From Triatoma infestans (Eukaryota; Arthropoda; Insecta; Hemiptera; Reduviidae): a stretch of 64,000 nucleotides of DNA. The notes beneath the pieces are model-generated. The model saw only the letters and a list, made by a program, of their open reading frames with translations, was not told where the DNA came from and did no database searches. Numbering within the stretch: position 1 is the stretch's first letter; each line of letters starts with the position of its first letter. The stretch lies in assembly GCA_011037195.1 (NCBI GenBank), contig JAAEAF010001946.1, positions 62,001 to 126,000 of the forward strand, in the 5' to 3' direction. The position numbers and the translations under genes were made by a program. Below are positions 1 through 64,000 of this stretch, one piece after another.

Positions 1-540
1 GAGTAGCAGATGTCTTGAAGAGTGCGGAAGTTAGTTTGAGAGATTTGGAAGTTAGTGCTCGAATTATTAAACGGTTTTTTATATAAAAATAAACTGTATT
101 TTAACAATAATTTAAACGTGATAAATGGTAACTAATAACTATAATAAAATACTTAATAATAAATAGAAGATAAATAACTGATAATTTAGAATGGTTAAAA
201 TAACGAAATAAAGTGCACAACTACGAGAATGATAAGTTGAATATAACTGTGAATTGCCGCTCGTGTATAGTTTGGTCGTAGATGATATAATAATCTCGTC
301 GTATATCATAGAGTTTATATATACTGTTGTTCACACTCACACCAAGATATCTGTCTTAGTGTGCGGCCTTGTGCGACCTTCGTAGTTTTCTGACCTTATT
401 TAGTGGCCATACTTATCGCGGTGCCTGCCTTTTGATGTGAGAATTGATGAAAAGGCTTTGTTGTTTGTTTGGTTGACCGCGGCTGTCGGCGGCCAACAGT
501 GTTACTGTTTTCACCTTTTGTAAATTATTTCTTTGGCGTA
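1..540. other. Unannotated AT-rich stretch
   Basis: No open frame or known repeat was recognised. The part from about 240 to 520 is less AT-rich and has a repeat-like look, with a TATA-like run near 315, but no second copy was found in the window. Confidence 0.4.
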
Positions 541-750
541 CTTTGCCGATGTCAATGACTTTGCCATGTCATTACACCGGCCTTCGGGCAATGTTCTCTC
601 CTTGTAGATGATCCTGCCTATCACCGGATAGTGAACTCGTAAATGCTCTCAGGGCGAGAAAATCTAAGAGCAACATTGCTGGATTTGAATCCGGGACCTC
701 CATGTTAAAAAAAATCCAGTGCGCTATCAATAAGCTAATCCCGCCCCTTA
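541..750 (-). repeat. Degenerate tRNA-headed SINE (family S3)
   Basis: Read on the minus strand, a tRNA-like head (decayed A-box, then a B-box resembling GGATTCAAATCC, seen on the plus strand as ggatttgaatcc at 679-690) is followed by a body matching the better copies at 22085-22318 and 53880-54126, including the accggatagtgaactcgta and ccggccttcgggcaatg blocks. It is diverged and has an A-rich insertion near 704-711, so it is an old copy. Confidence 0.6.
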
Positions 751-782
751 ATAAATGTCCTGTATATTAGATCAGATCTTGT

Positions 783-989
783 AAGTAAAGTAAAGTAATG
801 CCTATTTTTTTCAGGCGGGCATAACGTCCAACCACCAAATTAGGTGTCGTGAACGGGGGCGGAAGCACCTATTTTACTGTTAACATTTTTCATACCAATA
901 TAAAATTTAGCAATTAAGCGCGGGGGACTCGAACTAGGGTCCTTTCAGTTACAAGTCCATGCTCATAACCACTACACCAACACCCGTCG
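783..989 (-). repeat. tRNA-headed SINE (family S1)
   Basis: On the minus strand it reads from a head like ggtgttggtgtagtggttatg (A-box) through a B-box (gttcgagtcc) to a body ending in a TTTAC-rich tail, seen on the plus strand as gtaaagtaaagtaatgcc. It matches the full copy at 50233-50430, which has a perfect 15-bp target duplication, and the copy at 51979-52172. The tRNA-like head with pol III boxes makes it a SINE and not a tRNA gene, because no acceptor stem closes. Confidence 0.8.
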
Positions 990-1486
990 ATATTAGATGA
1001 GATCTTGTATATTTAGAGTATTATCTGTTTCGTGGTTTATAATTTAGAAGAAATTTGCCTATATAACAATACGTTTTTCTCTATTGTATTGTTAACATGG
1101 AATAGTCTTCTTTGACTTGGCCAATGTTAGTAGTCTTTAGAAATGGTACACTTTATTCTTACACAGAAAAAATATAAAAAATAAATATTCTCTGACAGAA
1201 AATAAAAATAATAAATAGGTGCACATGGGTACATGGCGGCCTTTGCTGTACACAGCAATACTACAATACAGTGTGTGAATAGACTCTAGACTAGACTTTT
1301 GAAAAGAATCATATCTGTGTTTGAATTGTGAATATTTCTTTCATTTACAAACAAATAAGATGTAAAATATATACATGAGAAAAATACTTAGAAACTATTG
1401 TACGAATTCAATGTACGAATATTGCAATGGATATTTTCGTGCTTTAAGTTTACTTTTAAAAACATTCTCTATTTGATACATTTTTT
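990..1486. other. Unannotated AT-rich stretch
   Basis: No coding remnant or repeat copy was recognised. The sequence is A/T-rich with short homopolymer runs. Confidence 0.4.
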
Positions 1487-1740
1487 TTTTATCGACTTTT
1501 TACTTTCTCTTTCGAAGAAGATAAATTAAATGTGTCAAAGTTTTAAATTTGAATTTTCCCCGAAAATATGTTTTGGGACACTTAGATTTAAGTCAAAATC
1601 TTAACCGGAAGTGTAACTCCCGGAAGTGTATTCAGTAATATTGTTTTTCAGTTTTTCGCAATTTTCTCGAAAATGGCTGCAAATATTTTCTGCATACTTC
1701 GCCTACTATATGTTGGAAAATTGATTTTATTATGGTAGCG
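1487..1740 (+). repeat. Fragment of the ~1-kb hairpin-ended repeat
   Basis: It begins with tttactttctctttcg, the head of the repeat that is best preserved at 20103-21164 and 52879-53878. It carries the diagnostic blocks aaccggaagtg, tttttcagtttttcgcaattttctc and gaaaatggctgcaaat. The copy is old and truncated after the ttttctgcatacttcgc block. Confidence 0.6.
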
Positions 1741-1789
1741 CATCTTTGTGCCGAACTCAGATTTTAAACAATCTGTCGCCTTATTCTTT

Positions 1790-2330
1790 GGATCTCCTCG
1801 GACTACAGGCTCCGCAAAAATTAAGTTCGGATGCGGAGCTGCGAGAGTCTGCTCTGCCGACTATTTACGAAAAATACCCGGGTAAGAACTAGCATCACTA
1901 GTGACGGTTTATTATTCCTGAAAGAAATGAGAGTCTGCAGACTTTTATAGCCGTCTATTTGAAGATTCCGTTACCGTGGCGCTTCATGCTGTACAATCGA
2001 AGGAGAAATATCGGTCATTGTGGGGGTTCAAGACAGCTATCAGATCTCCGTCCTAAGGGAGATGTCTTCTTTGTATACTATCAGTCTGCTATCCTGGCGT
2101 TGCCGACACTAATCTTCTCGCTGAGAGCCTTTTAATCTGTATGTAGAAGAGAGCTGAACTGGCTGTTGCGAACAGTGGCTTTGACCTCAATTTTCAGTGG
2201 ACGCCAACGCCAAGACATGTGGAGATTCCGGGAATGATATAGCAGGCCCACTGGCTAAAGAATGAGCATTATTGCCCCAGCCAGTACTGCCATTGATTTC
2301 AGCTGAAAAGTCTGCATTGTCTACAAGCTT
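1790..2330 (+). pseudogene. Non-LTR retrotransposon RNase H relic
   Basis: Several broken frames read like the RNase H domain carried by I/R1/jockey-type retrotransposons, which removes RNA from the RNA/DNA hybrid. The clearest piece is at about 2208-2270, where the plus strand gives QWTPTPRHVEIPGND followed by IAGPLAKE. This matches the family pattern W-x-P-x-H-x-x-I-x-G-N-E-x-A-D-x-L-A-K-E, though the family histidine and acidic residue are altered. A DG-S-like segment near 1908 and a segment like LFEDSVTVALHA near 1948 precede it. Stops and frameshifts separate the pieces. The element cannot be assigned to a clade from this fragment, and no reverse transcriptase or tail was found next to it. 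Confidence 0.5.
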
Positions 2331-2840
2331 TGTGAACAAGCTTTATGTACTTAAGATCGTACCCTGAAATATTCTTAGAATCTAGATACGCCTGAATTTC
2401 ACCCGAGAGATTTCACTACAATTTTCTTTCGCAAAAAAAAGCATGCTAGGGAACCAATATAAATGAATACTTATCTCCTCACATCTCCACAGTACCAAAT
2501 ATTCTACCTTAAATAACTTATTAGCACTCAAATATAAAGTTTTATATTTATTACTTGAACCATATTAAGCCTGGGGTTTTGGTATAATTTTTTTTTATTA
2601 AATTGTTATTTTTCTTTCCAAACTTAAAATATAATTTGTTTAATTGTTCTATACTCATAGCCATAGTTAAAATTTTAAACAAGAAGCCTATATTAAATTG
2701 CTATTGAAATATTTAATTAAAAAAAGGAAAATAGGCAAAATATTCATTAAACCTATTTAAGTTTACAGTTAGTAAACATTTGTCCAGACCGCTATCACCA
2801 ACGCGTTCCTCTAGTTGGTTCACAAAAGCTCTAAACAAAT

Positions 2841-3419
2841 CAATTGAGGAGGTCTGGGGAAAAGGGACCCATAGAACCATAGTTCCTTTTTCCCCAGAAC
2901 ATTTCAAATTAATGGCCATACCTTCCTGCAGATGCTCTCCAAGTTTTATTTGTATAGATCAACTGTAGGTGGCAGCACATTTTTTTTCTTTGATCAGCTG
3001 TTTTTCTTTTTGGTGGGAATATCATCCGAATGGCTGTGATACTGTTTGGTACTGCACTGTATCAGTATGTTAACAAACAATGTTGATGATAATATTGCGA
3101 ATGAAGAAGGCTATTTGAAACGGAACTGAAAGGAGGAGCTTCAGATCACAGAATTTAATTACTGTTGTTCACATAATTATTTAAAATATAGTTCTGCATA
3201 AAAAGGGCCTATAACGTTAATAGTTATATTTGCATTTTTTTTAAATCTAACATGATTTTACTTATAAAAATTATGTTACATGTGCTACAAAATCTTCCAA
3301 ACATATGGTATTAAAAGAGACTATGGTTGCAGTGACAATAACAGAGATTCAATAATAAGTAACATTCAGTGTACGTAGATTTTTACCTATGGGCCCCTTT
3401 TCCCCAGACCTACTCAATT
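2841..3419. mobile_element. MITE-like element with 34-bp terminal inverted repeats
   Basis: The segment 2841-2874 and the reverse complement of 3387-3419 agree at all but a few positions (core ggtctggggaaaaggg followed by a cccatag block). The 579-bp interval between has no transposase coding. That is the structure of a non-autonomous DNA transposon. I could not settle the target duplication or the superfamily. The short open frames inside are not conserved-looking. Confidence 0.6.
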
Positions 3420-4096
3420 AACACAAATAATTCATTGTAAGAATGTACATTTTTAACTAAGGATTTTTCCAGCAGGTTCACTTGCGAATGTGCAAATAAG
3501 GACCTGCCATCAGTGAACATAAACTACATATTTAATTATTCTCCTTAAATTGTATGGGCGGTTAATGAACCATATATTAGATGGATGGAACTTTAGAGGG
3601 AAGCCTAGAATTACCACTCCTCCCAAAACCCCCTTAAATTTATTTCCCCAGAAAAAAATGTTTAAAATGAAAGTGACATAGATATAAATGTTTAAAGAAA
3701 CTCGTTGACCCCCATCCCCCCACACACTTTATAAGAAAATCGCAATAAACTGTCATATGCATTCAGTAACTTTACTGATTGCAATCGATATACGCAGCTG
3801 TAGGAAAATCATTGCTGCGCCTGAAGGGGTTGGTACGTGCCTGACGTTACAGCCACGCACAAATATACACGTCATAAGATTTTTATTTGCTAGATTTATC
3901 GTATCTTCTTTTCATTTTAACAATATTAGCCCTACAATCAATAACCATTTCTTATATTGTTCGTTTTAATGCTTTTTCCAAAAGATAAAGCAGATGAAAA
4001 ATACTCGTGCTACTCTAATCATGTTATAGCACTTCAATTGTTATAGTATATTCAATCTTAACATTTTTTAAATAGATAGTTGGGATGTTGTAGTAT
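3420..4096. other. Unannotated stretch
   Basis: No coding remnant was recognised. Short open frames at 3510-3725 (-) and 3757-3969 (+) look like chance frames. Confidence 0.4.
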
Positions 4097-4155
4097 GATT
4101 CCGCAGAACATTTCATCAGACATATATTCCGTGATAGCCTGCTTCATTTTGTGGT

Positions 4156-4194
4156 CATCGGTCCGGTTTCAGGCGTTCCCCCATCATCAGGATA
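4156..4194 (-). ncRNA. Degenerate hammerhead ribozyme motif
   Basis: On the minus strand the copy keeps CUGAUGA and GAAA, but helix II is weakened (GGGG opposite GCCU) and one extra base sits before the cleavage position (CCGGACC instead of CCGGUC). It is probably inactive. It is the inverted partner of 4292-4329. Confidence 0.5.
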
Positions 4195-4291
4195 TGTTTT
4201 TGTCAAAACAGTGTGATAATATAGACTGTGTGTGTATCAACTAAATTTGCCCTGTGCAAATCTATATTATCACACTGTTTTGACAAAAACA

Positions 4292-4329
4292 TATCCTGAT
4301 GATGGGCGAACGCTCGAAACCGGTCGATG
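4292..4329 (+). ncRNA. Hammerhead ribozyme motif (type I, minimal)
   Basis: In order: helix I 5' strand TATC (4292-4295), core CTGATGA (4296-4302), one extra T (4303), helix II GGGC/GCTC around a GAAC loop (4304-4315), core GAA plus A15.1 (4316-4319), CCGG (4320-4323), U16.1 and C17 (4324-4325), then helix I 3' strand GATG (4326-4329). Cleavage would follow C4325. TATC pairs with GATG over 4 bp, counting one G-T wobble. The helix III segment ACCGGT is too short to fold stably alone but is palindromic, so two copies could pair. This fits known short-helix-III hammerheads of Penelope-like elements. An extra base after A9 has been described in some natural hammerheads. Confidence 0.75.
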
Positions 4330-4385
4330 ACTACAAAAAGAAGTAGGCTATCACAAGAAAATATCTCTGATGATAGTTGGAATCA

Positions 4386-5725
4386 AATATTACTTCATCA
4401 TCAGGGTCTGGCTTCATAATTTGTGTAGAGGCGTTGACTTCCATTTTCAAATTTTGTTACCGACCAAGTTATTATTATTATATTCGTCTGTGGGGAGTGA
4501 ACAAACCCCTACGCTTTAATGGTGTTAACTTTAAACCGATCGCTCAGTAACCATAAATGTTGACGTGCCTTAAATTAAAAAAATTAAAAAAAAAATATTT
4601 ATCCATTCATGGTAGGGTGGGTATCAGCATGATAGGAAAGTATTGACATGCAAGAATCCATGGATATGATTGGTTTAAAAAAAAAAAACAGTAAAGGGGT
4701 TTTGTAACCAATCTAATAAAGTGATTTATGCATGCATAGGCTCAATTTTTTTTTTATTTTATAAACATGAGGTTTTTTTTTTTTTTTTAGTTTATTCTGG
4801 TTATTTATTTTAGAGGATTTATTTTTGTACCCTTGTAAAAAGTTTACAAGTTAATTAGTCAAGTTTTATTTTTATTTCATTTCTTGTAAAGTTAATTACT
4901 GTCATTAAAATCGCATAAACATTATGTTAGATATTTATGGATAATAAACTAGATTTATCAACAATGAAACTAGAACCATTATTAATATTTTAAAGATATT
5001 AACTCCTTTTTAAAACTACCCTCGTAGAGAGAGAGAGAGTGAGAGGGCCCCAGGATGTTTGTTAAACGTGGTTGTGATGGGTTAGAGTTTTAACCTTCAA
5101 AATTTATATCAGCCATTTATATAATTTATGTACAGTTTATACTATACAACAAAGAGTTTACTAAACTCTTTAAACATAACTATAGTCATGGCTATTAAGT
5201 TGAATTTTAAATATTCTAATGCTATCATAATAATTTATATACAACTTGTTTAGATGTTTATATTGGCCGAATCCTTTTATATATTAATTGTGCCGGTTAA
5301 TTTTGTTCCAACATATTTCTAAATATTTGTTTTTCTATTAAGAATATATATAGTAAGTCTGCTTTTCGAAATTGTGTTCACTCTGGAAATAAATATTAAC
5401 ATATATCTGTTTAATATATATTATATAAAATAGCTAATAGGGATGTTAAAGGCGGATACATATGTATGCCTGCCTCTAGCAATTGAAAAGATAATATAGA
5501 GAAAACATTTTATTATTTTATTGAGACGGTACTTTAAGGACAGCTTAATGTCGCAGCGCGTCTATTACTATACTATAATTCATTTTGTCGGAAAAATGTT
5601 GGCCAATAAAAGTGAAAGTTTTCGGATATCGAGTTATTTGGTTCAGACTTAATGAAGTCCTGTGTTGCCTAACAGTTGGGAAAGGAATTGTATTATTGTA
5701 GTGTTAGTAGATCTGAAATCCCCCA
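4386..5725. other. AT-rich stretch with one foldback-related scrap
   Basis: The part 4390-4445 resembles, on the minus strand, the region upstream of the hammerhead in the 39290/56430 family (a cgaacttggtgaattt-like block next to a CTGATGA). It stops at the core. The rest (poly-T runs near 4750-4790, a GA-rich run near 5025-5046) holds nothing I recognise. Confidence 0.4.
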
Positions 5726-5729
5726 TCTC

Positions 5730-6060
5730 TCAAAAAAGTATATATATAACCCTTCAGTGGACATACGGAGTAGAAGCGTGGGGCTTAACCAAACATTCAA
5801 ACACCAAACTACTGTGAAAAATTTTACGCTAAATCCTTAATGCACCCTGTTACATTTCTAATCATAACATTTTACAATGGACCTCCACATCCCTTTTGTC
5901 CAAGGTCTTATAAAAAAAGGTTACTGCAAGTTTCATAGCCTACTAGAGCTCTCTATCCAAATCCTTTTGTGCAACAGCTCTGCTTTCCTCCTCTACCCAA
6001 CAATACATGCCTCGTCGGTTGAAGCGGAAATAGCCTAGAGACCTTCTAGAATGAGACTGT
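5730..6060 (+). pseudogene. Jockey-clade reverse transcriptase C-terminal relic
   Basis: Conceptual translation across three frames gives pieces typical of the RT thumb and C-terminal region of jockey-clade elements: TYGVEAWGLTKHSNTK (from about 5762), then an ILNAPCYISNH-like piece near 5835, a LHIPFVQ-like piece near 5884, and MPRRLKRK near 6008. Jockey proteins end in the same order of motifs. The copy has several frameshifts and at least one stop at 5811, and neither the catalytic YADD box nor a tail was found. It is a dead 5'-truncated copy. Confidence 0.65.
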
Positions 6061-6624
6061 AAAATTCAAGAAGTAAAACATTCACCACTAGGTGATAAAG
6101 CTATCAAGCTCTATAACAAGTAAATTCACATCTGTATCATCAAAATCTACTTGTAGTTGTTAATATTACTAATACAAAAAAAAACAATTATCAGTAAAAT
6201 TTCTGAACGGTGATAAATTACTGTAATAATGTTAGAAAATAATTTTAGCGTATAGTTTAATTATTTTATAGATATATTAAATGTTACTTTTTGTACCAAT
6301 TAATTACTAAACTTTGTTAAGGGGCCAACTGCCAGTAAACTATGTTACTAGAACCCCTAACCTTATTACATGTATCAATAAATCAAGCGTAACTTTACAC
6401 ATCTACTAAATATGGCAAATCAAATTACGGCTTGACGCTTGTATTTTTTTTTTAAAACTTGACATTGCCGCACTTAAAAGAAGCGCTTGCTCATAAAATA
6501 TTTTTAATACGCTGCAGTTTCTGACTGTAATTGGTGACGAACTAGAATTTTCCTTTAGAGCGGAGGTAGTAATTACAAATTGCTTACTTGTATACAATAA
6601 AACGGATAAATTTCTTAAAAAACT
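6061..6624. other. Unannotated AT-rich stretch
   Basis: No recognisable coding or repeat content. Confidence 0.4.
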
Positions 6625-6775
6625 ACTTTTTCTTATATATCAGGAATGTTAAAATACTGAATACGAAAACCAATTTTAGTTTTTCTTACTGCCGTAAGAG
6701 AAATATCGCGATTGTGTCAAATTTTCGAAATGAGTTTTCACTAGAGATGCATGTTTTAAGGCCCCTTAAAATATA
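6625..6775 (+). repeat. Fragment of the hairpin-ended repeat
   Basis: It matches the head of the ~1-kb repeat: a tttcttactgccgtaagagaaat hairpin-like start near 6679, followed by gtgtcaaattttcg and gagttttcac blocks. Confidence 0.55.
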
Positions 6776-7274
6776 ATGAATCGCCATAACGTATTTTATG
6801 TGTACTTTAAGAGTTATAATCATAAGGTATCGCCCACAAGCAGCACGTCACTTGAGGCATGACATGTCTTACTACTAGAAATTCTGACCATAGCATCGAC
6901 TTATCTACCTACCGATTACATCTGACGATATTGGTAGAGTAGTTAAGGAGTAGAATTTTATAACGAGTTTCACTTATAAGGGCGCTCGACCCACAGCTAT
7001 CTTTTTCATTCAATTCTCATTCACCATTCACCTGTCGACCATCGTTGAACAACCACCGTACCCCGTCACTCTGCTTGCCAGTCTGTCACTCTCTTTTCAT
7101 GTGACCTTACTCTTTTCTAAGTTTTACAGTATAAAATGTTTGCAGTTCTCATTACTTATACAATAAACACACAGTGATCAGTAAATGAAATTTTGACCAT
7201 TCCGTAAATACATATCGACAGTAATTTCTCTATCCATTCCTTAAAACATTCGATTATTGTACGAACACAATGTT
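6776..7274. other. Unannotated stretch
   Basis: Nothing recognised. The part 6950-7130 is less AT-rich and repeat-like, but no second copy was found. Confidence 0.35.
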
Positions 7275-7365
7275 TTCAGCGAATGGTCTTTGTATGTGTG
7301 CGTGTGAATATGTGAACAAAATATCTCAAAAACGAAAAATTCCTTAAACTTGATATTCTGCTTAG
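7275..7365 (+). repeat. Fragment of the hairpin-ended repeat
   Basis: The blocks cgaatggtctttgtatgtg, gaacaaaatatctcaaaaacg and cttgatattctgcttaggaa match the part of the ~1-kb repeat that follows its microsatellite (compare 20223-20390). No hairpin end is present. Confidence 0.55.
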
Positions 7366-7368
7366 GAA

Positions 7369-7390
7369 CCACCGCCGCCGCCGCCGCCGT
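7369..7390. repeat. (CCG)n microsatellite
   Basis: About six CCG units stand out in otherwise AT-rich sequence. Confidence 0.8.
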
Positions 7391-7579
7391 CTCTGTTAAT
7401 AAGATTTTGGTCAAAATTCATCTACCAAAATGCAACATTATTGAATGTGGCAAACTGACCCACGGGGGGTCGCTCCCCTCAGAATCTAACATTACTGAAT
7501 AATTATTTTCTTTTTTCGTGATTTACTTGAATCGGCACACTAGTTTTTAGAATGTTATAATACTAATTATTCACATTGA

Positions 7580-7882
7580 CGTCCAGTTCCATATGTCAGA
7601 ATTGAATTGATGGAGTTAGGGAAACGGTTTATCATTATCTATGTCAGTATATTTGGGTGGGGCCTCACTCACATGGGAAAGCCTGCAAGGTTTGGAGTAT
7701 CCTTAGGTTGGTATCCTAAGGATATCTTAGGATAATGCAGACAGACCGGTGAACTACTGAGGGAGGTTAATTAGTGGGTTGAACCGGGGGGGATTGGGTA
7801 TAAAAGCCATATTGGCTTAGCTCCCTCCCATGCCTATAGGCGCCCAGGTTAATACGTAATAATAATAATATCTATTCAAATA
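7580..7882 (+). pseudogene. 3' end of an I-type non-LTR retrotransposon
   Basis: It is homologous to 44815-45096. The shared blocks are ccatatgtcagaattg, atggagttagggaaacgg and agattaattag-like text, followed by a (TAA)n tail at about 7855-7872. In the longer copy this region follows an RNase H and encodes a cysteine-rich segment ending H-Y-x-Y-Q-C-P. I-factor-like elements are known for (TAA)n tails. Here the coding part is broken and the copy is cut at its 5' end. I could not establish a target duplication. Confidence 0.7.
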
Positions 7883-7900
7883 AATGGCTAACACTTTTAT

Positions 7901-8248
7901 TTGAAAAACACTTTGAGTTTCCGGGTGAAGAAGGCGTCAGTGGTTTGCAAAAACCGACTTTTGGCCCATGTTGCAATGAGCCTCTTTAGGGCGGATGTCC
8001 TTGGTTTCAATGCAGCCAACCCGGTCTGCCGCCGATTTATATCGAGGATAGTCCCTAAACAGTTCTCCTTTCTTCAAGGAAGGACTCAGAAAGTTGTGAC
8101 TATTCCTTGGGATAATTCTAATTGTAGGCACCGGTCCGGTCCCTCTCATTTATGCAAAAAAGAGCCATTGTATACCCCGGTACACGGTTTTATTTCACAT
8201 CAATTCGTGTCGTTAGTACACCCAGGATTGAAACAAGAGGTATTTTAG
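7901..8248 (+). other. Unrecognised 115-aa open frame
   Basis: This is the longest open frame outside recognised elements in the first 30 kb. It starts MKNTLSFRVKK and ends GLKQEVF. It is basic, with no signal peptide, membrane segment or known motif. A 70-aa open frame overlaps it on the other strand (7937-8149), so which strand, if any, is coding is uncertain. Base composition is more balanced than the surroundings. It starts just after the I-type 3' end, so it may be part of another decayed element. I do not assign a function. Confidence 0.25.
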
Positions 8249-9655
8249 ATATCTGTTCATTACTAGGATTCGTGCTAAATTCATACATTTAGTTAGAATG
8301 TGATATGGTGTTCAATCCTTCTTGCCATACTTTCTACAAAGCGGTACTTATACAAGAACCATATTGCGTGATGTTTCCTAAGGATTTAGCGCCCATTCTG
8401 TAACTGTGACAGCCCATTCTTCTCTCTACTGTGGAAAACACAGGTGTGCAGGAGCTTAGTGGGCTCTTCAGGTCAACTCTTGGGAGCCCTTAACCTAACA
8501 TTTTATTGATTTTTTTCTTTAGTTTCTTGCAATTTCTCTATTCCACTTTCTTAAAAACTTTGTATGCTTAGTACACGAGACCTATAACATTTGTTTGAAT
8601 ATTTTTTAGAGGAAGTTTATTTTACGAAGGTCTAAAGGAGCTTCGAAATTAAGCTTTTTCCGTCAAGTGTATTCCGATCAATCTTAAGCTTTATCAACCA
8701 TCTATGTATAGTTTTTTTTTTTAGTAAATTTGTATTTAATATAAACAAGTTTGACAGCAACTTTGTCAATTGAAACTTGAAAATTGCATTAAGATAAAAT
8801 TATGTGGGAGTCTCGAAGTTTTATTTTTTTTGGAGATATTAAAATGTTTCTCTCGTTATGATTCCAGTGGTACCATTTCAATCTTTCTTTAACACAGAAT
8901 CGATGCAAAAAAAGAAAAAGAGACATTCTAGTTTTTTTCAGAAGTTGGAACAATTTATACATGTACTACTGACAGAAACTCAAAATATAAAAAATAAAAA
9001 ACAAAAATAAATATATAAAAAACAAAGATAAAGTAGCATTGCCGGCTGATATTGACCACCAATAAATGTTCCATATGTACTTGTCTCATTTAGTGTGTCT
9101 CCCATATGAACGGTGATATATTTCTGTGTGTGTATATATATGAATATAGTATGTATGGTAGAGAGCAGGCTGATATCAGCAGTGGTTGAAGGTCGACACG
9201 GTTGTAACATCACCCACAGACAAGAAACAACATGTCACCAGTGGATAATTTAATGGTATCCGGTACACATATATCCCTGTCCCACCTACCACTTCATTAT
9301 AGTATGATATACAATCGAATATTATTTTTTGATTATATAATTTCCAATAATTCATAAAAAAAAGAAATTCAATATTGAAATAAATGACAGGAGAAAATAC
9401 TTTTAAATGACGATGATGATATACACATGCATGTGTTTCTGCGCTTAATTTACAGAATTCTATATTTTTAATTTTTTTTTAAATTTGGTACGCGCTGGTT
9501 CATTATTTGCATTTAGTTATTTGCTTTCTTACTTTTCTTCCTTAAGAAGTGAAAAAAATCTCTGTGAATACTCGCTCGCTATAATCTTCATTGCATCTAA
9601 TTTTTTATTTAAGTTTGTGTGGAGTATGAGCAAGGCCTTACGCTATCCAAAGACC
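8249..9655. other. Unannotated stretch
   Basis: No coding remnant or repeat copy was recognised. Homopolymer runs and a TG/TA-rich run (near 9120-9140) are present. Confidence 0.4.
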
Positions 9656-9663
9656 CTCTAGAT

Positions 9664-10780
9664 CAGGCCCGTGCAACCTTTGAAAGTTAATGGGCCATTT
9701 CAGAGATTGATGAACTTCCGGCGGGCCGCATGAATTGTGAAAGTATTTACCCAATCCCAATTACACTTTTTGGTTTAAGTGATTTAATACTGTCCTCTTT
9801 GACATAAATCAGCAGGAATATGGTGTTTCTTACAAATATAAACTTCTCAATTTTAAATATTCTCAGGGCAAATAGCATTTACTGCCGCCTCAATGCATTC
9901 CTTTACTAGATTGCCATCAGAAAGTGGTTTCATATGTTTCGCTAAAATGTAACAAATTTCATAACTTGCTATTGTTGCAGTTTCTTGCTCCTTATTAACA
10001 TTTTTAAATAAGTTTTGTTGCCCCGTCAAGCCCGCTTTTAACTTAATTATTTTATCGTTTCTTAGAGCATATTTGGATATGTAATGCCGCTTAATGTTAT
10101 ACTCTTTCAACTGGCGACGCTTTCCAAACAAATAATGCATACTGGTTTTTTTCATGCAAAACAAAAAATATTTATCAGTCCATGAATTATTAAACTCTCG
10201 GTTTTCTTCAGTTATTTTTCTTGTCTTATCCGTCATTTTATTTAATTATTAGGTAACTTTGGTTTTTTTTTTTTTAAGTAAATAGTTGTATGTAAATACA
10301 ACGCACATAAGCACTAAATACAGTCACAAATAAAAATTAAATCAAATATTCACTTCACCTTTACTTTGAAAAAAAATTAACGAAAATCAAACAACAAAAT
10401 GTGAATAATTTTAAAAATAAGATTCTATGATGAGTTGGCACGACATGAGAATACTATAATGAACTGACTGTTAAATGAAAATCATGCCCTTATTATGTAG
10501 TTTTTTTATGCCAAGCCAAACATGAACAGAGTTGCACAAACGTGTCCAGGCTCGTACAGACGCGTCGATCACCAAGTGTTCAACTCTCTTTTAAAAGCAA
10601 GTTAAGACAGGAGCCTCTCTATGTTCTATTTCATATAATATTAATTAAAACCTTAACAGTGATGATCACAATATTATTTAGATTATTAATTTTTTATTTT
10701 CTTCAATACCATAACGCGGGCCGCACGGAAGAGTTACCCGGGCCGCATGTGGCCCGCAGGCCGCAGGTTGCACGGGCCTG
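9664..10780 (-). mobile_element. hAT transposon, internally deleted, with 8-bp target duplication
   Basis: The left end caggcccgtgcaacct (9664) and the right end aggttgcacgggcctg (10780) are perfect inverted repeats over 16 bp. They are flanked by identical 8-bp copies of ctctagat (9656-9663 and 10781-10788), the target duplication length of hAT elements. The 1117-bp body keeps only the start of the transposase (9853-10236, minus strand). Subterminal GC-rich blocks (gcgggccgc) occur near both ends. It is a non-autonomous copy that inserted as an already deleted form or was deleted later. Confidence 0.9.
9853..10236 (-). pseudogene. hAT transposase N-terminal fragment (GTF2IRD2/ZBED-like family)
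   Basis: The 127-aa frame starts MTDKTRKITEENREFNNSW and continues with the family order: W-x-x-K/E-Y-F-F-like segment (WTDKYFLFCMKK), a K-E-Y-N-I-K-R-H-Y block at about residues 44-52, LKAGLTGQQNLF at about 66-77, ATIASYEICYILAKHMKPLSDG, then LVKECIEAAVNAICPE near the end. This is the N-terminal, BED-like part of hAT transposases of the type domesticated in vertebrate GTF2IRD2 and ZBED genes. The zinc ligands normally just before the KEYN block are missing (MHYLFGKR in their place). The catalytic and dimerisation regions, several hundred residues, are absent, so it is not functional. Confidence 0.85.
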
Positions 10781-10788
10781 CTCTAGAT

Positions 10789-12480
10789 GGTCTATATTAG
10801 CCACCCCAAAATTCGGAGCACTTTCTCAGGCAACCACACGATTATTTTCATTTTGCTATAATTCCCACACAATTCTCATATTGTAAACATATATATTTAG
10901 TAAAATATCTAGTACTCTTCAGTACTCATCAGGTGGTGAAACCTTCGTCGTACTGATGTGCTATTGTATAAAGAAACCCAACAATCAGTCGCGTCAGGTC
11001 ACCCATAACTCTCGTATAATCAACTTTTTTTTTAGAAAAAATATTTCATACGGTAATTTATGGAACTCTCATATCGGATATTTTCGGTGAAAACTCGATG
11101 ACGAAAATGTAACAAGATTACATACGTTCCCTTAAAGAAGTAAGGAGAAAGTAAGAACTGTAATAACGGAAACTTTACATACGTAGTAATTTAAATTTAA
11201 AATGAGATGTTTATAAGGCAATGGGCCAGAGGAGTTTTTTTGTTTAAGAAAAAAGATACTATAGACGGATTGAACCTCAATATCCATTTTACAATATTAT
11301 AATATACAAAACGTGATAAATTTCAAAATAATACAAAACAAACTTACAGTGATAAAGTATGTTCTGTAATATAGACATTGTATTATAAAAATACAAAGAT
11401 CAAGAATACATTTGAAAATGTAAAATAAGATCAGATTTCTAGAAAAAAATTCATTTACAAGGGAATGGGCATATATTTGAGCGAGTGACCGAGATGTGCT
11501 TGGCTATTTATTGTAAATTCGTCGTTTGGTAGCTTGAAACAAGTTCTAACGTTTGGGTAGATGTTACCTAGATGTTGGAGCCGGATCAGTGGACTATTAG
11601 GAACATAACTGGTGGATTGATGGTTGGTAGTTGATAAAAATATGGTTTGTAATGCCTGACTTGATATGTGGGTACATTAATGTTGATGAGGTGAAGGAGA
11701 TCTGGACAATGGTTGATGGCCTGCAGGAGTTTAGACAGGAGTACTAGTTACTGGATACATCCTCTTCGTATTAGAAGTGATACTTCCACTTGGAAAAAGT
11801 AGTATATAAAAATAATTCTTGTGACCATCTTCTTATAATTATATTTTTTATTCCGCATTTTCTTTGAAATTTATGACTCTATTATGTACAGTTTATTATT
11901 ATTTATTTATATGTAATATGTAAGAAATCGTAGTAGTGCCAGAGTTGCAAGTTGCCGGCTCGTTGAACTGATGTACAGCTTTACCCTTGGAATACCCTCT
12001 ACCCTTAACTTAAGGTTATTTCTAGTTTTATTTATATCAGAGTATTCCACGCAATTTACCATGACATATGATTTTATATATAATATATATATACAAAATA
12101 GTATGTGGGTTAAACTGTGCAATTCGAAGAGATCAAGTGAATTATAAATTGTAGCCATTTCGGAATTCAATTTAAACCTATCCCAAAAATACTTAAATTT
12201 TCCTAAAATGTGTTGTTTAATGATATTTTAAATATTGGCGCGGAAAGATGACTCAGAAAGAATCATTTTAAAACATGTTTTAAACAATGTCTCATCTCTC
12301 TCTCCTTCTGTCCTTAGTTCAAGTTTTTTTTTTTTTTTACATTGAAATTCTTCTATATATTTTATTTTATTTTATTTTTATTTTCTAATTCAAAAGACGG
12401 ATCAGTCCAGTTTACAAGTATAAACTAAAAATATATAAATTATATAAATAAATAAAAAAATAAAAAAAAAATTCAAAGCT
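10789..12480. other. Stretch without genes
   Basis: It contains a hairpin-repeat fragment (11033-11158). The segment 11195-11265 resembles 57090-57160 (shared gagatgttt, ggcaatgg and ccaga blocks), so it is part of an unclassified repeat. Nothing else was recognised. Confidence 0.4.
11033..11158 (-). repeat. Fragment of the hairpin-ended repeat
   Basis: On the minus strand it reads from ctttctccttacttc through gtaacattttcgtcatcgagttttcaccg. That is the head of the ~1-kb repeat, with the hairpin decayed. Confidence 0.6.
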
Positions 12481-12597
12481 TTTTACAATATAAACTATAA
12501 AAATACGGCACAAATACTATAAAAATATAAAAATAAATACTATAATTACCCAAATACTATAAAAATACTACACACAAACTATATAAAAACAAAAAAA
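12481..12597. repeat. Degenerate AT tandem repeat
   Basis: Repeated variants of aaatactataaaaat occur at irregular spacing, as in an old short-unit tandem array. Confidence 0.5.
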
Positions 12598-12618
12598 TAG
12601 GTTAAATTTTATTCTAAG

Positions 12619-12944
12619 TGTAACAGCAACCAAAGAGGGTAAAGAGAAGAGAAACGAACCCAACCACTATCTCGGACTGGAGTGGGAGAAACTGTATAAA
12701 TACAGCGACGGACAGTCCATAAAATATTCAGTTTGATACAGTTCAATATAGTTCACTATAGTTTATCATCTCGCCAGTCACTTCTTGTCATTCTCATACC
12801 AACTCTATCTTAACCATTCTCTATTGTAAAGTCCAGACAGACTGTGTCTCACTATTATTACTATACATAGTTAACCAGTGTTGAACCAGTATTCTCATTT
12901 CATCAACCAGACTTAAATTCTCTCCACCTAACACATCTATTATA
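12619..12944 (+). repeat. Solo LTR or LTR fragment (LTR family B)
   Basis: It begins tgtaacagc and ends near catctattata. In order it has the blocks shared with 48258-48608, 38802-39154 and 49441-49751: a TATA-like actgtataaatacag, a cagtttgata region, gccagtca, then attgtaaagtcc, gtgttgaaccag and cacatct near the end. The TATA position and TG...CA-like ends indicate a long terminal repeat. No internal retroviral coding adjoins it. Confidence 0.65.
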
Positions 12945-12976
12945 TAAGTAAAATGTACTTATTGTCTAATGTTTGA

Positions 12977-13740
12977 TTAATCAAGAGTATAATATACTTT
13001 TAATTTTATTAAATTCTGGAATGCCATATTTAACATATCCAAGTTAATCTGGTTTGCTGCCCGCATCATCCCATAGATAGGGGAATGGAAGATATAATTA
13101 TACTTGTAGTAAGGTATATTGAAAGGAAAAGATTTTCTTGTAGAGTGAGAAGGTATATTTAAAGAGATTAAAGAAAGAAGGTGAGGACTGTCTATTTGAG
13201 AATGGAGAAGTTTACATAGGAAAGAGAGATTATAAATAAAGAGAGATCCTGGCTGACAAAGGATGTGAAAATCAGAATAGATAGCGTTTTCTTTAGGAAT
13301 CTTTAAGCGAAATACTAACCACTGAAGAAACTTATTCTGAATAGTCTCAGTAGTATCCCTATGCACCTTGCAAAATGGACTCCAAATTATTGAACCGTAT
13401 TCAAGATGAGGTCTTACGAGGAGGGATTTATACAGAGTAACATAAGAACTACAAAATTCCTCGTATTTCTGAAGACAAATCCAAGCATTTGCAACGATTT
13501 GCTTTTGACCTTGTTGATATGATCAACGAAATCCAATTTAGTGTTTTAAGGTTACGTCCAAGTCTTTTACAGATGATACCCTACACAGTGTAGAACCATT
13601 TAGAGTATAATTCCAAGTTATAGGAGTACACTGCCTAGTCAAGGCACACTACACTTGGACAAGTTCAGTTCTAAACAGTTCTTAAGGCAGCAATGAGATA
13701 AGAAGTCCAATGCCTGTTGCAAGAGACTACAGTCTTGAAA
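12977..13740 (-). pseudogene. Jockey/CR1-type non-LTR reverse transcriptase relic
   Basis: On the minus strand, from high to low coordinate, it gives pieces of the RT region downstream of the catalytic box: CSLLQQALDFLSHCCLKN followed by CLELNLSKCSV (from about 13735), a broken VKDLDVTL segment, RPHLEYGSIIWSPFC (about 13410-13366), and then the 129-aa open frame HRDTTETIQNKFLQWLVFRL and onward. The order L-x-L-N-x-S-K-C, then V-R-P-x-L-E-Y-x-S-x-I-W-S-P is standard for the palm-thumb transition of jockey/CR1-like elements. Stops and frameshifts break it, and the YADD box lies outside the preserved part. No tail or target duplication was recognised. Confidence 0.75.
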
Positions 13741-15514
13741 AGACGGGATTGCCAAAAATAAAAATTCTAATTAAAATTCTGGTATAAAAAATTGACACCA
13801 ATTTCTCATACAGCAATTTATACAATTTAAATTTGGAAATTTATAATATTTACCAATGTTTTAGTGGCTTTTCAAATTTTTTGAAAGGACCATCACACCC
13901 TTTCTCCAACCATCGTCATATACAAGGGCTTTTAAAGAAATATTTAAGCTTACAATATTGATACTAGATATTTCGTAACAGTGTAAATTAATTAAAGATT
14001 TTATTACAAAAAGGTTACAAATAGGACGTCGGGCTGCTAAGAGAAGTTGATAAATTGGAACATAATTAAATGATGCGAATTTTGGTAATGTCTATACAGT
14101 TGGAAAAATATCGTCAAAAAACGTATTGCCCTCTTATCGATCTAATTTAGATTAAATAGAAATAACATCAATCCAACAGACATGTTATATATTGGTGTTA
14201 CATTCATCTTTTGGTTCTTAATTCTTAGGCAGAATTCGAATTGAGGATATTAATTTATCTACTTTAGAACTTTGTGAATTACAATTAGGATAATTTACCT
14301 ACTATATCCAGTAGTAATCGTTCAACATTGTAAGAATGTTAGGAGGTTAGCCACTCTCTATAGGTTACTGATTCAATAGACTTTTAGTCTCAGTGGATAG
14401 ATAGAATGCGAGCTTAATAGGAAATGGCTGTTGCCCAGGCCAGTCCCATACCTTATTGTGAAAGTAGTTTGTTACAAGAATGTGAAAAATGTAAAATGAT
14501 GTGAGCACAGGAATTTAAAAAAACTGTTCCAGCTGTATTGATCGTATTATAGACTACTAAAAGGGAATTTAGAATATAATTTAGAATACAACCGGCGAGG
14601 GCGGGTCCATTTTCATTTTTCTGATTTCTAATTTTTTGCTTTTGTTTAAAATATTTATAGCTAAAATTTAAACAAAAATTAAAATGTTAAGGAATTTAAT
14701 TGTACAAAATAAAAAAAATGATATTTTTGTCTAAATTAACCCCTTTTGTTTGCCCATTATTAAAATATATTACCGAACTTTGCTTTTTTATAGAATTTAT
14801 TTTATTATAATATGGAAAAGCTTTCGATAAATTTTACCAATAAATAATAATTTCTTCTTCTCTTTTTTTCATCAATCCAACTGAACCCAGATTGGACAAA
14901 TACCTTTTTTAGAGTCTTTTAATTCTTCAACATCTTTGAATTGTTGGTTTTATCTAATCTCCCCTTTTGATGACCATTTTATTGGGGAAATTATTGTAAG
15001 TCTCTATTATTCTTCAGAAGCGGTGCAGGTTAGACCAGGTTAGATATAAAAGTATGGACGGAGTGGCTAGCTATAATATCAAACATCCAGATCACGATTT
15101 ATGGTGGCTCTTGTTAGATGTCAGTGTTTGTACGTATGATGTCGCTCGCGTCTGAAAAGTGTGTAAGAGTGAGTTAGAGTGTGTGGAGGAGACAATTTGC
15201 TTATGTGAACCCCGTATAGTTATCTCTAAGGCTGTAGTTAAGCTAGGATGCCCGTAGGGATGCTGAGATCTCTAAAAAAAAAATTGCTAATCCGCTACTT
15301 ACTTCCCCAAAGGAGGAGAGAAAGCCAGGAGATGTGTATCCTTTTTTTTCTGGATACTGTAATGATTGCCACGGGGAAGATGAAAGGAATGAGTTAAAAT
15401 AAGCCAGTTCATTTGTTTTCTGAAACGAAAAGTTAGGACATCACTCGCGAAACTAAAATTCTTTAGAGTTTAACAATTTTGTCTGGAATGATCCAGTCTT
15501 TTACTCGTATAATG
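13741..15514. other. Stretch without recognised features
   Basis: AT-rich. No coding remnant or repeat match was seen. Confidence 0.4.
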
Positions 15515-15995
15515 TTTTATTTATTTACATCTCAAGCTTTCGCCATCTTCAGGCCATCTACAACGGCCATCGTCAGGAGCTGTTTGTTGAGAATTAAACT
15601 TGGGTTACATATTATATATATAATTAATTTATGAATCCTATAAATTAATACTTTTTTTGTAAACATAACATTACATAGATTACTTATTCTATTTTGTGTG
15701 TATATGTGTGTTTATATATATATGTAAGGGTATGCTTGTGTCTGTATAACCTTTAGTGGATGATAATATGTATATATTTAACCAATATCACCGTTTTTAG
15801 GTTATACAGATACAAACAAACACACCCACAAAAACAAACAGACAGAAGTTTAATTTATAAAAAAAAAAGAAGGTTTATTTTACTGGAGTCATAAAATAAC
15901 TAATGTTGTAACCCAACTTTAAACTCAACAAACAGCTCCAGATGATTGCCGCTGTAGAGCTCCGAAAGCTTGAGAGTAAATAAATAAAATATTAA
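15515..15995. mobile_element. Foldback element, ~100-bp arms
   Basis: The arms 15515-15610 and 15895-15995 are inverted copies. Shared blocks are tttatttatttac, ctcaagcttt, gagctgtttgttgag and aacttgggttac, with their complements on the right. A second inner inverted pair (TG-rich at 15700-15760, CA-rich at 15800-15845) lies within the loop. The arms carry a ctgaagatggcgaaagcttgag block that resembles the ctgaagatgggcgaa of the hammerhead foldbacks, but the GAAA and cleavage positions do not line up. Confidence 0.6.
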
Positions 15996-16850
15996 TGTTA
16001 ATAAATAAAAGGTATAAATGTTATACCTACATTGTGAAATTAAATACGATCAAATAAAGAAGAAGCAATACAAGCTGAAATTCTTATTTTGTTAAGTCTA
16101 AGTCTGCCTGAGCATTCTCATTAAGTCTGGTTTGCCTATTAAATCTGGAGGTTCGATAAGTTTCAGGTCTACATTAAGCTATTTTTGATCGGAAACTTAA
16201 TATTTTGTGCCTCGATAAAAAGTAAACCTTCCAGTAGGGCTTCAATTGCTTTTAAGAGGACAAGAACTGTAGATAATATAGGCTTAACATAAGGATGCAA
16301 GAGACATCGACTACTGAAAATGTAGCCTACAAATGGAACTAGCATGGCGAAAGTGAGAAAGACCAAAAAAGAATGAGTGCGTGAAATTCAGGAAAACCCT
16401 GCGGGAGAAATAAAAAGTCGGACAAAAGATTGGGGGAGGCAATTTTGTGGAAGCTCAAGATCAAAAGTCTCTTGAATTTTGAACCTAAAAGGCCCTAAAC
16501 AATCTGTAACTTGAGTTATACCAGATTTTTAGGCTCTAAGACTTATCATCATCAATCGATAGGTTCCTAAGGGTTTTTTTTTAAATATACAACTCTTCTA
16601 TCTGAATTTTCAGCAACAATTATTAATATTTTCACTAAAGTTTGGTGTTAATATTCTTTTCAGTTAAATATGATCGAACCTGGGATAAGATCTTTAAAAT
16701 GAAAAAAATTATTTAATAAAATCAAATTGAATTGATGAAATTTTAATCAAATTAATACCCTAGACAAGTCGTTTGTATTGCATAAATTATAAGCAGTAAT
16801 TAGTGAGTGTAAAAATGGAAAAGTACTAGGTTTTACAGTCTAGGCGCATA
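15996..16850. other. Stretch without recognised features
   Basis: No coding or repeat match. The 65-aa frame at 16169-16366 (-) is not supported by any family resemblance. Confidence 0.4.
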
Positions 16851-17093
16851 GATGGGATTAGTTCAGTGGTAGCGTGCTTGATTAGCAGAAGAACGCAGAA
16901 GTCTCGGTTTCCAGTAATGCTGCCCTTAGATTCCCCTTTCCCCCTTGGACCCCTTTGTAGCTCACTAACTTAAAGTTGGGCAGAGCTGTTTGTATCGATA
17001 GATAAGCCTGGAGGCCGATTGTGAACTGAAAAGGCTCTCAGCGCCAATAACTTCAAATATTGATGCTCCTTAACAAAAGAAAAAAAAAATACA
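16851..17093 (+). repeat. tRNA-headed SINE, variant of family S3
   Basis: The head gggattagttcagtggtagc is a good A-box, but the B-box region (tctcggtttccagtaatgc) is decayed. The last ~65 bp before the A-rich tail (aaggctctcagcgccaat, then ttgatgctcctta) match the S3 tail at 22090-22140 and 53895-53950 read on the other strand. So the tail is shared while the head differs. Poly-A-like tail at about 17078-17091. Confidence 0.65.
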
Positions 17094-17959
17094 GGGACAT
17101 TGCCTTTCTTGACATAATCGTTAAATTTTTTTCTGGGTTTATTACTGTAAAAATTAGAATATTAGATAAATGAAAATAATGTCCTATACAAAATCCTGTC
17201 CGATGTTTTCATAATGGTCCTGTGAAAATCATTATCAAATTGATCTGGGCTTTTTATTATTAAAATGCAATTTGAATGTTTCTATCTCTTTCATCTGTTT
17301 CTCTCTGCATATACTATTCATACTAAAAGTTGCACATAACCTTACGGATTGTGGTGTACTATTGTAGAAGACCAAGTTCATAGCTAATTTGCATTGGATC
17401 GAAATAGCCATATTGAAAATAATGAAATAAAAAGAATATCAAAATTGTTTATCCATGAAGTTCAAGATTTGGTGGAAAATTTAGATTTCTTGTAGTTGAA
17501 TTAAAAGTAAAAAAGTAATAATAGATAATGAAGAAAAAAAGTTTAAAAAATAGGGGGGCGGGGTAGAAAGAAAACAATAGACCGTTGCTAGATTGGGTGG
17601 TTGTGGTGGAAAAAGTTGGAAAGTACTTTATTCTATTTCTGTAAGTTTTATTGCAATTTTTTTTTATATCTTCCACTTACCTGCTACGGCCTTCCAGTCA
17701 ATTGTTTCCTTCCATTTCATTTTCTTTTGGAATATAATATTAATCTCCAGGTATATATATTACCCTGGGTAAAAAATAGAAATATTTCATTAACTTTATA
17801 CTTATTTTTTTAATATAATAATAATTGATAGTCAGAGCTCTCTATTAAAAAATAGCCAATCCAAAAATACTTCCAGAAAACAATTTTATACTAAATGAAA
17901 TCCTTGCAATAATATATTTATTAAACTTTGAAAGGTATTAGGGTAAATTTTGGATTGGT
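17094..17959. other. Stretch without recognised features
   Basis: AT-rich. The overlapping short frames on both strands (17449-17813) are AT-rich chance frames. Confidence 0.4.
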
Positions 17960-18115
17960 AAAGCAAACTTAGTGGGCTTGGAGACAATGATATCGTAGTG
18001 GATTCATTGGTGAAGGAGGCCACTGTGAATGGGGAAAGATGGAATATACCTTTGCCCTATTCGGATTTAAAAGGAACTTTAGCTGGGTTAGTATTATAAA
18101 AGTGGCCAAGAACAA
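17960..18115 (+). pseudogene. Non-LTR RNase H C-terminal scrap
   Basis: One frame gives GDNDIVVDSLVKEATVNG, then ERWNIPLPYSDLKGTLAG, before a stop near 18098. This fits the end of retrotransposon RNase H domains (G-N-E-x-A-D-x-L-A-K-E-A followed some 10 residues later by a P-Y-S-D-L block). The acidic D of the A-D pair is kept. Text beyond 18116 has further short frames without clear motifs. Confidence 0.5.
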
Positions 18116-18827
18116 TATATAAGCAGCAATAAAGGCAGCTTTTATAAATCGATGAATCCAAATTTAAAGAAAAGAACATATTTAGGGGGGCCAAATGTGG
18201 TGACGATAACAAGAAGATTAAGCATCAAACCATGCAGTTTTTAGGTCCTTCATGTACACAGCGTCTATGTACTTTGCAAACAGTGTCAAGAAAATGAATA
18301 TTTCAGGCATAATATTATCATGACATTTAGCAAGTAATTACAAGAGAGAAATAACTTTTTCAATAACATTTCAAAATATTTGGATTCCCCATTTAGATAT
18401 TAAAGTCATTATATTTTCAGAAAATGTAAATGTTCCGGAGCTTGCCACATTTTTGGCAATATATATATAAAACAGTTAATTCATTGATGATATCTATCAT
18501 AATGTGTTGGACATATAGTTGCAGTTTATTGTAATTTTAAGGTAAAAGGAGTGTGTGGAATGTCGAATACTCCTCCCAATTACTTATTGCAATGAATAGT
18601 GTATGTTTCATTTATTAATTTATTCATGTCTGTGTGAGTGTATTTGTTGTGTGCTTCTCGAGTGTTTGTAACGTAATTTAAAGATTTAGGTATAAAATGT
18701 TTATAATATTTAATAAATAACTTTTTATTTTATTATAGGTATGAATGTATTTATTAGAATGAATGTTTAGGACTAGAAGAGATTAGAACTTGTATTGAAT
18801 GATTGTATGAATGAGTGTGGGAGGAGG
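18116..18827. other. Unannotated stretch with a short degenerate repeat
   Basis: Near 18735-18790, phrases like gtatgaatgtatttattag recur with variation. A similar phrase set is at 59868-59990. Nothing else was recognised. Confidence 0.35.
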
Positions 18828-19058
18828 GGGCTTGCCAGACGGCGATAGGGGGTCGTGTGGTAAGCACGACGCAGTTTCCACGCCATTTAGTTCCGGCCTT
18901 TTAGTTCCGGCCTTCGCTACCTAGGGCGCTATTAACTGTAGCTTCCTAATTTTCATCACGATGCTGGGTCAACACCGACTTTGCCCTCACCGGAATCGAA
19001 CCCTGAAAATTCTCACATGAAAGGTGAGTGCGCTAGCCCGTAGACCAACGCGTGAGGA
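18828..19058 (-). repeat. tRNA-headed SINE (family S2)
   Basis: On the minus strand: head cgcgttggtctacgggctagc (A-box) followed by ggttcgattcc (B-box), then the S2 body gtcggtgttgacccagcat, an agctacagttaatagcgcc block and the gccgtctggcaagcc end. It matches 28781-29044 and 46384-46622. A short block (ttttagttccggcc) is duplicated at about 18887-18914. Confidence 0.8.
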
Positions 19059-20102
19059 CAATTTAAATATAATTGAACTAAATAAATAATTCATTTTCGA
19101 ACTGTCTGAAATCAGGAAATCTTTTTTTCGAATTCAATTTTCGAAAAATTGGCATTCCGAAGATTTTGAGAAAGTAAAAGATATTAGGTTAGGATCCTCC
19201 AGGGTTTTAGGGGTTGCATGTTGGGCCAGCTCCCCGCCTGCAGAAAAGTCGTACATGCTAAAAAAAGTCACAAATAATAAAGGAAGTGACCTGACGGCAA
19301 CACAAATGAAGGGAGACGCCGGTTAAGTAAAGCAAGTAAAAGTTATTAATAATTACTAACAAATAGACACACACAAAAAAGTAAATTCGAAATCAATATA
19401 TTTTTTTTTTAATAAAGTACTGATTTTTTTTAAAAATAATGAAAAATTGTTAAACCAGGAGGAGTGCTTACGATTTTTAATTACCGATTTTATAAATTAT
19501 TAGAACAGGATATTATTCATAATTTATATTCAAAAAAGTACATAAAAAGATACCAACTGTTGAATAAATAATTGGATATGTAGTGCTGGAAAACGAAAGG
19601 TTTGTCCGTCTTACTTAGTGCGTCCTCCTATTATTGCTTTTAACATACATATCACAACCTCCATACAATCAGTGTGTTCCGTGACTGAACTTTAAATCGT
19701 AAAAGTCAACATTCTTACAACGTTTTGTCAAACTTCTATGTACAATGGATGAACTTCCAAAACCGGTCAGTTATAAGATAAGAAGTTGACAGAGGCGAAA
19801 CAAAATATCAGATACAATCCTAAAGTTTTGTGTAATTTTTTTCTTTATAGATTTTACTAATGACCTCATAATAACTAACAAGGCTAGCTGGGTATATTTT
19901 CGTTTAATAAATGGTAATTTTTTTGTTTTCAAATAAAAGTGTACCTATTTATATTTCAAATTTTAGAAATTTTGAGACGCAGACTTAGTGAAATATAAAA
20001 CACTAGGCCTAAAGTTCAGTTATTGCTTCAGTAAGCTCGTCAAATATACTTACTCTAATTGCGATTTATCCCCCCCCCCATACTTATTTCTAACAACTTT
20101 TT
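19059..20102. other. Unannotated AT-rich stretch
   Basis: No coding remnant was recognised. Confidence 0.4.
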
Positions 20103-20237
20103 TACTTTCTCTTACTCCTAGTAAGAGGAAGTATTATAATGGTGTCAAATTTTCGGTATCGAGTTTTCACCGGAAATATCCGTTTTGAGGTCTGAGTCCA
20201 AAAAAGTGGACCATTTTAGCAAATGGTCTGTGTGTGG

Positions 20238-20293
<56 letters not shown>

Positions 20294-21164
20294 ATGTATG
20301 TATGTATGTATGTATGTATACGAAAGCATAGTTCAAAATAAAAAAATCGTAGAAAGTTCAAACTTGATATTCCGTTTAGGTATCACCATGGGATCAGACT
20401 ATATTTCATCTGTCAAAATTCCTCAACCGGAAGTACCACATTTCTAGTTGGTGTTTTTACGTTTTTGCCATTTTCTCAAAAACCGCTCCGACGATTTTCT
20501 TTAAACTTGGTATAGCAACTACACATACAAAGAGCTACAACATTTATTTAAAAAGCATTTCTCCGGGAAAATTCGTTTAAGAGCACTTCTGTGGGAGGGG
20601 TGAGGTTAGGTTTTCATCTTAACTGCTATTTCAGTTTATTAGACAATTCTATCATATAAATAATGTTAATAGAATAAATCTGTTGTTGAAATTCCAAGTT
20701 TGAAAAAAAAAAATCGGAAACCGGAAAGTGCGTTTATTAGTACCACTTTACTAAATGAATTTTTTTCACTTTTTCGCAATTTTCTCAAAAATAGCTCAGA
20801 CGATTTTCTTGAAACTTCTTATATAAACTAAACATACAAAGATCTACAACTTTTATTTAAAACATTTCTCTGGGAAAACTCATTTAAGGGCACTTTTGGG
20901 GGAGGGGTGGGGTTATGTTTTAATGTAGTATCATAGTTGATTATACAATTCCATCATCCAAAGAAAATTAGTGAGAAATAAATAGATGGCTAAAATTCCG
21001 AATTTGATAGAAATCAGTAAGCCGGAAGTGCGCTTTTACTGAACAGGTTTGTTCAGTTTTCGACAAATTTCATTAAATTTGGTACACAAACTATAAAATT
21101 TGTCAATTATAATTTTGAGAACTGGAGTAACAGAAAGTTGTGTAAGTGTTTCACACACCAGATT
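20103..21164. repeat. Hairpin-ended ~1-kb repeat, near full length (Helentron/HINE-like layout)
   Basis: One end is a hairpin, ctttctcttactcctagtaa plus gaggaag (20106-20132). The other end, 21123-21164, carries ggagtaacagaaagttg, a near-inverted copy of the outer hairpin arm, then tgtttcacacaccaga. Inside are a (TG)n(TATG)n microsatellite and blocks such as cctcaaccggaagtacc. Read on the minus strand the element starts TCTGG and finishes with the hairpin. That order (TC start, subterminal inverted repeat, microsatellite, 3' hairpin) is that of Helentron-derived HINE/DINE elements. This is inference. No Rep/helicase coding was seen. Confidence 0.6.
20228..20320. repeat. (TG)n(TATG)n microsatellite
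   Basis: About 20 TG units are followed by about 11 units of GTAT, inside the hairpin-ended repeat. The open frames called on both strands here are only the repeat read as protein. Confidence 0.95.
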
Positions 21165-21234
21165 TTTGTTTTTGGTTTTTGTTTATTTATAATATTTACA
21201 TTTACAATCTGTAATATTATTAAATAAGTAAACA

Positions 21235-21486
21235 ATGTGGATAAGTCAATGTTTGAGCTTGAAGGCTTTGAAGGTGGTGGCCAATGCCACTCTTCCTGGT
21301 CTTGTTATGCCTCCTCTTCCTGTGCCAGAAGATCTTTTGGCCATTGGCGTTTCAAAAGTCTTGGGAGGATTACCAGGAATGGTTATGGAGGACAGGTTTA
21401 TGTGCTACTATAGAATCTTTTGTAAAGTTGTTGTGTTAAGTCGTGTACAGATCGGGATCTGTAGGTCAGTATGTAGCGTCATGTGA
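21235..21486. other. Unrecognised open frames on both strands
   Basis: The plus-strand frame is 83 aa (MWISQCLSLKALKVV at the start). The minus strand is also open and reads, from about 21395 down to 21297, as a basic glycine/proline/arginine-rich stretch (PGNPPKTFETPMAKRS, then GTGRGGITRPGRVALATTF). The minus-strand composition looks more protein-like, but no family was recognised. It lies in the gap between two inverted copies of the hairpin repeat. Confidence 0.25.
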
Positions 21487-21504
21487 GAAACATGATTGTA
21501 TATA

Positions 21505-22715
21505 TGAGTTCCTATACCAAATTTAAGGAAATCAGTTGGTGTTTATTTTTATGTAGTAAGTCGCAGAAAACTTGGACAACTGTTTAGTGAATACACACTT
21601 CCTGCCAACCGATTTTCTTCAAGCTCCTAATTTTGACATATTTAATTCTAATTAATATTATTTAATTGATAGAATCGTATAATAAACTAAAATAGCACTT
21701 TAGTGGAAAGCATTACCCCATATACCCCCTATACCCAGCTTAAATGCATTTTCCCCAAAAAATGTTTTAATTAAAAAGTTGTAGCTCTTTGTATGACAAA
21801 ATTGATATACCAAGTTTGCAGAAAATCGTTTGATTTATTTTCAAGCATACCAGTATAAAAAAGTGTAAACTCCATTTAGTAAAGTGTTATTTCCCGGTTG
21901 ATGAATTTTGACAGATGATTTACAGGTCAGATCCTGTGCTGATAACCCTTATGGAATGTTAAGTTTCGTACTTTCTGCGACTTTTTGGTTCTGAGCCATG
22001 GTGTTCACACGTACATCCACATAATCTGTAAATATAGATAAGTGTATGGTGTATATGCGTATATGTAAATGTATATATGTATTTATTTTTTTTAATTTAA
22101 GGCGTATCAACTTCTGTGGTCATTGGCGCCCGGAGCCTTCTCAGTGCACTGCCGGCCTCCGGACAATGATCTATGTTACAGACAACACTGTCCATCACCA
22201 GACAGTGAGCTGTAGAGGCTCCTAGGAAGAAAAAAAATCTATGGGTAGCACGGCTGGATTCGAATCCGGGTCCTACGCATGGGAGTCCAGTACGCTAACC
22301 ACTTAACTATTCCCTTCCCTTATATATATTTATATATATATATCATCCAGCAGATCTTATTTCATTTAATTAAAAAAAATAATTGTAAATATTTATTTGT
22401 AAATATTATTCTGTAATCACTTTTTGTTCATCTATTATTATATTGATATTCTTACAAATACATTATAATATTTGTAACTATATTAACGATACATTTAATA
22501 CATGTATATGGAGCATGTAGAAAATAAACTCCTCCTTCCTTTTTGGATACTTTTGTGGAGGGAAAAAACACAACACGCACACAAACACAGCCCATTTTAT
22601 GAAAACTACTTTTCAGGTTCAAAGCACCTCAAAACGGATATTTCCGATGAAAACTCCATATCAAAAATTTGACACGGTTACAATACTTCCTCTTACTAGG
22701 AGTAAGAGAAAGTAA
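21505..22715. repeat. Hairpin-ended repeat, inverted copy, interrupted by a SINE
   Basis: Opposite in orientation to the copy at 20103-21164. The hairpin end is at about 22686-22715 (acttcctcttactaggag followed by taagagaaagt). The body has ggttgatgaattttgac and tttgacacggttac blocks. A SINE of family S3 sits inside at 22085-22318. Confidence 0.65.
22085..22318 (-). repeat. tRNA-headed SINE (family S3), nested
   Basis: On the minus strand: head gggaatagttaagtggttag (A-box), B-box gattcgaatcc, then the body with the tgatggacagtgttgtct block, ending aaggctccgggcgccaatg and an A-rich tail (T-rich on the plus strand at about 22084-22096). It is inserted into the hairpin-ended repeat. Confidence 0.85.
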
Positions 22716-22800
22716 AAATAGCAATACCTAGTTTTTAACGCTGGCTTAACTACCAAATTAGGTGTCGAGAACGGGGAGAGGGAAGCTCTATTAACAATAT
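22716..22800 (-). repeat. Partial SINE (family S1)
   Basis: Only the 3' body is present (plus strand: ggcttaactaccaaattagg followed by a gtcgagaacgggg block). The tRNA-like head is missing. Confidence 0.6.
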
Positions 22801-23389
22801 TTATAGTATAAAAATTTTAATACAAAGTATGGTTTTTTTTTTTTTTTTGACTAATTTTTAATTTAAAAGTAAGAGCATATTTAATGTATAAAAATTTAAT
22901 CTCTCTATAAAAATAATAACCTTTAAAGGCAGCACTAGCTTTATGTTTAGTTGCAAATTCCACGCTAATCTCTAGAGTAAACACCCACTTGCAAACTCTA
23001 ACCGCACTACAATTTCCTAACGTTCACCCTAACCGTGACATTTACGCCTTCAGAAAAAAAAAAATACCATTAACAAAATTTCTAATGTTTTATTTTTGTA
23101 TAGTTTTTTTATATTTAGAAATATTTAATACATACGATTTTCTTTTTTTACTAGAATTTACATAGAGTTATTATTGATAAATGGTTTTCAGCTTATAATT
23201 TTAATTCGTTGTTTTGTTGTCTTCAATAAAACGATTTATTTTAAGGAGACTACCATCTTATCCCTCTCACAGAAACCTCCTTAAACAGATTTTCCGGGAA
23301 TATGGTTAACCGGACTTTACACAATTAAGTTTCTGAATTTTTTCTTTCCTGTCTCAAATGTGTTTTACTTCCTCTTACTACTAGTTCAA
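22801..23389. other. Unannotated AT-rich stretch
   Basis: Nothing recognised. Confidence 0.4.
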
Positions 23390-23640
23390 CAGGCACAAAG
23401 ATTTCTCGGCAAAACACATCAACCGGAAGTGTGACCATTACTGAATAGTCTTCTTTTCCGAAAACGGCTCCAACAATTTTCTTTAAACTGCGTATACTAT
23501 CTACACACATAAATATTGTTCACTTTTATTTGTAAACATTTTCCCAGGAAAAATTAATATTTTTGGGGTTCTGAGGGGGAGCAGTAGCTTAAATGCTTTC
23601 CTCTAATGTAGTACCCTCTTCAGTATTAATATATGGTTTT
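23390..23640 (+). repeat. Diverged fragment of the hairpin-ended repeat
   Basis: It contains the blocks caaccggaagtgtgacc, aaaacggctccaacaattttc and aacattttcccaggaaaaatt in the order seen in the full copies. Confidence 0.6.
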
Positions 23641-24454
23641 ACCACTTTACATAATATTAACACACACAAAGATAGATTTACCACAAGAATAAATTAAAAG
23701 TAATGTGACGCAAGATAAATTTTATTATTCATTATGATATATTTAGTATTTCTTATCTCTATTACTATTAGATATTATAAACTCAATTTATTTCATATTT
23801 GTACATATAAATAATTAGTGATTAAACTTTCCTTTTTAGCAAACATGGTGCTCGCTATCAATATATATTATTATGTTGCTAAAGTTAAATAATTAAATTA
23901 TAAATATATATATTATACTCATGTTCTCTCTCTCTCTTTGCTATCTCTGTGAGAGTGAGTAGTGAGTGTATGTATGTATGTATATTAGTATTAGTTTAAA
24001 GGAACAGTGATCGCTTGTTCTATGTATCCTCCTTGTACAAGTTGTGAGTTCAGTATTATGCAATATGGGTGAAAGATCGCCCACAACACACAATACAACA
24101 CAAACAGCACCAACACAAACATAAACACAAATACATAAATATATCTAAATATATATCTAAACGCAAGAAACTCTTGTTTATGTAAATATAATTTGCGAAT
24201 GTGTCATAGTTATATATTAAAATTATAAAGTTATTCAGTTTTCCTTTTAAGATATTTAAGACTTTATCTCCAAATGTCATTCTGTCGTCTATTTATCGAA
24301 TGGTATTTAAATTAATGTTTTTTTTTTTTCAATTTTTCATTTACTTAGGCAAGAATATTTTCTACTTTCCTTTCAGAATGTGTAAAAATTAAAAGCATCC
24401 ATCCTAAGCATTTTTTTTTTTATTCATTATCTTTTTATTTATTTGTTCTCTTAC
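23641..24454. other. Unannotated AT-rich stretch
   Basis: Short (CT)n near 23926-23938 and (TATG)n near 23970-23984. No coding remnant. Confidence 0.4.
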
Positions 24455-24975
24455 AGTTTTATGAGCAAGTGATGCAATCCGTGTTTCAAATTTTTGAAAT
24501 TGAGTATTCACCCTAAATATATATTTAAGGCCCCCCCCCTTCTGTACGGAAGGAGTGATTTTTAGAGACTGGATCTGTATTTGTCTGTCTGTTTGAATTC
24601 AGCATAACTCAAAAAGAGGGAAAAAAAAACGCAAGAATTTCAAACTGGACATTTCGTTTAAATTCTACTAGGCGATCTGACAAAGTTTTGGTTGAAATCG
24701 GTCGACCGGCGGCATTATTACCACTTTACTGAACGAATTTTTCAATTTTCTTTTTTTGTGATTCTTTCGTAAACGGCTCCAACGATTGTTTTTTTTTTTT
24801 TAAACTTGATATAATAAACTACACATATTTCGAGCTACAACTTCTATATAAAACATTTCTTCTGGGAAAATTCATTTTAGACGGATTTTTCGGGGGAGGG
24901 GGAAGCGGATAAAGTTAGGGTTTCCACTAAATGCCTCTTCAATGTTATTATACGATTCTATTATCTACATAATAC
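24455..24975 (+). repeat. Diverged copy of the hairpin-ended repeat
   Basis: It keeps acagttttatgagcaagtga at the head, gcataactcaaaaag, cgtaaacggctccaacgatt and acatttcttctgggaaaat in order. It is cut off by the foldback element at 24989. Confidence 0.6.
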
Positions 24976-25038
24976 TAATAATAATTCAATTTATCAGAGA
25001 TATTTTCCGTGATAGCCAGCTTCTTTTTTTTTTGTGGA

Positions 25039-25076
25039 CATCGACCGGTTTCGGGTGTTCACCCTTCATCAGGTTG
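25039..25076 (-). ncRNA. Hammerhead ribozyme motif with compensatory helix II change
   Basis: Minus strand: CTGATGA, one extra A, helix II GGGT/ACCC around GAAC, GAAA, CCGG, T, C, then GATG. Other copies have GGGC/GCCC, so a C-to-T change on one side is matched by G-to-A on the other, keeping the pair. Helix I is weakened here (AAC before the core instead of ATC). Confidence 0.7.
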
Positions 25077-25492
25077 TTTTTGTCAAAAACAGTGTAATAA
25101 CATAGACTTGCAAAGAGTAAATGTAGTTGATACGCTCCAAATGTGCTCTTAAGAATAGGACTAACATTAATCATCCAAACCATCCTAGACGCAATAATAA
25201 CAGGAATAATAATTAACAGGTGAATAAAATCTTAATACTGCGTATGTCTTTGTGTTAATTAGACCCTAAAATACTGTGTGTAGACTGTGTGATAATTAGA
25301 ACTTAGTAGTGTGTATGTCTGTGTGATAACAATAGCAAGATTAGTCTCACACATTATGAAAAATTTCACACATCATGATCAATAACTTCATTTATCATAC
25401 CCCTTCTGGCTTCGTCCCTTGTTCCCTTTTTTTTATTGTGGATCAATTAGAAACTAGTACAAGTCTATTTTATCACACTGTTTTGTCAAAAA

Positions 25493-25530
25493 CATCCTGA
25501 TGTTGGGCGGGTGCTCGAAAACGGGCGATG
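25493..25530 (+). ncRNA. Decayed hammerhead motif
   Basis: CATC and GATG of helix I are kept, but the core reads CTGATGT and the cleavage triplet area is ACGGGC. It is likely inactive. Confidence 0.45.
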
Positions 25531-25612
25531 ATCAAAAAAAAAAAAACGAAGCAGGCTATCACAGAAAATATCTGTGATGCTTTCCAATTGTGCGGAACCA
25601 ATCAAAACAAGA

Positions 25613-25989
25613 ATTTAATCTGTTACTAAAATTTCGAGTTGGAAAGTTGACTGAAAGTTCGATATTATTTTTTATTTTACCTAATTATACACATAATATG
25701 ATTTGCCAATTATATGTGAAATTTGTAAGTGGGCATGTCCGTGTAAATCAATTCAATCAAAAAGGATGTAAATTGCAGTAAGATAAAGTTTGCGTGTTGT
25801 TTTTTTTTTAGTATTCATAAAAATTTAATGTCCAACTCCTCTCATAAAATTACAATATGCAAAATTCAGAAACAATTGCAACTTTTACATCATTTAAATC
25901 ATAAAGAGTTGATGCATTAACAGGCCTTCTACGTATTACTGCAATAAACAAAGTTCTATTTTTCATAAAAATTAGTATTTTGACCAAAT
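25613..25989. other. Unannotated AT-rich stretch
   Basis: No coding remnant was recognised. Confidence 0.4.
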
Positions 25990-26836
25990 ACTTAGCCCTT
26001 AATTGTAGTTGATAGAAATCGTATGTTATACTGAAATAGTTCCCGGGTACTTTTCCGTTGTAATATCATCGTTCTTTTCCCCTTGATCCAACTTAAAATT
26101 ATTTTTCTCAAAAATTTAGTTGTTATAATAAATAAAGATTTATATGTGAATATATAGTATACTACCAAGTTTAACGAAATACGTCAGATCCTTTTCAAGT
26201 AAGTCGCGAAAAACTAAAAATACTGTTTCATAGGCGAGCCAGACTAGTTAGTGTAAAAACAGCTAAATAACTGAGAAAAACCTGGTGTGAAACACTCACA
26301 CAACTTTCTGTTACTCCAGTTCTCAAAATTATAATTCACAAATTTTATAGTTTGTGTACCAAATTTAATGAAATTCGTCGAAAACTTGAAACAAAACTGT
26401 TCACTAAAAGCGCACTACTTGTTTACTAATTTCCTTGAAACGGCCATCTATTTATTTCTAATTAATTTTCTTTGGATGGATAGAATTGTATAAATCAGCT
26501 ATGATATCACTTTAGAGAAAAACATAACCCCACCCAGAGAAAAACGCAAAAAAGTAAAAAAAAAAAAACAACTAGTAAAGTGATACTTCCGGTTGAGGAA
26601 TTTTGACAGATAACGTGATATCTAAACGGAATATCAAGTTTGAACATTCTACGGTTTTTCGTTTTTGAGCAATGCTGTTCACATACATACATACACACAG
26701 ACACACACAGACCATTTGCTAAAAACCACTTCTTTTGACTCAAGGGACCTCAAAACGGATATTTCCGGTGAAAAATCGATATCGAAAATTTGACACGATT
26801 ACAATACTTCCTCTTACTTGTAAGAGAAAATAAAAA
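25990..26836. repeat. Hairpin-ended repeat(s), minus orientation
   Basis: The part 26277-26836 is a good copy: it starts cctggtgtgaaacactcac, has actttctgttactccagtt close behind, and ends cttcctcttacttgtaagag. In front of it, 25990-26260 is a more diverged partial copy in the same orientation (tcaaaaatttagttg, cttttcaagtaagtcgcg). Confidence 0.65.
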
Positions 26837-28376
26837 AGGGTATTGGGCGGTTAAATAGCAGCCTAGTTTCCACAAATTACATTCATTTAGTGAAAATTAT
26901 GTAAAAATACATCAGCAAAACATTGTTTATATGGTTCAACCAAAACGTTGTCGCAATTTAATAAAAGCCCACAGCACATATAAAAGCAGAGATTATACAT
27001 ACAAAGCGGCTAAAATACTATGACGGCAAGCGGTTTATGTGCCACTTGATTTCTCGATACTTTGTGGGATGATATCATTTGAGAGCTGAGGATTTCATCT
27101 TCTTTTTATAATAGAAGGCCGCCATAAATTCCATTAAAAAAAGAAATTATCCTCACAATTATTGCGTAATAATATTTTTGAAATAAAAAAAAACTTTAAA
27201 ATACATATTATTTACCTTTTATTAAAGCAATAAAAATTATTACTACACTACTGTTGCCAATTAACGTCGTCACTAAGGTATTAAAAAAAATATATAGACC
27301 CCCCCCAACAAGTTTGTTGCTATTTAAAGTAATTAAATTTAAATGGAATGCGTTAAATTTAATTAAATAGTCTAGTTAATAAGATAGAACGTGTTTCTGG
27401 GCCGGCAGAGCTCATAAGACAACAACACCAGCTCCTGTCCGGGAACATACATTATCTTCATGATATTAAACTTACCACAAACTACCTAACTCTTCCGCGA
27501 ACTATGTACAATTTAAATTATCTCTAAGGATAAGAAATAAATCTTCTTCTTTTTATTTTACTTCATATGGCGGTTTTTTTTTGTTTTTTTTTTATTTATT
27601 TCAATTGCTCCAACAAAAATACAAAACAGGATATATCTGTCAGTAAGCCATTACTGCAATACTTAACATTTGATGGAAGAAAAAATAATAATGCAGCTAT
27701 ATTTAAAATATATATATATGTTTTCTATGAATTATAATAACTAGCTTTTGCATCTCGTCTTGACAAGTTAATTTTCAGTATTACGTAAGTCTTGTCGGAG
27801 CGGTGAGCCTGCGCTCTTTGTCTATATTATTATACCACCCGCGCGCCATCAACACTAACACTATCAATATTGATGCATCCAACAGGAAATCCAGTAAAGA
27901 CTGTTGGAATCTGCCGGTCAGACATTCACGCTAATAAAGCAATTCTCACCAATAAATATATTCATGTTAATAAAGTAATTCATACCAATCATTAACTGAA
28001 GAGGAAAGTACCCAATAATCCCTTCCCCTTTAAAATAATAAATTAACCTAATTAAGTGAATTATTCTATATTCTTCACCCAGTTTTATTTAACCTAAAAC
28101 TACTCCCTCTAAATTTTGCTATATATAGATTTTTTCTTAGAGAATAACGCGCATATATCATGTGGCAGAACTCTTACTTGTATTATGTGAAAATACATTA
28201 TTTGTTAAATATAACAAAGATACAGCAATGAAATATTAGATTTCCAACACACACAAAATTCATTGGCAGTCTTTGGAATGGTGTACGTCACTGACCAGTC
28301 AAAAATAAAGTAATATAAATTCATTAATTTTGTGGCCGCGACTTTGGTTTGATAAGTGAAGAATTTTTGACGTTGT
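26837..28376. other. Stretch without recognised features
   Basis: AT-rich with an isolated GC-richer patch near 27775-27855. No gene or repeat family was identified. Confidence 0.4.
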
Positions 28377-28612
28377 GGGGGTTGGTTCCGCAAAGCTGGA
28401 AAACATCAGAGACATTTTCCGTGGTAGCCTGCTTCATTTTGTGGTCATCGACCGGTTTCGGGCGTTCGCCCATCTTCAGGATGCGGTTGTCAGACAGTGT
28501 TGATAACACAGACTTGCACAGAACAAATTCAGTTAATACACTCAGAGAACGCCCGAAACCGGTCGAAGACCATAAAATGAAGCAGACTACCACGGAAAAT
28601 TCTCTGAAGAAT
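28377..28612. mobile_element. Foldback element with hammerhead arm (copy F1c)
   Basis: The left arm, from ggttggttccgcaaagctgg through gcctgcttcattttgtggtc, is well preserved. The right arm is shorter because its CTGA box and part of helix II are deleted (28541-28560). The outer ends read acattttccgtgg and ccacggaaaattct. The overlapping open frames on both strands here are the arms read as protein. Confidence 0.8.
28446..28483 (-). ncRNA. Hammerhead ribozyme motif (best copy)
   Basis: On the minus strand, 38 nt: CATC (helix I), CTGAAGA (core), T, GGGC-GAAC-GCCC (perfect 4-bp helix II), GAA-A, CCGG, T-C (cleavage after C), GATG (helix I, perfect 4-bp partner of CATC). All positions usually conserved in hammerheads (C3 U4 G5 A6, G8 A9, G12 A13 A14, A15.1, U16.1, H17) are present. 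The one deviation is an extra base between A9 and helix II. Helix III is the palindrome ACCGGT, suggesting a 4-nt loop closed by A-U or pairing between two molecules. Confidence 0.8.
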
Positions 28613-28780
28613 TTGACATTTGAAGATTTATTAAGTTGTCTTATCGTAATATAACGATGCTATATAGTAAAAAAAAATGGGCTAATCATCCTATATTACG
28701 ATTCCTCAGTTTGAGGAGGCCAAAAGATCCTTGTGTAGACCGTAGAGCCAAGAAAGAAGAAATAGTGAAGCTATAATGTA

Positions 28781-29044
28781 AGGCTGTCCTCACGCGTTGG
28801 TCTAGTGGCTAGCGCACTCCCCTTTCGTGCGAGAATTCAAGGTTCGATTCCAGTGAGGGCAAAGTCGCGTGTTGACCCAGCATCGTGATAAAAAGTGGGA
28901 AGCTACAGTTAGTAGCGCCCTAGGTAGCGAAGGCCGTAACTAAACGGCGTGGGAACTGCGGCGGGCTTATCACATGCCTCCCTATTCAAATCGCCGTCTG
29001 GCAAGCCTTGGCCCTTCATGGGCTGTTGCGCCATAGGATTTCTT
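28781..29044 (+). repeat. tRNA-headed SINE (family S2) with target duplication
   Basis: Head cgcgttggtctagtggctag (A-box), ggttcgattcc (B-box), then gcgtgttgacccagcatcg, an agctacagttagtagcgcc block and gccgtctggcaagcc. It is flanked by tataatgta at 28772-28780 and 29045-29053, a 9-bp direct repeat consistent with a target duplication. Confidence 0.85.
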
Positions 29045-29053
29045 TATAATGTA

Positions 29054-30165
29054 GCTTTCTTGTAAAAAAAAAAAAAACACAATCAATTCCCGGTCATAAA
29101 TTTTAGGGACTATTAAATGTGTAATAAAAATTCCAAATTTAAAACAAAGAAAAAATTGTAAGCAAATGCAACAAGAATAATCGTGTACGTGTTTTAAACC
29201 AGATTTTCTTAAATTTTATATGTTACCAATAAATAAATTCATAATTTTTTCCCATTATCCCCTTTGCACAGCAGAGAAAAAACTAATTTGGGTATCAATA
29301 TGCAAAACTTAATTTCAAATATCTGAATAGAACCAAAAACCCAGGTAAAAAAAAAAGTATAAAGAGAACATTGTTATTGAACAATTTTAGCACATTGTCT
29401 CCTTAGAAATTGATTTTTAACATTTTTATTAAATTCCATTCTAAGAACTAACCTTCAAGTAAAATATAATTCTGTGAAACTTTACAAAATAAAAATATGA
29501 AATTCTTTACACATAATATACCGACTAAGTAATGAAGCTTTCTCCTCATACATTGATGAGAAAAGATAACAAATTCTGAAGGAAAGTTCTTCATTTTTCT
29601 TTTCTTTTTTTTTTTTTTGCTTTTCATTACTTTGAATAGTTGTCAGTCAGCTGGCTTACAAAGACAAGAAGACATATGTTTATGGTGGGAGGTATCATTT
29701 TAATTTACGCCTAACCATAAATAGGCATTCCGCCATCTTTCTCTTTTTCATTAATTAAATGTGGTGTATCTTAAGAACATTGAGGATTTCATTTTTATCT
29801 TTTTTATTTATTATTCTGTATACATTTCCCTAGAGGTAGTCTTCCTTCTTAGATTTTGTAATTTTCACTTTTTGCTTTTATCCGTTAAAGAATTTTTAAT
29901 GTCAACTTTTCAACGTGGCACATATAATTTCCAATTTTGAATGCTAGAAATCCTTTATATTGAAAACATAATTTAATTTTAAAAAATTATTTATTTATTT
30001 ATTAACCAAAATTGTGTAAGAAATTTCAAATAAGTATTTTCAAATTGCAAATCTCAGTGCTAACTTTTTTAAATTTAAGTGAAACGTATTAGTTTATAAA
30101 TTTGAAATTTTGCTATTCCTCGTTTATATATATGTTCGTCATACGAGGTGCTTCCGTTCGTCATA
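29054..30165. other. Unannotated AT-rich stretch
   Basis: No coding remnant. Just before the mariner, gttcgtcatacgaggtg occurs twice (30135 and 30157), a small local duplication at the transposon's edge. Confidence 0.45.
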
Positions 30166-30224
30166 CGAGGTGTGTAAATTAAGTAATGAGACTGATTTTT
30201 TGTCTTTTTTTTATTCAAATAAAA

Positions 30225-30874
30225 TTACAATTCAACATTGTCCCCTTCAAAGTAACTACCTTGGGAAGCCACACAACGATTCTTCCAGTCGTCATAGCAG
30301 TGCTGGAACTCGGATACTGGAATAGACTTCAGTTGGTCGGTTACGGCTGTTTGAATATTCTCCAATGTTCCAAAATGACGTCCCTTGAGGTGATTTTTCA
30401 ATTTGGGGAACAAAAAAAAGTCACATGGACTCAAATCGGGTGAATAAGGAGGCTGAGGAGCCACAGGAATGTTGTTACTGCCCAAATACTCATTAATTTT
30501 TCGGAACCATTTTTGCACAAATTTTTCTCATCCTCAATTCATTAGTCAAAATTTGATGAACGGTTGTGTGAGTCAAATTCAACTCTTCGCCGATCATTCG
30601 GACTGTCAAACGACGATCTGAACGCACGAGTCGCGAATTCTGCCAACATTTTCGTCGGTTCTTGAAGATGAAAGCCTTCCGCTGCGAGGCTCGTCTTCAA
30701 TTGATTTTCTTCCTTCTGCAAACGACTTAAACCACCTAAAAACCTGTGCTCTCGACAAAACATTGTCTCCATAGGCCTGGCACAGTTTTTCAAACGTTTC
30801 CGTTGCACTGTGCCCAAGTCTGAAGCAAAACCTGATTAGCACAACGTTGCTCGTAATTGATGTCACTCATTTTT
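30225..30874 (-). pseudogene. Mariner transposase, catalytic middle deleted
   Basis: Mariner transposases cut and paste the element with a D,D34D triad. On the minus strand the N-terminus starts at the ATG at 30872-30874 (MSDINYEQR), shifts frame, and continues FRLGHSATETFEKLCQAYGD (first helix-turn-helix), SRAQVFRWFKSFAEGR and EDEPRSGRLSSSRT. After another shift come RRLTVRMIGEELNL and MRKICAKMVPKN. It then jumps straight to the C-terminus, INEYLGSNNIPVAPQPPYSP through DLSPCDFFLFPKLKNHLKG to YFEGDNVEL at 30225. The block of roughly 150 residues with the first two catalytic aspartates is absent; the third lies in SPDLSPCDFF. The protein cannot work. Confidence 0.88.
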
Positions 30875-30877
30875 AAA

Positions 30878-31651
30878 GCCGGAATGTGTTACGGATGCCA
30901 AGTTTGGGGTTACGAATTGTACGAAGAGGTTGAAAAATTACAAACATTTTTTATTAAAAAATTATTTGGCCTGCCGACTAACTCCCCTTCTTATTACATA
31001 CTTTTAGAAACTGGCAGAAATACACTTTTCTGTTTTACCCTGAAGCTGCATTTTTCTTATATATTAAATAATCACTCCGAAGACAGATTAACACATATAG
31101 TGGCAATGGAAACCATAAAAAAGAAACTTTTTTGGTATCAGTCTTGGTGTCAACTGGCGGAGAGGTATGATGTCGTGCTGGATAATGAAACCAACATTAA
31201 TTGGAAAAAGCAAACACAATGCTTACTATCTGCTATAAAGAATAATGAGATAGAGGAATTTAAGTTCTTTGCCAAACACGCCCAATACCACGAGCAGTTT
31301 AATAAATTAAGTTTTAACACAAATTATATAAGCAGTAACTTAAATTTTGAATACAAAAAATTTATATTTAAAATAAGAGGGGAATTGTTGAATTTAAATT
31401 ATAAGCCGTGGCTACCTAATGTTAATTACAACTGTTCACTTGTAATTTATCTAAAGTCGAAAATGTCTTTCACTTTGTGGCAGAATGTCCCATCCTTAAA
31501 GAGTTTAGATTACGTTTTCTCAAAAAATCAGTTTTGACAGAAGTAGAATTTTCGTTGTTGTTAAATGGATCTGATTGGCTCAAGTTAGCTTTGTACATTA
31601 AATATGCATTATTTTATAGAAATATGTTAGTTGAAGAATTTAATTTTTAGT
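30878..31651 (+). pseudogene. RT C-terminus and CCHC knuckle of the inserted non-LTR element
   Basis: The open frame to 31537 reads KAGMCYGCQVWGYELYEEVE, then LQTFFIKKLFGLPTNSP, the usual thumb text of non-LTR RTs (Y-G-x-x-x-W-G ... Q-x-F-x-K-x-x-x-G). The following ~150 residues are a lysine/asparagine-rich linker (SLSFNTNY-like). Near 31430 a 1-nt loss shifts the frame: the second frame gives NVFHFVAECPILKEFR and goes on to ALFYRNMLVEEFNF at 31650. CSLC plus H and C of that segment suggest a C-C-H-C knuckle. The catalytic YADD box is absent because of 5' truncation. Confidence 0.8.
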
Positions 31652-31863
31652 TTGCATTATATTTTTGTTTGTTGTTTTTTTTTTCGTATAAGTGTGTTCT
31701 TTATGAGTTATGATGTTTGTATTTTGGTAAAATTAATTTCATCAGGAGTGGACTCTGACAGACGGTCTAATTGACCATGTCATAAGATGTGTAGTTATTA
31801 TTATTTTTTCTTTCTTTTGCACAAAATGTAAATTTCGATATAAATAAAACATCTTTATCTATC
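30878..31863 (+). mobile_element. 5'-truncated non-LTR retrotransposon inserted in the mariner
   Basis: It is flanked by a perfect 17-bp target duplication (tgtcactcatttttaaa at 30861-30877 and 31864-31880) that contains the mariner start codon. It runs from the thumb region of a reverse transcriptase to a 3' end of ataaaacatctttatctatc, a short TATC-type tail. The target duplication, 5' truncation and tail together are the signature of target-primed reverse transcription. Confidence 0.9.
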
Positions 31864-32062
31864 TGTCACTCATTTTTAAAATGCACTGAAAAAACCTTGC
31901 TCACAAAAAAAGTCACTACGGACAGTGCAACAACTCTAGCATTTTCAAATTTGCACTGGACGTGTATCAGATGTTTACTTTCCCTACCACGCATGCGCTA
32001 TATAGTGTTGCCAGATCGAACACTAGAAAATCAGTCTCATTACTTAATTTACACACCTCGTA

Positions 32063-32387
32063 TCTCGGCTCATATATATTTTAGACTTTTCTTTCCCATA
32101 TCCCAAAAATGATTTCACTTACTTTTGATAACAGATCCAAGTTTCAGTGGCATAGGTGACTGTCGGCCTGACCATAGTTTTATACAAGAAATTGAATAAT
32201 ATAGCTTCAGTAATATTAATCAATCATTCTGAATTTTGTAATTTAGATTCCAGTTATCTACCTTTCCCCAGCTGTTTGTTCGTCTGCAAAAAGTGAACTA
32301 CATGAAATACCAAATTTGATAGCCTTATATATCAAAGAAAGTGTATTAGTAGATAAATATTAATTTTTACTTATTCTTATCCCTAGT
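32063..32387. other. Unannotated stretch
   Basis: Nothing recognised between the mariner and the next hairpin repeat. Confidence 0.4.
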
Positions 32388-33313
32388 TACTACCTAAGAG
32401 GAATTATTGAAATCGTGCCAAACTTTCGATATATCTTTCGAAGCGGAAATATCCGTTTCTAGGTCCCTTGAGTCTCAAAAAGTGCTTTTTTATAAAATGG
32501 TCTGTCTGGGGTGTGTGCGCATATGTATGTGAACAGCATAGCTCAAAAACAAACAAAAAATCGTAGAAAGTTTAAACTTGATATTTCGTTTAGGTATCAC
32601 CATGGGATCCGTCAGTAGGTCATCTGTTAAAATTCCTCAACCGGAAGTACCGCTTTACTGAATGTTTTTTTTTCCACATTTTTGCGATTTTCTCAAAAAT
32701 TGCTCCGACACTATTCTATTAACTAGCAATGTAAACTACACATATAAAGAGCTACAACTTTTATTTAAAACATTTCTCTGGGAAAATTCATTTAAGGCAG
32801 GCAGTTTACTATACAATTCTCTCATCTAAATAATATTAATTAGAATTAAATGTGTTGTAGAAATTGCGAGTTTGAAAAAAAATCGGATGACCGGAAGTGC
32901 ATTTTTTCTGAAATGTATTTTTCCGTTTTCTGGTATTTTCTCGAAAACGGCTCCAACGATTTTCTTTGAAACTAGCAATGTGAAGTACACATATAAAGAG
33001 CTATAACGTTTATTTGAAACATTTCTCTGGGAAAATTCATTTATGGGCACTTTTATTGGGGGAGGGGTGGGGTTATGTTTTTCTCTAAAGTGCTATCACA
33101 GTTGATTATACTATTCTACAATCCAAGTAAAATTAATTACAAATTAATAGATGGCCAAAATTCTGAGTTTCAAGAAAATTAGGAAACCAGAAATGCGCGC
33201 TTTTACTGAACAGTTTTTTCAGTTGGCGACAAATTCCATTAAATTTTGGTATACTAATATAAAATTTTGAAACCAGAGTAAGAGAAAATTGTGTGAGTGT
33301 TTCACACCAGATT
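32388..33313 (+). repeat. Hairpin-ended repeat, near full length
   Basis: It starts tagttactacctaagagg (decayed hairpin), then gtgccaaactttcg, accatgggatccgtc, cctcaaccggaagtaccgc and gggaggggtggggttatg, and ends ccagagtaagagaaaattg followed by tgagtgtttcacaccaga. No CDS. Confidence 0.65.
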
Positions 33314-34187
33314 TTTTTTTTTTTTTTCCAATCGGCCTCCTTGTTTATTATCTATCTCATCAATAATTATTGTTGACGAAGCCCCAGTTAGATTCTTTCA
33401 TTTCATAGACTACATAAATCCAAGGCCGAAGAGTCGGAAATTGAACGTAAAATTAATTTTTTTTACACCCAGATTTTATTTTTCAAAAATGTTTTTTTTC
33501 AAAGTTACCAAAATTAATACAATTTTATTTGAAAGAAGTATTAAATAAGATTAACTTAATATGTGCGTGGGTTGTAGAAGGCCTTTTGTAAAGATTGGAA
33601 ATTATTACTGTATTGGTTAATTCAATATGTCCGTGTAATTCTGTCCAAAATAAAAAAAAAAGAAGATATATGCTTATAAAATGAATCCTTAATATTCACA
33701 ACTCATTACCATATTATTGTACTTTTTATTTGAAATACATAATATATACTACACTATATATAAATATTTTAATTCTCTGATTTCCATTCAGTAAAAAATA
33801 TGTTTGTTTTATTTAATTGGTCTCTTTTATCAAAATTTATTTATTGACAAATTTATGTTGTATAACCTTGGTGAAATATATATTCTCACATAAAGAATAT
33901 AAAAAAAAATAGTAAAAATAGAAGAATAAGTTTTTTTATTTAGAATTATAAAGAACTGTTTCTAATAAAATATATTTTAATGGGTGCCGTATTATGAATT
34001 AATTATGTCAAAAGTTTTTTTCTTTTTTAACCTTATTAACAATTCAATAAATCATTTTATTACTTTATTGTAAAAAAGTAATTTTCATGCTTAAAAAAAA
34101 AGAAGATTGTTATTGCTCCCTATATGTTATATTGTTATAATTTAAATGGCTAATATTGTCATTTTAGTTCATGGTCGCTATTTATTA
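33314..34187. other. Unannotated AT-rich stretch
   Basis: The 83-aa frame at 33297-33548 overlaps the repeat end and has no family resemblance. Confidence 0.4.
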
Positions 34188-35113
34188 GATAGATAGATAG
34201 ATAGATACTTTATTCGTACAGCACCAAAGGTACAGAACAGTGTCAAAAAACAAAAAAGTTTCAATCAATTACAGAGGTACTCGTTTATGGAGTAATAATT
34301 TTTATTTAATAAATATTTTTTAAGTTTCTTTTTTAAATTTATTTTTTGATAGGCTCACCCGAAGCAAAGATTCGGGCAAACAATTATAGATTTTAGCGGC
34401 CATATATAGTGGGCTTTTTCCAACTTTTGAAGTCCGATGTGCACGCACCTCCAATAAGTTGTTTTGCCTTGTCGTAATGTTATGTAGTTCCCCTCTACGC
34501 CGGAACTTATTTGGATGTTCTAGTACAAATACGGCACATTTAAGGATATAGCAGCAGGGTAGTGTCAGAAAGCCTAATCGAGGAAATAGTTCGCGACAAC
34601 TTGTATCCTTTCTAACCTTGCATATTATTCTTACTACCTTTTTCTGATACTTAAACACATTCACCGCTAGTTGCGCGCTTCCCCACAACATTATGCCATA
34701 AGTTATGACTGAATGGAACAGCGCATAATAGGCCGTCTTCAGTCCTTCAATGCTCAGTACGTCAGTCAGTCGTCTCATCAAATAACACAGTCTACTTAAT
34801 TTCTCACATTTTTCCTCAATTAAGACGCCATAATTTAATTTAGTATCTAGTATTATACCTAGATAGCGCACCGTACGTACCTTTTCTTCTTTTAGTGAGA
34901 AGATTAATTCCTGTGTTTTTGACGCGTTCATTATTAAATGATTTTCCGCACTGTATTTAGCCAACCGGTTTATCGCTAATTCAGCATGTTTATTGCAATC
35001 CATGGGGTTCTCACCAGTAGTGACCAATGCTGTGTCATCTGCGTATTGTAATACCTCTACGTTTTTGATGCAAGGTAAATCATTGACATAAAGGACGAAA
35101 AGGATAGGTCCTA
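34188..35113 (-). pseudogene. 5'-truncated CR1/jockey-type non-LTR retrotransposon with catalytic YADD box
   Basis: On the minus strand the frame enters at 35113 with GPILFVLYVNDLPCI and VLQYADDTALVTTGEN, the RT catalytic box (YADD) and the G-P-x-L-F motif before it. It continues with HLIMNASKTQELIF, VRYLGIILDTKLNYG, ITYGIMLWGSAQ and the C-terminal KSPLYMAAKIYNCLPESL to 34320, without a stop over about 260 codons. The strand's 3' end is a tail of TATC units (GATA repeats at 34188-34208 on the plus strand). The 5' end is cut just upstream of the G-P-I-L block, and a stop precedes it. The open frame is young for this window. No clear target duplication was found. Confidence 0.88.
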
Positions 35114-35235
35114 ATTATTACTATATATATGGTGATTAAGATTTGTTTCTTTTTTAATAATTTCAATAATACCTAATAATGAATGACATATCATCATTTA
35201 ATTATTACATTTAGTTTATATAGTTGACAATTTAG

Positions 35236-36032
35236 AGTGGAAGTAGCGATTGGGAAAAATAAATTTGGAAAAAAATAGTTTAGTGAATTTTGACAATATT
35301 TTAAGTGAAATAATTTTGGAAAATAAAATGGTGAATTTTGCCTTCAAAAATAGTGTATTTTTTAGAGTCAGGTGCTATTACATTATTAAGGTCAGTGCTA
35401 TTAAAGAGACAAAAGGGACAAGAATCCATTATGGTAAGACAATGCCACTTGGCCAACTGTTTTATAGGAGAAAATCCCACCGCTGCCACCAATGAAATGT
35501 TAATTGGGTAGGTGTGTTGTGATATTAGCGGATGTTTGGTAAGTATTGTAGCACGAGGGTTTTGAAAATATTGCTAGAGTAAATTAAATATATTATTTGT
35601 AAAGAAATTTAACTACCTTTCAATATCACAATAGTAGGCTTATAAAATCAATTATTTAGCTAGATTAAATGTTAAACTCTTATAACTGGCACTAAAGTTA
35701 AGTGAGCGATTCCTAATACAAATTTACTGGTTCAATGTCTAAATCAGACTGTTTGAAGAATGCTTTGCTCTAGCAGAGGATTTTCTCCTACAAAACAGTT
35801 GGCTAAATAACATTGCCTTCCATTAAATGATTCTTGTCCCTTTTGTCTCTTTAATAGCACTGACCTTAATTTAATAGTACCTGACGCTTTCACCTTCACT
35901 AAAATATACTATTTGAAGTAGATAAAATTCACTATTTTATTTTCCATAATTATTTCACTTAAAATATTTTTAAAAATTCACTAAACAATTTTCCTAAATT
36001 TATTATTCCTAATTTCTATTTCCACTACACTT
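35236..36032. mobile_element. Foldback element with ~260-bp arms
   Basis: The part 35236-35492 and the reverse complement of 35767-36032 are inverted copies. Shared blocks are gtcagtgctattaaagagac, aaaagggacaagaatc, ccaactgttttataggag and ttagtgaattt, with complements on the right. The loop is about 270 bp. No transposase is present. The open frames on both strands of the left arm (35250-35495) mirror each other and are not evidence of a gene. Confidence 0.75.
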
Positions 36033-36123
36033 GTAAACGGTAAATGGACTACAATATCAACGTAAAATCAAGTTTTCACTTTTATTTTGTTTTGAGTTTT
36101 TTAGTATAATCAGAAAATCAAAT

Positions 36124-36533
36124 TGTAATGAGTAATAGAATCCGAAGAGAGGGATCTAAAGCAGAGAGAGAGACACACACACACAAATTGAGAATTTATT
36201 CGCTACTTAGACCAGACTAGAGTGGAAGACTCTGTACATATACAGCTGTGCTATATAACAAGGGACAGTCTTTAGAACAGTTTATATACAGCAGTTACAA
36301 CGCGTCATCAACCATACCTTTCTCTTTACTCAGTCTAAATTTTAGCTTCATTCATTTTAACTTATTTCTTAAAAAAATCCTTCCTCACTAATTTCAAGCG
36401 TTATAAGTGCTGTATAAACTGTTCTAAAGACTGTCCCTTGTAGGGCTAGCGCAGTTGTATTTAAACAGAGTCTCCCACTCTAATCTGGCCTAAGTAGCGA
36501 GTGAGATTTTCAATTTTGTGTGTGTGTGTGTGT

Positions 36534-36575
<42 letters not shown>

Positions 36576-36606
36576 TTTAGATCCTTCTACTCGGATCCTA
36601 TTACAT
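36124..36606. repeat. Head-to-head pair of truncated LTRs (family B)
   Basis: The left copy runs inward from about 36124 (tgtaatgagtaatagaatcc) and the right copy, inverted, begins at about 36606 (aatcggatcctattaca-like end). Both have the shared blocks cgctacttagaccagactag (left) and ctggcctaagtagcgag (right), a TATA-like atatacagctg and gacagtctttagaacagttt. The inner ends differ. The centre lies near 36370-36395. Confidence 0.7.
36518..36573. repeat. (TG)n(TC)n microsatellite
   Basis: A run of TG is followed by a run of TC inside the right-hand LTR copy. The left copy has a shorter GAGAGA/ACACAC counterpart (36165-36184). Confidence 0.9.
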
Positions 36607-37949
36607 AATGGAACCAATGGCCAGCAAATTCGCCAAAGAAAAGCGGTTTTATTTATCTATGCAGGAAGATGCAGGCAAGTGTCTTTTATTACAAACAATA
36701 TAACGGACATTTAACTAGCAAGATGATTTTATTACATGCCCATACTGCAGACAACGAAAACAAAAAACATTTCTTATCACTGGAAGATCTTTTCACTTTT
36801 CTTCGAGTGTCATTTGTTTGTGCTTTGAAGCAGTCTGTCTACACTATAAAAGTCATAAAGACTTGAGCCGCAAAAGTATAAAAAAGTAACTTCATCAGCT
36901 CTTCTATTACCACTGTTAATTATGTTGGAAGTCTTCAATCCAAATCAAGAGTAAGTGTAAAAAATATTAACACTATAAGATACGATATTATTTAGCTAGC
37001 GAATTCTATTGAAATATAGATTGTTACAATAAATGTTATTTATTAATAAAAAAAACTAAGTGGTCCAATTTTATTTTATTTTTTTTGTGGCTGAGTAATT
37101 ATTCAGAGGATGGAAACAAATGAATCGCTCTTACTTGAAAATTAATTTATTAAGATAAAACAAATACGTTTCATTATTTTTTATCCATCAATTTTTGTTC
37201 AGCTAATATAGAAAATTATCTCATTTTTCGATACCTCTTAAAACTAATAATAATCGTAAAAAGTAGATGAATCCGTGAGTTAGTTATAAGAGTATGCAAA
37301 AAATAAAAAATTACTGTACCAATTTTACATAAGCGCGTAATAACAACAATAAGGAGATCATGAGATTCATAGCACAAGTTTTTCTTGTTTTTGTTATTAA
37401 ATAGTAAAAAATAAATAAATAAAATAGAATATATAAAGAACATAACAAGGGTATATATATACATATGTGATGGAAATAAGATTAGACACAGAGTAAATCA
37501 TACTGTTAGGGAGGAGATCTGACGGCCTCGGCCTTCTGTTGTAATTACATTGGCTAGTATTACCTCCCCCCACAGTTGGCGGGCAAAAAGTTCTGCACTC
37601 TGCTATATAAATAGTTAAGGAACAAGGTCATAGGTTTAACTTATACTAACGGCCTTCTACTAGTTTTGCTGTAAACACAATATCTATGATGATATGCGTC
37701 CTTTATATTTAGTTATCTATTAAACATTATATTATAAAATATTTATTATAAAATAGGACTACCACTTTTTTTTTTTTAGCTATAGAACTTTTCATTATGG
37801 AACATTTGCTTTCGACAGTTTAGACATTATTAAAATACAACTAACTTATCAAATTGAACATTGAAATGTTGCTTGTTTCAATCATATGTTATATAATATA
37901 AAAAATTGCTAAATGAAGATTGCTTTTTTGTCTTGCTATTCCATAAATA
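36607..37949. other. Unannotated stretch
   Basis: AT-rich. The part 37495-37600 is GC-richer (ctgacggcctcggccttc) but unrecognised. No gene. Confidence 0.4.
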
Positions 37950-38797
37950 GGCTATGTCCACACTGGTGCAACTTTCCTTTCAACAGAGCATGCGTCGTAG
38001 CGCACTGTGTGATGAATGAAAGGCATGCGTTATTGCATGCCTCATTGAGACGAGTAGGCATTTGTTTTTATAACGAAGCAATAGCGCACGTGAATCCAAC
38101 TAGTTGGATTTTCGTTCAACATTCTATGCGTCTTTTTAATCTCGCTACGTGTTGTGTTTACACTTTTATAGGTTATGTTTATATAATTAATTTCAAATAT
38201 TATTTAATTATTATTATAATAATAATTTTATTATTAAAAAATTATTATTATTTATATAATCTATAAATTATATAATTTTATTTATATTATTATTATTTTT
38301 TTATTTTTTTTAATATTTATAATAACTATTATTTTAATAATAATTTTATTATTAAACTGATAGTAATTAAACTATTATTATTAATTAATAATATCTCCGA
38401 CATGTCTGCAAATGAAGAGACACTTGATTTCATCGAGGATTACCGCCAAAAAACAGTTTTATGGAACATAAATTCAAAATTATATACAAACAAAAGTGCG
38501 AGAAGTGATGCCCTGCGTTTCTTGGCACAAAAGTATAATATGGACGTTGTTGGGAGTGAAAAAGAAAATCAAAAGCCCACGTTTTCAAATCAGAAACAGA
38601 TAACCTGCAGAAATAGCTAATGTCGCTTCTGAATCCATCGATAAAATGCACACTAAACAGATGATTAAGTGTGGACAACAAATTGAATGCGTCAAGAGGC
38701 ATGCGCGAAAGGCATGCGTGACGCATGTTGAAATGGAAAGAGGAAGCGCAAGTTGAAAGGGAAAGGGAAAAGGAAAGGCACCAGTGTGGACATAGCC
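37950..38797. mobile_element. PIF/Harbinger-like element carrying a MADF-domain fragment
   Basis: The terminal inverted repeats ggctatgtccacactggtgc (37950-37969) and its complement (38778-38797) agree over 20 bp, and the subterminal parts have more gcatgcgtc-like blocks in inverse order. The flanking triplets are ata (left) and tta (right), one mismatch from the 3-bp TTA/TAA duplication of Harbinger elements. The interior has an extremely AT-rich block (38190-38400) and a MADF-like frame (38402-38620). No DDE transposase was seen, so the element is non-autonomous. Confidence 0.75.
38402..38620 (+). pseudogene. MADF domain fragment of a Harbinger second protein
   Basis: The 72-aa frame begins MSANEETLDFIEDYRQKTVL and goes on WNINSKLYTNKSARSDALRF, LAQKYNMDVVG. 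This is the MADF pattern: a start helix with L-x-x-F/L-I-x-x-Y-R, L-W-N-x-x-S-x-x-Y, then K-x-x-R-x-D-A and a last helix. MADF domains bind DNA, and PIF/Harbinger elements encode a Myb/MADF-like partner of the transposase. After about residue 50 a frame change spoils the expected K-K-K-I-x-x-L-R end (the other frame has VKKKIKSP), so it is broken. Confidence 0.75.
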
Positions 38798-38801
38798 TTA
38801 G

Positions 38802-39154
38802 AGTAATTGGATCCGAATCATCAAAGTTTCATAGGATCCGAAGAGCGGAGAAGCACATTAACTGGGTCAAATTTAGTTACTACCCACCTGGGCCAAACTA
38901 GTTGGGATAGTTCGATTCATATAAATAGAACAATAGCAGCACAGTTTTACAATGGTTTACGATGAGTTTACAACCAGTCAGCAACCTTCTCATCATTCAG
39001 CCATTCTGTTTCTTTATATATCTCTCACTACCTAACTTCTATTGTAAAATCCTTGCAGTATGTGTTCTTTCATTATACAGTGTTCAGCTTATATTCTAGT
39101 TTATTTCTCTAAGACCCATTCTCTCAAATTAGCTCTCCTTCTCACATCTACTAT
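38802..39154 (+). repeat. LTR (family B)
   Basis: It shares with 48258-48608 the start (taattggatccgaatcatca), gggccaaactagttg, a TATA-like catataaatag, ccagtcagcaacc, attgtaaaatccttgcag and ccttctcacatctacta. It begins 4 bp after the Harbinger end, so the two elements abut. Confidence 0.7.
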
Positions 39155-39289
39155 ATTTGCATACTCTTTCTTCATTGGTATTGTAGTTCAGCTCCAATAT
39201 TCCACTCATTCAATCAACATTTAAGCTACCAATCAATTTATTCAAAAAAAAAAAAAAAATACTTGTAAAGAAAGAATATATGAATGATG

Positions 39290-39425
39290 TCCACAATGCT
39301 GGATAACATTTGACATTTTACCTGTTGTAACATGCTTATTTCTGATATTCCTGACTGTTTTCGGATTTTCATCCATCGTCAGAGTAAAGTTATCAAGTTC
39401 GTCTGGAGAGTTGACTTTAGCTTAA
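39290..39425 (-). repeat. Hammerhead-bearing repeat (second family, single arm)
   Basis: On the minus strand: a ctctccagacgaacttgat block, the hammerhead motif (39350-39385), ataagcatgttacaacagg, and an end atgttatccagcattgtgg (complement of the plus-strand start). The same end and upstream blocks occur at 56430-56690 and 61960-62100. The end also resembles the outer end of the F1 foldbacks (ttccgcagaactggaaagc), linking the two families. Confidence 0.65.
39350..39385 (-). ncRNA. Hammerhead ribozyme motif (second family, intact core)
   Basis: Minus strand: ACT, CTGACGA, T, GGAT-GAAA-ATCC (perfect 4-bp helix II with a GAAA loop), GAA-A, ACAG, T-C, AGG. All core positions are present, with the same extra base after A9 and the same 4-nt helix III loop length as the F1 copies but unrelated helix II sequence. 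Helix I is short: only T-A and C-G pairs next to the core. Confidence 0.65.
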
Positions 39426-39458
39426 TGTTTTTGTAACGCACTATATTTATCAAAATAT

Positions 39459-39832
39459 TGTAACGCAGCCACTAGTGCCATCTAGGGGAAGAAGCAGGCA
39501 CCTCAAGTTCTCCTCGTGGCCGCTAGGAAGCGCTTCTGGACTCTTCTACAGCAGTCTACCGCGACTAGAAGAATCTAGAACCTTCTCTAGTGGTATAAAT
39601 AGGAGAAGAACAGCTCGAGTGAGTGAGTCATGTCATGGAGTGCGCGCTTGTTAAAATTTAAAGAAGAACTGATAGAACTTTTGCTGGTTTAAACAGTGGT
39701 ATTCAAGTGTTTTATTTGTAATTTATTGTGTTGAACAATAAATTGATGTTGTTAGAAGTTTTAGTGTGTTTTAATCTAAACCAAAACCCACTTAGCAACT
39801 AGTTGCAGTAGCTAGTTCAGAAAAACGTCACA
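39459..39832. repeat. Solo LTR with 4-bp target duplication
   Basis: It begins tgtaacgcagcc and ends aaaacgtcaca (imperfect inverted ends TGTAACG/CGTCACA). It is flanked by atat on both sides (39455-39458, 39833-39836). A TATA-like ggtataaatagg (near 39590) and a poly-A signal aataaa (near 39738) are placed as in an LTR. The 4-bp duplication fits Ty3/gypsy-type integration. No internal region is present, so it is the product of LTR-LTR recombination. It is unrelated to LTR family B. Confidence 0.8.
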
Positions 39833-39919
39833 ATATTAATGTTATAGATATCTTGAAAGAAGATTAAATAAGGAAAAAATTTTGCCATATATTTACTTAC
39901 ACGTGACTTTATTAAGGCC

Positions 39920-40215
39920 GCTATCTCTTACTACGAGTGCTAAGAGGATGTTTGCAATCGTATCAAATTTTCACTAAATTGAGTTTCTACCGGAAATAAA
40001 TGTTTTGAGGTTCTTTGAGTTGGAAAAAATGTTTTTTTAGAAAATGTTCCGTGTATGTATATATGTGTATGAACAGCATAGCTCAACAAAAAAAATGCCG
40101 GAAGTTAAAGTATGTCAAAATTCCTTAAACCGCAATGCTACTTTACTATTGACTTTTTCAGTTTTTTTTGTTGCGATTTTCACGAAAATGGTTTCAACAA
40201 TTTTCTTTACATTTC
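39920..40215 (+). repeat. Fragment of the hairpin-ended repeat
   Basis: Starts atctcttactacgagtgcta, then tgtatgaacagcatagctc and atggtttcaacaattttct. Truncated after the tttcgcatgcatatta block. Confidence 0.6.
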
Positions 40216-40976
40216 GCATGCATATTACACAATAGTAGATCAGAACCTTGGTACAAGCACACTTTTATTGAATACGTATTTACGAATAGCCGCACATATA
40301 AAATGGCGGATCTTGCATTTCTACCTAATTCTTTTTTGCTTTCTTTTCCAACAATGGAATGAAGAAAATTCTGAGTTTTTCTTTATAGCACACATTAATT
40401 TTATAAAGCAGCAAATATTATGTTAGAAATAACTTGATTTTTTTTTACATATCTTTTTCATAAAAAAGTTTATTGCACAGTTCAATAATTTATAAAATAC
40501 TGACGAAGGTAAAATTAATAAAAAAATTCTAAACGAGATTTTTCATAGCTAATTATTTCATAAAGAATTTTTTTTTATTAATTTTCCACGTGTAGATATT
40601 TATAAATTATCAAATTGTGAATAAAATTTAAAAAAAAAAAAAGTAAAAAATCAAGTTATTTCTGATATTATATTTATAGCTTTATATAATTAATGTGGAT
40701 TTGGGAACAATGCTTATAGTGAAAGACCGTTAGTTATCAATAATAATTTAATAGTTCAAAATAATACCCGTCAACTAATAAAATAATAGCCAATAGTTAA
40801 ATTGAACAACTCAAAATAATATTCAGTTTGTATTTGAATTCACCCAGTTACATGTATTAGCACCACTAGTCAACTATATTAAATACAACGAGACACACAT
40901 ACTTCTACAATTCAAAAAAACCATCCGGTAATATTATTGTCATCACCATAACAACACACACAGCCCTTATTATTTT
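40216..40976. other. Probable gypsy LTR and AT-rich flank
   Basis: The plus-strand end ccaacagctagtgctaca at 40977-40994 marks, on the minus strand, an LTR start TGTAGCACTAGC just outside the gypsy pol remnant. The other end of this LTR could not be fixed; it may lie anywhere from about 40650 to 40860. Confidence 0.35.
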
Positions 40977-41109
40977 CCAACAGCTAGTGCTACACCCAGC
41001 TGCTTGACTGGACGGTTAGTCTCCCGCATTCGGCCATCCTGGTATATCTTCGGTCTCCGAAGATGGCTCTGTGAATGGCTTCATATAGTTGGCAGCAGTG
41101 GCAGTCATC

Positions 41110-41823
41110 TCCGGGCCTTCACCTACTTGGCTACTTCGTATCTGTCATTACCATTGAGTTTTGAAAATCTGATATGGCCCCAGAAATTTATTGCAAATCT
41201 TCGTTCTAGGGTTGAACTGGGTACGACGAATTGCTACCAGGTCTCCTAATTGGTACTTTCGAGCTGCCTTGCATCCTCTGTTATACTGACGCTTATTTTC
41301 TTCTTGCATTTTTATAATGTTTTCTTGTGCTTCGTTTCTGATTCTTTCTCTTTCTTCATCCAATAGCTGCATCATCTTAACGTCTTCCTTCTGTCTCATT
41401 TTTACTCTCCTCTTTGATAGGTGCTGTTAATACACTTTTTGACTCTATCGACGTGACGATACCAGCTATTTGGTTTATCAGTCGACAACTTGGTTAGAAC
41501 GGATATTACTATACTCTTTGTCCGTTCTACTTGACCATTGTCTCTAGGTACTCCTGTTGTTATAGTAACGTGTTCGATACCTTCTTCTTCTTCAGAACAG
41601 TAATCTTTAAATGCGGTTGAAGTAAACGCAGTTCCCCTATCTGTAATAACTCTTTGAGGGTTCCCAAAGACAGCTTGTTGAATCGTCAGCTTCTGTACAG
41701 CTTCCTGTGTTCCGGTGCTCTTGGTATGGTACAGCCACACGAATTTCGAAAACGCATCGACAACGACCTACAAATACTTATATCTTTTGAAGTCGCCACT
41801 AAAGGCCCAACATGGTCTAAGTG
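41110..41823 (-). pseudogene. Gypsy integrase core and C-terminal tail, frameshifted
   Basis: The minus strand starts DHVGPLVATSKD, shifts, then VVVDAFSKFVWLYHTKSTG. It continues NPQRVITDRGTAFTSTAF and ends the core with GVPRDNGQVERTKS. The D...D...E residues of the DD35E core are visible but split over frames. After a stop at 41402, MRQKEDVKMMQLLDEERERI leads to YQLGDLVAIRRTQFNPRTK and LGPYQIF. A frameshift near 41150 leads into GEGPEMTATAANYMKPF, the usual gypsy C-terminus. Confidence 0.85.
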
Positions 41824-42411
41824 CTACTTGCAAAGTGGGGTATCATCCTTCGGTATAGGTTTCAACTCACCCTCCTTCTTTCCTCTCTTTCTATCGGCTA
41901 ATATGCAAGTTATGCAGCACTCGCAGAATCTTTTCAGTTTTTCTTCCAACTTAGGGATATAATATTCTTCCTCGATAGATTCTTTCATCTTTTTGTCACC
42001 AAAGTGTCCATTCTCGTGAGGTCTCTTCATTACTTCCATTTCCATACTCATGGGTATAACAACTTTATTTACTCCCTCCACTCTTTTCTTTAAAACTCCG
42101 TCCTCCAATAGAAAATCTTCGTAAGCTTCCCGTTCCAAAATCCTCATAATAACCCTTAATTTTTCATCTTCATTCTGCTTCTTCCTAATTGAATTCATCA
42201 CTGTGTCCTCTATTATCCATGCGGGATCTCCCGGTCGGTGTTCTATCTGATAATCAAATTCTTCAAGTGCCAATGCCCACCTAGCTACTCTCGGCGGCAG
42301 ATCTCTTTTAGTCAACGTTTTTTGAAATGCCTGGCTATCCGTTACGATTTTGACTGTAATCCTAAGAGATAGACTCGGAACTTTTTCACTGCTTAGGCTA
42401 CTGCCAGACAT
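41824..42411 (-). pseudogene. Gypsy RNase H end and H2C2 zinc finger
   Basis: The 195-aa frame gives VTDSQAFQKTLTKRDL and PRVARWALALEEFDYQIEHR (RNase H end), then a linker, then HENGHFGDKKMKESIEEEYY with CECCITCILADR, the H-H-C-C zinc-binding domain that opens the integrase. It continues to PKDDTPLCK near 41824. The expected acidic residues of RNase H here are only partly kept (DSQAF). Confidence 0.88.
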
Positions 42412-42990
42412 TCTAATTCAGACGAATATTTCCTTTCAGCCTCGTTAGTATTTCTACTCATGTAATATACCGGTGTCATATATTCTTCATCCTGATCCTT
42501 CTGTAGCAATACCGCGCCGTAACCGTCAATGCTGGCATCGCAATGAAGTTCAGTTACAGTTTCCGGATCATAAATTTTAAGAAGTGGTTCGCTAACCAAC
42601 TCTTTCTTCAGCGTATCAAATGCCTGCCTTTGACGTTCACCAAATTCAAAAGAACGATCCTTTTTCAGAATCTCAGTAAGCGGAAAAGCGATTTTCGCAT
42701 AATCCTTTACAAACTTCCGAAAATAGCCTGTCAAGCCAAGGGAACTTTGATTTTGTTTCCGCGTTTTTGGTTCAGGATACCTCTGTACTGCCTTCAGTTT
42801 TGCAGGTGAGGGAGCAGCGAAACTTCCTTCTATGACATGGCCAAGAAAGTCTACCCGTCTTTGCAAGAACGCGCACTTTTCCCACTTAATTATTAGCCCA
42901 TTATCAGCTGCTACCCGTAGAATCTCAACGATTTTGTTGAAGGCTTCATCTACGCCGAGTACAATTATATCATCCATATAAGTGAAAACT
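42393..42990 (-). pseudogene. Gypsy reverse transcriptase (second half) and RNase H start
   Basis: Minus strand: FTYMDDIIVLGVDEAF (YMDD catalytic box), KWEKCAFLQRRVDFLGHVI, SPAKLKAVQRYPEP, GLTGYFRKFVKDYAKIAFPL (RT connection), then the RNase H start LHCDASIDGYGAVLLQ and PVYYMSRNTNEAERKYSSE. It ends in a frameshift at about 42400. The part of RT before YMDD is gone. This arrangement is typical of Ty3/gypsy pol. Confidence 0.9.
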
Positions 42991-43340
42991 ACTTTTCGTT
43001 TAATAAAATCTCATTGTATCTACTTGCCACATTCTAATAATTTCCTCAGTCAGTTCTGCATATTTCCTAATTTTCTCCGCTATTGTGCTTGCAATGTTCT
43101 GCGTATTAGGGACAGCGATTTCGACTATATTTTATATACTTGCTTTCACAGTTTGTTCTCTATGAGGTTCGGTCTATTATGGTGGATCGCTCTGTCAGTC
43201 AGCACAGATTTGTCATAGTATAAGCAGTAGTTCTGATCTTCACAAACAGGCGCCACTTTATACTTATAATATGGATCCAATTTACCATTTATAAAACCTA
43301 CATCTAAGCGCCAATTGTAGGTGAACAATTTTTGCCACAA
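42990..43340 (-). pseudogene. Retroelement C-terminal fragment with RPD-type nuclease-like motif
   Basis: Minus strand: NWRLDVGFINGKLDPYYKYK, VAPVCEDQNYCLYYDKSVLT, DRAIHHNRPNLIENK, then after a frameshift VEIAVPNTQNIASTIAEKIR, KYAELTEEIIRMWQVD. This is a well-known retroelement-associated domain with N-R-P-D-x-x-x then a second acidic/D-x-A-x-P strand, resembling restriction-like (PD-(D/E)XK) endonuclease cores. The D of N-R-P-D is N here. It stops at MRFY followed by TAA, directly before the gypsy YMDD region. Its parent element class is uncertain. Confidence 0.6.
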
Positions 43341-43737
43341 GAACCTCGTGCATTATTATTATTATCATTATAACTGCAGATGGGACATATCAATTAAAGT
43401 TTGTCGTCAGATTTGTGAGGAGCTTTAAGTTAATGAAGGTAGAGGAGTAGGATTCTAGTTTGACAGCTTGTCCGGACAAGTTTGTTTAATTGAAGTGACA
43501 TTTTGGTAAGTGAGTCATTCATTATTGTTTAAAGCCATAATAAACATTAAGACTATGCGATTCTCAGATATTCTCATTCTACCTGTTTAACAACATCTTC
43601 AAAAAAAAAAAAAATTAAGTTATTTTGATATTTAAAAAAAAAAAACACCTGTTTTTTTACCCAGATATCTTCATTAATGTTCAATCAGTTTCATATTAGA
43701 TCGGATTATAATTTAATTTGGCCGCCCCCTTTTTACT
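43341..43737. other. Unannotated AT-rich stretch
   Basis: Nothing recognised apart from poly-A/T runs. Confidence 0.4.
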
Positions 43738-44390
43738 TACTTTCTCTTACACGATACTCTTAAGAGAAAGTATTGCGAACATTTTAAAATTTCGAAATTG
43801 CGTTTTTACCGCAAAAACATGTTTTGAATTCCTCAGAGTACGAAAAAGATATTTTGAGTTCCTCAGAGTACGAAAAACATATTTTGAGTTCCTCAGAGTA
43901 CGAAAAAGATATTTTACCGAATGGTGTGTGTGTGTTCTGTGTGTGAGTGTGAACAAAATATCTCAGAGAGGAAAATATCTCAAGAAGCTAAAGCTTGATA
44001 TTCCATTTAGGGACCACCGCTTCATCTGACAATAAAGTTTCAGTCAAAATCCATTAATCAGAATTGCAACTTTACTAGTTATTTGCCATTTTCTCAGAAA
44101 TGGCTCCAACGATTTTCTTTCTAATTCGTATACTATCAATATTACCATTAATGCCTATCAATATTATTTCAAACATTTTTTTTTAAGGAACTTTATTTTG
44201 TTGGGAATTATTTTGAGAAAGCAGTCAGACACGTTTCAACATTCATCGAAAAGTGCCACTTCACAACAACGTATCGTTAGTACCACCTATATAATATTAA
44301 TGTACATTAACAGCATTGATAAAATTCCAAGTTTAACGAAAATTTGTTGACTGGAAGTGCGATTTGACACAATACGAGTTTTGTAATGGG
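43738..44390 (+). repeat. Hairpin-ended repeat (diverged copy)
   Basis: The hairpin ctttctctta...taagagaaag (43740-43770) has a perfect 10-bp stem with a loop different from other copies. Then come gcgaacattttaaaatttcg, a 30-bp tandem array (43822-43915), gtgtgagtgtgaacaaaata, gcttgatattccatttaggg and atggctccaacgattttct. It is truncated before the other end. Confidence 0.65.
43822..43915. repeat. 30-bp tandem repeat, three units
   Basis: Three units of ttttgagttcctcagagtac followed by gaaaaagata or gaaaaacata. In one frame the unit reads RVRKRYFEFL, so the open frame there is the repeat, not a gene. Confidence 0.9.
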
Positions 44391-44496
44391 TGTTATTCTC
44401 AATTTATTAATTTCAAATTTTTAAAGGAACCCGTATATATACCTAAATTAATTTCTAGTATAGGTAGATTTATTATTTATTATTAACTGTTCATTT

Positions 44497-45096
44497 GGAT
44501 TCCCGGACATGCGGGAATAGAACGCAGTGATAAGGCTGGCTAGGGAGGGGGGATTCCCCTTACCTTTTTGTGGTCCTGAGCCAGCCCTTGCCTTCACTAA
44601 GCGGTCCTGTGGTGAGACTTTGGGAGACGATGGTTTTGAAGAAATGCTGGGAGGACCCGCAGGGGTGCCTCTAGGCCAAAAGGTTTTATCAAAGGGACTA
44701 AGCAGGGGCTCTCGGATTACCTCCTGTCCCTGATTAGGATAATATTGAGGATCTTAGTGGGTGTAGCAGCCCACACATGGGTGGTAAGCCATTTACATAA
44801 TATAGGGAGGACATCTAGTCCCATATGTCAGAATTGTGATGATGGAGTTAGGGAAACGGTGTATCACTATTTATATCAGTGTCCCCGTTTTGCTGGGCAC
44901 TAGGTTTCGAATTTTTGGGAGAGTATCTTTTGGGAAAGACTGGGAAGGTTGGAGCTAAAGAATATTTTAGGATATTGTAGACAGATCGGCAGACTACCGC
45001 AGGAGATTAATTAGGGAAATGAATTGGAGAGAAATTGGGGGGATAAAAGTAGATCCCATGCCGATAGGCGGGCGGGCACCCATGATTTAATAATAT
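44497..45096 (+). pseudogene. 5'-truncated I-type non-LTR element: RNase H and cysteine-rich end, with target duplication
   Basis: The first frame reads WIPGHAGIERSDKA and then breaks: RNase H W-x-P-G-H-x-G-I-x-x-x-x-K-A. It continues LAREGG, GPEPALAFTKR, then about 150 bp later DDGVRETVYHYLYQCPRFAG, the cysteine/histidine end of I/R1-like elements. The 3' end is atgatttaataat, a short TAA tail. The element is flanked by ctgttcattt on both sides (44487-44496 and 45097-45106), a 10-bp target duplication. It is the longer relative of 7580-7882. Stops and shifts make it dead. Confidence 0.85.
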
Positions 45097-45106
45097 CTGT
45101 TCATTT

Positions 45107-46383
45107 AATTTCGTTTTTTTTTCTTCTCTAATTATCACCCAATTATCTTCTTTCTTTTTTTCATAAAAATTATTTAAGTGGCCGTTAATAATAATATCCT
45201 TATTAAAGTTTAAGATTCAATTATCTGATAATACATTATCAAAATAAATTATCACGAGCAAATTATTTTTTAACTTCTTTGTGATAATTACTGATCCGTT
45301 AAACGTGTCCGACCAACAAAAAAAAAAAAATGCTAGGCACTTTTCTTAACTGGAATTATTTCACATATATTCCTTGTTAGATTTTCTTTTATTTTTTATC
45401 TTTTATTTGATAATATAAGATGTAAGATGATGAAATCTTAGTAAATTTTAACCAGTGCACGATTATATTAACGGTAACTTAGCTACTATATCTACACGTT
45501 GAAATGATTATTTTCAAACATCAAAAAATAAGTCTTATCTTAGATATGTTCTTTGTAGCCGTACCTTCAAATTAAAGTTAAACATTTTCCCCTTAAATTA
45601 TGAAAATTTCTTTTTGTTTTCACTGATTTTGATTTTCTTTGAAATGTTTCAATATTCATTTCATTTATTATTTTATGTTTATATTTTCTCAATTTTATTT
45701 CCTCATTTAGAAACAATATTAAAATTAAATTTTAGTTAAATTAAAATTATTTTGTTAAGTTGCAAAAGAAGAGAAATACTCGTAAATAAAGACAGGAGTT
45801 CCTCCCCTGTCAAGTGTCCAATGTATTTATTGGGTTTATTAATTTAAAAGAAAACTTACCCACCATTTTATAAAGTTTTTATAGAATTTTAGAATAAATA
45901 GAGATATTTTTGAATTAATGTCGTAATACTTAAAAAAAAAAAAATTCAAGAAATGAGCCTCGGCAAATAGAAAAAAATTAAGTCAAAATGCCAACTTTAG
46001 TGTGAAACACGCACACACACGACTTTCTCATACTCATGTTAGTATAGTTATTAATAAAATGCCAAATTTTATTTCTTTAAACTCAAATTTTATAGGTTTT
46101 TATTGCGTGCGGTTAGCATCAACTTGGGTTTGAAGGAAATCGTTAACAAGAAAGTAAAACCAAAAGGAGGATTCTTCACCAAAAAAAAATCTCACTGACT
46201 ATGACCAAAAAGTTATTTAAGTGTACAACATAAGTTAGTTGCAAATTAAGGATAAATATTAATAATCTATTAAACTGTTCTTAATGAAATAATTCACTTA
46301 TGCCGCAGACCAAGGAGGGATTTTTCACCGCTACAAAACGCACATAGTACCTTAGATTAGATTTTCTCTGCCCTTAAGTTTTC
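45107..46383. other. AT-rich stretch with one repeat scrap
   Basis: The part 45985-46045 (agtgtgaaacacgcacacac then gactttctcatactc) is the non-hairpin end of the hairpin-ended repeat, minus orientation. Nothing else was recognised. Confidence 0.4.
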
Positions 46384-46622
46384 TAGTAGCTAGCGCACTC
46401 GCCTTTCTTGCGAGAATACAAGGTTCTATTCCCGTGAGGTCAAAGTCGGTGTTGACCTAGCACCATGATAAAAAGTGGGAAGCTACAGTTAGTAGCGGCC
46501 CTAGGTAGCGAAGGCCGGAACTAAGCGGCGTGGGAACTGCGGCGTGCTTACCACACGCCCCTCTATTCAAATCGCCGTCTGGCCAGCCTTGATCCTTGAT
46601 GGGCTGTTGCGCCATAGGGTTA
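46384..46622 (+). repeat. tRNA-headed SINE (family S2)
   Basis: Slightly truncated head (tctagtagctagcgcactcg), B-box ggttctattcc (one change), then the S2 body gtcggtgttgacctagcacc through gccgtctggccagcc to gggctgttgcgccatag. Confidence 0.8.
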
Positions 46623-47446
46623 GGGTTTAAGTTTTCGCTGTTTTTGATCAGTTAGGTTGAGCACAATATTATTTGTGCCATACTATTTATCTAATCACTG
46701 CCCTTCTAGCGTTGGTAAGGTCCACTTCTTGACTCGCCTAACTCCAGACCCATACTCATTCATCACTTTACGTTATTACCCCTCTTTTTTTACTTTAAGT
46801 ATTATTAATATAATTATTACTAAATGATTCCAATTAACTTATTAGAATTATTACTATTATATGAGATTATGCCACAGATATTGAAGAGTTTGATGTTATC
46901 ATATCTGAATTGATAGCACTATCATGTTTTTTTTATGTTTGTTATCTCAAAAATGTCGCGTTAGTACTTAACATTGCATTCAATTTCTGACGATTGATAG
47001 ACGTCACTAAGTTAAAAAAAATAAAAAATGTGAATAACAGAAATATCTCTTAATAAGTTTTTCAATTTCTGTTATTATTATTATTATTATTTAATAAAAT
47101 AACATTTCTCAAAAACTAATTATAGAAATACTTATTTAACTAAAATAAATAAAACTGAAATATTCAATTCTGTCCAATTTTTCCAATATATATATAATGT
47201 AACCAACATTTCTCCCACCATCGGGCCCAAATTTCACTTAACTTACAAGTCATGAAGGCCCTCTTAATTTGCAAATGAAATAGTTCCCTCTATATTTTTC
47301 TTAACTATTGGAAATATTCTGTAGAAAATAATGTTCGTAAATATGACGAACCCAACTCTGCGTATGCAAGCACAACAAAATATGACGAAAAACTGAGTTT
47401 TAGAACGCTCATTGCTTGTCTATGCTAAATATTATGGCTAGGCCAA
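46623..47446. other. Unannotated AT-rich stretch
   Basis: (ATT)n-like run near 47071-47092. No gene recognised. Confidence 0.4.
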
Positions 47447-47525
47447 TACTTTCTCTTTGGATCTATAAGTAAGTATTGCGGTGTGTGAGAAAATTTTCGA
47501 AATTTTGTTTTTACCGGGAATTTTG
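47447..47525 (+). repeat. Fragment of the hairpin-ended repeat
   Basis: tactttctctttggatctat, then aagtattgcggtgtg and ttttaccgggaatttt, as in the head of the repeat. Truncated by the RNase H relic next to it. Confidence 0.5.
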
Positions 47526-47569
47526 AGCTTCCCAAAATGTATAGCCCCCATCTTCTATAAAAATACTGC

Positions 47570-47830
47570 ACTAACATTGATAGAAGGACGCAGCCGTTAA
47601 GATTGCCACAGAAGTAATTTTGAAAAATGAAGCTCTAGGAAGAGTAGTATTCTTTGTCGATTCAACGACATCTATCATGGCTTTATTGGACATTTCTAAA
47701 GGGTTGACAGTCGTGACTGAGTCGGACGTGGCAATTCTTCTTCTTCGCCTATCCGTTTCGGAGGCTGGCAATCATCTGGGCACTCTACACCTTGCTAATG
47801 GGCTGCCCGGAAAATCTTAATGGTAGATTT
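47570..47830 (+). pseudogene. Non-LTR RNase H-like relic
   Basis: The open frame 47620-47820 reads MKNEALGRVVFFVDSTTSIM, ALLDISKGLTVVTESDVAIL and on. The piece VVFFVDSTTSIMALLD fits the middle strand of retroelement RNase H, where an aspartate-serine pair follows a hydrophobic strand (v-x-F-x-D-S-x-x-A/S-I-x-A-L). The rest of the domain is not clear. The gene around it is broken by the stop at 47820. The family assignment is weaker than for 44497-45096. Confidence 0.4.
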
Positions 47831-48257
47831 ATTGAAGCAGGTCCGTAGTCTGCGCGGCACAATGATGACTTATTAGGAAAAAAAAGCAAAATTACATGGC
47901 TCTAGATCCTGAGCCTTAACAATATTTTAGACGGCGAAAAACAGCTATTCATTTCCTTGTAAGATCCATTCTACAAAGAGCCTGTAGGCTAATAAAAATG
48001 CAATGGTAGATTCCCTGAAATATAGACAACAGATTGCCGCGGTAGGAAAATAGTTGTAACGACTTTTAAGCAGTCCCGTGCAAAGTAGCCGGCCTCGAAG
48101 ATGAGGCAGACTACATTCAGGCAGACCTATAGAAAATTGGTGTTAACCCCTCATCATTCATGTACCCGGAAGGATTCATATATAGTTAGGCGTTTAAGGG
48201 CACAATCAGCTATTTTTAGTAAAAAATGGTTTAAGAGAGAGAGAGAAAGAAAGAAGT
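47831..48257. other. Unannotated stretch
   Basis: May continue the retroelement relic on its left. No motif was found. Confidence 0.35.
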
Positions 48258-48608
48258 TGTAATGGGATTCGAATCATTAAGATTCGTGAGGATCCGGAGA
48301 ACCTAATTACTCTCTACCTTGGCCAAACTAGGGAAGGAGAATTCATATAAAGAGCTACAGAAGAACAGTTTAAAACAGTTTTTAATACCAGTCAGAAGAC
48401 ATCATTCTACTTTCTAATTCTCAGCCAGTCTGTCTCTCTCTTAATTATTCTCTCGCTACCTTATTCACTAAGTTCTGTTAACAATGTAAAGTCCTTGCAG
48501 TTTGTGTTTCTGTTTATCAGTGTTCAGCATATCTGCTATTTTATTTCTTATTCATCATTCATTCTTAAATTCAGTCTCTCCAGTTCTCTCCTTCTCACAT
48601 CTACTACA
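48258..48608 (+). repeat. LTR (family B), most complete copy
   Basis: 351 bp from tgtaatgggattcg to cacatctactaca, so TGTA...TACA ends. It contains a TATA-like catataaagag at about 48347, ccagtcagaagac, cagccagtctg, attgttaacaatgtaaagtc-like text and gtgttcagcatatc. No matching partner bounds an internal region, so it is a solo LTR or a fragment. No clear target duplication. Confidence 0.75.
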
Positions 48609-48639
48609 AAGGTTTTCTAAATACATAAAAAAAGTAATG

Positions 48640-49020
48640 GTTTTAGCGAATGATCTGTGTGGAGATCTATGTGAAGATCAAAATATCTCAAATACCCAAA
48701 ATTTATTAACCTAAAAGCTTTATGCGTTTTTTATTTATTTTTCAAATTTGCGCAATTTTATCGAAAAAAGTTTCAGTAATTTTGAACTTTGCTTAATAAC
48801 TACATGCACATAATAGTCCGCATCATTTGTTGGTAACATTTATTCTGGGAAAGCTCTGAGGGAGTTGAAACCTATGACTTTCTTCTAAAGGGTCATTTCA
48901 GTACATAATACAATTCTACACTATATAATACTCGTATTAACAAAATAAATGCAGTTGTAATTCCGAGTTTAAAGAAAATCTGTTAACCGTAATTGCTTCT
49001 TTAGACAACAGTTTTTTTTA
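48640..49020 (+). repeat. Partial copy of the hairpin-ended repeat
   Basis: gttttagcgaatgatctgtg, gtgaagatcaaaatatctca, cgcaattttatcg and tattctgggaaagctctgag follow in the family order. The hairpin head is missing (the LTR abuts it at 48608). Confidence 0.55.
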
Positions 49021-49440
49021 TTTTTTTAGTATTTTATAATTGTCTAGATACTCAAGCCAAAGAGTTTGAGTTTGATAGACTATCATTATTATTGGATGCC
49101 CGAAAGCGCGCCAATATGGCTCTTATCCTCGTAAGAGGAAGCATAGCTATCCTTAAGACGCTTTTCCCAAGCAATGCTTCCTGTATCACTGCAATATCCG
49201 AAGATATTCTTAATTTCCAAATCCCCCAAGCATTCACTTGAGAGTGTGCCCTTCCAGAAATGCAGAGCCTAGAATTGGCGAAACGAGGACATTGATCTGG
49301 ATAGTAGAAAACCGTTTTCCAGACTCGTCACGATTCTTACACAAAGAACTAGATGTCCTGCCTATTTTCTGTAAATGACTGGCTACCATGAGCGTGTACA
49401 GTCAATACACCTACAGCACTCTTAGTTGTATCCTACTGCA
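49021..49440. other. Unannotated stretch
   Basis: The 61-aa minus frame at 49052-49237 has no family resemblance, although base composition is more balanced here than around it. Confidence 0.35.
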
Positions 49441-49751
49441 ATGGATATGAGAAGGAGAGAATTGGGTTTGAAAGATAAATAAACTGGAAATAATGCTGGA
49501 CACTGTATAATGAGAAAGAAACACAAACTGCCAGGACTTGACACATAATTAGAAATTGGAGATTTAGACTGAGTAAAGAGAAGGGTAGTGTTGGTTGCTT
49601 ACGCGTTTTAACTGCTATATAAACTGTTCTAAAGACTGCTCTCTGTAGGGCTAGCGCAGCTGTATTTAAACAGAGTCTCCCACTCTAGTCTGGCCTAAGT
49701 AGCGAATGAAACTCACAAGTTTGTGTCTCCCTCTCTTCGCATCCTATTATA
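49441..49751 (-). repeat. LTR (family B)
   Basis: Minus strand: tataataggatgcgaagaga at the start, cgctacttaggccagactag, a TATA-like gtttaaatacagctg, gcagtctttagaacag, tcctggcagtttgtgtttc and a terminal ccttctcatatcca. It is close to the copies at 36124-36606. Confidence 0.75.
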
Positions 49752-50217
49752 CTACTAATGGAGAGAAGATACTTCAAATTCACTTGCCTTATACCTTGTT
49801 ATATCTTTTAGGCTGAAGACACCTCTGTACATTCCTCCTGTATCTCCAGTGCTGCTCCTACAGTCCGGCCAAAATTTCTTGAATATCGGCAAGTGAAGGA
49901 ACTACAGCCGACTTAGGCCGAAAGTATACGAAAGTCGTCAAGTACATAAACATTTAAAATACTCTATACTGCTGGGGAGGTTACATACGCTAAGTATTCA
50001 GGAAAAATACAATGTTTAGAAAAGACATTTCTTTCTTTAAAAAAATTATTTTAACATTTAAGCAAGAATAACCTCTCGTCGTCAGAGTAATAAGTAAGCA
50101 AACAACCTCCTCCTCCCCACAACCTTATCTCATAATATAATGTTTTAGCTTTAACTGTATACTGCTTATAGCACACTCATTTCGATGCCCAAGATATTTT
50201 GGTCGACCTATAATGTT
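49752..50217. other. Unannotated stretch
   Basis: Nothing recognised. Confidence 0.4.
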
Positions 50218-50232
50218 TAATTGTTCTGAAGA

Positions 50233-50430
50233 GGGGCGGGTGTTGGTGTAGTGGTTATGAGCATGGACTTGTAAGTGGGAGGACCCCAGTTCGTGTCCAG
50301 CGTATAACTAAATTTTATATTTGTTTAAAAAATGTTATTAGTAAAGTAAGTGCTTTCGCCCCCGTCCACGACACCTAATTTTGGTAGTTGGACGTTAAGC
50401 CCGCCTGAATAAATAGGCATTACTTTACTT
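50233..50430 (+). repeat. tRNA-headed SINE (family S1), full copy with target duplication
   Basis: It starts ggggcgggtgttggtgtagt (A-box) and has a B-box at about 50290 (gttcgtgtcc), then the body gcgtataactaaatttta through gtccacgacacctaatttt to ataggcattactttactt. It is flanked by taattgttctgaaga at 50218-50232 and 50431-50445, a perfect 15-bp target duplication. The tail is TTTAC-type rather than poly-A, which points to a non-LTR partner with the same tail. Confidence 0.92.
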
Positions 50431-50445
50431 TAATTGTTCTGAAGA

Positions 50446-51679
50446 ACTTTGGAGTTCACACTTCCCAAATACATAAATTAAACTCCCATATTTAGTAAAA
50501 ATTCCAAGTTTGTGAGGTAAAATTTAGTTTAACATTCAGGGAAACAAGTATAACCTCCAACCCTTAATATAAATTAAAGTGATGTAAAGTAATGTAACAT
50601 AATACTATGTAAACCCAACTAAAAGTTCAGTTCAATAATGCAAGATTAAAGAAAAATTATGTGAGTGTTTCATATCAGATTTTGTTTATATATATATCTT
50701 AAGGTTCTTTGAAAAAGTATTTACGCACTAAATCTTCCTTTAAAATTAATTACGTGATTCGTGATATTATATTTAACATGAACTCCATGCATTTTCAAAA
50801 TGACTCAGTTTTTAAAACTTTTTTTTTTATTTAGTTTTAATAGATAATATATTTATATTTTATAATAATTGTCACCAATGTTTGGACTAATATGACCTTG
50901 GGTGCATTGAAAAGTCGGGTAATGTGACAAACCCAACACTCACGTTCTTTTAGACGTCTTATCTTAAGAATAAGGGAGAGTGGGGTCTCAATTGGTGTGT
51001 GTTGCGCTTGCCTCATTTTTATTATGACTCATTGCTGTGACTGGACCGTATAATTCTTGTCAATAATTAAATAGTTCTAATATTTTTTATCAACTGACTG
51101 GTTTATTCTTAGAACGTGACACAAACATTGGGTTTTTTCTATTTATTTATTTTATTTTATTTTTTTGGAATCTTTGATCGTTCAGTTGCAGTGATACCTA
51201 ACATTATTTAGTGCACAATATACTTTACTAATTTCAAATATTAAAGTGAATGCATAAGTTTACTTATTTACCTATAATCAATGCAGGTATGCTAAATTTG
51301 TTTTAATTATTTTCAATACTTTGAACTTTCTTCTTTAAAATGTTGTATAGTTTTATACTTAGTCACGATGTAGGATATAGGTAGTGTATCTTTCCAAAAC
51401 ATTGTTAACAAAGCTTAAGTGGGACGATGCTTAATTTTGCTTCTTTACTTATAAAGCTGTCTAAAACTAGATCATTTTTATTCTTTAGTCTTAACATTGT
51501 TCAGTGTTCCCTATAATTTCAATTTTAAAAAGCTTGTATTATTGTTTCTACTTAAATTAGGTAAACATAACCTTTCTCTCTATAAACTTCGTATAAGTAT
51601 GTAGCTAATCGAAACTATCAATAAAATAATTTTTTTTTTTTTCTAAATCCTGAATAACACTTGTTGCATTTTTATTTTT
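50446..51679. other. Unannotated AT-rich stretch
   Basis: The part 50648-50690 (attatgtgagtgtttcatat then cagatttt) is an end fragment of the hairpin-ended repeat. Nothing else was recognised. Confidence 0.4.
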
Positions 51680-52475
51680 TCTCACTACTGTAAAAGAAGG
51701 AGTATTGGGATCGATCATATAAAATTTTCGAAATTCGAGTTTTTCACTGGAAAAACTTGTTTTGAGGTCCCCTAAAAGTTCGGAAAAATCGCAGAGGAAG
51801 CTCAAACCTGGTATTCCATTTAGGGTTCCACCACCACAACTAACGCAAAGTTTTCGGATAAAATCTTATCAATTCGGAAGTGTGACTTTTACTTTCTTTT
51901 CCAGTTTTTAGCGATTTTCTCGTAAATGTCTCGCAACGATTTTCTTTAAATTTCTATACACTATGTATATATATATATAAAGTAAAGTAATGCGTATTTT
52001 TTTCAGGCGGGCTTAACGTCCAACTACCAAATTAGGTCCAACTACGGCGGAAGCACATACTTTACTATTAAAATTTTTTAAACGAAGATAAAATTTAGCA
52101 GTTATATGCGGGACTCGAACTGGGGTCGTCCCAGTTACAAGTCCACACTCATAACCACTACACTACACCCCTATCACTTTTATTACAATTATTTTTTCCA
52201 AGAAAATTGATTTTTTTTTACTAGTTTCTGGGGGTATTCTTTCCTCTAAAAGACTACTTCAGCACAAGTTTTTGGTAACCTTATAATATTAATACACATT
52301 AGATGCATTATCGGAATTCCAAATTTGAAGAAAATTAGCTAACCGGAAGTGCGATTTTACAGATTTTTGAGTATTTTTTGGGGGGGAATTTTTTCGATAT
52401 AAACTGCACAGATAAAACCTATCAATTTTTATTTGAAACTTTTTTCCGGAAAAATTCGATTTTAGGTTGATTCTG
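51680..52475 (+). repeat. Hairpin-ended repeat interrupted by a SINE
   Basis: Head ctcactactgtaaaagaagg, then ttcgaaattcgagtttttca, aacctggtattccatttagg and tcgcaacgattttctttaaa. A SINE sits at 51979-52172, after which the repeat resumes (aagaaaattgattttttttt, ccaaatttgaagaaaattag, aaccggaagtgcg). The other end is missing. Confidence 0.6.
51979..52172 (-). repeat. tRNA-headed SINE (family S1), nested
   Basis: Plus-strand text aaagtaaagtaatgcgtatt then gggcttaacgtccaactacc, actcgaactggggtcg (B-box complement) and actcataaccactacac (A-box complement). It is inserted in the hairpin-ended repeat. Confidence 0.8.
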
Positions 52476-52878
52476 GGGTTTTGTCATTTAGATTAAAAAA
52501 AATATAAACTACCTCGCTATAAACTTTATTAGTTGTGACAGAATGGCTGGCACACACTAGTTGTGATCAAGTATATATGATTACCCCTACCAGCTTTTTT
52601 TTGTTTATGGTAAGCCCGACTAAACGTTTATAAACATTACAATTTTAAAGAAAAATTTGTCAATTGAATTGTATTAATTAATTATGCTAAATTAAAGACG
52701 TGTGACTATTTCACATTATAGTTTTTTTTCTTGTTTTTTTTTTAATAAGAAAATTGCAATATCTAAAAATAGAAAAATAAATTTTAAAATCTTACTTAGT
52801 ACATTGCTAAAATGTGACAATTGTTAAATTTCAATAAAAAAAAATCGAGCTAGAATTTAAAACTGATAACAGTTTTTT

Positions 52879-53878
52879 TACTTTCTCTTACTCCTTCATA
52901 GTAAGAGAGGAAATATTGTAATCGTGTCAAATTTTCGATATCCAGTTTTCACCGGAAATATCCGTTTTGAGGTCCCCTGAGTCCAAAAAAGTAGTTTTTA
53001 GAAAATGGTCTCCGGGTGTCTATGTGTGAACAGCATAGTACAAAAACGAAAAACCGCAGAAAGTTGAAACTTAATATTCCGTTTATGTATCACCATGGGA
53101 TCTGACTGTACGTTATCTGTCAAAATTCCTCAACCGGAAGTACCACTTTACTAGTTGTTTTTTTTACTTTTTTGCGTTTTTCATAAAAATGGCTCCGACG
53201 ATTTTCTTCAAACTTGGTATATCAACTACACATACTAACAGCTACAACTTTTATTTGAAACATTTCTCTGGGAAAATCAATTTAAGGGCAGTTATGGGAG
53301 TAGGATGGGGTTAGGTTTTCATCTATAGTGCTATTTCAGTTTATTAGACAATTCTGTCATCTAAATAATGTTAATTAGAATTGTATATGTTGTTGAAATT
53401 CCAAGTTTGAAAAATATCGGATAACCGGAAGTGGTTTTACTTTACCACTTTACTAAATCATTTTTTCACTATTTTACAATTTTCTCAAAAAATGATTTCT
53501 GACAATTTTCTTGAAACTTATTATATAAACTAAACATACAAAAATCTACAACTTTTGTTCGAAACATTTCTCTGGGAAAAATCATTTAAGGGCACTTTCA
53601 GGGTAGAGGTGGGGTTATGTTTTTCTTTAAAGTGCTATTATACATAGTTGATTATACAATTCTATCATTCAAAGAAAATTAATTAGAAATAAATAAATGG
53701 CCAAAATTCCGAGTTTCAAGGAAATTAGTAAACAGGGCGTGCGCTTTTACTGAACAGTTTTTTTTTTTTCAGTTTTCGACGAATTTCATTAAATTTGGTA
53801 CACAAACTATAAAATTTGTCAGTTATAATTTTGAGAATTGGAGGAAGAGAAAGTTTTGTGAATGTTTCACTCCAGATT
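52879..53878 (+). repeat. Hairpin-ended repeat, near full length
   Basis: Hairpin tactttctcttactccttca with tagtaagagaggaaa at 52879-52913, then tcgatatccagttttcaccg, a cctcaaccggaagtaccac block, catttctctgggaaaatc and gtacacaaactataaaattt, ending ggaggaagagaaagttttgt and tgtttcactccaga. The microsatellite is nearly absent here. The far end runs straight into a T-run and a SINE. Confidence 0.7.
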
Positions 53879-53879
53879 T

Positions 53880-54126
53880 TTTTTTTTTTTTTTTTTTAAC
53901 TTAAGGCGCGTCAGCATCTATGGTCGGTCAGTGGCACCCGGAGCCTTCTCAATGCACTGCCGGCCTTCGGACAGTGGTCTCTCGTTATAGACAACACTGT
54001 CCATCACCGGACAGTGAGCTGTAGAGGTTCCTTGGAAGAAAAAAATCTAAGGGTAGTACAGCTGAACTCGAACCCGGGTCCTCCGCGTGGGAGTCCAGCA
54101 CGCTAACCACTTAGCTATTCCTCTCC
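53880..54126 (-). repeat. tRNA-headed SINE (family S3)
   Basis: Minus strand: head aatagctaagtggttagcg (A-box), ttcgagttcagctg-like B-box region, then the body gtgatggacagtgttgtcta and aaggctccgggtgccactg, and an A-tail (T-run at 53878-53898). It inserted at or beside the T-rich end of the hairpin repeat. Confidence 0.85.
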
Positions 54127-54927
54127 GCAGCAGTTACTTGATACGAAGTTTTATTGAATTAGAAAAAATATGGAACAATTTCACTTAAGCTCTGTAAATT
54201 CCAATTTTATTCTTCCTGAATATCGTTTATTAGAAATAATTATTTGGGCGACCAAAAGGAAGGAAATTTACAATTGACCTCTTTAAAGTCAACATTATGA
54301 AGGGATTTTATCAATCTTTTTAATCTAGAACCCATTAAATTATTGCATTTATCAAAAAATTTAGTAAATAAGTATTTTTCTTAATGAATAATATCTTTGG
54401 GAAAAAAAAGACTCTTCTATTTTACAAAATCTAATCTTCTTAAGGCTATTTCAAAAAAAAAAAAACAAAAAAAAAAACCTTAATTAAGAAAACAAATTCG
54501 TTAAATAATGACTATACTTTACTAGATGTTGTAAACAGATGTTTCATAAAATAAATACTCTTTTGAAATTTAGTAATTACAACCTTCACAAGTTCCCCCC
54601 CCCCCCCCACTAACTTTTCTTCTTTATACAGAATTGTTTTGTTTGCTTTTAAATGAGAAATTATTCTAATTATGTGAAAGAAATTTTTTTTTTTTTTCCT
54701 TTTTGCTAAAAAAATGTATGATGAAATATATACGTTCGTTGCATGAATAAACAAACCCAACATATTGTCAGCAGGCACATTTATTTCTCTTTTTTTGGTA
54801 TTTTGTAAAAGTCTTAACTGTTTGACATTGTAATTTAATTTTGAATGTTTATTAACCCTTAGGAGCTGGATTATATTTCATCACCAAACGGTTCCTATCA
54901 GATAGTTATTGATTGCAAAAAAAAAAA
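54127..54927. other. Unannotated AT-rich stretch
   Basis: Contains a C-run at about 54595-54608 and poly-A/T runs. No gene. Confidence 0.4.
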
Positions 54928-55608
54928 TCTGGTGTGAAACACTCACACAACTTTCTCTTACTCCAGTTCTCAAAATGATAATTGACAAATTTTATAGTTT
55001 GTGTACCAAATTTAATGAAATTCGTCGAAAACTGAAAAAACTGTTCAGTAAAAGCGCACTTCCGGTTTACTAATTTTCTTGAAACTTGGAATTTCAGCCA
55101 TCCATTTATTTCTAACTAATTATGTTTGGATGATAGAATTGTATAATCAACTAGGATAGCACTTTAGATGAAAATCTAACCCCACCCCTCCCCCAAAAGT
55201 GCCCTTCAGAGCATTTTCCCGGAGAAATGTTTCAAATAAAAGTTGTAGCTCTTTGTATGTGTGGTTGATGTTTCGAGTTTAAAAGAAAATCGTCAGAGCC
55301 ATTTTTGAGAAAATCGCAAAAAAGTAAAAAATCTAACTAGTAAAGTGGTATTCCGGTTGAGGAATTTTGACAGATAACGTAGTGTCAGATTCCACGGTGA
55401 TGCCTAAATGGAATATCAAGTTTTAACTTTTCTACGGTTTTTCGTTCTGAGCTATGCTGTTCACATGCATACACACACCAGACACCATTTTGCTAAAAAC
55501 CATTTTTTTGGACTCAGGGACCTCAAAACGGATATTTCCGGTGAAAACTCGATATCGAAAATTTGACACGATTACAATACTTCCTCTTACTAGGAGTAAG
55601 AGAAAGTA
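54928..55608. repeat. Hairpin-ended repeat, minus orientation, well preserved
   Basis: It starts tctggtgtgaaacactcaca, has actttctcttactccagttc next to it, then gcgcacttccggtttac, cacccctcccccaaaagtgc, cctcaaaacggatatttccg, and the hairpin cttcctcttactaggag plus taagagaaag at 55581-55607. The inverted relation between the inner ctttctcttactcc and the outer ggagtaagagaaag is exact. Confidence 0.7.
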
Positions 55609-56107
55609 AAAAGTTTTGAATAACTTAAATAGTAGGGGTGATGATTGTTTCAGGCGGAGTGAAATTGAAAAATAAGTCTTACATGACGACTATTTATTAT
55701 TAATTCAAATATAACATTGATTGATTTTTTTTACTCATGAAATATTATGTTCTCTGCCCTAATATAAATAATAAAAAAGATGATGGAGATATTAAACAAG
55801 GCAGGTAGTAGTAGCATTACAGTCCAGAAGACAGAGCCAATAATTATTGAACAAACGCAAAGAAAATTTAAAATTTGAGGTTACAGATTCCTCAGAACTC
55901 TTTTAAATCAGTTTTTTTTTTTCTCACAATATATTTTAACTAGAAAGTGTTATATCTGCCGCCATGTTAGCAATCTAATATTTAAAGCAAACCGTTGGAG
56001 GGAAGGGGGCATTTTAGAGGGAAAAAAAATTAATGAAAAACTGACAGAAACATTCATAGTATAGTTGTTGCATTTCCACTCTCATAGATTTTTTACCAAA
56101 ACCTGAT
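55609..56107. other. Unannotated AT-rich stretch
   Basis: Nothing recognised. Confidence 0.4.
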
Positions 56108-56240
56108 TGGTGTAGCGAGTGCAAGTCTGTGTTATCATACTGTCTGACAAACGCATCCTGAAGATGGGCGAACGCCCAAAACACAGGTCGATGACCAAAA
56201 AATGAAGCAGGCTCCCATGGAAAATGTCTCTGAAATATTA
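56108..56240 (+). repeat. Single arm of the hammerhead foldback (copy F1d)
   Basis: One arm only: gcaagtctgtgttatcatac, a hammerhead-like core at 56154-56193, atgaagcaggctcccatgg, aaaatgtctctga. The core reads CATC, CTGAAGA, T, GGGC-GAAC-GCCC, but then AAAA instead of GAAA, and CACAGGTC has two extra bases. It is probably inactive. Confidence 0.65.
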
Positions 56241-56429
56241 ATGTTCATCTTTATATAAATTATATTTTTTACAATTTATTAATAAAATTACTGATTTATT
56301 AATATTTTTTTTGGATTCGTCTAATTATCACCACAATTTATTATTATTCCTGCCATAAATATTTTTTTGGAGCATTCGATTTATCAAATTATTTCGGAGA
56401 ATATCAAATTGAATTTAGTTATCCGGTAT

Positions 56430-56690
56430 TTTATCCGTCGTAGCATGCATAATGGTTTTTGTTCCTGACCGGTTTTGGTTCCGGATGGTTTTGGATATTC
56501 ATCCATCGTCAGAGCAAATTCACCAAGTTCGTGTAGAGAGTTCACTTCAACGAAATGTTTCTGTAGACTCACGCTTGTTGGTTGTATGTATGTGGGAAGG
56601 TTATCAACAAAACCAATATGCATGCTACGACGGATAAAATACCAGATGTTATCCAGCATTGCGGACCCAGCCACATTTTGAATTTAGTTA
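56430..56690. repeat. Hammerhead-bearing repeat (second family) with inverted ends
   Basis: attttatccgtcgtagcatgc (21 bp) near 56430-56450 recurs inverted at 56618-56640 (gcatgctacgacggataaaat). The inner part has ccatcgtcagagcaaattca and ccaagttcgtgtagagagtt. It ends atgttatccagcattgcgg then acccagccac, as in 39290-39425. The overlapping short frames on both strands are this palindrome read as protein. Confidence 0.7.
56464..56515 (-). ncRNA. Disrupted hammerhead motif (second family)
   Basis: Minus strand: GCT, CTGACGA, T, GGAT-GAAT-ATCC, then a 16-nt insertion or duplication (AAAACCATCCGGAACC), then AAAACCGGTC and AGG. The G of GAAA is A. The helices I and II resemble 39350-39385. Unlikely to cleave. 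Confidence 0.5.
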
Positions 56691-57049
56691 CATTGTTTTC
56701 AGGTATGATCCAAAATATCCTTCACAAAGAATGGTGCGAACCTAATTCTTCTGTCCAGTTTGCCCCATAGTTAATGTTAGGTATATTTTTTTTTTTTTAA
56801 TTGCGATGTTGTTAATTATACGTATAGCTTATTTCATACTACTATTATTTATATCTTGACGAGTAAGTGGGTCGCGGCGATGAGCGCAGAAGGATCTGGA
56901 CGAGAGCCCGTCTGGAGCAATCGCTGGTACAGCAATCTTGGTGGTAGTAGCACCAAGATTTATGATCAAATCTGATGAACGCATTGATCATTCCACAACT
57001 AGTATAGGGATTAAATAGGGAGGGAATAGGGACTTTTACAGTTTATTCA

Positions 57050-57215
57050 AATTCTCCTAAAGATGTTTACAGCCAAAGGTATATAGGAATAGAAATGAGA
57101 TGTTTGTACGGCAATGGCCAGAACAGTTTTTAAAGAAAAAGAATTCTTTGTTGCTCTATGTTTCGGGTACCATTGGTGCCCTTCTTCAGGAACTCTTTAG
57201 GGTAGGAGAGGAGTG
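57050..57215 (-). repeat. Repeat scrap with a hammerhead-like block
   Basis: Minus strand at 57154-57190: CTGAAGA, A, GGGCACCAATGGTACCC (a stem with one mismatch), GAAA, CATAGAG. The core boxes are present but the U-H cleavage position is not. The left part (57080-57160) resembles 11195-11265, so this is a dispersed repeat. Confidence 0.4.
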
Positions 57216-57294
57216 AACGTTGAAAACGTTGAGACTTGAATACCATTTTATGTAGAATAGGTTTTATTAGTTACTTGACAACCTCTAAATATTT

Positions 57295-57575
57295 TCCTTG
57301 AACTTGTATAGACCCTAGACATGCGTAAACATATTAAGTTTATTTGAAACATTTATTCTGGAAAAATCGATGTTATAGGATATTCCTGAGGGTGTGAGAT
57401 GTTACCTTGCTTTTTTGGTATACATAAAGCATACATATCTTGTCTCTCCAACATAAAGTATGCAATATGATTTTACCATTTAGTTAAGGGTCACTAGAAA
57501 GTTTTGTAAAACTTCTCAGTTTTTAAGAAATTTGCCAATAGTATGAGAGAATGTCGTAAGAGATTTCACAACCAA
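57295..57575 (+). repeat. Diverged fragment of the hairpin-ended repeat
   Basis: tatttgaaacatttattctg then gaaaaatcgatg, and at the end gtatgagagaatgtcgtaag followed by agatttcacaacca, in family order. Confidence 0.45.
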
Positions 57576-57887
57576 TTTTCTTTGTCTTAATTCTGACCTT
57601 GTTGTATATAAATATTATGTTCACATTATTTAAAAAGAGTATCATTTGTATGAGTCGTATAGTAAGTGTGTGACAAAATAGCGTCTCTTTTACAGACTTG
57701 ATCAAATCTGACAATGGAGGAAAATCCAAAACTGGTTAGAATTAAAGAAAAGAATTATGTTATGACGGTTACAGTCTCAAATTTAACAACGTTCTTTATT
57801 TAAAATGTCATTATTACTGCATTAGTTCCATCACAGCCTTTTATTAGCATAAAAACAATTAAAAGGGCTTTTTGATGGTTGATTCTT

Positions 57888-58060
57888 GTGGTGGTTGGTT
57901 CCGCAGAACTGGAAAGCATCAGAGACATTTTTCGTGAAGCCTGCTTCATTTTGTGGTCATCGACCGGTTTCGGTCGTTCGCCAATCTTCAGGATGCGTTT
58001 TTCACATAGTGTGATAACACAGACTTGCACAGAGCAAATTCAGTCTATACACTGACTCTA
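57888..58060 (-). repeat. Single arm of the hammerhead foldback (copy F1e)
   Basis: Left-type arm: tggttggttccgcagaactg, gaaagcatcagagacat, gcctgcttcattttgtggtc, and the hammerhead core on the minus strand at 57958-57995. The inverted partner is missing. The open frame at 57800-58030 (-) is this arm. Confidence 0.7.
57958..57995 (-). ncRNA. Hammerhead motif with damaged helix II
   Basis: CATC, CTGAAGA, T, TGGC-GAAC-GACC, GAA-A, CCGG, T-C, GATG. The core and helix I are intact; helix II keeps only two pairs. Confidence 0.6.
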
Positions 58061-58259
58061 CACAACTATGTAGCCAGTGAGGCTAAGTAAAAGGGCTTTG
58101 TATGATAAACTTTATATCGTATACAGTGTATAAGCGATGTATACATTGTGATTATTATTATATTGTGATAAACTCACACGTACATACACCGTATGCCCCA
58201 TATAAGTACATACACTGATGTCAAATCAAACACAGGGTTTATGTATATTTATATTATTA

Positions 58260-58690
58260 TTTATTCAAAATAATCTCCTTGTGACTCAGAACACCGCAAG
58301 GAAACGATTGTTGTTAAACAGCCTTATAATATTTTCCGTTAAAATCGTCTGAAGAAACTTCGGTTGCAGACCTTTTGAATGCGCTTTATTGAACTATTAC
58401 GTGTTTCTTTCATAGCCTGTTTTAATTTTGGAAATAACCAAAAGTTAGGTAGTGCTAAAATCAAGAAGTTCAAGCACCACACAATGCTTTTTTGTCAAAA
58501 AAAAAAACGCGTACAATCGCGTCAATGAGTAAGGCACAAAGCCAGTTAGCTCCTCAATGAGTCATACGCATACCCATCGCAGTTCGAAGTATTTCAACCA
58601 ATTTTTATACTTTTGCTCATTTCCGGTGATTTTTGATGACGCAGTCATCAAGAAGTCTGAAACTTTCTTCTTTTAACTTTAACTGCCAGG
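58260..58690 (-). pseudogene. Mariner-like transposase C-terminal relic
   Basis: Minus strand: a broken stretch, then NFWLFPKLKQAMKETR, the F-x-L-F-P-K-L-K signature near the third catalytic position of mariner transposases, with the preceding S-P-D-L-x-P-C-D replaced by ALPN. Further on, after two stops, SESQGDYFE at about 58290 matches the end S-Q-G-x-Y-F-E. It is a different family from the mariner at 30166, which has PCDFFLFPKLKNHL. No terminal repeats were found. Confidence 0.65.
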
Positions 58691-60654
58691 AAGTAATTTC
58701 TATTCTTAGCGGGGTCATTTAATTGGTTTTTAAAATGTTTTTTAAACACCGAAAACTTCAATTACAAACAGTTAATGTTACATTTATTATTAAAACATTT
58801 AATTAAGAAAAATAAAAATCTTTCAAGTAAAAATAAAAAGGTGGGGGGCGCCATTCAAGAGAGAATTGCTAATAAACTAAATTAAAATTTGCAGTGTATA
58901 GAGAGGTTGAGTTGGAGAATAAAAATAAAACTGCATTGTACTATCTACAGTTTTCTTAGTTGTTCAGGTGTTTGTAATTGTGTTGGCAAGAGCTGCTTTT
59001 ATGACGTCGGACAATACGTGTCTGCCTTTCAAATGGCCTAATGGGTTTCTTAGAACGGCTCCTTCCGTCAAATAGTTGTAATGTTCACGTTTAACTTCAA
59101 CTTCAACTTCAAAATAGAATAAATATTTTACTTATTTACTTTTTTAATTTTATGAATAAAATAATATTTCTTTAATTATTTATTAGTGGTAATTATTTCT
59201 TCGCACTCTGATAAAATACAACAAGTTTATCATTACTAATAACACTTCATGAGACAACACTCTCATGAATTGTTTAATTATTTTTTTTGTTTCCCTGAGA
59301 GATTTTCCTTAATTTGGTCTATATTAAATCACAAAAGGCATTCGAAGAAATATATATAAAGAAGTTAAATTATCAGTATTTACACAGATATCCTTAAATG
59401 GTAATTAACAGATTGAAATGAATAATCGAGTGAAAAAGGAAAAATATTCATAGTATGTTCGTTGGGAGCCACTGTTTTCCTGGTGGGTTAGGTGTCGGTC
59501 GGGATTGGCACTTCGGCATGCGTGTGAATAATCGTATAAATGTGCTGTAAATAGTTTTATTTTAGGTTTAGGTTAACTTAATCATGATCATCATCATCAT
59601 AATCGTGCGCCTCTTCTACCGCCTTAGCGTGCGCGTCTCTGTCCACCACCAATGCTCTCCTGTCCCCCCACGCAATTCCTCTTTTACCGCATGCCTCTTT
59701 TATACCCTCTTCCCTCATGCATCGCGGTCTATCTCTTCCTCTCCGACCCTCTACTGTGCTTCATATGCCACTCTAGTCACTAAGGACTTCATGCGTTGGA
59801 AAAATATCGAATACGCCACCACATTATTCTAATTGTGTGCAAGAGAAGTATGCTTGTTTAATCGCGAAAGTGTTTATTGGTATGACCGTATTTATTGGGA
59901 TGAACGTTATAGAAGCGTGAATGTATTTATTGGGTTGCTTGTATTTATTAGGGTGAATGTGTTATTAGGTTGAACGTGTAATATATTAGGATATCTCAGT
60001 TATTAGTGAGTTGAAATTATCAATACTACTGTAGTGTAAATAGTTTGATTTCTATTTTAGGTTTAGGCAATCAAAAAAATCCGAAGAAAATTCGATACCA
60101 TATTTCTTAAATTTAATATGGTACATAGGTAGCATAGACATATAGTAGTAGGCAATTTAGTTATGATTAGGGTAATGTTTTGATATGTTTAGCCAGTATA
60201 GTGTCAATTAAAGATAAATATCAGATGCGAATGACCTTAGATGTTGTGCATCTTATTAAAAAAAAAATAATAATATTCTCGAATTTTCTGTTGTATGAAA
60301 GTGGCCACGAAAATTTGTTAAGTTTCTGCTACATTACTTTTGTTCGCAACGTCAAAAACATATAATTAGAATGAGTGGGAGCCTGATCCTGGAGAAAGGG
60401 AACCAAAAGTATTTCAGATTGGAGGGTATAGTTTTAAATATTAAAGGATGGCAGAAATATGAAAAGAATATATTTTAATTATTAGCAACAATAATTCTTT
60501 TAAACATTATTTACATTACTTCCAAACAGCATTAAATAAACGCTACTTTTTCGGATTCCGATTTTTGCGGTAAAAAAAAAAAAAATAGAATAGAATACAA
60601 GATGAGAGCTTTAGAGATAGATCAATTCCTTGGATCAAAACAAAAAAGAAAAAT
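58691..60654. other. Long stretch without genes
   Basis: The phrase gtaaatagtttta...tattttaggtttagg occurs near 59550 and again near 60037, about 490 bp apart. The part 59868-59990 holds a degenerate repeat (gtatttattggg plus tgaacg variants). A GC-richer C/T-rich patch is at 59605-59770. No gene recognised. Confidence 0.4.
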
Positions 60655-60830
60655 CGCCTAAATACTTTGTTCACACGCACATACATAGACGCCATACACT
60701 AAAAACGTTTTTTCTATACTGAGGGTATCACAAAATGTATATCCAGTGAAAACGTAAGTTTTCGAAAAATTTAAAAAAAAAAACAAAAAAAAACGATCAC
60801 AATACTTGCAGAGTTAAGAGAAAGTGAGCA
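60655..60830. repeat. Fragment of the hairpin-ended repeat, minus orientation
   Basis: actttgttcacacgcacata, aaaatgtatatccagtgaaaa, then cgatcacaatacttgcag and agttaagagaaagtgag at the decayed hairpin end. Confidence 0.55.
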
Positions 60831-61344
60831 AGTAATTTATCATTAGTGATATGTGAGATAAATCGTTTTTAAATTTTAAAGTTACAATTCAGCCATGACT
60901 TTAATTTTATTTTTGTCTATTTTTTATCAGTTCATTGATCCTCTATGACTAAGTGCACGAATTTAACTTCCTATAATAATTAAAGTGATTGTTGAAAGTC
61001 TTTTTTTTTTTCCCATGAAGGAACTAAAAGGCAAAGCTTTTTCTCAACATTTCTCTCTCCAACTCGAATGCAAGCTCTGCACCTCATTAAAACACCTCAC
61101 CTTACCGGTGACATTGCAAAATTTAGCAAGCTTTAATGAAATATTGTCAGCTGTAATAATGTTCTATTTTAGTATTTTATAATTTTAAGAGTTCAACTAT
61201 AATGTGCTAAAGCAGTTTTACAGGTTTAGTGTAAACTATTCTTTAAGAGACCCTTTGGGATGAGATCAGATGAGCGAGTGGACCAATGTGTTAGGTCCGG
61301 TTCGTTAGATCTGCTATGAGGATGTGATGGATGCCAGAAAAATA
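60831..61344. other. Unannotated stretch
   Basis: No gene or repeat recognised. Confidence 0.4.
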
Positions 61345-61690
61345 TTTTATTTGAAAAATATTATTTCAAGAAGATCTTAACATTCGCTGGCAAAAGGGAC
61401 TATTCAGGTAGAAGATTGTCTTTTAGAGTTCATGAACTTGTTAGCATTGTCTACCCGTTCTTCTCTCAGGGGAAGATTTGAACGAACAATTAGAAGGCAT
61501 TCTTTCAAGACATTCTGTATTAGAGATTCAAGCAGAACACTTATTTTTCGCTCTCTTAGCTAGCATCAGTGCCGGTTCCACAATATATTAATAAGTTAAT
61601 ACATTCTTTGCAAATAACTTGTAGTTATTATTTTAATAGAATATATTTATTATTGCAGTGGTGACTACTTTCTTATTTCTGATACTTCTC
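61345..61690 (+). pseudogene. Unrecognised coding segment, copy 1 of a local duplication
   Basis: The frame entering at about 61325 reads KRDYSGRRLSFRVHELVSIV then YPFFSQG, shifts by one base at the run of four G, and continues EDLNEQLEGILSRHSVLEIQ and AEHLFFALLAS before an insertion (tagca and later ccg) breaks it. The 61399-61680 part is repeated at 62148-62419 with about 95% identity by eye. It encodes a regular, protein-like sequence, but I do not recognise the family. Confidence 0.45.
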
Positions 61691-61815
61691 TCTCTTAAAA
61701 CTTACATACACACAAGCCCTTTACTAAACCGCTGGTGCTACACATTACTATAACCGCTGGTACTACAACATAACACATCAATAACATTTCAAAGATATAA
61801 TATTGGTGAGCCAGC
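61690..61815 (+). repeat. LTR end and leader of a gypsy-type element
   Basis: gctggtactaca (ending 61767) is followed after 35 bp by attggtgagccagctttctgg, which resembles the primer-binding/leader region common to arthropod gypsy elements (T-T-G-G-T-G-A-C-C-C). GTACTACA is the inverse of TGTAGTAC, the start of the LTR at 63787. So a 5' LTR end here and a 3' LTR start there may be two ends of one element with a ~2-kb internal part, or two elements of one family. Confidence 0.45.
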
Positions 61816-61959
61816 TTTCTGGATCCATGTTCATTGGGACCTGGGCTTGCAACGACATGTTGTGTACACATAGTCCTATCTCAAATCTTCCAGATTATGC
61901 TGGAAGAAACTATAGAAAACTTGTGCGTTGACAGTTGGACATACAATCAACCAGTGTCA

Positions 61960-62100
61960 TTTGTGACATAAAAATATGGTGAAGACATCTCTTCACACGA
62001 ATTGATTGCAAACCTTACTCTCACGATGGATGGTCAAAATCCAACAAAATGAAGCAAAATAATAGATGTTATTCAGCATTGCGGACCCAACCACATATTT
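61960..62100 (+). repeat. Vestige of the second hammerhead-bearing family
   Basis: ctcttcacacgaattgattg, then CTCACGATGGATGG at 62016 in place of the CTGACGA core, and the end atgttattcagcattgcgg with acccaaccacat, as at 39290 and 56690. The core is decayed. Confidence 0.5.
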
Positions 62101-62147
62101 AACATATGAATAATATGTATACCAATGTCACCAATATTATGAATAGG

Positions 62148-62554
62148 GACTATTCAGGTAGAAGATTGTCTTTTAGAGTTCATGAACTTGTTAGCATTAT
62201 CTACCCGTTCTTCTCACAGGGGAAAATTTGAACGAACAATTAGAAGGCATTCTTTCAAGACATTCTGTATTAGACATTCAAGCAGAACACTTATTTTTCG
62301 CTCTCTTAGCATCAGTTCCACAATATATTAATAAGTTTATACTTTCTCTGCAGATAACTTGTAGTTATTATTTTAATAGAATATATTTATGGTTAGCAGT
62401 GGTGACTACTTTCTTATTAATTGAATCAATATATTTTCTATTAATTGTATTTGCAGCTCCAATTATAACATTCTTTGATAAAGTTAATTGTGAAATTGAA
62501 CTATTTTTTATTACAGATCTTCCTAATTGTGTGATGTCATGCTTGCCTGAATAA
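62148..62554 (+). pseudogene. Unrecognised hydrophobic coding segment, copy 2
   Basis: The open frame 62228-62554 (108 aa) starts MNEQLEGILSRHSVLDIQAE, followed by HLFFALLASVPQYINKFILS and a strongly hydrophobic part (YLWLAVVTTFLLIESIYFLL, IVFAAPIITFF) to CLPE and a stop. The preceding 70 bp read SFRVHELVSIIYPFFSQG in another frame, joined by the same four-G frameshift as copy 1; alternatively cttctcacag before the frame could be a splice acceptor. Two predicted membrane segments are likely. Chemoreceptors were considered, but the family signatures are absent. Function unknown. Confidence 0.4.
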
Positions 62555-62559
62555 CCACC

Positions 62560-63504
62560 GCACATTGCAAATAAATAGTTTTATTTGAAAGATAGTCACT
62601 CACATTCGAAAAACAACATGAATGAAGATGGTTGGGAAATTCGCTATCTTCTCTGTCCCATTCATATTTACCCAAAGTATGGATAAAATTAATGGACTGC
62701 GATATATTGAGAGATTCAATATTTTTGAAAATTTTGTGTAAAGCCTATTCACCCAAGCCTCTCTCAAGATGATTGAAATTGTTAAATGGAGGGGAAAATT
62801 TGTAATCTGACCCATTTAGATATCTCTTTATCAACTTTACAAACCTCTTTCTTGGATAATTATCATTTCGATATAATCTTCTTTCTACTTTATCACTATG
62901 AATGATCTCATTTATTTCTATTGCCTCTTGGTATCAAAAACTGAACAAATTTAAATTAAATTTTAATTGCTCCACTTCCTAGTTCTTTAAGCTAAATTTA
63001 ATTGCTAAACCAAGTGACCTTCTTCAAAATGGACTACTTATTTTCTTGTTTAATATCAATGCTTCAGTTTTAACGTAATATGTTTTAAAATCGTATTACT
63101 TTTTTTTTCACAAAAGAGTGCGCTATTGAACATTTGTCAGAAACGCTGAAAATAACAGCTACTATGTTCTTAGACTAAATTGACTCGTAGTTCTCAACTT
63201 TCATTTGACTAATTTATTCAAATATTCAATTAATTTAAAACTTCTGATTGTTCTATATTCATTTTCCCACAAAAGCATGCGAATACAAATGCAAGGACAA
63301 CGTGTATAAGCTAAAAAAAAAAGAAGACTTGTAGTTGACTTTGAACCGAAACTGTTTTGAAATCTAGAACCTTTTGTAAGATGTAAGTGGAATTTCAAAT
63401 CCAAGTCATTGACAGTCAAGACCTATTTCTAAAAATCAAGTCAAAACCTATTTCAAAAATCTTAAAAACACAATGTAATAATAATATGTTTACCTTAAGC
63501 CTTA
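62560..63504. other. Unannotated stretch
   Basis: May be the decayed interior of the LTR element whose 3' LTR starts at 63787. No pol motif was seen. Confidence 0.4.
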
Positions 63505-63590
63505 GTCTGTGGTGCCCTGCGATAACACACTGTTTACCAATATCTTCTGAAGATTGGATTACTTCCTAAACCTGTCGATGATCACTGATT
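63505..63590 (+). repeat. Vestigial hammerhead foldback arm (copy F1f)
   Basis: tgcgataacacactgtttac, then TCTT, CTGAAGA, T, TGGATTACTTCC, TAAA, CCTG, T-C, GATG at 63543-63580. Order and spacing match the F1 copies, but G12 and helix II are changed. Old copy. Confidence 0.5.
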
Positions 63591-63774
63591 AAATTTATCT
63601 TAAAATTCACAAAAATATGAATTTTTAATTCAATCAATGTTAACAGCGTTAGAGAATTTTTCCGTTAAATTGCTCATTTTGGTGGTCCACCAAAATATCT
63701 ATGTTCACATACTCTATGTTCGGTATTTAATTTAAATTCAAATTTCCCACCAACGGCGCACAATAATTTTATTT

Positions 63775-64000
63775 GGAGGGGGATATTGTAGTACATTGAT
63801 AATAATTTACTAATTTATTAGGCAGTCTCCTAAGAATAGAGAGGGGGTAACCTATGCATTTTCCTACCCTCTCAGTTAGTCGCCATTTTAAGTTCGAAGG
63901 AGTAAGTCGTTATGCAACTTTTCCTTGAATAGGTCACAGTGTAATACCTATAAAATTCATGCCAGTTCGGTATCTCTTAATTGTGAAAATCCAAGTTTGT
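63775..64000 (+). repeat. Polypurine tract and start of an LTR (runs off the window)
   Basis: ggaggggg (63775-63782) is followed by atat and tgtagtacattg at 63787. A purine tract directly before TG is the usual 3' LTR boundary of gypsy-type elements. A TATA-like cctataaaattc occurs at about 63948. The LTR continues beyond position 64000. Confidence 0.6.

What the first reader, a model, noticed from the sequence alone, without database searches (positions are those of the whole stretch)
28446..28483. Near-consensus hammerhead ribozyme core in a palindromic mobile element
The minus strand here has every conserved hammerhead position: CUGAAGA, a perfect 4-bp helix II, GAAA, a U-C cleavage site, and a perfect 4-bp helix I (CATC/GATG). 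The one departure is an extra base after A9. The same design recurs in at least five other copies, so it is a repeat family carrying a ribozyme and not a chance match. Helix III is the palindrome ACCGGT, which suggests cleavage as a dimer or with a 4-nt loop. Short type I hammerheads of this kind are known from Penelope-like elements and retrozymes.
Basis: partly seen in the sequence, partly recalled or inferred. Interest (0 to 1): 0.85.

Follow-up and report, generated by a model that had tools for sequence, protein, structure and literature searches.

The report
Ribozyme remnant of a Penelope-like retrotransposon
A tiny hammerhead-type self-cutting RNA motif in a blood-feeding bug's genome is part of one short, double-ended insertion that most likely was left by a Penelope-like jumping element, a known kind of motif present here in thousands of copies.

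Summary
The motif is real: minus strand 28446-28483 has the full hammerhead core, one extra base after A9, perfect helices I and II, and a self-complementary helix III. It is not chance: 0 hits in 300 simulated windows and 8,434 identical 38-mers in the 941-Mb genome, against 0 for the reversed pattern. No Rfam hammerhead model matches.

The host is a triatomine bug. The motif lies in a ~236-bp insertion, 28372-28607, of two head-to-head arms. Its ends, 35-bp 'tail', short target-site duplications and start codon inside the ribozyme match published Penelope-like elements (PLEs; PMC11167929, PMC3846280). A PLE frame with RT and GIY-YIG in this genome (L061) has the same ribozyme design with different helices. 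This is a new member of a known kind.

The most interesting pattern: 38 of 40 head-to-head pairs have exactly one tailed and one untailed end, with 38 distinct joins. That suggests the two cut DNA ends were primed at two adjacent RNA sites. This family's own RT/endonuclease gene was not found, and cleavage is untested.

The parts
28446..28483 (-). Hammerhead-type core: helix I CATC 28483-28480 / GATG 28449-28446; CTGAAGA 28479-28473; extra T 28472; helix II GGGC 28471-28468 / GCCC 28463-28460; GAA 28459-28457; helix III ACCGGT 28456-28451; C17 28450
   Evidence: read from sequence; descriptor hit; 8,434 exact copies in genome
28449..28450 (-). Predicted cleavage site (3' of C17 at 28450); inferred, untested
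   Evidence: hammerhead geometry, established knowledge
28471..28473 (-). ATG start codon formed by A9, the extra U and the first helix II base; frame reads MGERPKPVDDHKMKQATTENVSDVFQLCGTNPHN
   Evidence: translation; similar layout in Anolis PAc
28372..28607 (-). Whole insertion: long tailed arm 28372-28542 (S170 to S1 of the sense sequence S), 4-nt filler 28543-28546, short untailed arm 28547-28607 (S75 to S136)
28372..28404 (-). 'Tail' extension with AC-rich end (...GGAACCAACCCCCACAAC on the minus strand)
   Evidence: compared with PMC11167929 and PMC3846280
28414..28467 (.). Left arm of the 54-nt inverted repeat; pairs with 28547-28600
   Evidence: the 241-nt minus transcript folds at -124.2 kcal/mol, z -14.91
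28547..28600 (.). Right arm of the inverted repeat
28358..28371 (+). Left target-site duplication GAAGAATTTTTGAC
   Evidence: read from sequence; ungapped TSD score 8, below the threshold of 10 because of a 2-nt difference
28606..28617 (+). Right target-site duplication GAAGAATTTGAC (2 nt shorter in a T run; its first 2 nt overlap the arm end)
   Evidence: read from sequence
4114..4372 (.). Second head-to-head copy of the same family; strict ribozyme at 4292-4329 plus
24993..25601 (.). Older copy, arms 24993-25137 and 25457-25601
56119..56233 (+). Copy with one recognisable arm
57886..58053 (-). Copy with one recognisable arm and a decayed helix II

Best explanation
28372-28607 is one dead insertion of the 5' end of a Penelope-like retrotransposon RNA. 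The RNA starts near 'S1' (AGTGTRTAAACTG), carries a minimal hammerhead whose helix II begins at the ATG of the ORF, and has two internal reverse-transcription start sites about 68 and 102-104 nt into the ORF. The element's protein cuts both target strands about 12 bp apart. One DNA end primes at the distal (tail, AC-rich) site and usually copies to the RNA 5' end; the other primes at the proximal site and usually stops within the ribozyme. The two cDNAs are then joined head to head. The hammerhead would process transcripts by cleaving after C17, probably as a dimer through ACCGGT. Shown here: anatomy, TSDs, copy number, end rule, variable joins, and the same ribozyme design beside an RT plus GIY-YIG frame of another family. 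Inferred: membership of this family in PLEs (its own ORF was not found), double priming, RNA 5' end at S1, and any cleavage. The confidence given is for identity and anatomy; I put the double-priming step, and cleavage by source transcripts, at about one half each.
For: Core and helices. Copies. Ends in the 40 scored places plus four window regions: 40 head-to-head pairs, of which 38 have one tailed and one untailed end, 1 (L081) two tails, 1 (L019) no tail but is cut by a contig end; L005/L006 are duplicates. Sample not chosen for architecture: among 100 listed exact arm ends, 15 head-to-head pairs; 11 with exactly one tail, 0 with two, 4 with none by exact match; 0 tail-to-tail and 0 direct neighbours within 600 bp; 70 arms unpaired. 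Whole genome: 7,072 exact tailed ends and 13,333 exact arm ends, ratio 0.53. TSD score 10 or more in 20 of 28 copies against 4 of 756 cross-pairings. 38 distinct inner joins in 40 pairs. PAc from Anolis: ORF starts at stem II, cut 26 nt into the ORF (24 here), RT start 111-118 nt into the ORF, tail of 30-40 bp equals the stretch between two RT start sites, both target strands cut and extended. A. vaga Penelope: inverted pLTRs, 31-bp tail on one of them, pLTR includes the ORF start, 8-10-bp TSDs. L061: 808-aa frame with RVT_1 (29.0 bits, just under the 29.6 cut-off) and GIY-YIG (28.1, cut-off 22.6), preceded by an inverted and a direct ribozyme of the same design.
Against: No RT/GIY-YIG ORF in frame with this family's start codon was found; the GIY-YIG search scored 150 of 1,157 candidates and gave 38 matches, so this is not proof of absence. 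Copies of this family near GIY-YIG ORFs (L050 = L070, L067, weakly L071) look like separate insertions. The PLE link thus rests on end structure and on a ribozyme design shared with another family. Rfam finds no hammerhead; it also misses the L061, L037 and L065 variants, and there was no positive control (rings in 0 of 14 control genomes). Dimer hammerhead -24.7 kcal/mol is only slightly better than two monomer minima (2 x -10.6) and worse than the best non-hammerhead dimer (-28.6); for the L061 family the hammerhead dimer (-13.7) is worse than two monomers (2 x -7.6). PAc authors saw no difference of RT start site between top and bottom strands, no effect of ribozyme mutants on insertion, and no RNA-seq ends at the cut site. 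Not every copy is head to head: 70 of 100 listed arms had no exact partner, and of three copies taken in contig order 1 was head to head and 2 showed no second arm in the short stretch read. Two unrelated loci (L007, L029) share one join and three (L022, L023, L081) nearly share another, at small overlaps.
Confidence: 0.85

Rival explanations
1. Self-priming (snap-back) model: the inverted arms come from one strand folding back and copying itself, as proposed for A. vaga Penelope (on an antisense template).
For: Published inference from palindromes at inverted junctions. Arms within a copy are more alike than arms re-paired between copies: 6.3% against 7.5% difference, 0 of 2000 permutations as low, 38 pairs, as expected if both arms come from the same source.
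Against: Snap-back predicts arms that mirror each other around one centre. Here the two outer ends are fixed at two different sites and the inner ends and fillers vary. Two RTs on one RNA, or two RNAs of one source, would explain the arm similarity equally well.
Confidence: 0.2
2. A MITE-like or fold-back DNA element that moves as one palindromic unit, with the ribozyme match a passenger.
For: Short size, inverted arms, TSDs.
Against: 38 distinct inner joins in 40 pairs. The arms are unequal and end at two different points. Single-arm copies exist. The ends lie inside an ORF start and at distances like those of PLE RT start sites.
Confidence: 0.04
3. The ribozyme is a relic: the sequence is kept because it is the 5' UTR/start codon and RT-binding region, not because it cleaves.
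For: PAc ribozyme mutants insert normally in vitro and no cleaved ends were seen in RNA-seq. In 29 recent copies the ribozyme (3.3%) and its helices (3.7%) differ from the consensus about as much as the 3' flank (3.1%).
Against: Four families in one genome keep core, extra base and self-complementary helix III while both stems have different but paired sequences, although the descriptor itself demands pairing. Core divergence is the lowest measured (1.7% against 5.9% in the 5' flank).
Confidence: 0.3
4. A retrozyme-like non-autonomous element spread through circular RNA.
For: Short, ORF-less, ribozyme-bearing, very abundant.
Against: Animal retrozymes are short tandem repeats with canonical type I ribozymes (passages). 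Here no direct neighbours within 600 bp among 100 listed arm ends, and helix III has no loop.
Confidence: 0.03

Closest known systems
Small hammerhead variants of Penelope-like retrotransposons that cleave as dimers (Lunse, Weinberg, Breaker 2017, PMC5785218; not held, only its title seen in reference lists)
   Same: by its title and by reviews: minimal hammerheads of PLEs, dimer cleavage; self-complementary terminal sequence of stem III is named in PMC6466107 (passages)
   Different: this family (ACCGGT, ATG in helix II) in a triatomine bug; cleavage not tested; I could not check whether that paper lists this sequence or the extra base
PAc, Poseidon from Anolis carolinensis (PMC11167929, section 3 read)
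   Same: ORF begins at stem II of the ribozyme; two internal RT start sites bounding a 30-40-bp tail; AC-rich distal site; cleavage of both target strands
   Different: cut site 24 rather than 26 nt into the ORF; distal site 102-104 rather than 111-118; here insertions pair one tailed with one untailed end, while PAc in vitro showed no strand difference in RT start
Endonuclease-containing Penelope elements of Adineta vaga (PMC3846280, passages read)
   Same: inverted plus direct pLTR head to head, tail on one, ORF start inside pLTR, short TSDs
   Different: here very many ORF-less pairs or single arms, TSD nearer 12 bp, variable inner joins
PLE family at L061 in the same genome
   Same: same ribozyme design: CTGAGGA, one extra base, 7-bp helix II, self-complementary ACGT helix III, inverted and direct copy upstream of the ORF
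   Different: different helix sequences; ribozyme ends about 115 nt upstream of the first ATG of its long frame instead of overlapping a start codon
Newt satellite and animal retrozyme type I hammerheads (passages)
   Same: short or weak helix III (amphibian motifs), dimer activity
   Different: canonical type I motifs with tertiary loop contacts, in tandem repeats

Membership tests
Type I hammerhead ribozyme (Rfam RF00163) | core CUGANGA ... GAA(A) ... UH | tested here: met
Type I hammerhead ribozyme (Rfam RF00163) | helix II directly after A9 (no extra base) and helix III closed in the monomer | tested here: not met
   one extra U; ACCGGT has no loop; a 1-bp helix III with CCGG loop is worse than none (-2.2 against -7.2 kcal/mol)
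Type I hammerhead ribozyme (Rfam RF00163) | match to the curated model | tested here: not met
   no positive control available
Small dimeric PLE hammerhead variants | short self-complementary helix III, paired helices I and II | tested here: met
Small dimeric PLE hammerhead variants | cleaves as a dimer | not testable with these tools
   energies only, and these are equivocal
Penelope-like element insertion | two fixed ends bounding a 30-40-bp tail just inside the ORF start | tested here: met
   35-bp stretch between S137 and S172
Penelope-like element insertion | inverted/direct pLTR arrangement and short TSD | tested here: met
Penelope-like element insertion | own ORF with PLE RT and GIY-YIG | tested here: inconclusive
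   found for another family in this genome (L061), not for this one in the loci seen
Retrozyme | direct tandem copies | tested here: not met
   no direct neighbours within 600 bp among 100 listed arm ends
Retrozyme | circular RNA closed at the ribozyme cut site | not testable with these tools
   no RNA data

The most novel reading that the evidence does not exclude
PLE insertion uses obligate twin priming. The two cut target strands are primed at two different, adjacent RNA sites (one 'tail' site, one proximal site), one each per event. The self-complementary hammerhead that can join two template RNAs may hold a pair of templates for the two reactions, and the second cDNA stops at the ribozyme. 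This would explain both the inverted pLTRs and the 'optional' tail of PLEs, and would give the dimeric hammerhead a role in integration rather than only in RNA processing.
Probability: 0.3. Interest if true: 0.65.

Novelty: new member of a known kind. Interest (0 to 1): 0.38.

Why it matters
The role of the minimal hammerheads of PLEs is called unknown in a review of which I read passages (PMC7761336), and how PLE inverted repeats arise is left open in PMC3846280 (passages). A genome with 8,434 identical copies of one such motif and thousands of short insertions with readable ends, joins and TSDs is a natural record of how such elements integrate. The one-tailed/one-untailed rule is a simple, checkable constraint: it fits priming of both DNA ends at two adjacent RNA sites better than snap-back on an antisense template.

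Tried and rejected
Rfam on the window, the locus, L061, L037 and L065: no hammerhead match; the few other matches are far below their cut-offs. RF00163 over the genome: nothing, but no control genome rang either. Core-against-flank conservation in 29 recent copies: contrast only for the core letters and the 5' flank; helices and 3' flank are alike; codon positions 1, 2, 3 differ by 2.5, 3.7 and 3.3%, so no third-position excess and no sign of coding constraint after insertion. Monomer fold with a 4-nt helix III loop: unfavourable. Retrozyme and MITE readings: see rivals. Search for this family's own ORF through GIY-YIG and through PLE homologues (83 proteins): other PLE families only. Literature: 'hammerhead ribozyme' with 'Rhodnius' gave 0 papers; some searches gave the papers cited; in what I read of them I did not see the one-tail rule, but most subscription papers are not held, nor are Lunse 2017 and Cervera 2014.

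Full report
1. Observation. Minus strand 28446-28483 is CATC-CTGAAGA-T-GGGC-GAAC-GCCC-GAA-ACCGGT-C-GATG. A strict descriptor gives two hits in the window and none in 300 simulated windows. A second descriptor gives 58 hits in the window plus the 73 loci then held (349,740 bases; several loci overlap, so these are fewer than 58 places), all with exactly one extra base although none was also allowed, and 0 hits in 100 simulated sets of the same size. In the whole genome (941,445,613 bases) the exact 38-mer occurs 8,434 times (4,272 + 4,162) and a looser core 15,534 times (7,866 + 7,668); the patterns read backwards occur 0 times.

2. Host. An exon beside one copy (L018) is 98% identical to NSA2 of Rhodnius prolixus and of Panstrongylus lignarius, so the genome is that of a triatomine bug. 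The species is not determined.

3. The insertion. A search with 28380-28620 returned 84 matches from 40 scored of 6,826 candidates. Alignment of 30 copies and mapping to the sense sequence S show two arms head to head. In S, CTGA begins at S63, the ATG is S69-71, the cut follows S92, the proximal end is at about S136-137 and the distal AC-rich end at about S170-172. The window copy runs S170-S1, 4 nt of filler, S75-S136 (28372-28607), and is flanked by GAAGAATTTTTGAC / GAAGAATTTGAC. TSD scores of 10 or more occur in 20 of 28 copies with both ends located (2 of 30 dropped; the window copy scores 8) against 4 of 756 cross-pairings, which include the duplicate loci L005/L006.

4. End rule. In the 40 scored places plus four window regions, 40 head-to-head pairs were found: 38 one-tailed, 1 two-tailed (L081), 1 without tail (L019, which starts at a contig end). 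Five entries had no adjacent pair: L028 (arms 338 nt apart), L076, W57, W56 and W25. The tailed arm reaches further 5' in 33 of 38; its inner end lies at S1-S29 in 34 of 38, while the untailed arm ends at S47-S93 in 32 of 38. The search query could favour this architecture, so I also used genome pattern listings: among the first 100 exact arm ends, 15 head-to-head pairs, 11 one-tailed, 0 two-tailed, 4 untailed by exact match, 0 tail-to-tail, 0 direct within 600 bp; 70 arms unpaired, 25 of them tailed. Three copies taken in contig order gave 1 head-to-head pair (its second arm cut by the end of the stretch) and 2 without a second arm in the short stretch read. Genome totals are 7,072 exact tailed ends against 13,333 exact arm ends. 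The 40 pairs have 38 distinct joins; L005/L006 (duplicates) share one, L007/L029 share another, and L022, L023 and L081 have near-identical ones; fillers reach 25 nt, other joins overlap. So most copies arose independently.

5. Relation to PLEs. PMC11167929 (section 3 read in full) reports for Anolis PAc that the ORF starts at stem II of the hammerhead, the cut site is 26 nt into the ORF, RT starts at an AC-rich site 111-118 nt into the ORF, the 30-40-bp tail corresponds to the stretch between two RT start sites, and both target strands are cut and extended; RT start did not differ between strands. Here the numbers are 24 nt, 102-104 nt and 35 bp. PMC3846280 (passages) describes inverted pLTRs with direct ones, a 31-bp tail on one of them, 8-10-bp TSDs and mostly head-to-head repeats in A. 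vaga Penelope. In this genome L061 holds an 808-aa frame with RVT_1 (E 1.1e-6, just below the curated cut-off) and GIY-YIG (E 2.5e-6, above it), preceded by an inverted and a direct copy of a ribozyme of the same design.

6. Structure evidence. Four families (window; L061; L037; L041) have helix I CATC/GATG, AGGTA/TACCT, AATTTTTACC/GGTAGAAATT, TGTTC/GAACG and helix II GGGCG/CGCCC, GATTATG/TATAATC, GGCAA/TTGCC, GACAAAC/GTTTGTC (G-U allowed), with helix III ACCGGT or ACGT. The descriptor itself demands pairing, so the weight lies in the number of hits against 0 in simulations.

7. Function. For the window motif the dimer hammerhead has -24.7 kcal/mol against 2 x -10.6 for monomer minima; a non-hammerhead dimer reaches -28.6. 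For the L061 motif the hammerhead dimer has -13.7 against 2 x -7.6, so energy does not favour it there. Over both arms the window transcript folds into one long hairpin. So cleavage is plausible for source transcripts starting near S1, and poor for read-through of this copy. This is inference; nothing here shows activity.

8. Literature status. PLE hammerheads are described as minimal type I variants lacking helix III, in tandem, that may cleave as dimers, with role unknown (passages of PMC7761336; PMC6155905). A palindromic terminal loop of stem III and a tandem arrangement are named as requirements in PMC6466107 (passages). The two primary papers were not readable here.

9. Verdict. A new family of a known kind, in a host for which one search found no report. 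The one-tailed/one-untailed rule is the part worth following. On checking, I added the L061 dimer energy, the PAc strand result, the unpaired arms and the shared joins as evidence against; the odds were already set low for the bold reading and I left them as they were.

Noticed in passing
window 56428-56650: A different head-to-head element with a related design (minus: CTGACGATGGATGAATATCC ... GGTCAGG) and a tail-like TTATCCAGCATTGCGGACCCAGCC resembling the tail of the main family; judged by eye.
   Followed up: partly
window 57157-57189 (minus) and 39353-39382 (minus): Further decayed CTGANGA...GAAA motifs, possibly from other PLE families.
   Followed up: no
window 28787-28861 (plus): tRNA-like stretch with GGTTCGATTCC (Rfam tRNA-Sec 15.4 bits, E 6.7, far below cut-off; ARAGORN none); possible tRNA-derived SINE or pseudogene next to the element.
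   Followed up: no
window 34320-35114 (minus), 12977-13522 (minus), 41402-43010 (minus): Non-LTR RT-like ORFs and a gypsy-like pol in pieces, judged by eye.
   Followed up: no
L061 1777-4203: Another PLE family with one open frame of 809 codons, RT and GIY-YIG, with two ribozymes head to head upstream.
   Followed up: partly
L028: Two arms 338 nt apart with TSD-like flanks; the inner stretch recurs inverted at 1691-2003 of the same locus (94%).
   Followed up: no
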